Of a DNA stretch of 36,836 bases, positions 1-36,836 are shown in pieces. The stretch spans positions 1 through 36,836 of IMG/VR virus record IMGVR_UViG_3300025536_000026. The stretch is one strand, 5' to 3'. Position numbers and translations under genes: made by a program. The DNA is from a virus. Within the stretch, counting starts at the first letter, position 1; each line of letters begins with the position of its first letter. Under the pieces are notes generated by a model that was not told the origin of the DNA, ran no database searches, and worked only from the letters and a program-made list of their open reading frames with translations.

Positions 1-55
1 AGATTTCGCGAGTAAGTTTCACATAAGAGTAACACACAAACAAACGAGTCTCCAT
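1..55 (-). CDS. possible partial gene running off the left edge
   Basis: An ATG at 55 opens a frame that stays open to the window edge (18 codons, beginning METRLFVC). It starts five bases after the stop of the transglycosylase gene, the same tight spacing seen between other genes here. No domain can be judged from so few residues. It could be a chance open frame. Confidence 0.3.
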   Translation of the reverse strand, partial: METRLFVCYSYVKLTREI

Positions 56-60
56 ATATA

Positions 61-459
61 TTATTTCCTAAAACAAGACCAATGTCTACCTTTATCTTCT
101 GAAAGCATATAAGCCATGACTTCTAATGCTTGGTCTACGTTGTATGGGTCGGCGTTTTCAATATCTATTTCTTTACCAAAACCTTTTATCGTTTCTTTTG
201 AAAACTGCCCTATACCATGTGAACCTTTAGATAATCTGTGACTATCTTGCCAGTTCACAGCCCTAGGATTGTAGTTACTTTCACATTTGATAATCTTGTG
301 CATTACCTTGCTTTCTACATTGTATTTATCAGCAAAGTAGTCAATTTTATCTGGGATGGATAGAGGAGGCATGGATATATTATCCTCTGCTACAACCACC
401 TTAGCGAACAACAGGAGCGATGCTATTACTAGCAAGTTCCACAGTATTATTTTGTTCAT
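61..459 (-). CDS. secreted lytic transglycosylase endolysin (SLT-like)
   Basis: This 132-residue protein probably cleaves the glycan strands of peptidoglycan at lysis. Residues 1-24 form a hydrophobic signal peptide or signal-anchor ending near VVVAED, so export may be Sec-dependent. The SLT/lysozyme-like core follows: KIIKCESNYNP places the catalytic Glu at residue 60, and GIGQF at 82-86 matches the family's G-x-GQF motif. A helical YNVDQALEVMAYML segment follows, as in family members. It is short for an SLT enzyme but has the essential motifs. It is the last complete gene of the lysis block, 27 bases downstream of the holin. The activity is inferred from motifs. Confidence 0.8.
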   Translation of the reverse strand: MNKIILWNLLVIASLLLFAKVVVAEDNISMPPLSIPDKIDYFADKYNVESKVMHKIIKCESNYNPRAVNWQDSHRLSKGSHGIGQFSKETIKGFGKEIDIENADPYNVDQALEVMAYMLSEDKGRHWSCFRK

Positions 460-486
460 AATCGTCCTTTACAGTCGGACCACACT

Positions 487-738
487 TTATTTTTTTAGCG
501 TAGTTTTTTGACCTGAATACAAGCCAGAAGATATTAGCCCAGCGATTAGACCTTGTACTACTGCCTCCTGCCATGTGGCTATGCCAGGCACTAGAAATGT
601 GAGACCTACACCGATTAGCAAAGATGCTAGAGGCGCGTACCTTGTTGTTAGACCTGTCTTCTTGATTAACTCTACGAGTCCTACGATTAGAGGCACTACT
701 GCCATAACCCACGGACTTAAACTAAAAATTGATTCCAT
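487..738 (-). CDS. putative holin
   Basis: This 83-residue protein has three hydrophobic stretches (about residues 8-24, 34-53 and 57-75) separated by short polar turns, with a lysine-rich C-terminus (GQKTTLKK). Small multi-span proteins of this form next to an endolysin are typically holins, which permeabilise the inner membrane and time lysis. It lies directly upstream of the transglycosylase in transcription order. The exact holin family is not recognised. It could be another small membrane protein, but size, charge and context favour a holin. Confidence 0.7.
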   Translation of the reverse strand: MESIFSLSPWVMAVVPLIVGLVELIKKTGLTTRYAPLASLLIGVGLTFLVPGIATWQEAVVQGLIAGLISSGLYSGQKTTLKK

Positions 739-833
739 ATGTATTTGATTGTCCTTGTTATTTTAATCGCCCGAAGGCTTGGGCTAATTGTCCCACATGA
801 CATTATTAACACAATAGGGTTATCCCCATGTTT

Positions 834-1745
834 CTATTCTACCCTTAAAGTAAAGGGCATTTTCTGCATTACTTTTTCAAATATTTCGATAGTTTTGCGT
901 GAGTTTACGGTGTCTAGCTGACCGTCTACATTTATGTCTACTAGGTTGCTTCCTAGAGCTACACAACCGTTGATTTGGTGAAAATAGTTAGCTGAGTGTA
1001 TACGGATGCCAGAGCGTTTTGGCACTTTTAAAATCTCGTAAGTGTACTTCATGAACTTAGGTGAAAAAGTGTAGACTACTTTATATGTTCCTTTCGGTAT
1101 ACACGACACGTTAGGCATATTGTTCAGGTCTGCAAGTTCTAGTGTTTTACATTCAAAAGTTACTCCGTTACGTTTTGCTATCAAGTTTCCTGTCGTTTGA
1201 ATATCACTTGATGACTTCCTTGTCATCACCACGTCTGCGGTTGGGGGCAATAAAAGGTGTAGGTGTGGTCGCATCAATTCCCAACACCTAGCGTAGTTGC
1301 CGTCAGGAGCATATGGCTGGTCATTTTTGAAATAGGGTAGCCACTTACCATTTACAAACGTTGCATCCATTTGGTCGTATAGGAACCGTCCTTTAATCCT
1401 GATTAGTAGGTTTAGGGCGTGCATTATCTCATGGGTCATAGACTTCCAAGTGTAATCTACGTTGTCATTTATCTTGTCACAGGCTAGTAGGATGCCTAGT
1501 TTAGTATTGTTTAGGAAGAAAGTTTTACCAAAATAACCCATGTCGTTATGCTTTGAGTCAAACATGTACATGACAACTTCGTCAGGGCATTTCTGCATCA
1601 ATAGGATAGCTTCTGCTTTTGGTACTACAGTTTCTTCAATGTCGAGTTCTATGGGAAAGCCCATGTCTTTGAAATACTTTAGAGTTTTCTCTACATCGTC
1701 GTTTATCTCGGCTTCTATTTTGTATTTATATAGTTTTATCTTCAT
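834..1745 (-). CDS. zincin-like metallopeptidase fused to DUF5675
   Basis: This 303-residue two-part protein has a zincin signature HEIMH at residues 105-109 (two His ligands plus catalytic Glu) in its N-terminal half. The C-terminal ~130 residues match DUF5675, with CIPKGTYKV, then SGIRIHSANYFHQINGC and a following LG. DUF5675 is a domain often found in phage lysis and tail neighbourhoods; its conserved His and Cys suggest an enzyme acting on the cell wall. The start overlaps the preceding 38-residue gene by 20 bases, so translation is probably coupled. Its position just before the holin suggests a role in lysis or in breaching the envelope. The third zinc ligand is not evident, and no signal peptide is seen. 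Confidence 0.65.
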   Translation of the reverse strand: MKIKLYKYKIEAEINDDVEKTLKYFKDMGFPIELDIEETVVPKAEAILLMQKCPDEVVMYMFDSKHNDMGYFGKTFFLNNTKLGILLACDKINDNVDYTWKSMTHEIMHALNLLIRIKGRFLYDQMDATFVNGKWLPYFKNDQPYAPDGNYARCWELMRPHLHLLLPPTADVVMTRKSSSDIQTTGNLIAKRNGVTFECKTLELADLNNMPNVSCIPKGTYKVVYTFSPKFMKYTYEILKVPKRSGIRIHSANYFHQINGCVALGSNLVDINVDGQLDTVNSRKTIEIFEKVMQKMPFTLRVE

Positions 1746-1842
1746 CTTCGGATAAAGCGATAGCTTCTTCTATAATCTCATCTTCGTTGTCGAAGCGTGA
1801 GGCTAGGGATGAGGCTTTACTTAAGAATAGTTCTTTTGACAT
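1726..1842 (-). CDS. 38-residue acidic small protein
   Basis: An ATG at 1842 overlaps the stop of the upstream 26-residue frame as TAATG. The 38-residue product begins MSKELFLSKASSL and ends in an acidic tail rich in Glu and Asp. Its end overlaps the start of the zincin-DUF5675 gene by 20 bases. An AAGAAGAA stretch upstream of the start could serve as a weak ribosome site. No function is recognised. The overlapping arrangement is the main support that it is translated. Confidence 0.5.
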   Translation of the reverse strand: MSKELFLSKASSLASRFDNEDEIIEEAIALSEDEDKTI

Positions 1843-1922
1843 TATGCTGTTCTTCTTGGATTAGGTCTGCGAGCTGGTACAGGTTTCTTTAGAGTGATTT
1901 TAAACTTTGGTTTATTTTTCAT
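1842..1922 (-). CDS. 26-residue very basic peptide
   Basis: The ATG at 1922 lies within the last codons of the upstream coiled-coil gene, and the TAA overlaps the next start as TAATG. The predicted peptide starts MKNKPKFKITLKK and continues with an arginine- and proline-rich stretch. It is almost entirely basic, which would suit nucleic-acid or membrane binding. No Shine-Dalgarno site is visible, so translation would depend on coupling. It may be an unused frame bridging two genes. Confidence 0.4.
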   Translation of the reverse strand: MKNKPKFKITLKKPVPARRPNPRRTA

Positions 1923-2295
1923 ATTCTATGGTTGTTACGTTATCTAGTAATGCTTGTTGTATTCCTTTCTCTATTTTACTATCTATTGCCATGATTGACA
2001 AGGTTATTATTGCTCCACCCAGTAAGGTTAACATACCGATAGCAGTCCAAACTTTGGCTCTACTTTCTTCCAGCCCGTTTACCCGTCCGTTGGTCTTTAT
2101 AGTTTGTTCTAAAATCTTTACAACGTTTTCTCTTATTTCACTCATAAAATGGTCCAGTTCTCTTTTAGAATAGTTACCTTTTAATTCAGCTATGTCTTTT
2201 TTGATGTCGCCAACAAGACCACTATTTTCACTTTTAGTGGCTTGGATTGCTTTTACTATTAGGTCTTCAAAATGTTGTCGTTCTTGGTCGTTCAT
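1912..2295 (-). CDS. coiled-coil protein with C-terminal membrane anchor (XhlA-like layout)
   Basis: This 127-residue protein has a long charged helical region (residues ~1-80) and one membrane segment near residues 82-106 (WTAIGMLTLLGGAIITLSIM). This layout resembles XhlA or haemolysin-type accessory proteins and other phage coiled-coil membrane proteins found beside holins. It opens the lysis block, four bases downstream of the large virion protein gene. It probably oligomerises at the membrane and could assist lysis. The family assignment is by layout only. Confidence 0.55.
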   Translation of the reverse strand: MNDQERQHFEDLIVKAIQATKSENSGLVGDIKKDIAELKGNYSKRELDHFMSEIRENVVKILEQTIKTNGRVNGLEESRAKVWTAIGMLTLLGGAIITLSIMAIDSKIEKGIQQALLDNVTTIEYEK

Positions 2296-2298
2296 GGG

Positions 2299-5112
2299 TT
2301 AACTATTTACAATGTTATTAAATTCCTTTATTTTCTTATCTCTAAGGGCTAATCCATTCGGCATATTTTTCCATTGTGTCCAGTAGTGGTCTACATATAT
2401 TTCTCCAGGTGTTTTGCCTGGATTTCTTTCTTGCATCAGTTCAAAGTATTTGGCAGAAGCATCTAGCACTTGTTGTTTATCATTCACGTCTATCTTGCCT
2501 ATTTTACCTACTCTTTGAAGTTCTTTAATGGCAACGTTAGTTAGTCCTGTTAGCCATTTCATTTCTCCAGGGTCAGCACTTCTTTTGTCTTTACCTCCAG
2601 AAGACTCTAATTGCATTAAGGCGTTGCTTATTTTTTGTGATGGTATTTTCTTGATTTGTTGTATTGTTGGTTTTTCTGCTGTGTATGTTTCTTTATTACT
2701 TGGTAGTATTGTGCCTAGACCTAAAACACCTAGACCTAAAGACTTCAATGGAATGCTTCCTTTGTTTTTAGGTAGTCGTATAGTTTTTATCTTATCCCAC
2801 TCTGCTTTTAGTTGGGAGCGGGTTTTGAGGTTTTCTGGGTAATATCCAAATTCATTTATATCGTCCATAGCCCAACGAACATCTTTGGCCTTTACTGTTT
2901 TTGAAAAGACTTTTGTATTGTTACCCTGTGCGTGTTCTGTGGCGTATGTTTTAGAGAAAGTTACCCAGTCACCATTGTTAAATGACTCTTTTGGACTTGC
3001 ACGATAAATTGTTACGGTTGCTTCGGGGTTATCTTTTATTTTTTTCAACACTGAAATGGATTCCAAATCGGCTTTTGTTCCTCTTGAGCTATACCACTGT
3101 GTATACATATCTTTAGGAATCATTTGGTCACCATCTACTTTTTCAGTTAAGTTGAAAGCCCTTACTCCTTCGCTTGGTCTATGCGACATTCCATATTCAG
3201 AAACATCATCTGCAACCCCCTGCCCCTTCACCCACTCATCAAAAGACTGACCATAGGCTTTAGCTTCGGAAATAGAGGAGATTATGCTACTTTCTGTTTT
3301 TTTTCCTAAATCAAGTGTTGGCTTTACTCTTAGCTTCGATTGTGGTACTAATTTAGGTATGACAGTCTTATTAGCTATATTAGTTTTATTCATCGTTGTC
3401 GTAGTGTTACCTTGGTTTTTTAACGATGTATTGTAAACATTTCTAGGTACTATTTCAGTTCCTTGTTCTATTGCCTTCCTTGAGGGTTGGTTTATAGTTT
3501 TTGCACTACCTAATTCAGTTCTGACAGCTCCTTTTCGGGGAGCTGGTAACAGTAACCTTTCTTGTTTTAAGTTCAAGCTAGGTAATTTTTGAGTGTTGGG
3601 TATTGTTTTGATGTTCTTTACAGCACCACGAACACCTCTCAAACCAGCAGAGTTTTTAACTTTACCTATAATACCTTTAAATATACCCGAAGCTAAAGTA
3701 CGAGCCATATAAGCTGGGTTGCCAGTTAATAATGCAATACCAGTATCAAGACCTGCTTCTGATGTTATATCTCCGAAGTTTATATCTTTGTTGGCTTTTT
3801 TTGCTACAGCGATAAGCATTCTTTTTAGTTCAGAAATGTTTGCCATAGATTCTGCATAACCTGTTCTATCTGTAATCGTGTTTAGTTCTTTTCTTAATAC
3901 TTCAGCAATATCGTTAGCAATTTTACTTGTTGCCATATCGTCTATTGTTCCTTTTTCAAATCTGTTTTTATACTTCTTGTTTACATCTTGCACCCAGTCA
4001 AATACCTTAACTGCATCTCCGTTAGTTGCGTCTAATTGTTTTAATAATCTATTAGCAGTAGCAACAGGAATATCTCCGTTGTTTACAGATTGAGTGATTA
4101 CTTTTTTTGCATTGTTTACATCCAAATTAAACCCTTTTTGACTTGCTTCTTCTACTGCTGTTCTTGCATTGTTTACAGTTTTTCTGGTTAAAGATTCAAC
4201 CGCTGATATAAATTCATTTGGAGTGGCTTTTTCTATATCAAAAGGTTTTACAGCTCTTGAACCTAGTGGTGCTTTCAAATCTGGTACTTCTATGTTTGGG
4301 GACTCGTTTACTAAAAGTTCTAACCCTTTTTTTGATTTAAAAACCATATCATCTAGTTTTGCCGTATCTGCTGTTGTGCCAGAGAATACTTTTCTTATGG
4401 AGTCGTCAATTTGCTTTGAAACAAAGTCAACTGGTTTTTTTGTTAAAGCTCTTGAGATTCCAGTACCTCCAGCACCTAGACCAGCACCTAATACTCCACC
4501 TAGTCCAGTTCCCAACAAAGTATTTCCAATAGTTTTAGTTATGTTTTCATCGTTTTGAAGTGATGTACCAAAACTACTTAATCCACCTTGAACAGCTCCC
4601 TCTTTACCTAAAGTTTTAGCAGATTGTGTCAATGCTTGTTTAAATGGTTGTTTAGCTATTTCAGTTACTACTTTAGCACCTCTTACTATTGGAATAAACG
4701 AAGCCAATTCAGCTCCTGTGCCAACAGCATCCTTTAAAGGTTTTATGTTTTCTTTTAGTCCTTTTGTTACATCAAACCCTTCACCTATTGGTCTGACATC
4801 TCCTAAAAACTCTGATTTGATACCAGTTGGAGTTTTACCTTGTACTGCCTCACCAACAGCTTTTACACTAGCTCCAAGTTTTACGAAAGGTTTTACTAAC
4901 CCTCTTACAATTTCACCACCAAAAGTAGGTTTTACTCTATCTCCTGTGCCAACAGGAAGTTCTTGTTCAATTCTGCTTTCACGAGTTTCGGCTTGTTCTG
5001 GTTCACTTATCCCATACTTGCTTTTAAGTTGGTCAGGTGTAAATACTTTCTGTGTAGAAGTTGTGTTTAAATTGTATTTCTTTTTTAATTGTTCTGGTGT
5101 GAATGTTTCCAT
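2299..5112 (-). CDS. large internal virion protein with ART-like and lysozyme-like regions
   Basis: The ATG at 5112 gives 937 residues. It sits one base after the previous stop and begins METFTPEQLKKKYN. An upstream TTG at 5142 would add ten residues but is less likely. Residues ~2-40 contain two copies of an FTPxQLKxKYx motif. Next come Ala/Gly-rich amphipathic helices (~60-240), typical of proteins ejected through the tail. Around residues 640-760 there is an ADP-ribosyltransferase-like segment: TIYRASP (Arg), GDWVTFSKTYA (Ser) and DDINEFGYY (Glu). The C-terminal ~110 residues begin KISNALMQLESSGG, like an SLT/lysozyme-fold domain with a candidate catalytic Glu. The likely role is an ejection protein that crosses the wall and carries a possible effector. 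Activity is inferred. Confidence 0.65.
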   Translation of the reverse strand: METFTPEQLKKKYNLNTTSTQKVFTPDQLKSKYGISEPEQAETRESRIEQELPVGTGDRVKPTFGGEIVRGLVKPFVKLGASVKAVGEAVQGKTPTGIKSEFLGDVRPIGEGFDVTKGLKENIKPLKDAVGTGAELASFIPIVRGAKVVTEIAKQPFKQALTQSAKTLGKEGAVQGGLSSFGTSLQNDENITKTIGNTLLGTGLGGVLGAGLGAGGTGISRALTKKPVDFVSKQIDDSIRKVFSGTTADTAKLDDMVFKSKKGLELLVNESPNIEVPDLKAPLGSRAVKPFDIEKATPNEFISAVESLTRKTVNNARTAVEEASQKGFNLDVNNAKKVITQSVNNGDIPVATANRLLKQLDATNGDAVKVFDWVQDVNKKYKNRFEKGTIDDMATSKIANDIAEVLRKELNTITDRTGYAESMANISELKRMLIAVAKKANKDINFGDITSEAGLDTGIALLTGNPAYMARTLASGIFKGIIGKVKNSAGLRGVRGAVKNIKTIPNTQKLPSLNLKQERLLLPAPRKGAVRTELGSAKTINQPSRKAIEQGTEIVPRNVYNTSLKNQGNTTTTMNKTNIANKTVIPKLVPQSKLRVKPTLDLGKKTESSIISSISEAKAYGQSFDEWVKGQGVADDVSEYGMSHRPSEGVRAFNLTEKVDGDQMIPKDMYTQWYSSRGTKADLESISVLKKIKDNPEATVTIYRASPKESFNNGDWVTFSKTYATEHAQGNNTKVFSKTVKAKDVRWAMDDINEFGYYPENLKTRSQLKAEWDKIKTIRLPKNKGSIPLKSLGLGVLGLGTILPSNKETYTAEKPTIQQIKKIPSQKISNALMQLESSGGKDKRSADPGEMKWLTGLTNVAIKELQRVGKIGKIDVNDKQQVLDASAKYFELMQERNPGKTPGEIYVDHYWTQWKNMPNGLALRDKKIKEFNNIVNS

Positions 5113-5113
5113 T

Positions 5114-7003
5114 TTATGCGTAGTAACCTTCTTGACGAGCAATGGCTTTGATTAAGCTGTTAATTGGTATATCTTTTGTGTTTGTATTTGAAGAAATTCC
5201 TAATATTTTAGCAACACTTTTTGGCCAATTTGGATCCTCTGCATACACTTTACCTAATTGTTGAAGTGTAGGGTTGGCTGGTAAATATCTACTTTTCCCA
5301 TTTATTTTTGCTTCTATGTCCATTTGCATTGCTTTAAATCCTGTAGCTTCGTCTGGGAATATTAGATGTCCTTGATTGTCTTTCCCTATCGCAAGTTTGT
5401 CTGCTAATCCTCCAATCTTTATATTGCCTGGATTTTTGTTTCTTTGAGGAAGATTACCTGTGGAAGCTTTCGTGTTTCCAACGCTGTTAAAAGACGAAAA
5501 TGAGCCGTCTGGTAATCTTCTGTATGTCTGTCCATCTGGTGCTTGATATAGTAGATTTTCTCCTTGTTTTGTAAGATTTAATCCGTCTACATTTAAGGTA
5601 GTTCCTGAAGGAGAGTTTACTAATTTTAGAATTTGGAAGCTCTTTTGTATTTCTTTAATGTTGAATAATAGTTGCTCGTCGCCTTGTTTTGTTTTAAGTG
5701 AACCAGCTAGAGCTTGCAAGAAGTCAATTTCACGTTCTGAAACTTGACCTAGGGCACCTCCAGTTGGAGAAGCGTCTCTCATTTTTTGAAGTTCGTTGAA
5801 ACCTATAAGAGCTTGAACCGTTCCAAGAGCTTCTTGTAAATCAGTCGCATTAGAGCCTGGAATAATTTGTCCTAAAACTCTACCAATAGCACCATGGTTC
5901 AACGCAGGATTGCTAAATATTTTATCAAATTGAGACAGTGCTACATTTGCTTGGTCTATTGCTCTTTGGTTTGCTGGTGTATTTGTTTCAGGAGCTCCAC
6001 TCATTGCTTGAATAACAGAAGCTCTGTCGTCCTGTGGTACATCACTTAGTTTAGCTGCTCCTTTACTTATTGCATCAGCCCAAAATGTTGCAGAGTCTGA
6101 TAATCCTCCCCCAGCAACACCTACCATATTCCCTGCGACTTGTTCGTATTGACCTGTTGTTGGGTTTATTTCATATCTAGATTGGTCTTTACCTAGAGTA
6201 AATCCTTCCGTGCCTTTACCTCCAGTAATAGCAGTGTAATTTCCGTCTTCACCTTTCTTATATAACACTCCACCAACTTCAATAGGCTTTTCTTTTCCTT
6301 GTTCGTATTCAAAACGTGTTTTTGCTACGTCTCTTTGGCCTGTTTGTTCTGCCTGAGCAATATCTATTTCATCTTGAAGTCTTGCAAGTTCTGGTTGAGT
6401 TTGGCGTAGATATTTTTCTTGTTGTCCTCGTACTAAGCTAGTATTTATTCCTCTGCCTTGTCCCTCAAAACCTGAATAGGCTTTAGATTGGTCGGCTACG
6501 GCAGTATTGTAGGCACTTTTCGCAGTAGATACCCCAGCACTAGGAGTTAGGAACTTAATGTATTCTGCAAAAGCTGTGTCGGTTGAACTAGGTTGAATCG
6601 GTTGCTGTGGGGTTGGGGCTGTGGGGCTTGTAGGTGTGTTTATTGGGACTGGTGCTACTGGTTTACCACCTAACATATCAGGCACACCTTGCGAAGCTCC
6701 ATAAGCTGTTCTAGCTCCTGTGGCGGTGTCGTATAGGGCATTAGCAAATTTCTTTCCTGCCTCTGATAGGGGTGGAGTTGCACTTGCATTGCCTACTGGT
6801 TTGTTAGTTGGAGTTACTGCTTTGGTAGGAGTTGTGGTTTTAGGAGCAACAGACATATTAGGAGTTATTGATTTACCTGTTGGAGTAGGGTAGACAGGTG
6901 TCTTTGGTGCTACTGACATATTAGGTGAACTGCTAGAAAACCCTAATGATGTACTTAGGTTTTTGGGTTGAAGGAAGTCTAGGAATTTATTTTTTGGATT
7001 CAT
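5114..7003 (-). CDS. internal/structural virion protein with C-terminal peptidoglycan-associated domain
   Basis: This 629-residue protein begins with a Pro/Thr-rich low-complexity region (~residues 20-75) containing two PNMSVAPKT repeats. The middle is helical and Ala/Gln-rich (~150-450). The C-terminus contains QRNKNPGNIKIGG, the RNxNPGNI signature found in phage structural proteins with a lysozyme-like domain, followed by a helical LQQLGKVYAEDPNWPKSVAKIL segment. It precedes the 937-residue protein with almost no spacing (TAAAATG). The pair looks like the internal or ejection proteins of a podovirus. Its enzymatic activity is uncertain. Confidence 0.6.
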   Translation of the reverse strand: MNPKNKFLDFLQPKNLSTSLGFSSSSPNMSVAPKTPVYPTPTGKSITPNMSVAPKTTTPTKAVTPTNKPVGNASATPPLSEAGKKFANALYDTATGARTAYGASQGVPDMLGGKPVAPVPINTPTSPTAPTPQQPIQPSSTDTAFAEYIKFLTPSAGVSTAKSAYNTAVADQSKAYSGFEGQGRGINTSLVRGQQEKYLRQTQPELARLQDEIDIAQAEQTGQRDVAKTRFEYEQGKEKPIEVGGVLYKKGEDGNYTAITGGKGTEGFTLGKDQSRYEINPTTGQYEQVAGNMVGVAGGGLSDSATFWADAISKGAAKLSDVPQDDRASVIQAMSGAPETNTPANQRAIDQANVALSQFDKIFSNPALNHGAIGRVLGQIIPGSNATDLQEALGTVQALIGFNELQKMRDASPTGGALGQVSEREIDFLQALAGSLKTKQGDEQLLFNIKEIQKSFQILKLVNSPSGTTLNVDGLNLTKQGENLLYQAPDGQTYRRLPDGSFSSFNSVGNTKASTGNLPQRNKNPGNIKIGGLADKLAIGKDNQGHLIFPDEATGFKAMQMDIEAKINGKSRYLPANPTLQQLGKVYAEDPNWPKSVAKILGISSNTNTKDIPINSLIKAIARQEGYYA

Positions 7004-7007
7004 TGTT

Positions 7008-7478
7008 TTATACTTTATTTAATAATGCGAACTCTCCGAAAAGTTCTAATGCTTTGGTGTTGTAGGCTTCCACAGCTAACTCTTTGGTAGAAAAATACCC
7101 TAAATGAATATGTTTATTTTTATTACTTATAAACGCACGCCATTTTTTATGATGAAAACCCACTCCTTTTAAACCAGAAGTATTATGTTTAGATAATGGT
7201 ATGTTCCCAGAGTTTTGTTTCCTTGTACAAGTTCTAAGATTTTCTTTTCTGTTATCTAATTTATTTAAGTTTATATGGTCTGTCTGTTTACCTACTGGAG
7301 TATTTGCTACTATCCTATGCATATAAATTGTTTTACCTTTCTTTGTTTTTGGATTCCAAACAGAACGAGAAGCATATCCTATTCCCGATAAATACCAAGT
7401 ATATTTAGAAAACTCATCATATAGTAAATCGTCTATAATTGCATATTTATTTGTTTTTTTTAATCTAATTTTTTTCAT
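7008..7478 (-). CDS. HNH homing endonuclease with AP2 DNA-binding domain
   Basis: This 156-residue protein has an HNH core around residues 55-95: YMHRIVANTP, then QTDHINLNKLDNRKENLR and the usual TCTRKQNSGN. A C-terminal AP2-type DNA-binding region follows (SGLKGVGFHHKKWRAFI, then LGYFSTKELAVEAYN). This domain pairing is common in free-standing phage homing endonucleases. It sits between the connector-like gene and the internal virion protein, four bases from the next start, as a mobile gene placed in an intergenic gap. The start has an AT-rich leader and no evident ribosome site. Confidence 0.88.
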   Translation of the reverse strand: MKKIRLKKTNKYAIIDDLLYDEFSKYTWYLSGIGYASRSVWNPKTKKGKTIYMHRIVANTPVGKQTDHINLNKLDNRKENLRTCTRKQNSGNIPLSKHNTSGLKGVGFHHKKWRAFISNKNKHIHLGYFSTKELAVEAYNTKALELFGEFALLNKV

Positions 7479-7493
7479 ATAGTAATTATAGCA

Positions 7494-8693
7494 TCAAAAT
7501 CCTGATGCTTGCTGATAAGGATAATAGTAATCTCTACCGACTATGTTTCTTCCATTTCCGAAAGGTGGGATGTAAGCCGATTCCTCAGTTTCGCCCTCAT
7601 TAGCCAACATCTGACTAATAACTCCTCCGTATTCTTTTGAATACCCAGCTTCATTTCCACCATCATAAAGATACCAGTAGGTCTTAGCCCTGTCTAAATT
7701 ACCTTCTTTTTGCCAATACAGTGCGCTTGCACGATACACAGCTGCAATATCATAAGCCTGTGGAATAACCGAACATTGACCAATAGTGTAAGCTGCTGAA
7801 CCTGCAGATATTACACTCCCTTCATAAGGTTTGGTTAAGACTATGTGAGTTGAATCTATATAGTCAGCTATTTCGTAATCAAAACCATCACCACCATTTG
7901 CAGCAGTTGTTTGAGTTATGTTTATGTATCTTCCTTCCATATCTTGTGTCCAGGTGGTACCTGAGCCAGTTACTATTGAACCTCCTCCGCTTCCATTTAC
8001 TGTGATTGTTGCAGTTGCGACACTTGTAGTGGCTTCTGTCCAGGTTACTGCTGTACTTGAGTTTGTGAATGTAGCCGTTCTAAATTCACTGTTAGAAAAC
8101 TTTATTTGGTATGTTCCTGTTGGAAGACTCCAAGCACCTGTTAGAGTTCCAGAAGTTGCACCACTTGCCACTATAGCTGTAAAAGTATCTGTATAAGGCA
8201 CTGAAACGATTGTTCCTGTTGTATAGTCTGCAATAGATAAACTTCTTATTTGTAGTCTACCCCGAAGCACAATCAAGTTTCCTGTAGTTGATGGAATTGG
8301 CTGTATTTTGTAGGTTGTATTTTCTACATATGTAAAATATGGGACTTGTTGTGTTCCATAACGAGCTTGTAGAATAGTTGACCACAAACTTGGGTCAAAT
8401 ACCATTCTGGGTTTGTATATTGTATCTGACGAGCTTCCTGTGCCATCATATATGTACATATCAATCAGTTTCCTAAATCCATTAGGTATCTGGTAGGTTT
8501 CCTGACTGGCTACTGTATACATGTTTTTAGTGGCTTCTAGAAATCGTAATTTTCCACCTTGCAGATTGCAAATAGTATTAATACTATCGTTAATATTTTT
8601 ATCTATAATGGCCATTGCTGTAGTGTTACTTGTTGGGATAGATACATTGGCAGCAGTATCGTTTCTAAATGTTGTATATGTTCTTTTGTTCAT
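7494..8693 (-). CDS. connector / tail-hub-like structural protein
   Basis: This 399-residue protein has helical ends and a Thr/Ser/Gly-rich beta insert (~residues 165-290). The N-terminal half (IIDKNINDSINTICN, then YQIPNGFRKLIDMYIYDG) and the C-terminal helical segment (AYDIAAVYRASALYWQKEGN) resemble head-tail connector or tail-tubular-A-like proteins of short-tailed phages. It follows the beta-rich tail-hub gene and precedes the internal proteins, the usual order in podovirus tail modules. The assignment rests on context and composition. Confidence 0.45.
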   Translation of the reverse strand: MNKRTYTTFRNDTAANVSIPTSNTTAMAIIDKNINDSINTICNLQGGKLRFLEATKNMYTVASQETYQIPNGFRKLIDMYIYDGTGSSSDTIYKPRMVFDPSLWSTILQARYGTQQVPYFTYVENTTYKIQPIPSTTGNLIVLRGRLQIRSLSIADYTTGTIVSVPYTDTFTAIVASGATSGTLTGAWSLPTGTYQIKFSNSEFRTATFTNSSTAVTWTEATTSVATATITVNGSGGGSIVTGSGTTWTQDMEGRYINITQTTAANGGDGFDYEIADYIDSTHIVLTKPYEGSVISAGSAAYTIGQCSVIPQAYDIAAVYRASALYWQKEGNLDRAKTYWYLYDGGNEAGYSKEYGGVISQMLANEGETEESAYIPPFGNGRNIVGRDYYYPYQQASGF

Positions 8694-8702
8694 AAAAATT
8701 TG

Positions 8703-10316
8703 TTAAGTTTGTAATCCTTGATTAATGTCTGTGTACTCAAAAAAGTAAACCACCTTTTCTAATATCGGTGCAGAAGTATTAACTCCTGTTACATCACTCC
8801 AAGTAAAGATTGGTTGCAATGTGGTAAAATCTCCAAGTGGTGTACCGTCTGGTTTATTGTCTTTTACCTCAACTTTTAGATTTGTAACAGTTGCATTTTC
8901 CGTGTAAGTCGTGGTTGAACCTTTATCTATAACAGTCGAAAGCCCAAAACTAACTCCTCCTGATACAGCATCTTTAAAGTATATATCTACTTTTTTAAGT
9001 CTGCCCCTTTTCATTTCTGGGAATAATGGAGTTGCTACTTTTCCTCTAGCTGAAGCGGTAGTTGTGTAGTTGCTTTGAGCATACTGCACACCATACCCAC
9101 TAGCTGCAGCACCATTACTCCAATGTGTATTAAATAATCCACTGAACATTCTCAACATCCCAGCATTACCAGAACTGTTACCGTTTATGTTTCCAAATAT
9201 ATAATTTTCGCCATAAGGATTTTTTGCATAGAAATATATCAATCCACCATTCCAATAAATATCTGTGCCTACTACTTGCACACCTCCTCGTATAGGTAAA
9301 ACACCTGTTGAATAAGTCTGTATTACTTGGAATCCACTACCTCCTAATGCCTGAAGTTTTTTAGTTCCTGTTTCTGTTTGCGACCTTCTTCCTTCAGTAA
9401 AAGCTATTACGGTTTCGTTCCAGTTTAGTATCTCAGATATATAATTGTCGTGTAAATCATAAGCATAATCAAAATCTAGGTCTAGGTAATTCCATTTATA
9501 TACTTTTGCTTGACCTAAATAAAATGTAGTTGTAGATATACCTGAAGCATCATAATAAGCACCCACTAGAAGTTTCTGGTCATTTGTTTTTGTAAAACAC
9601 GTGATTATCCAACCTTGTGGAAGAGTCAATACTGCTGGATAAAACGTTCCATCTGTTCCCGTAGCTCCGTCATAAGCGTGGACAAAGTTTCTATCGGCTA
9701 TGTATAAAATATCATCATCGCCCACTATAAGTGGATGTGGGGCTGATTTTCCTCCAGTAAGGTATGGTGCAGCTAAAGGCGAAGCTGGAACGGTAGACAT
9801 ATAATCATCATTAAAAGTATCTGCTGTATAGTTGTATATTCCTACATCCCAGTCTGTGTCGTCAGAGAAAGAAAAGAAGCCTAGAAGTGTGGGTGTTCCG
9901 CCCACATTTGCAGTGTAATTTACCATATCCCAACCTGTTTCGTTTGCGTGTGCGTGGTCTATTGCGTGTGGAAATGGTGCTGTTGTTGATATTGTTCCTG
10001 TAATTGGTGTGGTTAGTTTATGGACAATTCCACCTCCACTACCTACTCCTGTTCCTGCTATTAAATAGGCAGTTTGGTTGGTCATAATCCCATTTCTAAC
10101 AAGTGAAGTTACACTAGAATTATTTGTTACATTTTCTGGGGCATAAGAAGGAGAAATGTAACCCAAGTTTCTAAGAGGGTCTACTTTTTCAGAAGTAGAC
10201 AAACCGCTTCCAAGTTTCCGACCATCGTTTCCGCCAGAATTAGTATCCAAGCCTTGAAGCCAGTCCTCGTAATCGTATGTAATTGTTCCGCCACTTTGGT
10301 TAAGATTTATTTTCAT
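8703..10316 (-). CDS. beta-rich tail hub / nozzle-like protein
   Basis: The ATG at 10316 (MKINLNQSGGTITYDYEDW, 537 residues) lies four bases after the previous stop. An in-frame ATG at 10367 would overlap the preceding gene and is less likely. The protein is rich in Tyr, Gly and Asp with repeated blade-like segments such as DDDILYIADRNFVHAYDG and NWNETVIAFTEG, which suggests a beta-propeller. Proteins of this size and fold form the tail nozzle or hub in short-tailed phages. No enzymatic motif was seen. The call combines fold impression and position. Confidence 0.5.
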   Translation of the reverse strand: MKINLNQSGGTITYDYEDWLQGLDTNSGGNDGRKLGSGLSTSEKVDPLRNLGYISPSYAPENVTNNSSVTSLVRNGIMTNQTAYLIAGTGVGSGGGIVHKLTTPITGTISTTAPFPHAIDHAHANETGWDMVNYTANVGGTPTLLGFFSFSDDTDWDVGIYNYTADTFNDDYMSTVPASPLAAPYLTGGKSAPHPLIVGDDDILYIADRNFVHAYDGATGTDGTFYPAVLTLPQGWIITCFTKTNDQKLLVGAYYDASGISTTTFYLGQAKVYKWNYLDLDFDYAYDLHDNYISEILNWNETVIAFTEGRRSQTETGTKKLQALGGSGFQVIQTYSTGVLPIRGGVQVVGTDIYWNGGLIYFYAKNPYGENYIFGNINGNSSGNAGMLRMFSGLFNTHWSNGAAASGYGVQYAQSNYTTTASARGKVATPLFPEMKRGRLKKVDIYFKDAVSGGVSFGLSTVIDKGSTTTYTENATVTNLKVEVKDNKPDGTPLGDFTTLQPIFTWSDVTGVNTSAPILEKVVYFFEYTDINQGLQT

Positions 10317-10320
10317 ATAA

Positions 10321-10773
10321 TTACCGATAAGTGCCGTTATTCGCAGGTTTAAAATAAACACACACATGCACCCCTGCTACTGCTGTTAATGTTCCACTTG
10401 TTTTTAAAGCTATACTTTCGCCTATTTGTAAATATCTGATATTTGTTGCTCGTGATAAATCTACTCCTCTTTTCAACACATTAGTATTTGCTGTGCTTTT
10501 TAAATTGAATGTTGAAGTTAATATTGTCGTTCCTGTTGATATTGCCGAGCCATCTAAGACTTTTACCACATCTAAAGTTACTGAACCCGCATCACTTCCT
10601 GCTGTTTCGTGTTTCTCTGATACTCCCAAGATTTCAAGTGCTATTTCTCTAGCTGTTAAAACATACCCATAATTTGTAGAAGTTGTGGCTGAAGTTCCAG
10701 GAATAGAAATACACTGAATGTAGCTATCCTTGTTTTGTATGTCTTCAAATTGTATGTTTGTTAAATCTTCCAT
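10321..10773 (-). CDS. small virion-associated protein
   Basis: The ATG at 10773 (MEDLTNIQFEDIQNKDSY, 150 residues) was chosen. A further upstream TTG at 10833 would overlap the fibre gene by 43 bases. The protein is beta-rich with many Ser/Thr/Gly residues and no recognisable domain. It lies between a fibre-like gene and the tail-hub gene, four bases from the latter, so it is probably a virion component such as a fibre-associated or tail-decorating protein. Confidence 0.55.
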   Translation of the reverse strand: MEDLTNIQFEDIQNKDSYIQCISIPGTSATTSTNYGYVLTAREIALEILGVSEKHETAGSDAGSVTLDVVKVLDGSAISTGTTILTSTFNLKSTANTNVLKRGVDLSRATNIRYLQIGESIALKTSGTLTAVAGVHVCVYFKPANNGTYR

Positions 10774-10790
10774 CTCTTTATTCTTGGGGG

Positions 10791-12377
10791 TTATACTGCT
10801 GTGAATGTGAATACTACTCCTATAACTTCCCAAGCAGTGTTATAGGTATCGTTGGCGTTTCCTCCCTCTCTATTTATTCGTATTGTAATCAAATCGTCTG
10901 CGTCTACATTAGTAAGTCCATTATATGAAGAAGAAGGAACTGTAACTTTCGCTATATTCCCAGATGTGCTGTCAGAAGCATATTGTGCAGCACCTGCACC
11001 AGTGTCTGAGTTGACTGCTGACGGTAAAGAGTCCAAATTTAAACTAGCCATTTCATATTCTAAATAAAGTTGAAGTGTACTAGCTACTGTGTTTTGGTAA
11101 ATTACTTCTATTGAAGTAATACCATTGCAACCTTTAGGAACTTTTACTGAAATTGTTGCCCTTCCAGTCGCACCATCTGCAAACGAGGCTACAGGAATCC
11201 ATGCAGTCGTACCTGCTGGTGTGAGGGTACAACTTGTGCCTGGTACAAATGCACCTGCTGGGACAAAAACTACATTGTCGCCACCACCAGAAGAGGGTGT
11301 TTGAAATGTCGGAGCTGTACCTACACCATTTGAAGTAAGGACTTGACCTGCTGTACCTGTTGCTACATACGCTGGGTCTCCGTTAGTATCGTAAGTTATA
11401 AGATTTCCATCAGTACCAGGAGCCATTTTGGCTAGAGTTACTGCATCGTCTACAAGTCCTGCGGTTGGTAGTCCTGTGCAATTTGTGAGAACACCTGAAG
11501 CTGGTGTGCCTAAGGCTGGGGTTGTTAAGATTGGAGATGTGAGGGTTTTATTTGTTAAGGTTTGGGTTGCTTCGTTTATTGTTATTTGTCCCGCAAAATC
11601 TCCAAAGGTAATTGCTCTTGAAGCAGTCAAAACTGGGACGGTTAGCGTTAAAGTATCAGCACCTTCTTGTATTTGAAAGGAAGTATCGTCAAGAATAAGA
11701 GCACCAGTCATAGTTCCACCTGCTAGTGCTAATTTAGCGTTGAGTTGCGTTTGGACAGCGGAAGTTACGCCTTTAAGGTAAGTTAGTTCTGTGAGACTCG
11801 GATAGGTTGCAACTGCCGCTGATACTAGGTTTTTAGAGGCATCAGTAATTACTATTTCACTAGCTGTCAAAGATGAACTTGATAGAATAGTTGCTCCTAA
11901 GTTTCCTGTGTTTGAGTTAAAAGTTAAACCAGCGTTAGATTTTGGTGCTAGGTCACCTGTTGCTGCGGTTACAAATACAGGGAAACAAGTTGTGTCAGTT
12001 GCTTCGTTAGCTACGGTTATTTCTGTTGCCGCACCGCCTCCTGTAGCTGATAAAGTAGTTCCATCATAAGAAAGCCCAGAACCCACTGTGATAGCCGATA
12101 TAGCTGTACCATTGCCTTTTAAAATGCCTGTAATCGTTGTAGAGAGGGTTATAGCTGGGGTTGTGGTTGCAGTAGCCACTGACCCTGCAAAACCATTAGC
12201 ACTCACTACAGACACGCTAGTGACAGTTCCTGATGCACTTGCATTATCTACAAGTATTCTGCCTGTTATTTCGTCTATTTGACCTGCTAATACTAGACCA
12301 GCGGTAGAGTCGCTTTCAAAGCCTGCGGCTCGGTAGAAATTTTGGTCTGCGGGTAAAATTGATGTATCGTCTGCCAT
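10791..12377 (-). CDS. tail fibre-like / adhesion protein
   Basis: This 528-residue protein is extremely rich in Thr, Ala, Gly and Ser with short beta repeats. The segments ITEATQTLTNKTLTSPILTT-like, GTPASGVLTNCTGLPT and GTAGQVLTSNGVGTAPTFQT are typical of phage fibre shafts from environmental phages. The C-terminus looks like a separate beta-sandwich head (from about residue 385, VVFVPAGAFVPGTSC onward). The first residues (MADDTSILPADQNF) resemble the start of the neighbouring 90-residue protein. It probably contributes to host adsorption. No intramolecular chaperone domain was seen. Confidence 0.6.
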   Translation of the reverse strand: MADDTSILPADQNFYRAAGFESDSTAGLVLAGQIDEITGRILVDNASASGTVTSVSVVSANGFAGSVATATTTPAITLSTTITGILKGNGTAISAITVGSGLSYDGTTLSATGGGAATEITVANEATDTTCFPVFVTAATGDLAPKSNAGLTFNSNTGNLGATILSSSSLTASEIVITDASKNLVSAAVATYPSLTELTYLKGVTSAVQTQLNAKLALAGGTMTGALILDDTSFQIQEGADTLTLTVPVLTASRAITFGDFAGQITINEATQTLTNKTLTSPILTTPALGTPASGVLTNCTGLPTAGLVDDAVTLAKMAPGTDGNLITYDTNGDPAYVATGTAGQVLTSNGVGTAPTFQTPSSGGGDNVVFVPAGAFVPGTSCTLTPAGTTAWIPVASFADGATGRATISVKVPKGCNGITSIEVIYQNTVASTLQLYLEYEMASLNLDSLPSAVNSDTGAGAAQYASDSTSGNIAKVTVPSSSYNGLTNVDADDLITIRINREGGNANDTYNTAWEVIGVVFTFTAV

Positions 12378-12381
12378 ATGT

Positions 12382-12654
12382 TTATTCGCTTACTAATAAT
12401 TCACCATCGGAAGTTGCGACTGCTGGGTATAAAAGCCCATCACTTCCTTGAAACAACCAACAATCTACATAGTTCGAATCTTTAGGTGTAACTGGTTGCA
12501 TTGTGAACGAGATTGTTGCTGTTGTGTTAATTTTAATTCCGTTATTACTTTCTTTTATTTTAAGACGCACTAAATTTGTGCCTTGAACAGTGTCTGTGTT
12601 TAGGACTGCTAGTTTTGTTCTTCTGAAGTTTTGGTCTGATAGTGCGTCTGCCAT
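12382..12654 (-). CDS. small virion protein, unknown
   Basis: This 90-residue protein begins MADALSDQNFRRTKLAVLN and is mostly beta-predicted. Its first residues echo those of the following fibre-like protein (MAD...DQNF). The end (DGLLYPAVATSDGELLVSE) looks like a short beta hairpin. The gene fits between neighbours with four-base and one-base gaps, so it is surely in the same transcript. It is probably a small virion or fibre-attachment protein. The function is not recognised. Confidence 0.5.
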   Translation of the reverse strand: MADALSDQNFRRTKLAVLNTDTVQGTNLVRLKIKESNNGIKINTTATISFTMQPVTPKDSNYVDCWLFQGSDGLLYPAVATSDGELLVSE

Positions 12655-12655
12655 T

Positions 12656-12952
12656 TTATTTTTCTAAAACTACTAATATTGCTGTTGCTGCCTGTTGAAT
12701 AAAGTTTGCTGTAGTTGTTCCGCTTGGTACTTTGTATGTTCTAGTGGTATTTTGATTTATATATTCGTCAAAAGCACTAGATGAAGCTGTGGCATCCCAC
12801 TTTAGGAATACTCCCTTATCTACAGCGGTTACTTCTATATAAGTTGTTCCTGCATTTAATGTGATAGCAGTAGATGCTGAAATAGTAGCGTAATAGGTTG
12901 CTACTAGAGTAGGTGCTTCGGGGCTTGTAAATGATTGATAATTTTTGTCCAT
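12656..12952 (-). CDS. small beta-sandwich-like virion protein
   Basis: This 98-residue protein is rich in Thr, Ala and Ser. Its pattern (AITLNAGTTYIEVTAVDKGVF, then RTYKVPSGTTTANFIQQ) resembles small beta-sandwich proteins that decorate virions or cap fibres. It is separated by one base from both its upstream and downstream genes. No known family can be named with confidence. Confidence 0.5.
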   Translation of the reverse strand: MDKNYQSFTSPEAPTLVATYYATISASTAITLNAGTTYIEVTAVDKGVFLKWDATASSSAFDEYINQNTTRTYKVPSGTTTANFIQQAATAILVVLEK

Positions 12953-12953
12953 T

Positions 12954-13481
12954 TTATTTTTTACCTAATTTTAATCGCTCTATTGACCTTTGGAACGTTC
13001 TTCGTCTATCTTCTAATAATGTTTTGTCTTTTTTGATTTGTTCTTTTTGTTTCTCTACTTCTTCTTGCCCTTTTTTTAACTTCTCAGCGTCTTCTTTGAT
13101 TATTTTTTCTTGTCTGCTGAACTCATGGACTTGTTCTTTGTATCGTTTCTCCCACAAGTCATTTCTTTCGTTAAAGTCGGTAAGCATTTCTTGGAATATT
13201 CGGTAGTTTTCGTCCAGGAAATCTTTGTAAGAGGTGACTATGTTGCAAAATGTGTTAACACCTTCGTAATTCTTATGTGTTCCCTCTAGTAGTTCTGCAC
13301 TATTTTTATAGAGTTCTTCAATTTGAACTAAAGCCTTTTCTTCTCGTTTGGCTAGATACTCACTTTCGGTCATTTCTAGCTTTTGGAAGCTTTCTTGAGT
13401 TTCGGAAATAGCAACATTTAGGTCTGCTAGTTGCTTTAGTGATTGGAACTCTTCTTTTTTTAATATTTCTGGGGTTATCAT
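12954..13481 (-). CDS. coiled-coil protein in the structural module
   Basis: This 175-residue protein is almost entirely charged heptad-rich helix. From residue ~115 to the end it is a strong coiled coil (KIIKEDAEKLKKGQEEVEKQ). No catalytic motif or membrane segment is present. Its position between head and fibre genes suggests an assembly chaperone, scaffold-like factor or minor virion protein. It is followed after one base by the small beta-protein gene and preceded by a 56-base spacer with an inverted repeat. Confidence 0.55.
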   Translation of the reverse strand: MITPEILKKEEFQSLKQLADLNVAISETQESFQKLEMTESEYLAKREEKALVQIEELYKNSAELLEGTHKNYEGVNTFCNIVTSYKDFLDENYRIFQEMLTDFNERNDLWEKRYKEQVHEFSRQEKIIKEDAEKLKKGQEEVEKQKEQIKKDKTLLEDRRRTFQRSIERLKLGKK

Positions 13482-13530
13482 AAGCTCATAAAAGGGCTTG
13501 CACCTTTATTTCGTCTTTGCGTATGAGCTT
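13482..13530 (-). other. inverted repeat between structural genes
   Basis: AAGCTCATA at 13482-13490 is the exact reverse complement of TATGAGCTT at 13522-13530, enclosing 31 bases. The enclosed bases contain a smaller AAAGG/CCTTT hairpin. In mRNA this would fold just before the coiled-coil gene start. No T-run follows, so an ordinary intrinsic terminator is unlikely. Confidence 0.5.
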
Positions 13531-13537
13531 TTCAGCC

Positions 13538-14062
13538 TTACGCTAAAAGTTTCTCTAATTCAGCCTTTGACTTCCTTGCATCAAAGGTTATTCCTTTCTT
13601 TGTAAGTTCTTCAATAACTTGTTTCTTATCTTTGAATCCGTCAGCAGATACTTTTTCTGCCTTTAGACTTTCTACTGTCTTGTTAAGTTCTTCAAACTTC
13701 TTCAACAGCTTGTCTGTCTCGGACTCTTGGATAGGGGCTGCCTCTTGGTATTCACTGATGAGGATTCTACCCACTAAAGCATTTATCTGCTCGTCTCCAA
13801 AAGAGGATGCCGAACCTTGTTGTGCAGGGTCTCCTTTACCATATTCTGGTGGTGGGATTTCCTTTACAAGCATAGCCTTAGCCAAGTTAATTGCTAATCT
13901 ACGACCTATGTGATAAGGGAAGAAAAGCTCCTCTCCTACCACTATTTTACCTGCCTCAACTTTACCGAAGATGGGGCGACTATTAAACATCGCACCTAAA
14001 GCTGGAGTAAAATCAAAAACTGCTATGTTCTTGAAAGTTACTACTTTTGCATCATTATCCAT
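13538..14062 (-). CDS. structural-module protein with C-terminal HeH/SAP-like domain
   Basis: This 174-residue protein has a beta-rich N-terminal half containing VFDFTPALGAMFNSRP, a helical linker (residues ~115-140) and a C-terminal helix-extension-helix segment, KKQVIEELTKKGITFDARKS then AELEKLL. That segment matches HeH/LEM- or SAP-like domains common at the ends of phage structural proteins. It could be a head-completion or decoration protein. Hairpin-bearing spacers lie on both sides. The exact role is unknown. Confidence 0.55.
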   Translation of the reverse strand: MDNDAKVVTFKNIAVFDFTPALGAMFNSRPIFGKVEAGKIVVGEELFFPYHIGRRLAINLAKAMLVKEIPPPEYGKGDPAQQGSASSFGDEQINALVGRILISEYQEAAPIQESETDKLLKKFEELNKTVESLKAEKVSADGFKDKKQVIEELTKKGITFDARKSKAELEKLLA

Positions 14063-14091
14063 AAATATAATTCTTATGGTTATTTTATAAT

Positions 14092-14156
14092 CAAGGGCTT
14101 CGCCTTTCCCTTGTCAGCGTTTAATGGCTGAGACCAGTTCCCCGTATAGAGGAACT
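14092..14156 (-). other. two hairpins in a head-gene spacer
   Basis: The 104-base spacer 14063-14166 holds two inverted repeats. CAAGGG (14092-14097) pairs with CCCTTG (14108-14113). AGTTCCCC (14136-14143) pairs with GAGGAACT (14149-14156), an 8-bp stem with one wobble and a 5-base loop. Neither is followed by a clear T-run on the minus strand. They may process or stabilise mRNA or cause partial termination. Confidence 0.45.
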
Positions 14157-14166
14157 AAGTCAGCTA

Positions 14167-14868
14167 TTAAGCTATGTTTACATACACCAAAGCTCCTTGG
14201 TCTGCGGAAGCGTTTGCTACACGACAGTATCCTAGGTATTGTTCGTCAAAAGCACCCTTTGCAGTAGTACCTTTAACAACTTGTCCTTCAGTATCATCAC
14301 CTGTTACGAATGATAAATCTACTGTTAGAGCTTCACCTGCGACTGCTCGTCCTGTACCTTGCTTTAAAAGCCAAGCATAAGAACTTATCGGTACCGCTAC
14401 TTGAGCGATACCTGTTGCTTGCTGTGCTTTATCTGTTACTGCCGCCATTTCCACTTTGTTAGGGAAATTAAGCGTAATATCAGAATCTACTACAGATAAT
14501 GCTGTGGTAAGTGCGTAAGCTGGAAAAAGAATAAGAGTATCTGCGGTGTTATCTTGAACCTTAAATACTTGTCCTACTCCTGTTCCGTCATCTACTACAC
14601 CATAAGCACCTGCATAAGCACCTACTGTCCAACCTGCTGACGCTTCTGTGATATACACGATTTGTCCTAGGTTGTTAGCAGATGAACTCACTGTATCTAC
14701 ACCTACTGCTGTTACTGGTACAGCTACATCACTCTTTTTAAGAGCTTCTGCTGTGAAAGTGTAAATCCAAGTTGCTCCGTCTGGAGTTTGTGCTACTTGT
14801 CCAGGAGTTGTTTGACCCTGTGCAGTAGTTGTTTGTAAAACGTCTTGAAATGAAATTTTCATTGACAT
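14167..14868 (-). CDS. probable head decoration / structural protein
   Basis: This 233-residue protein is rich in Ala, Thr, Val and Gly with beta-strand patterning (GQIVYITEASAGWTVGAYAG, then DNTADTLILFPAY). Its position two genes after the capsid gene and its composition are typical of capsid decoration or minor head proteins. No enzymatic motif was found. The start at 14868 (MSMKISFQDVL) has an AT-rich leader; a second ATG two codons later is equally possible. The function is inferred from context. Confidence 0.5.
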   Translation of the reverse strand: MSMKISFQDVLQTTTAQGQTTPGQVAQTPDGATWIYTFTAEALKKSDVAVPVTAVGVDTVSSSANNLGQIVYITEASAGWTVGAYAGAYGVVDDGTGVGQVFKVQDNTADTLILFPAYALTTALSVVDSDITLNFPNKVEMAAVTDKAQQATGIAQVAVPISSYAWLLKQGTGRAVAGEALTVDLSFVTGDDTEGQVVKGTTAKGAFDEQYLGYCRVANASADQGALVYVNIA

Positions 14869-14926
14869 AAACTTTATCTTTTACTTATAGTCCTTGTTTT
14901 TTAGTGGACATTTCGTAAAGACATTT

Positions 14927-14954
14927 GCGGGTTATCCGCTAGGCATTCTTGCCT
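14927..14954 (-). other. two adjacent small hairpins in a spacer
   Basis: GCGG-GTTAT-CCGC (14927-14939) and AGGCA-TTCT-TGCCT (14941-14954) are two back-to-back short inverted repeats in the 96-base spacer after the beta-helix gene. They are GC-rich compared with their surroundings. No strong T-run follows, so they are better seen as mRNA structure than as a definite terminator. Confidence 0.4.
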
Positions 14955-14964
14955 GTTAATAATA

Positions 14965-15933
14965 CTATGTAGCTGCTATTACTGGGAATGTTTGGTTAGC
15001 TGTGTTTACTGTAGGGTTAGTTACATATACGTTAGTATAAGTATCGCACATATCAGTAGCACCTCTCATCCAAGAATCTCTCATAATAATAACTCCATTA
15101 CCTGTTGCACCTACGTCCATACCGATTGTCAAAGTTGTAGAGCTTCCATCAACTGCGTTAAGGAAGAAACATCCATCAAACTTCAAGAATCTTTCGTTAC
15201 AGTTACCAGTTGCCGCTTTAACGAATACTGGAGTTGCTGCATCTGCATAGATTGGGAAATCACAATTTATAAATTGGTTTCTTGGGCAAGAACCAGTAAG
15301 TTCGAGCGAAGCATTAGCTGCTGAACGAGTTACTGTGTCTACTCCAATAGTACAATTTGTAAATATGTGTTCTCCTGAACCTGTGATTAACAATGAACGA
15401 GCCGCTGTGTCGTCTCCAGTTGTATCGTTTGCAATACCTTGGAAATGAACGTGGTCGAAAGATTGGTAATCTGCTGTAATATCAACAAGCACGTTGTTAT
15501 CAGTAAATGAAGCGATTGAGATGTTAGTAAATGAGCAGTTCGTTGCCGATACTGTAAAACAAGTACTTCCACCTAATGCTGCGAATCCAATACCATTTCT
15601 AGGGTTAATCCTTCGTAATGGACCATTACCAATAATATGTGTTCGTCTTTTGTTCCAGTTGATTGCAGCACTTTCTGTTGTTCTACCAGTGCTACCAGTA
15701 CCAGCTATGATACAAACATCGTCGTTATCTGCACTCATAGATGACAAGGCTTTAGCTACTGTTGCAAAAGCATCGTTTGCTTCTGTACCGCTATTTGCGG
15801 TATCACTTCCTGCTGTTGGGTCTACATAAAATATGTTACCTACAGATGGAAGTCCTATCATTCCAGCAATATCTTCAGGGTAAATCTTATTACCATATTT
15901 CAATGTTGGAATGTCGTTACTTGCGTGTCCCAT
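14965..15933 (-). CDS. right-handed beta-helix protein in the head module
   Basis: This 322-residue protein shows the pectate-lyase-like repeat pattern. FYVDPTAGSDTANSG followed by FATVAKAL is the usual entry motif, and successive rungs such as CFTVSATNCSFTNISIASF and HIFTNCTIGVDTV follow. Beta-helix proteins often act as tailspikes that bind or cut polysaccharide. This one sits among head genes, so it may instead decorate the capsid. No catalytic residues can be assigned with confidence. Confidence 0.6.
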   Translation of the reverse strand: MGHASNDIPTLKYGNKIYPEDIAGMIGLPSVGNIFYVDPTAGSDTANSGTEANDAFATVAKALSSMSADNDDVCIIAGTGSTGRTTESAAINWNKRRTHIIGNGPLRRINPRNGIGFAALGGSTCFTVSATNCSFTNISIASFTDNNVLVDITADYQSFDHVHFQGIANDTTGDDTAARSLLITGSGEHIFTNCTIGVDTVTRSAANASLELTGSCPRNQFINCDFPIYADAATPVFVKAATGNCNERFLKFDGCFFLNAVDGSSTTLTIGMDVGATGNGVIIMRDSWMRGATDMCDTYTNVYVTNPTVNTANQTFPVIAAT

Positions 15934-16000
15934 ATATTTTTTTCTTGAACCCTCTGATGTAGTCTTTAGCTCACCGTAAAGGGCAATATACTATTTGTAA

Positions 16001-16138
16001 TTACACAGATGCCGATTCTGCGTCTTCTGTTCCAGTTGTCTCACCGACTTCTGCAACAGGTTCACTTGCTGTAACTTCTCCTAACGAATCAGGGGATGCA
16101 CTAGCAGTTGTCTCTTCTAACTTTTCTTGCTCAGTCAT
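16001..16138 (-). CDS. 45-residue acidic small protein
   Basis: The ATG at 16138 opens a frame of 45 residues (MTEQEKLEETTASASPDSLG and onward), dominated by Glu, Thr, Ala and Ser and strongly acidic, with no hydrophobic core. It lies between the HNH gene and the beta-helix gene. Acidic disordered proteins beside capsid genes can act as assembly factors, but no specific function is recognised. Codon use looks normal for coding sequence. Confidence 0.5.
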   Translation of the reverse strand: MTEQEKLEETTASASPDSLGEVTASEPVAEVGETTGTEDAESASV

Positions 16139-16176
16139 AAATCAATTCTAAGGTTAGTTAATAATGTCTATCCTAA

Positions 16177-16674
16177 CTAACGAAGCAAGGGAAGTTTAGG
16201 TTTTTTAAGACAATGATATGACATATGCTCACCATTATTTTTAAATAACTGTAAGTTTTCTAGCCGATTATCATTGACTATTTCGTTTATATGATGGACA
16301 ACTTCTTTAGGGTGCAAGTAGCGACCTAAGTGTTTTTCCATTACTAAACGATGTTCGGGAACATAACCTTGTTTATTGCGATTGGGATGTTCAGGTGTCC
16401 AAATTAAGATATAACCAGACTCCTTAATTTTTATTCCACCTTTCCACATTGGATGTTTTTCTCCAATTAAATGGGTCTTGCCTTTGTTCCAAGCTATCTG
16501 TAGCCCTTTAGTACCTGTATTCCAAGGTTTATTTCCTTTTGGAAAATCACAAACCTTATGCATACATTCCCTAGAACAAAATTTAGATAACGCCCAGTTC
16601 TTTAGCGAACAATTTACTTTTTTCTCAAAGAAAAAGAACTTATCACACACTAAACACTTCTTTTTTTGTTTCAT
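16177..16674 (-). CDS. HNH endonuclease with N-terminal zinc-binding motif
   Basis: This 165-residue protein carries CLVCDKFFFF near residue 8 and CSRECMHKVC near residue 33, a Cys-rich N-terminal zinc site. The HNH core follows at ~107-142: VPEHRLVMEKHLGRYLHPKE, then VVHHINEIVNDNRLENLQLF. This is a common phage free-standing HNH homing endonuclease. It is inserted between the major capsid gene and the acidic 45-residue gene, a typical target area for such mobile genes. The upstream spacer contains a strong hairpin. Confidence 0.85.
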   Translation of the reverse strand: MKQKKKCLVCDKFFFFEKKVNCSLKNWALSKFCSRECMHKVCDFPKGNKPWNTGTKGLQIAWNKGKTHLIGEKHPMWKGGIKIKESGYILIWTPEHPNRNKQGYVPEHRLVMEKHLGRYLHPKEVVHHINEIVNDNRLENLQLFKNNGEHMSYHCLKKPKLPLLR

Positions 16675-16705
16675 AATTAGTTAGTTTAATTTTTAATTAT
16701 GGGCT

Positions 16706-16730
16706 GTTATAAAGAACTAACCTTTATAAC
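16706..16730 (-). terminator. 9-bp hairpin after the major capsid gene
   Basis: GTTATAAAG (16706-16714) and CTTTATAAC (16722-16730) form a perfect 9-bp stem with a 7-base loop, 47 bases past the capsid stop. The stem is AT-rich and no long T-run follows on the minus strand. It could partly terminate or protect the capsid mRNA 3' end rather than be a full terminator. Confidence 0.4.
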
Positions 16731-16776
16731 ACTTACGGGAGCTACCACCCATTGACTTTTTTACCTTTTAGTGTTC

Positions 16777-17838
16777 TTATGATGTCCCATTCAAAGTTCC
16801 AAGGAGTCTTGGGTTTTCTGAGCAGAAGTTTCCAGCGAAAAGCAAATATCCTACCTGACTGAGCTGGTCTACTGGGGCTTTCATAACACGGAAATTGAAA
16901 CCACGAGTTGATGGCACATTACCTGGTACTCCTGTTGGTACAGCATTTGAAAGTTTCTTAAAGTTAAGAGTTTCATAATCCTGACCTGTGATACTTACAC
17001 CTTGCATACCGAAAGCTGTCTGGTTGGCGTAGATAAATTTACCTGATGGTACTTGCTCGTCTTTTACGACTGGCACACCTCTGTAAGTAATCGCACGGAA
17101 ACCTTGAGTTCCGAAAGCATTAGACTTTGAGTCCATTAACATACCGTATTGGTCGTAGTTTGGAGCTGCGAAAGTCTGGAATGAAGCACGAAGTGTTGGT
17201 GTCAATAATGCTTCATAAGAAGACCATAGAGTCTTAGTGGTTAGCATTACTGTTGGCTCGTCCATACCTACTGTTACTGCGTCAAAACCTGTCGCAAGTT
17301 TTGTAAGAGTCAAAGCTCCTGTACTTGCTAGGTAGTAACCGTCAATAGATGAGTATGTAGAACGAGACAATCCACCATAAGTAGCGTAAACTGTCGAATC
17401 TGCTGCTGCGTTTGCAAGAGAATCCCAAGAAGTGCCTACGCCTGTTCCTTGGTAAAGGTTATTAGCCATTACGTTTAAGAGAGACTTTGCTTGTGTATCA
17501 AATTCTGCTTCCAAAAGCTGAACAACTTGTTCATCTCCTTTGTTAAGTGTTACTTCGATGTCTGCTACGACTACTGGCTTGTAAGCCATCTTTACTTCAA
17601 AGTCCATAGAAACACGAGTGTTCTGTCGGTCTGAATCAAGTTGGTTGGCGATACCAGTATTACCGCCGTTTGTTGTGTCTTGGTACTGAATGACTGGAGC
17701 ATAGGAAGTTCCTGATGTCCAAGCCTTTGCAGTACGCATAAAGGTCATAAGACCTGGTGTTCCAAGAGTAACTGTATCGAATATCTTTTTAGGGATAGCT
17801 TTACGGGTTACGGTTGTCACTGCTGCGGAAAATTGCAT
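16777..17838 (-). CDS. major capsid protein (HK97-fold likely)
   Basis: This 353-residue protein follows the scaffold gene by four bases. It has the composition and order of HK97-fold capsid proteins. An N-terminal arm is followed by helical and beta segments such as VQLLEAEFDTQAKSLLNVMA (spine-helix-like), then FDAVTVGMDEPTVMLTTKTL and FRAITYRGVPVVKDEQVPSG (the common GVPVV-D-xxP pattern). The end is rich in Asn, Phe and Gly. It would assemble the procapsid with the portal and scaffold. The start has only an A-rich leader. Confidence 0.82.
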   Translation of the reverse strand: MQFSAAVTTVTRKAIPKKIFDTVTLGTPGLMTFMRTAKAWTSGTSYAPVIQYQDTTNGGNTGIANQLDSDRQNTRVSMDFEVKMAYKPVVVADIEVTLNKGDEQVVQLLEAEFDTQAKSLLNVMANNLYQGTGVGTSWDSLANAAADSTVYATYGGLSRSTYSSIDGYYLASTGALTLTKLATGFDAVTVGMDEPTVMLTTKTLWSSYEALLTPTLRASFQTFAAPNYDQYGMLMDSKSNAFGTQGFRAITYRGVPVVKDEQVPSGKFIYANQTAFGMQGVSITGQDYETLNFKKLSNAVPTGVPGNVPSTRGFNFRVMKAPVDQLSQVGYLLFAGNFCSENPRLLGTLNGTS

Positions 17839-17842
17839 TTTG

Positions 17843-18574
17843 TTATTTTAAGCTATGGAGATAATCAACTAAACTAATGCTTCTTGCACTTGGGTCATAT
17901 ACATCACCGTCTGAGATAGTTCCTCCTTGTGAACCTCCATTGATTGGGTCGGCATTTCTCTTTTGAAGATTTGCTACTGTCATTTCGGTTGCTTTTTTGA
18001 TAGAGGACTGCATATCTTTCCAGTTATAATGTGCTAACTTCAAGTCCGTAAAGTTGTATTTTAGTGCGTGATTAAAGAGTTGCGTTTCATTTAGAGTTGG
18101 GTTTTCTTTTTTAAGTTCGGCTAGTTGTCCTACTACATATTCTTCGTTCTTTTTACGAGTTTCTGTTTCGGCTTGTCGCTCTTTTTCCATCTCTGCTCGC
18201 ATTTCTCGGATAGACTCTTTTTTGACTTCTTCCCAAGTCTGCGGTATCCACTCCTCTTTCTCCGTAGTTTCATTAGTGTTTGTAATTTTACTATTGTCGC
18301 CTTTCTCGTATTTAGCGAGGATTTGCGATTTTCTAGTAAATTCGGAATACAGGTTTCGATATTCTGCTTCCGCTTCTTTAGGGGGCAACTTTCTTCCATC
18401 AGGAAGTTCCACTAAGTTTTCCTCCGTTGGAGTTTCCTCCTTTGTAGGTTCAGGAGTAGTTTCCTCTGTTTCCACTTCGGCTACTTCTTCTTTTACCTCT
18501 GGCTGTGGTTCAGCCACTTGTGTGTCAACTGGTAAACCAGTATCAGCACTTACTACCTCTGCTTCATAATCCAT
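17843..18574 (-). CDS. scaffolding protein
   Basis: This 243-residue protein has a very acidic, Glu/Pro/Thr-rich N-terminal third, then LVELPDGRKLPPKEAEAEYR, a long coiled-coil helix (~residues 75-160), and a basic C-terminus. This pattern and the position between portal and capsid genes are characteristic of phage scaffolding proteins, which guide procapsid assembly and then leave. No protease motif was seen. Confidence 0.78.
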   Translation of the reverse strand: MDYEAEVVSADTGLPVDTQVAEPQPEVKEEVAEVETEETTPEPTKEETPTEENLVELPDGRKLPPKEAEAEYRNLYSEFTRKSQILAKYEKGDNSKITNTNETTEKEEWIPQTWEEVKKESIREMRAEMEKERQAETETRKKNEEYVVGQLAELKKENPTLNETQLFNHALKYNFTDLKLAHYNWKDMQSSIKKATEMTVANLQKRNADPINGGSQGGTISDGDVYDPSARSISLVDYLHSLK

Positions 18575-18685
18575 AATTTTTGCGACTTCTTTGATTTGGC
18601 TTGGTCTTGTTAGACTGCTTCCTCTAGGATTGGTCGGGTTATGTTTTTAAGAGAAAGTTTAACGACATTTCACAAGTCATACCAA

Positions 18686-20695
18686 TTATTCAGTTTCTAC
18701 TTCAGGTTGTTCGGCTAGCATTTGGCTTCGTTCACTCATAACTTGACTATGCTCTTGCCCTTTTTCTTTTAAGCCAAATTCTTTATTTCCCTGCTCACGT
18801 TCTGCTATCTTTTCAGCTATTAGTATATTTGGGTCAGCTTGTATTCCTATTTGAGCTAGTAATTGAACTTGTGCGTCTGGTGGTAAATCTTTATAACTTA
18901 TTGTTACATTCGGTGGTTTCTCTTCCTTTTGAGGAGGAGCAAGTTCAGCTAATTCTTCAGGAGTGATACCTACAGCTACATTAGGGTTAATCTTGTAAAC
19001 TTGTGCATCTTTGGCTAAATCTTTAGGGTTGTTATACCCAGCTTCTTCAAAGTAATCTATTGGAGAGATAAGTCCAGCTTCCACATCTTTTTGGGCTCGT
19101 TCAAATCTAAACTCTGCATCTACTGGAAGGGTTTTGCCTGGAGTTACCTGCACTTCGCTTCCTGTTTCAAAGTCATCCTGAATAAGGTCAAGCACTTCAG
19201 TAGCACTTTCTTTGCCTATCCACTTAGCATAGTGATATTCGGTGTAGCTTGTTTTAGCTAATTGATAGAACCAAGCAAATAGTTCTTGTGAAACATAGTC
19301 ATTTACTTGTACAAGCTCATTTAAGCGTAAGAATGATTGTTGGATAAGAGCTAGTCTGCCTGCTTTGGTTTCTTGTCCTTCTCGTTCACCTCTAAATGCA
19401 GAAGAAGCCGCCATGATATTATCAATCTCACTTCGACTATCTAACATATCTTCCATTACCATTGCTGGAAGTGGCTCACCTGTTTCACGTGCAACACCAG
19501 CTACCACTCCTTTACCCCATATAATGCCTTTTGCTTCACAGGCTAAAGACTGTGCATCTGCTTTACCCATGACTTCGCTATCTACCTTGATAACTCCGTT
19601 TACTAACTCACAGTTTTGTCCGATGTCTTGTTTACGCTTATCTATACTCATCTGTAAAGGGATAGACAGAGTTATAAAGTCAGTTCTACCTATCGGGGTG
19701 CTTTCGTTGTTGAGAATTGTAGCAAAAATGTAAGGTTTTCGAGGCTGATTAAAGTAGTTGAAATTGTATGCCTTGTAAGTTTGCGGCTCGGTGTGTCCTT
19801 CATTTGGTGGGATTTCGCCTTCTACGCCTTGTGGAGCGTTAGTTTCTACTTCAGGGCTAGGCTGTCTATTACTTTGCTTTAATTTCGCTTGGGTGAATAC
19901 TGCTCGCCTATCTTCGCCATAACTAGCGTTTATTTGCTGTTCTTCTTCGTCAGTTATGAGCATCCCATCCCAATCCCAATAAGGATTACGAATAGTGTCT
20001 AAGATTATATTGTCGTATTTAAATATTACATAATCGCCTAGCCACGCTTCTTTGTATTTGACTTCAGGGTTCATTATGTAGGCTTGGTCTTCGGTTTCTT
20101 CAGTAAAACCACTCTTTTCTAGGATTTCCTTTTTCTTTTTAGGGAAGCGAGCTACCAAAGCACAGAGATTATCAGGGATTTCTTCAATAGCAAACTCGCT
20201 TTCTTCTTCTTTTCTAGCTGTTTTGCCAAATCTTACATTTCTAGGGTCTATCGCCTTGACATCAAAGTCGTTGATTTTAGCGTTCCAAAAGGGTTTTAGA
20301 ACAATTAAACGCCCGAAATATAGGTTTCTCAAGCCCATTCTCATAGTTTCTTTGACATTCAAGTCCCCATACTTCTTTCTAAAGTAGCCTTCTAGTTTTC
20401 GAGCTAGATTTTCGCTTTGTGGGTCCTCCCTTCCAGGAATAAAGTTAATGCCTGGAGGATTAGCGATTACAGAGTTGATTACCGCTTCCATATTTGGAGT
20501 TATGCGGTTCGCCATTACCTTTTGAATGGTTACAGGTACTTGTTCTAGCCACTCTGGTTTGTTCTCGTAGACCTTAGTGTTTATCTCGTAGGTCTTTTTT
20601 ACTACTTGCCAAACTGAATCAGATGAGTTCCACCTGTTTTCTACAAGTTTTGCTTTGTCTCCATCTGAAAGTTTTGATATGTTTGTTTTTGCCAT
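18686..20695 (-). CDS. portal protein
   Basis: This 669-residue protein lies after the large terminase and before the scaffold. It has portal-like features: an N-terminal helical region, VDKRKQ-like and FITLSIPLQMSIDKRKQ segments in the middle, a helical stretch around residues 430-500 (SFLRLNELVQVNDYVSQELF), and a Gln/Glu-rich C-terminal tail. It would form the dodecameric ring through which DNA enters and leaves. It is long for a siphovirus portal and fits P22- or podovirus-like sizes. A promoter and hairpin precede it. Confidence 0.8.
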   Translation of the reverse strand: MAKTNISKLSDGDKAKLVENRWNSSDSVWQVVKKTYEINTKVYENKPEWLEQVPVTIQKVMANRITPNMEAVINSVIANPPGINFIPGREDPQSENLARKLEGYFRKKYGDLNVKETMRMGLRNLYFGRLIVLKPFWNAKINDFDVKAIDPRNVRFGKTARKEEESEFAIEEIPDNLCALVARFPKKKKEILEKSGFTEETEDQAYIMNPEVKYKEAWLGDYVIFKYDNIILDTIRNPYWDWDGMLITDEEEQQINASYGEDRRAVFTQAKLKQSNRQPSPEVETNAPQGVEGEIPPNEGHTEPQTYKAYNFNYFNQPRKPYIFATILNNESTPIGRTDFITLSIPLQMSIDKRKQDIGQNCELVNGVIKVDSEVMGKADAQSLACEAKGIIWGKGVVAGVARETGEPLPAMVMEDMLDSRSEIDNIMAASSAFRGEREGQETKAGRLALIQQSFLRLNELVQVNDYVSQELFAWFYQLAKTSYTEYHYAKWIGKESATEVLDLIQDDFETGSEVQVTPGKTLPVDAEFRFERAQKDVEAGLISPIDYFEEAGYNNPKDLAKDAQVYKINPNVAVGITPEELAELAPPQKEEKPPNVTISYKDLPPDAQVQLLAQIGIQADPNILIAEKIAEREQGNKEFGLKEKGQEHSQVMSERSQMLAEQPEVETE

Positions 20696-20701
20696 AATAC
20701 A

Positions 20702-20738
20702 AAAGAGAACGCACCGATTTTCTCGGAACGCTCTCTTT
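20702..20738 (-). promoter_or_regulatory. long hairpin in the portal mRNA leader
   Basis: AAAGAGAACGCACCGA (20702-20717) and TCGGAACGCTCTCTTT (20723-20738) form a 16-position stem with two wobbles and one mismatch and a 5-base loop. It sits 7 bases upstream of the portal ATG and downstream of a promoter. TTTTG follows on the minus strand. It may be a terminator of the packaging transcript, a leader that controls portal translation, or both. Confidence 0.6.
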
Positions 20739-20777
20739 CTTTTCTAAGTTTGAGCTTTAATTTATTAAGTTATCTCT

Positions 20778-20806
20778 ATTATAACTTGCTAATACTACAC
20801 TTGCAA
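20778..20806 (-). promoter_or_regulatory. sigma-70-type promoter for the head operon
   Basis: On the minus strand, TTGCAA (20801-20806) and TATAAT (20778-20783) are separated by exactly 17 bases. Transcription would start near 20771, giving a leader of about 75 bases before the portal gene that contains the hairpin. It is the clearest promoter in the window and lies in a 134-base gap between packaging and head genes. Confidence 0.65.
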
Positions 20807-20829
20807 TACTTTGTAAAGCGTATTCACTA

Positions 20830-21072
20830 CTATACAATCTTTTCATTTAGGTTGTCAAATTGAGAACCATAAGTATACAGCACATCTGCTCTTGTTATTG
20901 TCCTAATTACACCTTTATTATCGAGGTGTAGAGTTATTGCTGCACCTTTTTGTTGATGCACCTTTCTATCTATTAGTAATCTAAAAAACTCGTAATGCTC
21001 TTGGAATTGTAAAAACATTTTAGCATCTTCATCTAACATATACACAGGTATTTTTATTATTTCACTTTTCAT
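20830..21072 (-). CDS. small protein between terminase and portal
   Basis: The ATG at 21072 (MKSEIIKIPVYMLDEDAKMF, 80 residues) overlaps the terminase stop by 11 bases, the usual coupling here; an upstream start at 21108 would overlap much more. The product has an amphipathic helix (FLQFQEHYEFFRLLIDRKVH) and a beta hairpin (AAITLHLDNKGVIRTITR). Small genes in this position are often head-tail or packaging accessories. No specific family is recognised. Confidence 0.6.
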   Translation of the reverse strand: MKSEIIKIPVYMLDEDAKMFLQFQEHYEFFRLLIDRKVHQQKGAAITLHLDNKGVIRTITRADVLYTYGSQFDNLNEKIV

Positions 21073-22651
21073 ATTTAAGTTTATCAAAATATTCACTCCA
21101 CTTTCCAACTTTGTTATCGTCAGATATTATTTGATAAGGTTTAGGTGTTTCAGGTAAAAATGTTCCATTACCTTGTGATGCTACGGCTAAACGGTAGAAT
21201 AGCGAAGCAAAAACTAAATGGTCTTCTGTTGTTATACTCTGCCACTTAAACATTTCAATACCTTTAGCATTCGTTTCTTTTACTCTACGCAAGTTTTCAA
21301 AATGTTTTATGTAAAGTAGAAAGTCTTTATTACTTGGCACACCTATTAAGAATTTCGCTTGTACCATATCGTCAATTAACATATCAATACTTCTATCTCG
21401 GTGAGTATAAACTATACCCTTCTTATCATTGTCTCCATACCAAACTACAAGCTGGGGATTATTAGCGTTCTCTTGTGGATACCACATCAAAGCATCTCGG
21501 TAAGTCTTTACAAAGTATTTAGACATTGTACTGTCAGGCAAGGCGTCAATCACTAGCTTTGGCTTGTAGAACTTCATCATATCGTCTAGCACACTCCATT
21601 CTGTAAATTTACCTACTTTGACTATGCCTAGCTCACTTCCTAATACAAAGTGTTTTACATTTCCTACGTCAACACCCAAAAACCAATTACCTGTTACCAA
21701 GTCTTTTGGTGTCCAAAGGTCTAGTATTGTGGTTCGTGAAACAGTTAAGTCACCAGGGTTATATGGTTCACCTAGAACAAAGTTATGAAAATACTCTTGG
21801 TCGCATTCACTATCTTCCAACACCTCTTTAGCTGTTAGCTTAGTGGCTATTAAGTGAGATAAATGCCATCCTGATACATCGTATTTAGGATTAAGCTTGC
21901 CACGCCACACTTCGCCATCTTGGTTTATCCATCTGCCTTTACGCCTCACATCATCGCTGATAGGCTCTTTACAAGCCTTGCAGATATAGATTTTCTTCTC
22001 TTTATCAAAGCTATCAGGAAAGGTTAGATAGTGTTCGTCCTTACATTTAGAACAAGTTATATGCCATTCTTTCATGTCAGACTTTTGCCATTCTAGGTCA
22101 AGCACATCTCTTTCAGTAGTAGGGTTAGAGAATAGCCAGCGTCCTTTATATGTAGAGTCCTTAGTACGAGATTTATAAGTGTTTAGAGCTTCTTGGTTAG
22201 AGCGACTAGCTTCATCGTGGATTAGTAGGTCTGCTGAAGTGGAAATAGCTGCCGAACGAGATACTGTTCCTTTAAAGAAAATAGAGCGTCCATTTATGTC
22301 TTTTCTTTCAATGTTATCTGTTTGTATGCCTTTAAATGCTTGAGGGTTAGAGCCAAGTATTCGGTTAGTCTTTGTGCCTACAAATTCTCTAACGTCCTCA
22401 TCTGTCGGCATTGTGTAGATTATGTTCCACTTGAACTTATCACAAGCGAATAGAGCTTTATAGTTATAGGTAAGACTTTTCCCCACCTGCGAACAAGCCT
22501 TTACTGCTTGGTTTTTACTCCAGTCTGTAAGAATATCAAGAAGAAAAGCATGGTCTTTAAAGTCCAATGGTTCGCCTTTCTCACTGGTAATTCCGTTAGA
22601 AAATAGCCAGTGAAGTATTGAATATTCTTTTACATCTGGTTCATTTTGCAT
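21062..22651 (-). CDS. terL: terminase large subunit (GpA-like)
   Basis: This 529-residue ATP-driven packaging motor and DNA-cutting enzyme has a Walker A-type SQVGKS at residues 54-59 and Walker B LLIHDE with Asp146/Glu147. A zinc motif of two CxxC pairs (Cys200/203 and Cys224/227) lies between the ATPase and nuclease, a hallmark of lambda GpA-type terminases. The nuclease domain has GVDVG (Asp328) and LVIDA (Asp369), and a later DHLVFASLF provides the third acidic residue. It overlaps its neighbours by 11 bases on both sides. It acts with the portal and the small subunit at 25690-26181. Confidence 0.93.
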   Translation of the reverse strand: MQNEPDVKEYSILHWLFSNGITSEKGEPLDFKDHAFLLDILTDWSKNQAVKACSQVGKSLTYNYKALFACDKFKWNIIYTMPTDEDVREFVGTKTNRILGSNPQAFKGIQTDNIERKDINGRSIFFKGTVSRSAAISTSADLLIHDEASRSNQEALNTYKSRTKDSTYKGRWLFSNPTTERDVLDLEWQKSDMKEWHITCSKCKDEHYLTFPDSFDKEKKIYICKACKEPISDDVRRKGRWINQDGEVWRGKLNPKYDVSGWHLSHLIATKLTAKEVLEDSECDQEYFHNFVLGEPYNPGDLTVSRTTILDLWTPKDLVTGNWFLGVDVGNVKHFVLGSELGIVKVGKFTEWSVLDDMMKFYKPKLVIDALPDSTMSKYFVKTYRDALMWYPQENANNPQLVVWYGDNDKKGIVYTHRDRSIDMLIDDMVQAKFLIGVPSNKDFLLYIKHFENLRRVKETNAKGIEMFKWQSITTEDHLVFASLFYRLAVASQGNGTFLPETPKPYQIISDDNKVGKWSEYFDKLKYEK

Positions 22652-23000
22652 AATTAACCTTAGTTTTAATTTCTTTGCCTATCCAGTCTATTCTTTTGCC
22701 ACGGGGAACTAGTGGCACTCCTTCAGTTCGTCTATTGTCTCTGGGAAATAAGTCTTCATACTCACATCTTTGACGAGGATTTACTGTAATTTGTTGAGGA
22801 TATTTTCCTCCGTGAGATTTAACATACTTTTCAAGTCTAAGTTTTAGTTTACCAAAAGAGTTTACTTTTAAAGCGTTCGGCAAGACTAATTCCATAAAGA
22901 AATTGCCACCATAAATTACATAATTATTGATTTCATTATTAAGCACTTTTTGAGTTGTAGCTGTTACAAATTTATTCCACTTAAAACCTTTAGTTTTCAT
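22641..23000 (-). CDS. unknown protein between GroEL and large terminase
   Basis: The ATG at 23000 (MKTKGFKWNKFVTATTQKVL, 119 residues) overlaps the GroEL stop by 11 bases; a start at 23036 would overlap by 47. The product is basic and mixed alpha/beta, ending KRIDWIGKEIKTKVNYAK. It also overlaps the terminase start by 11 bases. No domain is recognised. Its place in the chaperonin-packaging cluster suggests a packaging or assembly helper. Confidence 0.6.
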   Translation of the reverse strand: MKTKGFKWNKFVTATTQKVLNNEINNYVIYGGNFFMELVLPNALKVNSFGKLKLRLEKYVKSHGGKYPQQITVNPRQRCEYEDLFPRDNRRTEGVPLVPRGKRIDWIGKEIKTKVNYAK

Positions 23001-24567
23001 TAGTTTGCTTCTCTGGAAACTCCGCACAGAACACATCTAAACTAGCGAAGATACTAGCGATAGATATAGCTGTTTCAAGTGCGATTCGTTCCACTTTATA
23101 AGGGTCAATAATGCCTGCCTCAAACATATTCACTAGCTTTTTAGATTTGAAATCATAGCCCATGTCGTAATTAGTTTCGTAGTGAGAATGCGTGGTAAGT
23201 TTTTTGATAGTGTCCTTCTTCCAAAAGCCTTGGTTCATTCCTGCATTCTTTTCCATTTGCTTGAAAGGTGCTAGTAATGCTTTTTTAAACATAGGGTCAT
23301 CATGAAGTTTAGACACTCGAACTAAATCAGAACCACCACCTGCGACAATACCCTCATCTAAAGCTAACATTGTAGAGTTCACAGAGTCTTCAATCTTATC
23401 TCGCTTTAGTCTTTGCTCATCTACTGTGAAAGAACCTACTCTTATCACTCCTATACCACTTGTAAGCCCTGCTAGGCGTTCTTCTGCTACCTTTCGATCA
23501 TATTCTACTGTTTTCTCTATAACCCCCTTTATAACGCCAATACGTTCGTTTAATAGGGTTTCGTCAGCTTTACCGCCTGATACTATGGTTTCGTCTTTGG
23601 TTACGATGATAGAGTTAGCTTGTCCTAACACTTCGGTGCCTACTTTGTCTAGGAACATTCCTGCTTCTTCACTTACTACTTTCCCACCTGTTAGCACAGC
23701 TAAGTCAGTTAAAAAGTCTTTTTGTTGTTGTCCTTTGAAAGGAGCTTGGACACAGGCAATATTCATAGCCCTGCGTTGATGATTGATGATGAAAGACGCT
23801 AAAGCCTCGCCTTCAATGTCTAAGGCGACTACAAGCAAATCAGTTCTACCCTCTTTTACCATAGCTTCTAAGATGTTCTTTATTTGAAAGTTAGTGGCTA
23901 TTCTTCGGTCGGCGATTAAGATATATGGCGTAGTTAAAACACATCTGTTCTTTTCAGGGTCGTTGATAAAGTGTTCAGAGATTAAGCCCTTTTTAAATCT
24001 CATACCCTTAACAGTTTCAAGGGTTAGTTCTACTTTGTTGCTGTCTTCTACTGTGATTACTCCGTTTCTGCCTAACTCTTTAATAGCTTTAGCGATTATG
24101 TCAGCTACTTCTTCATCTAGGCTTTCTGTTAAGGCAAGGCGTTTTATGTCCTCGTCTTTTACTTCACGCTTTAGAGTAGATAGAATTTCCAAAGTCTTTT
24201 TAAGCCCATTCTCTAAGCGTTCTACAATCTCTCGTTGGTCTTTGCCTTTCTTAATCTCTTTGTAGGCTTCATTAGCAAAGGCTCTAGCAAGGACAGCAGA
24301 GGTTGTTCTACCTGAACCTGCTTTGTGGTGCATTTTATTAACTATCTTTCGCATTAAACGATTACCCATTTGCTCCCAGCGGTCTTCGATATCAATCATA
24401 TTAAGGATTTTAGCCCCGTCATCAGCAAAGATTGGGTCAAGATGTCCTGCGTCAAGGATAGCCTTTTTCCCTATTACCCCTAAAGTGGGCGAAACACAGT
24501 CAGTTACTTTGTTTATACCTGTTAGTATTCTCTTACTTCCATCATTTCCAAATTTAAGTATTTTCAT
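22990..24567 (-). CDS. groEL: phage GroEL-like chaperonin
   Basis: This 525-residue chaperonin is close to full bacterial length (~545). Recognisable segments are SPTLGVIGKKAILDAG (nucleotide site), FADDGAKI (Asp of the Asp52 site kept), FLTDLAVLTGGKVVSEEAGM (apical domain), LAGLTSGIGVIRVG, ALDEGIVAGGG, and a C-terminal GIIDPYKVERIALETA. The conserved AGDGTTTATVL loop reads AGSGRTTSAVL, so the catalytic Asp87 equivalent is Ser85 and Thr89 is Arg87. The C-terminus lacks the usual GGM repeats. It is TAATG-coupled to the GroES-like gene and would fold capsid or other phage proteins. Confidence 0.92.
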   Translation of the reverse strand: MKILKFGNDGSKRILTGINKVTDCVSPTLGVIGKKAILDAGHLDPIFADDGAKILNMIDIEDRWEQMGNRLMRKIVNKMHHKAGSGRTTSAVLARAFANEAYKEIKKGKDQREIVERLENGLKKTLEILSTLKREVKDEDIKRLALTESLDEEVADIIAKAIKELGRNGVITVEDSNKVELTLETVKGMRFKKGLISEHFINDPEKNRCVLTTPYILIADRRIATNFQIKNILEAMVKEGRTDLLVVALDIEGEALASFIINHQRRAMNIACVQAPFKGQQQKDFLTDLAVLTGGKVVSEEAGMFLDKVGTEVLGQANSIIVTKDETIVSGGKADETLLNERIGVIKGVIEKTVEYDRKVAEERLAGLTSGIGVIRVGSFTVDEQRLKRDKIEDSVNSTMLALDEGIVAGGGSDLVRVSKLHDDPMFKKALLAPFKQMEKNAGMNQGFWKKDTIKKLTTHSHYETNYDMGYDFKSKKLVNMFEAGIIDPYKVERIALETAISIASIFASLDVFCAEFPEKQTNEN

Positions 24568-24806
24568 TATGCTTTCATAATTATATCTTCAAGTTTTACG
24601 ACCTTCATAGTTTCTCCGTCTATGGTTACATCTTCGCCACTGCCTTTGAGGAATATAACTTTTGTTCCTATATCTAAGTCAAACTCACAAGATACTGGTG
24701 TTCTAACCACTTCACCCTTGTAAGTAAAACTGTCTTGCACATTAGCATAAGATACAGCACCTTCTTCTTCTTGAACTCTTTTTAGTAAATAGTAGTCGTT
24801 ATACAT
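24567..24806 (-). CDS. groES: GroES-like co-chaperonin
   Basis: This 79-residue protein matches the GroES barrel: YLLKRV at the start, YKGEVVRTPV, DIGTKVIFLKGSG-type strands, then DGETMKVVKLEDIIMKA, which parallels the family ending. It is shorter than E. coli GroES (97 residues). The segment between the first strand and YKGEVV replaces the mobile loop, and no clear GGI[VIL]L motif is present, so its docking to GroEL may differ. It ends as TAATG with the groEL start, confirming a co-translated pair. Confidence 0.82.
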   Translation of the reverse strand: MYNDYYLLKRVQEEEGAVSYANVQDSFTYKGEVVRTPVSCEFDLDIGTKVIFLKGSGEDVTIDGETMKVVKLEDIIMKA

Positions 24807-24808
24807 AA

Positions 24809-24937
24809 TTATTTTGATTCTAAAATTTCTATTCTTTTAATTAAATTAAGTAATTTTTCAGACAATTTTTCTACATCTTCTTTTTTTGCTACTTCGCTCC
24901 ATCGTTCAGGAATCCAATCTTCACTATTTCTTTCCAT
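24809..24937 (-). CDS. 42-residue helical small protein
   Basis: The ATG at 24937 lies inside the end of the upstream zinc-ribbon gene, and the TAA sits two bases before the GroES start (TAATTATG). The 42-residue product starts MERNSEDWIPERWSEVAKKE and continues as one Leu/Glu/Lys heptad-like helix. It probably dimerises or binds a partner. No function is recognised. Its tight fit between two genes supports translation. Confidence 0.6.
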   Translation of the reverse strand: MERNSEDWIPERWSEVAKKEDVEKLSEKLLNLIKRIEILESK

Positions 24938-25316
24938 AAAGCATATCAAAGCCAGTTTCCTGTGGTTGCAATAAATCTAGCTTGTTTAAACGTCTATCCC
25001 GACAGACAGACGGACTTTTAATAAAAAACTTATCCTTAATCTTTTGACTAATTAAGCGAACATTCATTGTTCCACATTTATGTTTTGCCCTCCAGTGTCT
25101 AAATATACCTCCAGTGTTCCAGTCTTGTTGTTCTACTTTGACCACACGCTTAGGGAAGTAATCTACCTTGCATTTGTAGCAGTAGAATATGCTAGCGGGT
25201 AAGTCTTCATCTACATCATACTCCTTTTTAACAGCTTCTCTTTGAGCTTGAGTATCTCTTTCTTCCCAGACTTGATTAAGCCTATTCTCTAGTTTTACTA
25301 CATCAGGATGTTCCAT
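24924..25316 (-). CDS. zinc-ribbon protein, unknown role
   Basis: This 130-residue protein has a helical N-terminus (~residues 1-35) and a zinc-ribbon-like part with CYKC near residue 46 and HKC near residue 80, presumably binding one metal ion. A basic C-terminal segment follows. It belongs to the small-gene run between the terminase genes. It may bind nucleic acid or a packaging factor. The precise family is not known to me. Confidence 0.6.
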   Translation of the reverse strand: MEHPDVVKLENRLNQVWEERDTQAQREAVKKEYDVDEDLPASIFYCYKCKVDYFPKRVVKVEQQDWNTGGIFRHWRAKHKCGTMNVRLISQKIKDKFFIKSPSVCRDRRLNKLDLLQPQETGFDMLYGKK

Positions 25317-25317
25317 A

Positions 25318-25491
25318 TTATTTTCCTTTATAATCTCTCATATATTGCCAACTTAAGATTGTATTAGTTGGGTCTGGTAATAAGTGGTAACCTTTATACT
25401 CGGTATTCCTATTAGGTTTAAGCATCAACTCTCTAATGTCTTCGTCTACTTCTTGTAGAAGTTTTTCTACGATTTCGTTGTGAAGTTTCAT
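25318..25491 (-). CDS. 57-residue small protein
   Basis: The ATG at 25491 overlaps the stop of the upstream gene as TAATG, and the TAA at 25318 lies just before the next ATG. The 57-residue product starts with an acidic helix (MKLHNEIVEKLLQEVDEDIR) and ends with a Tyr/Pro-rich tail (EYKGYHLLPDPTNTILSWQ). It has no known domain. Coupling on both sides makes it a confident gene despite its size. Confidence 0.65.
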   Translation of the reverse strand: MKLHNEIVEKLLQEVDEDIRELMLKPNRNTEYKGYHLLPDPTNTILSWQYMRDYKGK

Positions 25492-25706
25492 TACTTTAAT
25501 TCTTTTAGCTTCTCTTGTAACTGTTTATACCAAGGTTGTTGATTCTTAATATATTCTTCATATTCTGGCTGTGTCATCATAGGTATAAAGATAGCTTTAC
25601 CATTACCAGTATTAGGAAGTTTCTCTATTTCTTCTAAAGAGATTTCATCTAAAGCGTTTAAGTTCTTTTTAGATAATTGCCAGAGTTTTTTAATTCTTGT
25701 CAGCAT
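25491..25706 (-). CDS. 71-residue protein next to small terminase
   Basis: This 71-residue protein has a basic N-terminal helix (MLTRIKKLWQLSKKNLNAL), a central segment GNGKAIFIPMMTQPEYEEYI, and a Lys/Gln-rich helical end. It overlaps the end of the small terminase gene by 17 bases. No family is recognised. Its location suggests a packaging-related accessory. Confidence 0.6.
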   Translation of the reverse strand: MLTRIKKLWQLSKKNLNALDEISLEEIEKLPNTGNGKAIFIPMMTQPEYEEYIKNQQPWYKQLQEKLKELK

Positions 25707-26181
25707 CTTTATTTAATATAAGGTTTTTAAGGTTTTCGTCAAAGTTTCTTATGTTCTGTTGGAATTTTGGCTCAAAAAAGAAGTTGTAAATATTAGCATC
25801 TTTTGGTTTTTCAGAATCTTCAACTCCATAAATATCTTTAGCGTGCTTTAAACCTTTGTCAATAGCTGTATAATCCTTTTTGCCTGTTTCTAAGTCTTCT
25901 GCATCTAATAAAACATTTATCTTATCTGCTATTTTATCTGGTGTAATTCCTTTTTTCTCAAGTGCAGATTTTAGAGTTTCTGTCTTAATTTCTATAGCTT
26001 TTACGACATTAGGTTTTGTTAAGTTTTCACTTGCTATTGCACGAGCTATATTTTCCTTGTCCTTTCCTTCTATATTGTAGTTATTCAAAGCTGATTCTTG
26101 ACCATTCCCACTTAATACATAATCTTTAACAAACCCTCTTTGTTTCTTAGTTAGTTTCGGGAGCTTCTTCGGTTTTTCCAT
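25690..26181 (-). CDS. terS: terminase small subunit
   Basis: The ATG at 26181 was chosen because GGAG lies six bases upstream; an in-frame ATG at 26193 has no such site. The 163-residue product contains LTKKQRGFVKDYVLSGNGQE and a helical region with ENIARAIASENLTKPNVVKA, the helix-turn-helix pattern of Terminase_2-type small subunits that recognise packaging sites. The C-terminal half is Lys/Asn-rich and includes NFFFEPKFQQNIRN. It is separated from the large subunit by about 3 kb of chaperonin and small genes, which is unusual. Confidence 0.78.
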   Translation of the reverse strand: MEKPKKLPKLTKKQRGFVKDYVLSGNGQESALNNYNIEGKDKENIARAIASENLTKPNVVKAIEIKTETLKSALEKKGITPDKIADKINVLLDAEDLETGKKDYTAIDKGLKHAKDIYGVEDSEKPKDANIYNFFFEPKFQQNIRNFDENLKNLILNKDADKN

Positions 26182-26416
26182 TATTGTCTCCATTTGCTAC
26201 GAAAGGTGTTGGTATACCTTTTATCTTTAATAAAAATAATCCTGCTGTTTGTGTTATTTCTTGTAGAGTTTCGACCTTTTTTATTACTGGGAGGTACTTA
26301 GCGTTGTACTTATCTAATACCGCAGCAATTTCTTTTTCTAGTGCTTCTTTTTCAACAGGTTCTAGTGTCGTTAACTCTGTACCATCTGTTAACTTTATAG
26401 TGTTTTCTTCTTTCAT
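26147..26416 (-). CDS. 89-residue protein upstream of small terminase
   Basis: This 89-residue protein has an acidic first half with a long helix (VEKEALEKEIAAVLDKYNAK), a hydrophobic helix (ITQTAGLFLLKIKGI), and an Asn/Gly/Thr-rich tail that overlaps the terS start. It has no recognised domain. It may be a small assembly or regulatory protein. Overlap with terS suggests co-translation. Confidence 0.55.
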   Translation of the reverse strand: MKEENTIKLTDGTELTTLEPVEKEALEKEIAAVLDKYNAKYLPVIKKVETLQEITQTAGLFLLKIKGIPTPFVANGDNNGKTEEAPETN

Positions 26417-26426
26417 ATTTTATTAG

Positions 26427-26750
26427 TTACTTATAATATACAACTTTACTTGGATTCAGTGTAATCCACAGATTAGCTACTGCTTCTTCTGGGGTTGAGC
26501 CATCTGCTCCTTCATCTCTTCCTACAATTCTAGCCATTGAATACCCTTTTAATACATTGATTACAAGTTCTCCTTTCTCTTCACACGCTTCTATAAGTTC
26601 AGAGAGGGTGGGGTACAGGCGTATCTCTTTCTCATCATCAAAACAAGCCCATTCTCTCCTAAAAACAACTGTATTTGTTATATCCAACTCTCGTAGAGTC
26701 GGCATTAGAAACCCTGCATCCTTTAGTTTTTTAGCTAGTTCGTAGGTCAT
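26427..26750 (-). CDS. small conserved-type phage protein (TYELAKKLKDAGF family)
   Basis: This 107-residue protein begins MTYELAKKLKDAGF and contains VVFRREWACF and RLYPTLSELIEACEEKGELV. Family members of this layout are frequent hypothetical proteins in uncultured phages. The gene at 28409-28807 shares the E-L-x-x-K-L start, an F-x-REW motif and an acidic C-terminal half, so the two are probably paralogues. The function is unknown. It follows a 28-base gap after the zinc protein gene. Confidence 0.6.
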   Translation of the reverse strand: MTYELAKKLKDAGFLMPTLRELDITNTVVFRREWACFDDEKEIRLYPTLSELIEACEEKGELVINVLKGYSMARIVGRDEGADGSTPEEAVANLWITLNPSKVVYYK

Positions 26751-26778
26751 TTGTTTTATACATTATATCATCCCTTAA

Positions 26779-27003
26779 TTACTTGTCTAGTTTTTTTAAC
26801 TTTTTCCTATAACATCTATGCGTATGCCACCAGACTACTTTACCGTTTGAACAGACGACATACTCGATGTACAGATAACCTCCAGTGCCTAGCTTTCTCT
26901 CGCAGTTTACACATAGTCGCTTTTCTAAAGCCTCCTGGATATATGGGTCCAGGTATTGTACATCGCTGTGAACGTTTTGGTCCGACTCTCTAGCTTTTAG
27001 CAT
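26779..27003 (-). CDS. 74-residue zinc-binding protein
   Basis: This 74-residue protein has CVNCERKLGTGGYLYIEYVV and later HTHRCYRKK, giving Cys and His residues suited to bind one zinc ion. The C-terminus is strongly basic (RKKLKKLDK). It overlaps the start region of its upstream neighbour by 7 bases. It may bind nucleic acid. No named family fits. Confidence 0.55.
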   Translation of the reverse strand: MLKARESDQNVHSDVQYLDPYIQEALEKRLCVNCERKLGTGGYLYIEYVVCSNGKVVWWHTHRCYRKKLKKLDK

Positions 27004-27242
27004 TGTTTTAGTTTCTCATCTATCATGGCTAACATTAGGACCTTTATTCTACGTCCGTTCCCACCACCAGTATCGTCTATCTTACTGATACTTTCTTGTA
27101 TCTCCTTCAGTTCAGCTTCATATTTGGATAACCACCAGTCTGCAAACTTAGATAAAATTGTAACCTCATTAGCATTTGTGTTTAATGATGGCGTTACAAA
27201 CTCTTTTATAAACTCTCCTCTTAATTCTTTTTTTTTGGACAT
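26997..27242 (-). CDS. 81-residue helical protein
   Basis: This 81-residue protein is basic at the start (MSKKKELRGEFIKEFV), then helical (ILSKFADWWLSKYEAELKEI), with a Gly/Arg-rich turn (DDTGGGNGRRIKVLM). No domain is recognised. It overlaps the downstream zinc protein gene and follows the small membrane protein gene. Confidence 0.5.
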   Translation of the reverse strand: MSKKKELRGEFIKEFVTPSLNTNANEVTILSKFADWWLSKYEAELKEIQESISKIDDTGGGNGRRIKVLMLAMIDEKLKQC

Positions 27243-27252
27243 TTCTTTTAGG

Positions 27253-27414
27253 TTAAAACCAGTTCCATAATGTATACCTTTCTCTACAAGTCATTTCAGG
27301 ACTTATACCGTGTTTGCAGTAGTCCATATTACTCCAGGTTACCGAGATTGCGACTACAAAGTATGCACAGACTAGCAATATTATACTTGATAACCATAGT
27401 GGTATTTTTGTCAT
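27253..27414 (-). CDS. 53-residue single-span membrane protein
   Basis: The ATG at 27414 gives a 53-residue product with a membrane helix from residue ~6 to 25 (LWLSSIILLVCAYFVVAIS) and a short outside or inside tail with two Cys residues (YCKHGISPEMTCRERY). The two cysteines could form a disulphide if the tail is exported. Small membrane proteins in phage early regions often act in exclusion or host modulation, but that is only a possibility here. Confidence 0.55.
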   Translation of the reverse strand: MTKIPLWLSSIILLVCAYFVVAISVTWSNMDYCKHGISPEMTCRERYTLWNWF

Positions 27415-27433
27415 ATTATATATTATAGTTGTT

Positions 27434-27772
27434 TTATTTTAGTAATGACTCAAAATATGCTTTAATTTGAAACTTGATTTTGTTCACATAAATCATTTTA
27501 CTAGCTGACTTCGGCATTGGCAACAACTCTATGAGTTCCTTTTCTATCTTCTTCTTCTGCTCCTCTAGGGCTTGGATTCTTACCTTTTCTATGAAGGATT
27601 TTAAATCTTCATAATGACCACCCCTGGTATAATTCCATGTATCATAAACTTTATCAAACCTTCCCTTCCAATCTTCTACCTTAGTGTCTTTGGATTGATG
27701 ACACTCACACTCGCAGTGTTTCTTATCCCAATCAGTCTTACACTTTTCGCACGTTGTGTCTTTGTTTTCCAT
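27434..27772 (-). CDS. Cys/His-rich small protein with helical tail
   Basis: This 112-residue protein begins with CEKCKTDWDKKHCECECH, five Cys and two His within ~20 residues, which should bind zinc. The rest is helical and charged (SFIEKVRIQALEEQKKKIEK). It is linked to the upstream gene by TAATG. Similar Cys-rich starts occur in phage hypothetical proteins. A DNA- or protein-binding role is plausible. Confidence 0.55.
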   Translation of the reverse strand: MENKDTTCEKCKTDWDKKHCECECHQSKDTKVEDWKGRFDKVYDTWNYTRGGHYEDLKSFIEKVRIQALEEQKKKIEKELIELLPMPKSASKMIYVNKIKFQIKAYFESLLK

Positions 27773-28086
27773 TATTCTTCTATTAGTTTTAATAATTCTT
27801 TTAGGCGATTGATTGAGTCTTGTTTGGCTTCGTTGAAACCTATTCGGAAATCAGTCACTCTATCCCTGCCAAATTCCATATCTGCTGACAATTCAAAATC
27901 AGTTTCTTCTTTCATTTCTTTTTCTTCTTCCTGTATCAGTAGCTTTATAATGGAGGATAGGGAGGAGGTGTATATATTTACAGCATTTACTTTTGTAATT
28001 ACTTCTGTAAAAAAGTTAGCTGAATCACCAGAGTATTTATCAAATTCCTCCTTATTCCTTTTTAGTTGCTGTTTTAGTGTTTCCAT
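27772..28086 (-). CDS. 104-residue helical protein
   Basis: This 104-residue, highly charged, all-helix protein contains KEEFDKYSGDSANFFTEVIT and a coiled-coil-like end (SINRLKELLKLIEE). It has no catalytic motif. TAATG coupling to the next gene and a two-base gap from the previous gene place it in one operon of small helical proteins. The function is unknown. Confidence 0.55.
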   Translation of the reverse strand: METLKQQLKRNKEEFDKYSGDSANFFTEVITKVNAVNIYTSSLSSIIKLLIQEEEKEMKEETDFELSADMEFGRDRVTDFRIGFNEAKQDSINRLKELLKLIEE

Positions 28087-28088
28087 AC

Positions 28089-28412
28089 TTATTTAGTTAG
28101 TTTAGAGTTTATAATTTTATCAATCACATCTTTAATTCTTGTTCTAGCCCAGACAGCAGAGCCACTAATACTATCAATATCAATCTCGTTTATACCTCTT
28201 TCTATCTCCTCTTTAAGTAATTCCATCTCTCTCTGGTGGAGGGTGGATTGTTCGGCTAAGGCTTGGCGAAGGAAAGAAACTAAATTATCTCTAATAATTA
28301 GCATGTCATCATAGTCTCTAAATGTTCTTGTTGGGTCTTCTAAACCGTATTGGTCTTCAAAATCCTCTCTCCATTCTTTTATCTTCTCCTCTATGTTATC
28401 TTTGTTTGTCAT
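28089..28412 (-). CDS. 107-residue charged helical protein
   Basis: This 107-residue protein has a Glu/Asp/Arg-rich helical region (REDFEDQYGLEDPTRTFRDY, then LVSFLRQALAEQSTLHQREM) and a C-terminal hydrophobic helix. It overlaps the upstream gene by four bases. It may share an ancestral fold with the following helical protein, but no family is recognised. Confidence 0.55.
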   Translation of the reverse strand: MTNKDNIEEKIKEWREDFEDQYGLEDPTRTFRDYDDMLIIRDNLVSFLRQALAEQSTLHQREMELLKEEIERGINEIDIDSISGSAVWARTRIKDVIDKIINSKLTK

Positions 28413-28807
28413 AAAGTTATAAGTTTGTTTTCTAATAAGTAGATTAACATCTTTGCTCTAGCATCTGCTTCGGTGTTTTCTTGAAAATACTTAAGAAATT
28501 TACCAAAATCGGGATTTAGACCATAATAATATGATACACGGTACTTTAACTTTAACTTATTGCAACCTAACCACCACTTAAACGAAGAGTGGTTATCAAC
28601 TGGCAAATGCCCTGGCAGTAAGTTCCCCAACTCTGCGACAGAATAACAATTAACAGTATCAGGACAATAATCAGGAGTTTTATTTATTTCTATCTCGTTC
28701 TCTTTTGCTCCCTGCCATTCACGATAAAACATACTTGGAGCTGTTACTCCTAAAATGTGTAACTTGTTGCTTAATTCTACTGATGTAACTTGGTCTTGTA
28801 ATCTCAT
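28409..28807 (-). CDS. paralogue of the TYELAKKLKDAGF-type phage protein
   Basis: The ATG at 28807 overlaps the previous stop as ATGA; a GTG at 28819 is possible but less likely. The 132-residue product starts MRLQDQVTSVELSNKLHILG and contains FYREWQG, DYCPDTVNCYSVAELGNLLP and a terminal EADARAKMLIYLLENKLI, a motif I recall in many phage hypothetical proteins. It resembles the protein at 26427-26750, and its N-terminus resembles the start of the adjacent HNH gene. The function is unknown. Confidence 0.6.
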   Translation of the reverse strand: MRLQDQVTSVELSNKLHILGVTAPSMFYREWQGAKENEIEINKTPDYCPDTVNCYSVAELGNLLPGHLPVDNHSSFKWWLGCNKLKLKYRVSYYYGLNPDFGKFLKYFQENTEADARAKMLIYLLENKLITL

Positions 28808-29349
28808 ATATGTTTCCACTTCTTACGATTGATAATATCCGACACGGTTTGAATACTTACTTTAAATTGTTTAGCTAGTTCTTTTAAGGGCTTATGAGCA
28901 TTCCTCCTAATCAACACAACATCGTACTCAGTTAACTTCGCATTCCAGTGATTACGCCCTTTAGGAGAATACGTGAACCCGTTTTTAACAGCATGTGTTT
29001 TGTTTTCTGATGGTGTAGTCCATTCAAGGTTTCTAGCTTGATTATCGTACTTATTGCCGTTCTTGTGATTTACATAAGGTTTGTTCTCAGGGTTTTTTAT
29101 AAATGCCTGTGCTACTAACCTGTGTGTTGCAAATGTTCTGTACTTATTTTTATTAGACAAGCAAACACTTAAATAGAACCTACTTCTATTTTGTTTTAGA
29201 ACCCTGCCTGATGTAGTGTTTCTAGCTAGAGAACGAACTGCACCAAGATTACTAACTTCATAGAGTTTTTCGTAACCCAAAACGGCTTCCCGTTTCTCTT
29301 TTAGTTTCTTTGCAAGCTCTAGTGAGTAAACTTGGTTTTCTAGTTTCAT
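28804..29349 (-). CDS. HNH endonuclease (NUMOD4-type) fused to a captured gene start
   Basis: This 181-residue protein has a NUMOD4-like GYEKLYEVSNLGAVRSLAR, an HNH core with THRLVAQAFIKNPENKPYVN then HKNGNKYDNQARNLEWTTPS, and a helix-turn-helix end (LKELAKQFKVSIQTVSDIIN). Residues 1-18 (MKLENQVYSLELAKKLKE) are not typical of the endonuclease family but match the first residues of the adjacent gene at 28409-28807. The simplest reading is that a homing endonuclease inserted after the start of a duplicated copy. AAGAAG precedes the start. Confidence 0.82.
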   Translation of the reverse strand: MKLENQVYSLELAKKLKEKREAVLGYEKLYEVSNLGAVRSLARNTTSGRVLKQNRSRFYLSVCLSNKNKYRTFATHRLVAQAFIKNPENKPYVNHKNGNKYDNQARNLEWTTPSENKTHAVKNGFTYSPKGRNHWNAKLTEYDVVLIRRNAHKPLKELAKQFKVSIQTVSDIINRKKWKHI

Positions 29350-29684
29350 TTCTTCTTTACGTTTAATTAGTAATAAAATTCTTTAAACTTAAAATCACTA
29401 TACTTTCTTGGGTTAGGATTATCTGGCTCATTCTGTTGCACATCTTCTCTGTTAAGTTCTTCTTGAAAACTATCTTCACTGCACCATTTTAAACCACCAA
29501 AACCTTTCCATTTAGAATTGCTTTTCCAAAACTGCAACGGTTCTATCTTACCTTTATGTAATCTTAAATATTCTTGATACTGTTCTTTCCAACTTTTATA
29601 GCTATCTCCAAAAAGCATATTAAATATCTCTCCAGTTTCTAAATCTTTAATTTTTACTTTAGTTGTTGCCATTTCTTCTTTACG
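29347..29684 (-). repeat. shared 15-base start leader (two copies)
   Basis: The sequence CGTAAAGAAGAAATG occurs at the starts of two successive genes, at 29347-29361 and 29670-29684 (minus-strand reading). It includes an AAGAAG ribosome-binding-like stretch and the start codon. The identity ends abruptly beyond it. It suggests that the leader was copied with a gene start. The feature spans the first to the second copy. Confidence 0.6.
29367..29672 (-). CDS. 101-residue protein, unknown
   Basis: This 101-residue protein starts MATTKVKIKDLETGEIFNML, a beta-hairpin-like opening, and includes a WKSNSKWKGFGGLKWCSEDS segment rich in Trp and Lys. It ends with an Asp/Phe/Lys-rich tail. It has the same CGTAAAGAAGAA leader as the next gene. 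No domain is recognised. It lies in the variable small-gene region. Confidence 0.5.
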   Translation of the reverse strand: MATTKVKIKDLETGEIFNMLFGDSYKSWKEQYQEYLRLHKGKIEPLQFWKSNSKWKGFGGLKWCSEDSFQEELNREDVQQNEPDNPNPRKYSDFKFKEFYY

Positions 29685-29703
29685 CTGTGCGTGTTAGGGA
29701 TTT

Positions 29704-29976
29704 TTAATCTAAGTTTTTAAGTGTATTTTCTGCATCGTGCTGATTATCTGTAATTTTGTATAAGAAACTTCCAACTCTTTGTGTCTTTAAAACCTTATTT
29801 CCAAACTCTGTATATACTTCGTATTTGTATTCTTATGGGTGTTTATCTAGCCACGCCACTATTTTATTCAATGTTTCTTCTTCTATTGCTCCGTATCTTT
29901 CAACTACTCGAGAAACACTTTCTAAAGAGTGTGGGTCTCCTAATCTAATTGCTGGTCTTTGTTTTGTTTTTTCCAT
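29704..29976 (-). pseudogene. 90-codon frame interrupted by an in-frame TAA
   Basis: From the ATG at 29976, 47 codons (MEKTKQRPAIRLGDPHSLES and onward) end at TAA 29833-29835. The same frame continues for 42 more codons (EYKYEVYTEFGNKVL and onward) to TAA at 29704. The second half has no nearby start codon. It may be a broken gene, a sequencing error, or a readthrough product. If only the first half is used, the gene is 29833-29976. No family is recognised. Confidence 0.5.
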
Positions 29977-29981
29977 GTATT

Positions 29982-30230
29982 TTATTCTCTATTAACTAAT
30001 AATTTATTGGCTTCTGTAATTATTTTTTCTCTTTCAGGTGTTTTGTCTTCAAGGTAACAGTCCACATACATTTTTTCTCTTATCTTGTAGAATTTACCAC
30101 CGAAGCCTAGTTTTCCTTGAAAACGCCACTCTACAAAGTCATCAGGTTCGGCAAGATAAGAATTAAAAGCCAACCTCTTATCTTCGTCAGCACCACACAC
30201 TCTAACTAAAATGTCGTAAATATCCTTCAT
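29982..30230 (-). CDS. 82-residue conserved-type phage protein
   Basis: This 82-residue protein contains VEWRFQGKLGFGGKFYKIRE followed by VDCYLEDKTPEREKIITEAN. I recall that this WRFQGxLGFGGKF...TPER pattern is widespread among hypothetical proteins of uncultured phages and some bacteria. The role is unknown. The start carries the TAATAGAGAATAAA leader seen in two neighbours. Confidence 0.65.
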   Translation of the reverse strand: MKDIYDILVRVCGADEDKRLAFNSYLAEPDDFVEWRFQGKLGFGGKFYKIREKMYVDCYLEDKTPEREKIITEANKLLVNRE

Positions 30231-30244
30231 AAGTTTATTCTCTA

Positions 30245-30415
30245 TTATTCTATAATAATTTCTACCTCTTTCTCGTAAAATCCTTTTGAAACATTAAACT
30301 CTAACTTATGTCCAAAATTCCAGTAAGGTTCTATTTTATCTGCATCATCTGGCAGGTTATCTTTAAGAGCTTGTTCTATCTTGCTAATTAAGTTTTCAAT
30401 ATATTCTTCTTTCAT
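30245..30415 (-). CDS. 56-residue acidic protein
   Basis: The ATG at 30415 gives a 56-residue product: MKEEYIENLISKIEQALKDN, then a Pro/Asp turn and a beta-like FGHKLEFNVSKGFYEKEVEI. It is small but well-formed, with an N-terminal helix and two strands. The TAATAGAGAATAAA leader precedes it. No family is recognised. Confidence 0.6.
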   Translation of the reverse strand: MKEEYIENLISKIEQALKDNLPDDADKIEPYWNFGHKLEFNVSKGFYEKEVEIIIE

Positions 30416-30471
30416 ATTTTATTCTCTATTAACACACTTAATAATGATTTAGTTACTAAATAAAGTGGCTG

Positions 30472-30538
30472 TGGGGAAAGCCAAGATTCGAACTTGGATT
30501 CTGGTTTCACTCCAGTTGTTTCCAAACACAATTCCCCC
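30472..30538 (-). tRNA. degenerate tRNA-like element
   Basis: On the minus strand a 7-bp acceptor stem forms from GGGGGAA (30532-30538) and TTTCCCC (30473-30479), with A as discriminator. A T-arm is perfect: CCAAG-TTCGAAT-CTTGG. A 4-bp D-stem TTGT/ACAA holds a GG-containing loop, and an anticodon-like arm CTGG-AGTGAAA-CCAG has a 7-base loop. The two linker bases between acceptor and D-arm and base 26 are missing, and U33 is G. The nominal anticodon would be TGA (Ser), yet the long variable arm of tRNA-Ser is absent. It could be a worn tRNA or a tRNA mimic. Confidence 0.45.
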
Positions 30539-30565
30539 AGAACTACTCTATTCCATTTTCAAGAT

Positions 30566-30653
30566 ACTAGGCAGGTGGGGAAGGGGTAGCCTGGCGTTGT
30601 ACAATACCTACTACCTGACACTTTGTGGTCGTCTCATCCCCCATCTACCTAGT
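30566..30653 (-). ncRNA. candidate structured non-coding RNA upstream of the tRNA-like element
   Basis: Two 17-base arms, 30566-30582 and 30637-30653, pair with only two wobbles and one mismatch. Inside, GGTAG/CTACC and a GGTATT-GTAC-AACGCC hairpin form further stems. No plausible gene is present between 30416 and 30666. It lies 27 bases upstream of the tRNA-like element in transcription order. The family is not recognised, and it could be a regulatory RNA or part of a larger RNA. Confidence 0.45.
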
Positions 30654-30666
30654 ACTCAATTTTCAA

Positions 30667-30885
30667 TTATCTATCTATACAATTCTTTAAAAAGCTCGAC
30701 CTTTCTTCTGTATCATTGGGGTCAATTCCTGTTTCGTATAGGGCTTCTATGCAGGAGTCGTGGGATTGGAAGGAGACAACATCTTTTTTAAGATTTAATA
30801 TATTTGCTGAAGCAATAAAAATTACTAAAGACATAAGTATTAAAATTATTTGTAATTCTACACTCCCTTTTTGTTTTTTGTTCAT
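30667..30885 (-). CDS. 72-residue membrane-anchored protein
   Basis: This 72-residue protein has a basic start (MNKKQKGS), one membrane helix (LQIILILMSLVIFIASANI) and a polar tail with two Cys (HDSCIEALYETG then FLKNCIDR). The topology suggests the tail faces the periplasm or exterior if the helix is a signal-anchor. It shares its leader and 18-base start region with the gene at 34918-35070. The function is unknown. Confidence 0.6.
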   Translation of the reverse strand: MNKKQKGSVELQIILILMSLVIFIASANILNLKKDVVSFQSHDSCIEALYETGIDPNDTEERSSFLKNCIDR

Positions 30886-30922
30886 ACTTTTTAATTTATT
30901 ATTAGCTCGGGACTAGTGAGCT
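30883..30922 (-). promoter_or_regulatory. gene leader with hairpin, copy 1
   Basis: The 18 bases at 30883-30900 (reading AATAAATTAAAAAGTATG) are identical to 35068-35085, and a hairpin AGCTC/GAGCT lies at 30904-30922. The second copy has a shorter AGCT/AGCT hairpin at 35096-35110. The same leader before two unrelated genes suggests a transposable or duplicated expression signal. Confidence 0.55.
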
Positions 30923-30923
30923 G

Positions 30924-31301
30924 TTAGGTTATATCTTCCCATTTAATACTAAACGCATTTATAATCGGTGTAGATTGTTCTTTAAATTCTTTCTTACTCA
31001 AGTCTTGATTTGAAATGAAACAAGCGTGGATTTTACCTTGAGAAATATGAAGCGTACCGTCATCTGTACCATATTCAAATCTGTCGTCATTTTCTTCTAA
31101 GTCCACAAAGATATCTTCTGGGTCAAACTCATTACACTTTTCAATAAACTCTTTGTTTCTTTGCTCTGACTTTACCACTTCTTCAAGTGTTTCTGTGACT
31201 ATCCTAAGTTCTTTGTTTATCTCGTACTTTTCTCTTTCTAGTGGTCGTATTTGTTCATCTAGTACATTAATTTTCTCTTTTAATTTTTTATATTTTTCCA
31301 T
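30924..31301 (-). CDS. 125-residue coiled-coil protein
   Basis: This 125-residue protein has an N-terminal coiled coil (residues ~1-60, KLKEKINVLDEQIRPLEREK) and an acidic middle (DPEDIFVDLEENDDRFEYGT), then a small beta segment. No domain is known. It is the first gene after the promoter at 31359-31387, so it is expressed early. A weak hairpin forms between promoter and start. Confidence 0.6.
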   Translation of the reverse strand: MEKYKKLKEKINVLDEQIRPLEREKYEINKELRIVTETLEEVVKSEQRNKEFIEKCNEFDPEDIFVDLEENDDRFEYGTDDGTLHISQGKIHACFISNQDLSKKEFKEQSTPIINAFSIKWEDIT

Positions 31302-31358
31302 ACTTTTGTAACTAAACGAGTGTCTTAAATGTTTACTCTTTAGCTATGTATATAGTAT

Positions 31359-31387
31359 ATTATATTTGGTTTACGTTTGTAAAGCTA
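31359..31387 (-). promoter_or_regulatory. promoter/operator-like motif, copy 1
   Basis: The 21 bases 31367-31387 differ by one base from 35129-35149. The core is GCTTTACAAAC[G/A]TAAACC, with an inverted repeat TTTAC-AAAC-GTAAA that could bind a repressor or activator. A TATAAT sits at 31359-31364, just downstream, as TATGCT does in the other copy. It is the likely control region of the gene at 30924-31301. Confidence 0.6.
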
Positions 31388-31401
31388 TTATGTGGATAAC
31401 T

Positions 31402-31596
31402 TTATTCTTCCATTATCTCCTTAATCTTTGCTAATCGCTTATTTTTTACTTTTGCTACTTCTTCCTTTGTGAGCTTTTTTGTATACTTGTATATATTCTG
31501 TGGGGTTGTGTTTGTGAGTTTGCCTAGCTCGCCGTAGGTTGCTCCGAAATATAAAGTCTTTAGTATTTTCTTGTGTGTGTTTGATTGGTGGGGCAT
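31402..31596 (-). CDS. 64-residue putative helix-turn-helix protein
   Basis: This 64-residue protein is basic and helical, with ILKTLYFGATYGELGKLTNT then TPQNIYKYTKKL, a pattern compatible with a helix-turn-helix DNA-binding unit, and a Lys-rich end. The size suits a Cro- or anti-repressor-like regulator. It sits next to the promoter/operator-like motif, downstream of NinG in transcript order. The match is weak and only by pattern. Confidence 0.5.
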   Translation of the reverse strand: MPHQSNTHKKILKTLYFGATYGELGKLTNTTPQNIYKYTKKLTKEEVAKVKNKRLAKIKEIMEE

Positions 31597-31614
31597 ATAT
31601 TTATAATCCTATTT

Positions 31615-32073
31615 CTAGTAATTCTTATATTCTGCTAATAAGCTTGCGTAATGGTCTATTGCTTTTGTAGTTTGATGTTTTAGTGCAAATAATTTATCTA
31701 CAAAGTCTTGACCTTTTTCTTTTAGTAATCTGCGGTAAAATTCGCTACCATTGCCACCTAAGTTAATATTGTCGTAATAACATTGAAGTCTTAAATTGTC
31801 AAGATTATATCTAAGCAACGCACCGCCTACACTATTTGGGATAAAATGACCAAGCTGACAATTACTGCCTTCTATTTCTTTGTCGCAAGTAAAACAATAA
31901 TATTTACCATTTTTTATATACCTTGCTTTTATTATTCTTCTACACTCTTGCCAAAGTTCTGTCTGTATTTTTCTTATAGGGCTTTTACTAACTTTCTTAA
32001 GTTTAGTTCTTTTAAGTGGTGTAGTTGGCTTCTTTACCCACGCTGTTCTTTTTAATGGAGTTCTTTTTAGCAT
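31615..32073 (-). CDS. ninG: NinG-like (Rap) recombination endonuclease
   Basis: This 152-residue protein begins with the basic LKRTPLKRTAWVKKP motif typical of NinG, then IRKIQTELWQECRRIIKARY, CFTCDKEI, and LGHFIPNS followed by NLDNLRLQCYYDN. NinG (Rap) of lambdoid phages is a Holliday-junction endonuclease; the Cys pairs resemble a zinc-bound HNH-type fold. Here it follows the annealing module and probably resolves recombination intermediates. Confidence 0.83.
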   Translation of the reverse strand: MLKRTPLKRTAWVKKPTTPLKRTKLKKVSKSPIRKIQTELWQECRRIIKARYIKNGKYYCFTCDKEIEGSNCQLGHFIPNSVGGALLRYNLDNLRLQCYYDNINLGGNGSEFYRRLLKEKGQDFVDKLFALKHQTTKAIDHYASLLAEYKNY

Positions 32074-32280
32074 TTAATCTTTAATATTTATCCACCCTAC
32101 TATTGCTCCCATTGGTGGGATTATGCTAACTGCTCTTATAACTTCTGCTTTGTATGGGGCTTGGAAGTCTGTTTTTGTGAGTTTAATAATGTTTAACACC
32201 CAACCTATAAAACCTAGTATAAGTACTGCTATGAATAATATAGCTATTGCTGTGCTAAATCCTCCTTGTTTGTTTTTCAT
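32074..32280 (-). CDS. 68-residue membrane protein
   Basis: This 68-residue protein starts MKNKQGGFSTAIAILFIAVL and has a long hydrophobic stretch to about residue 32, then a second weaker segment (AVSIIPPMGAIVGWINIKD). It is likely to have one or two membrane helices. It ends immediately before the NinG start codon. The role is unknown; host-membrane functions such as exclusion are possible. Confidence 0.55.
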   Translation of the reverse strand: MKNKQGGFSTAIAILFIAVLILGFIGWVLNIIKLTKTDFQAPYKAEVIRAVSIIPPMGAIVGWINIKD

Positions 32281-32284
32281 ATAT

Positions 32285-32602
32285 TTAATTTAATATTGCT
32301 AATTTTTTAATGTCTGATTGATAATTTGGCTCGTATCCATTTTCCAATAAATACTCTTCTTCTAAAATCTGCTTTTCTTCTTGCTCTATGCCCTCTGTGG
32401 CTCTCCGAAGTTCGCGGTCTAAATAGATTGTATCTTTCAGTAAGTTTATGTAGTCCATTTCCCTTATTAGGGGGTATTTTTCTTGGAGCAACATTTTTAA
32501 GCTGTCATATCTCTTCTTTACACTTTTGTATTCGGGGTCTAGGGTGAAGAGTTTTTGTATGCGGGAGTTGTAGTATTCTGTGCTTTGTTTACTCCTTTTC
32601 AT
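32285..32602 (-). CDS. 105-residue helical protein
   Basis: This 105-residue protein has charged helices (SVKKRYDSLKMLLQEKYPLI, then ELRRATEGIEQEEKQILEEE). No domain is recognised. It overlaps the upstream 73-residue gene by 14 bases. It is part of the same small-gene operon. Confidence 0.5.
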   Translation of the reverse strand: MKRSKQSTEYYNSRIQKLFTLDPEYKSVKKRYDSLKMLLQEKYPLIREMDYINLLKDTIYLDRELRRATEGIEQEEKQILEEEYLLENGYEPNYQSDIKKLAILN

Positions 32603-32810
32603 ATTTGTTTATTAGTTCTAATTTATCCATATCTCTGTGGTAAATGTCTAGTGTTTCAAAACTAGGTAAGGTTCGGATATTTAGTGCTGTTAGTAATGCA
32701 CTATCAAATCCTCTGCAAAAGTATTCTCGGTCTAGTCTTGATTGCAAATCATCTCCCCATACTTGCACCCTATAATCTCCGAAGAGCATTTTTTCTATTT
32801 CTATGGTCAT
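32589..32810 (-). CDS. 73-residue protein, unknown
   Basis: This 73-residue protein starts MTIEIEKMLFGDYRVQVWGD and contains SRLDREYFCRGFDSALLTAL. It has mixed alpha/beta composition and no known motif. It is coupled to the next gene by a 14-base overlap and lies two bases downstream of the coiled-coil gene. Confidence 0.5.
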   Translation of the reverse strand: MTIEIEKMLFGDYRVQVWGDDLQSRLDREYFCRGFDSALLTALNIRTLPSFETLDIYHRDMDKLELINKYEKE

Positions 32811-32811
32811 G

Positions 32812-33285
32812 TTATTCTTCTGTTTTTACTTCCGTGTAGTTGTTCTCGCTACTTGCCCATTTTGTATTTCCATATTGGTCTACTCCTACTGGTTCACTTG
32901 TGCTTTTCATTATTCCAGTTCTTAGTGTTGGATTTTTAAATACAATTCCTACTATTTCTTTTATGTTATTACTAACTGCTTGAGCTTTTTCAACATCTTT
33001 GTCTTTAAGGGCTAGTTGGTGTTCACTATCTAAAATTGCTTTTTCTCTAGTAACTAACTCCTCCTCTCTTTTAGCCCACTCAGCGTTACGATGATTTAAT
33101 TTAATTATATCATCTTGTAACTTAGAAATTGTATTTTGAGTTACAATACTAGCTTCTCTTAATGCTGTATTCTCTTTTGCAATTAAGTCTGATTGTTCTT
33201 TAACTTCTTTTAGTTGCTGGAATACCTCCAATGAAAGAGATTTTTCTGCAACCATTGACTCTATTATTTGATTTAGCTTTTCCAT
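32812..33285 (-). CDS. 157-residue coiled-coil protein
   Basis: This 157-residue protein has a long coiled coil over residues ~1-110 (LNQIIESMVAEKSLSLEVFQ, NAEWAKREEELVTREKAILD) and a mixed C-terminal tail. A GGGGAG stretch six to eight bases before the start makes one of the best ribosome sites in the window. It has no catalytic motif. It lies downstream of the recombination genes and may be a structural or DNA-associated adaptor. Confidence 0.6.
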   Translation of the reverse strand: MEKLNQIIESMVAEKSLSLEVFQQLKEVKEQSDLIAKENTALREASIVTQNTISKLQDDIIKLNHRNAEWAKREEELVTREKAILDSEHQLALKDKDVEKAQAVSNNIKEIVGIVFKNPTLRTGIMKSTSEPVGVDQYGNTKWASSENNYTEVKTEE

Positions 33286-33301
33286 TTTCTCCCCTACTTT
33301 T

Positions 33302-33478
33302 TTATTGAGCTTTAGGGTTGCTCGTAATTTCTAATAATTGTATTGTATGTTGTTTATCGTATTCTTCGTCTAAGTAATCAATTATTGCTGATACGACAGA
33401 TGGCAATTCAGGAAACGCTATCTTTATCGTGTTGTTTTCTATCGCCCATATTTCTTTTATTCTCTCACTTGGTTTCAT
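33302..33478 (-). CDS. 58-residue small protein
   Basis: The ATG at 33478 gives a 58-residue product (MKPSERIKEIWAIENNTIKI, then IDYLDEEYDKQHTIQLLEIT), mostly helical and acidic. The TAA at 33302 lies 17 bases before the coiled-coil gene start and its GGGGAG site. The function is unknown. Confidence 0.6.
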   Translation of the reverse strand: MKPSERIKEIWAIENNTIKIAFPELPSVVSAIIDYLDEEYDKQHTIQLLEITSNPKAQ

Positions 33479-33499
33479 AATGTTTGTTAAGGGGTTAAA

Positions 33500-33937
33500 C
33501 TACTTTGGTAAATATCCTAATTCTTCACGAGAAGGAACGACCACCTCCATTTCTGCACACTTTTCTAATGTAAAATCTATTAACTCCATCATTGCTAATT
33601 TAGGAAACTTTGCTTTGTTTGAAATTGACTTTCTAACTTCTACTATATCCTTACCGAGTTTTATTTTCTTTTTACCGAATTTTAGACTCATTAAGGCATC
33701 GTGTAATTCTTCGTCTTCATCGCCAGTATGTTCTGCGAGAAGTCCGACAATAACCCAGTAATACCTTAATTGTTGTTCTGACCTTGTTGGTTTTTTTAGC
33801 TTTACTTCTATACTTCCAATATCGCCTTCTTTTGTTTTCTTGTTTAAGAAATGTTGGTAGTAAGCTCGTGAGTTCAAAACAAGGGTCTTAATTCCTTTTA
33901 CTATGGCTATTTTGAATGTAAAGCTGTCTTTGGTCAT
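33500..33937 (-). CDS. ninB: NinB-like recombination protein
   Basis: This 145-residue protein contains KKPTRSEQQLRYYWVIVGLL and AEHTGDEDEELHDALMSLKF, close to the R-S-x-Q-x-R-Y-Y-W and H-x-x-x-x-E-H-x motifs of NinB-type (lambda Orf) proteins, which bind single-stranded DNA and help annealing. It comes after the DUF736-like gene, matching a typical ninB position in recombination modules. Confidence 0.65.
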   Translation of the reverse strand: MTKDSFTFKIAIVKGIKTLVLNSRAYYQHFLNKKTKEGDIGSIEVKLKKPTRSEQQLRYYWVIVGLLAEHTGDEDEELHDALMSLKFGKKKIKLGKDIVEVRKSISNKAKFPKLAMMELIDFTLEKCAEMEVVVPSREELGYLPK

Positions 33938-33969
33938 TTGATTGGTTTAAATCGTTTCTAGGGGCATTT

Positions 33970-34272
33970 TTACGCGTTTGGTGGCACTTCAAATGGGTCT
34001 TCTTCCCCTGCTTTGGCACATAACCGACTTATTTCACTTTTTGCTGCGATTACATAGCCCTCTCGTCTCTTAGTGTTGTCTTTGCTATCGACCCAAGTTT
34101 TAGACATTAAGCAGGATACAAAGTCATTTTGGTTCTTGTCTTTTCTTATCCAACCTCCTGCAATCTCTACCCATTCCTCGCCGATTTTTGTTTTGATAAC
34201 TCTATCTGGGGCTTTGTTGCTTTTCTTTTGGTTGTTTTTTTGGATTACGAAATTTTTGATGTATTTTTCCAT
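33970..34272 (-). CDS. DUF736-like small protein
   Basis: This 100-residue protein contains GEEWVEIAGGWIRKDKNQND followed by FVSCLMSKTWV, a pattern like the GGWxRKxKxGNxxLS signature of DUF736-type beta-barrel proteins. It overlaps or abuts the Rad52-like gene, with one base between, and precedes NinB. It may be a single-stranded DNA binding helper. The assignment is moderate. Confidence 0.5.
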   Translation of the reverse strand: MEKYIKNFVIQKNNQKKSNKAPDRVIKTKIGEEWVEIAGGWIRKDKNQNDFVSCLMSKTWVDSKDNTKRREGYVIAAKSEISRLCAKAGEEDPFEVPPNA

Positions 34273-34273
34273 A

Positions 34274-34759
34274 TTATATTTCTTCGTAGTTTATATCTTG
34301 TAATGGGTCGGTTCCATTTTCGTAGTCTGATTTATTTTTTTCTTGATAATCTTTTTGTGTTTCTTTCTTTCCACCTTTACCAGTATGTAACCCTTTGAAG
34401 ACGTTTGCACCGATACCCAAGTATGAACCGATTTTAGTTATTGCGTCTGTTGTAGCACCTTTGTAAGCATCGCCTAAATCTTTGTTATCGTTACCACCAA
34501 AACTTTCATAGTAAATTCCATACTCTGGCACTTCAAATGTTGTTTTAATTACCACCATAGGATTACCTTTTTCGATTAACTGTGTTTCTTGGTGTGTTAC
34601 TTTTAAAGTCCAACCACCTACTCCAAATGCTTCGTTCATTCTTTCTGTTACATAAATTGCTTTAATAGAAGAGAGGAAAGTTTTCGTAGGGTGTTGACTG
34701 ACTGCTTCGTCTGGTAACGGTCTATCTAAAATCTTTTTTATTTCGTCTGTTATTTTCAT
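34274..34759 (-). CDS. Rad52/ERF-type single-strand annealing protein
   Basis: This 161-residue protein has FLSSIKAIYVTERMNEAFGV, then GWTLKVTHQ, and the decisive DLGDAYKGATTDAI, TKIGSYLGIGANVFKG motif of Rad52/Sak-type annealing proteins. It would anneal complementary single strands during recombination-dependent replication. The C-terminus is Lys/Glu-rich and disordered. The size and motif make this one of the firmer calls. Confidence 0.85.
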   Translation of the reverse strand: MKITDEIKKILDRPLPDEAVSQHPTKTFLSSIKAIYVTERMNEAFGVGGWTLKVTHQETQLIEKGNPMVVIKTTFEVPEYGIYYESFGGNDNKDLGDAYKGATTDAITKIGSYLGIGANVFKGLHTGKGGKKETQKDYQEKNKSDYENGTDPLQDINYEEI

Positions 34760-34763
34760 ATTT

Positions 34764-34925
34764 TTATTCGTTATCTTGTAATTGTTTCAATAATTGGTAG
34801 GCGATGTGCATATTTGTGCTACTTCTAGGTTCCACGCCACTTTCAGAATCCTTTATATATTCTTCGGCTAGTAGTGTTTCTAAGAAGTTTACTTGTTGTT
34901 CGTTTAGGATTAGTTCTTTACTCAT
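34764..34925 (-). CDS. 53-residue protein before the annealing gene
   Basis: The ATG at 34925 (MSKELILNEQQVNFLETLLA) gives a 53-residue helical protein. Its start overlaps the previous stop (34918-34920), and it ends five bases before the annealing gene. The two helices are joined by an Arg/Ser-rich loop. No function is recognised. Confidence 0.6.
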   Translation of the reverse strand: MSKELILNEQQVNFLETLLAEEYIKDSESGVEPRSSTNMHIAYQLLKQLQDNE

Positions 34926-35070
34926 AAATTTCGCCATCTAGTATATCTCTAGTGCGACCTTGCCCATCGTCATAGTTCACTAAAGAGTCTAATGTCTTCA
35001 TAAATTCACTTGCTTTGCTTTCTACTCTCATACTTTGGAAACCTTTTACTTTGCTATATTGTGAATACAT
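34918..35070 (-). CDS. 50-residue first gene after the early promoter
   Basis: The ATG at 35070 (MYSQYSKVKGFQSMRVESKA) gives 50 residues with an Asp/Gly-rich end (DDGQGRTRDILDGEI). It is the first gene behind the promoter/operator-like motif at 35129-35149 and has the same AATTAAAAAGTATG leader as the gene at 30667. It may be the first early protein; the function is unknown. Confidence 0.6.
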   Translation of the reverse strand: MYSQYSKVKGFQSMRVESKASEFMKTLDSLVNYDDGQGRTRDILDGEIYE

Positions 35071-35110
35071 ACTTTTTAATTTATTTTTTATAATTAGCTG
35101 GACTAGAGCT
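35068..35110 (-). promoter_or_regulatory. gene leader with hairpin, copy 2
   Basis: The 18 bases 35068-35085 are identical to 30883-30900. A short AGCT/AGCT hairpin lies at 35096-35110, similar to the longer one at 30904-30922. It connects the promoter-like motif to the 50-residue gene. Confidence 0.55.
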
Positions 35111-35121
35111 GTATTAAATGT

Positions 35122-35149
35122 AGCATAGTGGTTTATGTTTGTAAAGCTA
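35122..35149 (-). promoter_or_regulatory. promoter/operator-like motif, copy 2
   Basis: The 21-base block 35129-35149 is a near-identical copy of 31367-31387, followed by TATGCT at 35122-35127 (a TANNNT -10-like match). It precedes the recombination operon. Two copies of the same promoter-like motif in the early region suggest a common regulator. Confidence 0.6.
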
Positions 35150-35161
35150 GGGTGTGGAAAA

Positions 35162-35443
35162 CTATTTTACATTAACCTCTATAAATCCGTTGTCTTCAAA
35201 TAGCTGTAGAATGTCTGTAGTGTCATGCTTTTCCCAGAGAGTATTTATTTTAAAACTATCTCGTTCAGTTCGTCCTTTGTAGTAGGGTTCTAAGTACCAT
35301 TCATCATAACTCATTTTACCTACAAAATACTTTTTGCCCGAAAGAGTTACATAGCCATTATTTCCGTGTTCATCTCGCCCTTGTTCTTTTTGTTGTAGAA
35401 ACCTAAATACTTTTCTAATTTTTGTTTTTATTGTTTCTCCCAT
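35162..35443 (-). CDS. 93-residue protein, unknown
   Basis: This 93-residue protein starts MGETIKTKIRKVFRFLQQKE and contains GYVTLSGKKYFVGKMSYDEW and RTERDSFKINTLWEKHDTTD. It has mixed alpha/beta character with many Lys and Tyr. It ends 13 bases before the promoter-like motif, so it belongs to an upstream transcript. No family is recognised. Confidence 0.5.
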   Translation of the reverse strand: MGETIKTKIRKVFRFLQQKEQGRDEHGNNGYVTLSGKKYFVGKMSYDEWYLEPYYKGRTERDSFKINTLWEKHDTTDILQLFEDNGFIEVNVK

Positions 35444-35467
35444 CTTATTTCTTGTTAGTTGATAATG

Positions 35468-35791
35468 CTAGACTTTAGTTCCTCCGAAAAAACACTGGGA
35501 GAATGTTTTTCTTTTTAACGTAACCTTGTCTCTCGTGTAGCTGTAGTCCAAGCAAGTTTTGTACCAAGCTCTTAAATCGTCTAACTCTCTGACCCCTACT
35601 AACTTCATTTTGACCGCCATAAAAGGTACAAGTTCTTTCTTTTCTTTCTTTCTATCCTTGTTGATTCTGTCCTGGAAGCACTTTACTGCGTTGGCGTAGG
35701 CTTTGTTGTATTCCTTACGCTTTTCTACCATCCCAGTTTTAGGAGTTTCTAATTGTTTCCTTATGTGTTGTAGGTGGATGGAGATTTCCAT
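35468..35791 (-). CDS. 107-residue basic helical protein
   Basis: This 107-residue protein is strongly basic (KEYNKAYANAVKCFQDRINK, then DRKKEKKELVPFMAVKMKLV). It could bind nucleic acid. It is followed after 24 bases by the next gene and preceded by a three-base gap. No known domain is visible. Confidence 0.5.
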   Translation of the reverse strand: MEISIHLQHIRKQLETPKTGMVEKRKEYNKAYANAVKCFQDRINKDRKKEKKELVPFMAVKMKLVGVRELDDLRAWYKTCLDYSYTRDKVTLKRKTFSQCFFGGTKV

Positions 35792-35794
35792 AGA

Positions 35795-36007
35795 TTAGTT
35801 TACTAAACGTATAGCCCAAGTTATGTGAGAAATACAAAATATGAAAGCACCCCAAGTAATAACTTTAAAGTTTATACGACTCCAAGTTCTTACCCATTTT
35901 GGTTCGTGTATGTATAAATCATACCTACTGGTATAAGACAACCTTATTAACTCACTTATACATGTTATAATTACTATCACTCCTACTGCTACAGTTATTT
36001 GCCACAT
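35795..36007 (-). CDS. 70-residue two-span membrane protein
   Basis: This 70-residue protein has two hydrophobic segments, MWQITVAVGVIVIITCISEL and FKVITWGAFIFCISHITWAI, separated by a charged loop (SYTSRYDLYIHEPKWVRTWS). It is a membrane protein of unknown role. Such small proteins in phage early regions may act on the host envelope or in superinfection exclusion. Confidence 0.6.
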   Translation of the reverse strand: MWQITVAVGVIVIITCISELIRLSYTSRYDLYIHEPKWVRTWSRINFKVITWGAFIFCISHITWAIRLVN

Positions 36008-36063
36008 ATTATTTTTATTTATTCTTATAAGGTCTTACTTTTTCACTTCTAGTGATAATAGGT

Positions 36064-36251
36064 CTAGCTTCTGTTTAATCTTTTGAAACTTTTGTCAGCT
36101 TTTTCTAGTAGATTTTTAGTCCATTCTTTAGCCACCTCTTTTAATGCTTTTTCTGTAAAATAACCTATTTTTTTGGTGCTCCATTCTCTATTATGAAATT
36201 TGGTGTAGTTGGTATACTTATTTTACTTCTGATTATTGTTATTTCTCTCAT
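36064..36251 (-). CDS. frame-shifted small gene with an A7 slip site
   Basis: From the ATG at 36251 (MREITIIRSKISIPTTPNFI) the frame ends after 28 codons at TAG 36165-36167. A single -1 shift at A AAA AAA (36168-36174) joins it to a longer frame that ends at TAG 36064-36066, giving 62 residues that include GYFTEKALKEVAKEWTKNLL. The heptamer is followed immediately by the stop. It may be programmed frameshifting or a homopolymer indel. No family is recognised. Confidence 0.45.
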
Positions 36252-36294
36252 AAGTTTATTGTTTAATATCTGGTAATTCTCTACTTAGTTAATG

Positions 36295-36432
36295 TTAATA
36301 AGTATCTGGTGTAAGATAGTCTATACTTTTTCTTATTACTTCACTTTCGCTTTGTTTGGTTTTCTTTGCTGATTTTTTGACTTTTTTGTCGTGGGCAGGA
36401 GTTATTCTATAAGTTCGTTTTATGTATTTCAT
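36295..36432 (-). CDS. ribbon-helix-helix regulator
   Basis: The ATG at 36432 (MKYIKRTYRITPAHDKKVKK, 45 residues) lies one base after the previous stop; a start at 36477 would overlap the previous gene by 44 bases. The product has a basic strand followed by AKKTKQSESEVIRKSIDYL, the pattern of a CopG-type ribbon-helix-helix. It would bind DNA as a dimer and may control the early promoter-like motifs. Family evidence is pattern-based. Confidence 0.65.
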   Translation of the reverse strand: MKYIKRTYRITPAHDKKVKKSAKKTKQSESEVIRKSIDYLTPDTY

Positions 36433-36433
36433 G

Positions 36434-36836
36434 TTATTTAATTTTAAATCCTGAAATTTCTTCAAAGACTTTTGCATTAAAGTTTGGTAATTTCTTAACT
36501 AATTCTATTTCTTCCTTACTTGCGTTTTTCATAGACTTTGTAAAAGCTTCTTTATAATCTAACTTTTTCATATAACCACCTGTAAATTTAGCTGTGTCTA
36601 TTCTACTTTTTTCTTCTTCTGACATGTCTTCGTAGTTAACCCATACATTCACATCAAAAAATAAACAAAATGGTTTTTTTGCATTGTCCCATTTTTCTCT
36701 TTTACAAAGTTTTCCAAAAATAAGCACTTCTTTAGGAGTTTCTGTGTTAAAAAAACCAGTGTTCCAGTCGCCAGTGTTCCAGTCGCCAGTGTTCCTGTGG
36801 CCAGTGTTCCTGTGGCCAGTGTTCCTGTGGCCAGTG
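36434..36836 (-). CDS. partial NTGxx pentapeptide-like repeat protein
   Basis: The frame is open to the right edge, so the true start is outside the window. A GTG at 36727 is not the real start, since coding-quality sequence continues upstream. The visible N-terminal part is tandem NTGHR, NTGDW and NTGFF units, then NTETPKEVLIFGKLCKREKW and a globular part (DNAKKPFCLFFDVNVWVNYE, then FTGGYMKKLDYKEAFTKSMK). This two-part layout occurs in hypothetical proteins of uncultured phages. The role of the repeats is unknown; they resemble NxGxx-type pentapeptide families and could form a beta-solenoid. Confidence 0.65.
   Translation of the reverse strand, partial: TGHRNTGHRNTGHRNTGDWNTGDWNTGFFNTETPKEVLIFGKLCKREKWDNAKKPFCLFFDVNVWVNYEDMSEEEKSRIDTAKFTGGYMKKLDYKEAFTKSMKNASKEEIELVKKLPNFNAKVFEEISGFKIK
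36756..36836 (-). repeat. 15-bp tandem repeat at the window edge
   Basis: Five units of 15 bp (36756-36770, 36771-36785, 36786-36800, 36801-36815, 36816-36830) plus a partial sixth run to the edge. The first two read CCAGTGTTCCAGTCG and the next three CCAGTGTTCCTGTGG. They encode NTGDW and NTGHR. The array is in frame with the gene and probably continues beyond the window. Confidence 0.85.

Follow-up and report, generated by a model that had tools for sequence, protein, structure and literature searches.

The window, as the whole 36,836-base sequence studied here (an IMG/VR virus record) is called, carries on its minus strand a gene for a GroES-like co-chaperonin followed by one for a GroEL-like chaperonin (Table 1). 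The stop codon of groES and the start codon of groEL overlap in TAATG, and the gene calls of the original prediction, with their coordinates, a GroEL of near-full length and translational coupling of the pair, are thus correct. Family and structure searches concur on both identities. The GroEL matches PF00118 (E=2e-35), PHROG 5725 'chaperonin groEL' (E=8e-101) and, in a sequence search of solved structures, PDB GroEL (E~1e-95), and it is ~36% identical to E. coli GroEL over its whole length. Its AlphaFold2 model resembles GroEL/Hsp60, with a TM score of 0.84 to the human Hsp60 single ring 9shk (the best among the matches listed) and a Foldseek match to GroEL at E=9e-40. The model is ligand-free and of moderate confidence (mean pLDDT 76.5, below 50 at residues 39-49), and at residues 39-49 it is too uncertain for distances in the pocket to be read. 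The GroES matches PF00166 (E=9.5e-5), a match better than the family's cut-off demands, and a profile of the clade's GroES proteins matches Thermus cpn10 over the full length (E=8e-12); its own model (mean pLDDT 72.9) matches cpn10 structures at a TM(query) of ~0.70.

Table 1. Features of the chaperonin locus and its surroundings in the window.
Feature	Position	Strand	Basis
GroEL-like chaperonin, 525 aa	22990..24567	-	PF00118, PHROG 5725, PDB GroEL, AlphaFold2 fold
GroES-like co-chaperonin, 79 aa	24567..24806	-	PF00166, clade profile against Thermus cpn10, model
GSGRTT loop, residues 84-89 (E. coli GDGTTT 86-91): D87 to Ser85, T89 to Arg87	24301..24318	-	alignments, codons
Asp49 codon, E. coli Lys51 (ADDG for TKDG), K51D	24421..24423	-	K51D in 41/41 clade members with data
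Asp50 codon, E. coli Asp52, kept	24418..24420	-	alignments
Glu148 codon, E. coli Ser151, S151E	24124..24126	-	only in the window's clade
Asp394 codon, E. coli Asp398, kept; Asn in sister clade	23386..23388	-	alignments
GroES mobile-loop equivalent, residues 14-24, predicted disordered	24735..24767	-	pLDDT<50; aligns with cpn10 mobile loop
130-aa conserved neighbour with paired cysteines, directly upstream of groES	24924..25316	-	homologue in the same place at every K51D-clade locus examined
71-aa conserved neighbour	25491..25706	-	homologue in most relatives examined
Small terminase subunit (terS), upstream	25690..26193	-	PF03592 E=1.5e-9; order kept in relatives
Large terminase subunit (TerL), downstream, 529 aa	21062..22651	-	PF05876 E=4e-17, PHROG 675 E=9e-68
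Portal protein	18686..20695	-	PHROG 156 E=5e-11; 50-65% identical homologue in relatives
Major head protein, plausible client	16777..17838	-	PHROG 9953 E=6e-31

The full-length Cpn60 homology and fold, the adjacent GroES gene and the presence of Asp52 and Asp398 are those of a Group I chaperonin (GroEL/Cpn60), and membership of group II (thermosome/CCT) finds no support, since among the matches listed all sequences and folds are of group I and a GroES is present. The metal and phosphate ligand Asp87 of the GDGTT motif is nevertheless missing: the window has Ser85 in its place, and so does each of the five relatives that cover the site. A canonical ATPase is therefore not to be assumed, despite the Group I fold, the partner and most of the pocket residues.

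In the HMMER alignment to solved GroELs, which is free of gaps around the loop, agsgrtt of the window faces agdgttt, and the longer stretch AGSGRTTSAVL likewise aligns with AGDGTTTATVL of E. coli without gaps. The alignment is thus unshifted, and the predicted equivalence of Ser85 to Asp87 and of Arg87 to Thr89 is right, as is the retention of the Asp52-type and Asp398-type sites (Asp50 and Asp394). The possibility raised at the outset that a shifted alignment would restore the Asp is ruled out by the same lack of gaps and by the invariance of G84, G86 and T89 in 13 aligned homologues. In E. coli numbering, the pocket reads T30 L31 G32 V33, D51 D52 G53, S87 G88 R89 T90 T91, T150 E151, D398, G414-G416 and D495; the equivalents of T90, T91, G415 and D495 are kept along with D52. 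On the alignments, two more pocket changes that had escaped the original prediction, Lys51 to Asp (Asp49) and Ser151 to Glu (Glu148), belong with Ser85 and Arg87.

The GSGRTT loop is also present in five relatives found by tblastn, namely L001, L002, L006, L007 and L021, at 86, 84, 80, 74 and 68% identity, respectively, while L003 and L106 are fragments that do not include the loop. The window encodes Ser85 with TCA and the four other sequences examined do so with AGT, two codons that are not interconvertible by one base change; the Arg87 codon is AGA or CGG. In pairwise comparisons, the stretch of residues 63-97 has 13-22 of its 35 codons changed but only 0-4 of its amino acids, and the whole-gene dN/dS is ~0.07-0.12 for the pairs with unsaturated dS. 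By these measures the chaperonin is under strong purifying selection, and few parts of it are as constrained as the pocket loop. With the motif read from five other contigs, its serine encoded in two ways and dN/dS low, both gene decay and a sequencing or assembly error, the latter a doubt attached to the Asp87 codon from the beginning, are ruled out for practical purposes.

The comparison set comprised 89 distinct chaperonins from viral contigs and annotated phages, with E. coli GroEL included as a reference, which were scored at positions 51/52/87/89/90/398. The combination K/D/D/T/T/D is found in 39, and six more match it except at 51, where they have H, N or T, or at 89, where they have Ser; all 45 chaperonins that do not have K51D retain D87 and D398. 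Position 51, Asp throughout the K51D clade (Table 1), is K, H, N or T elsewhere. The window's own clade consists of five D/D/S/R/T/D sequences and one truncated before position 51, and D52 and D398 are invariant in it; the L106 fragment covers position 398 only, which is Asp. A sister clade of 35 sequences has 34 of the type D/D/D/T/A/N and one truncated before position 51. In two further proteins, L086 (D/D/D/T/T/D) and L051 (D/D/D/T/S/D), K51D is combined with an intact D87 and D398. The loss of Asp87 thus recurs in every close relative that covers the site and nowhere else among the 89 viral chaperonins, which answers the original prediction's question of whether relatives share it.

When positions that are otherwise conserved were scanned for changes specific to a clade, only D87S, T89R, S151E and V521C came up for the window's clade, and T90A, G282A, D398N and S509A for its sister. 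D87S and T89R occur in 6/6 members of the former, against Asp87 and Thr89 in 77/77 others, and S151E is likewise found in 6/6, with Ser in 76/77 elsewhere. Three of the four changes specific to the window's clade lie in or beside the pocket, so that change at conserved positions is centred on the nucleotide site, as is half of that in the sister clade. Judged by the aligned residues, the loss of Asp87 is one of a coordinated set, in which K51D was inherited and D87S, T89R and S151E were fixed together. The predicted chaperonin that lacks Asp87 and may handle ATP differently is thus upheld, with the correction that the loss does not stand alone in a normal pocket. The phages of the sister clade (L022, L044-L049 and others) have T90A and D398N throughout (D398N in 35/35), a natural counterpart of the E. 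coli mutant D398A, and this observation is as notable as the D87 finding itself.

In a tree built with the trait columns left out, the K51D proteins form a single clade (SH-aLRT 100), the window's clade and the D398N clade are each supported at 100, and K51D, the loss of D87 and the loss of D398 each require one change. A more careful tree with fewer rows supports the window's and D398N clades together at 100/99. L086 is the first branch of the K51D clade and L051 lies inside it, at an open fork with the other two groups; because both intermediates keep D87 and D398, K51D preceded the losses of Asp. A GSGRTT-type DNA pattern restricted to AGY serine codons was found in 0/60 genomes of one bacterial phylum, a very limited cellular control. 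When the clade alignment was run against genome contigs of bacteria and archaea, it gave one weak match, to an ordinary GroEL fragment.

The partner protein was originally described as having no recognisable mobile-loop motif, a description that is not supported, as the loop is divergent yet seems traceable. The mobile-loop equivalent has a divergent hydrophobic motif, is at the right position and is the sole segment of the GroES model with pLDDT below 50. Canonical viral homologues (L088, L091) have GLLL or GILL in this loop, L051 has GVSL, L086 has GIEL, the window has GAVSY and the sister clade has GF..V; sequence and model together indicate a path from GIVL to GAVSY that is bridged by GVSL and GIEL. 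On the GroEL side, the groove for GroES and substrate is partly altered in the window's clade (L234 to K in 6/6, Y203 to H, D or R), with V263 and V264 still aliphatic. Inter-ring contacts in E. coli include A109, R452-E461 and V464 (PMC3326522). In the window's clade A109 is K in 6/6, the E434 segment is deleted and R452, E461 and V464 are not kept; the inter-ring positions of E. coli vary in other viral chaperonins too.

Seven related virus records, of 39-43 kb, have chaperonin matches at one locus each, and the genomes of this phage family are ~37-43 kb. A GroES gene is present at every K51D-clade locus examined, and so is the order terS - 71 aa - 130 aa - GroES - GroEL - TerL - portal, with some members undetected; these loci include both intermediates, L086 and L051. 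The cysteine-containing 130-aa neighbour had no family match. This fixed place in the head and packaging block suggests a virion protein as the client of the chaperonin. Among annotated phages, the major head protein matches only three, a Saccharibacteria (TM7) phage, MW202566 and Myxococcus phage Mx9, of which the first two carry chaperonins too; the MW202566 chaperonin, used as the query in one search of viral contigs, gave no relatives. The window's major head protein is 30% identical to that of Saccharibacteria (TM7) phage MG269973, the bearer of a divergent chaperonin, a likeness that may serve as a lead to a Patescibacteria host.

Several other features of these genomes deserve mention. 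Two of the relatives have large terminases with intein-like insertions at two different sites (L001:2113-4695, 860 aa, and L021:5564-8113, 849 aa). The insertion in L001 starts with Cys, has an HPF motif and ends in ...VSN/C (the slash marking the junction), that in L021 has no Pfam intein match, and the 529-aa terminase of the window has no such insertion. The groEL and large terminase genes nearly touch in L001 and L006; in the window ~340 bases separate them, and a 131-aa open reading frame (22641-23036) overlaps the end of groEL. This frame has no family match, and the region is thus possibly a phage-specific insertion. The window also contains three HNH endonuclease genes (7008-7478, 16177-16674 and 28804-29349), probably free-standing elements of the homing type, and, near its left end, a gene for a DUF5675 domain protein (834-1745, E=1.3e-25).

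The pair shares with E. coli GroEL/GroES the three-domain fold, the GroES partner and D52 and D398, and differs from it in K51D, D87S, T89R and S151E, in the missing GGM tail, in the deleted E434 segment, in the inter-ring and R197-E386 residues, which are not kept, and in the shortened GroES. The giant phages EL, OBP and AR9 also encode GroEL homologues, yet these act without a co-chaperonin, and the nucleotide pocket of the EL protein is highly conserved, Asp412 being its counterpart of D398 (PMC7185714, PMC9598537). The window differs from them in its altered pocket, its phage family with genomes of ~37-43 kb and the groES gene adjacent to groEL, here and in the relatives, which sets it apart from the co-chaperonin-independent class. 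T4 gp31 and RB49 CocO are phage GroES-like proteins that are similarly tied to the folding of phage proteins, but T4 uses the host GroEL while the phage of the window encodes a GroEL as well. The closest counterparts are the pairs of the sister clade, with the same locus, K51D and the GroES and terminase neighbours, which differ in keeping D87 and in fixing T90A and D398N. BBS6/BBS12 and chlamydial GroEL2/3 are chaperonin paralogues with lost ATPase motifs and an altered GDGTT region; they are cellular paralogues that exist beside a canonical chaperonin, and a shared origin with the protein of the window is not indicated.

In structures of GroEL with ATP, Mg is bound by D87, and K+ by the hydroxyl of T90 together with the main chain of residue 51. 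Given these roles and that of D398, the changes in these phages fall on the residues that surround both metal ions and the water that attacks. The E. coli mutants D87N and D87K bind ATP, their ATPase is abolished, polypeptide release is blocked and the mutations are lethal (PMC3268035; D87K is also covered in PMC10723157), so that no hydrolysis is the default expectation for the protein of the window. D398A, on the other hand, binds ATP normally and, with 3% of the ATPase, encapsulates and folds (PMC3326522). The reading we favour, whose likelihood we put a little short of even, is that a phage Group I chaperonin and its own co-chaperonin fold virion proteins by means of a metal/phosphate site that was rewired stepwise. 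As the phylogeny shows, an ancestor first exchanged Lys51 for Asp, beside the catalytic Asp52 and with Asp87 and Asp398 still in place, after which the window's clade fixed Asp87 to Ser, Thr89 to Arg and Ser151 to Glu while Asp52, Thr90 and Asp398 stayed. The carboxylate at 51, possibly together with Glu at 151, may then replace Asp87 near the metal and phosphates, with Arg at 89 contacting the phosphates. Such a ring would remain able to bind ATP and to close with GroES; it would also hydrolyse ATP, probably at a low rate, the water being placed by Asp398. The narrower proposal that the metal carboxylate moved from 87 to 51 and/or 151, with Arg89 partly replacing metal-bridged phosphate contacts, would give a ligand set unlike that of all studied chaperonins; it is plausible, though on the whole we doubt it.

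In the model we favour, Asp51 was a spare carboxylate that came first and allowed another to be lost, D87 in the window's clade, where Glu151 and Arg89 were added, or D398 in its sister. The sister clade, in which Asp398 was lost and Asp87 kept on the same Asp51 background, fits this order, and the proposed connection of K51D with both losses draws on only two independent events. That every member of the window's clade keeps D52 and D398 suggests that the chemistry of hydrolysis is still under selection, and ATP may still be hydrolysed, probably at a low rate.

The main rival to a rewired site is a nearly one-shot cage gated by ATP binding, in which GroES closes the chamber, hydrolysis is abolished or negligible and the client is folded or stored once or very slowly, possibly in a single ring. 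It is a serious possibility that we nonetheless hold doubtful. The D87N/K mutants bind ATP without hydrolysing it and block polypeptide release (PMC3268035), D398A makes hydrolysis appear dispensable inside the cage (PMC3326522), and the sister clade has D398N by nature; the invariance of D52 and D398 in the window's clade would, however, be unexpected if hydrolysis were dispensable, and the added acidic residues of K51D and S151E look compensatory. The changes at the inter-ring residues could point to a single ring, but weakly so, because other viral chaperonins vary there as well. A holdase or assembly scaffold that works independently of nucleotide, its ATP pocket being vestigial, would explain why an Asp essential in E. 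coli could be lost and why the apical hydrophobic site is partly altered (L234, Y203). We consider it improbable, as constraint on the pocket loop ranks with the strongest in the protein, the equivalents of D52, T90, T91, G415 and D495 are kept, and GroES accompanies the gene at every locus examined in the K51D clade. It is more improbable still that the altered subunits target the host chaperonin, for instance by entering the rings of host GroEL and slowing them down. Subunits with a defective ATPase might, in principle, poison such mixed rings, but the 36% identity to E. coli GroEL, the phage's own GroES gene and the conserved link to packaging genes argue otherwise.

The chaperonin of the window is a real and conserved variant of a known machine, of which the literature search found no earlier description; none of the papers searched links a chaperonin of phages to Asp87 or to the GDGTT motif, and an earlier mention may exist. 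Asp87 and Asp398 have been regarded as indispensable for the chaperonin ATPase, and yet there are two sister clades that each miss one of them, together with surviving intermediates that have both as well as Asp51. An ATP pocket that was rebuilt stepwise and is conserved across relatives provides a natural experiment on what chaperonins need of ATP: with these proteins it can be asked whether the folding chamber requires hydrolysis or only binding of ATP, and whether the metal site can move. If the relocated metal site is true, two sister lineages would have arrived at different solutions from one permissive K51D ancestor.
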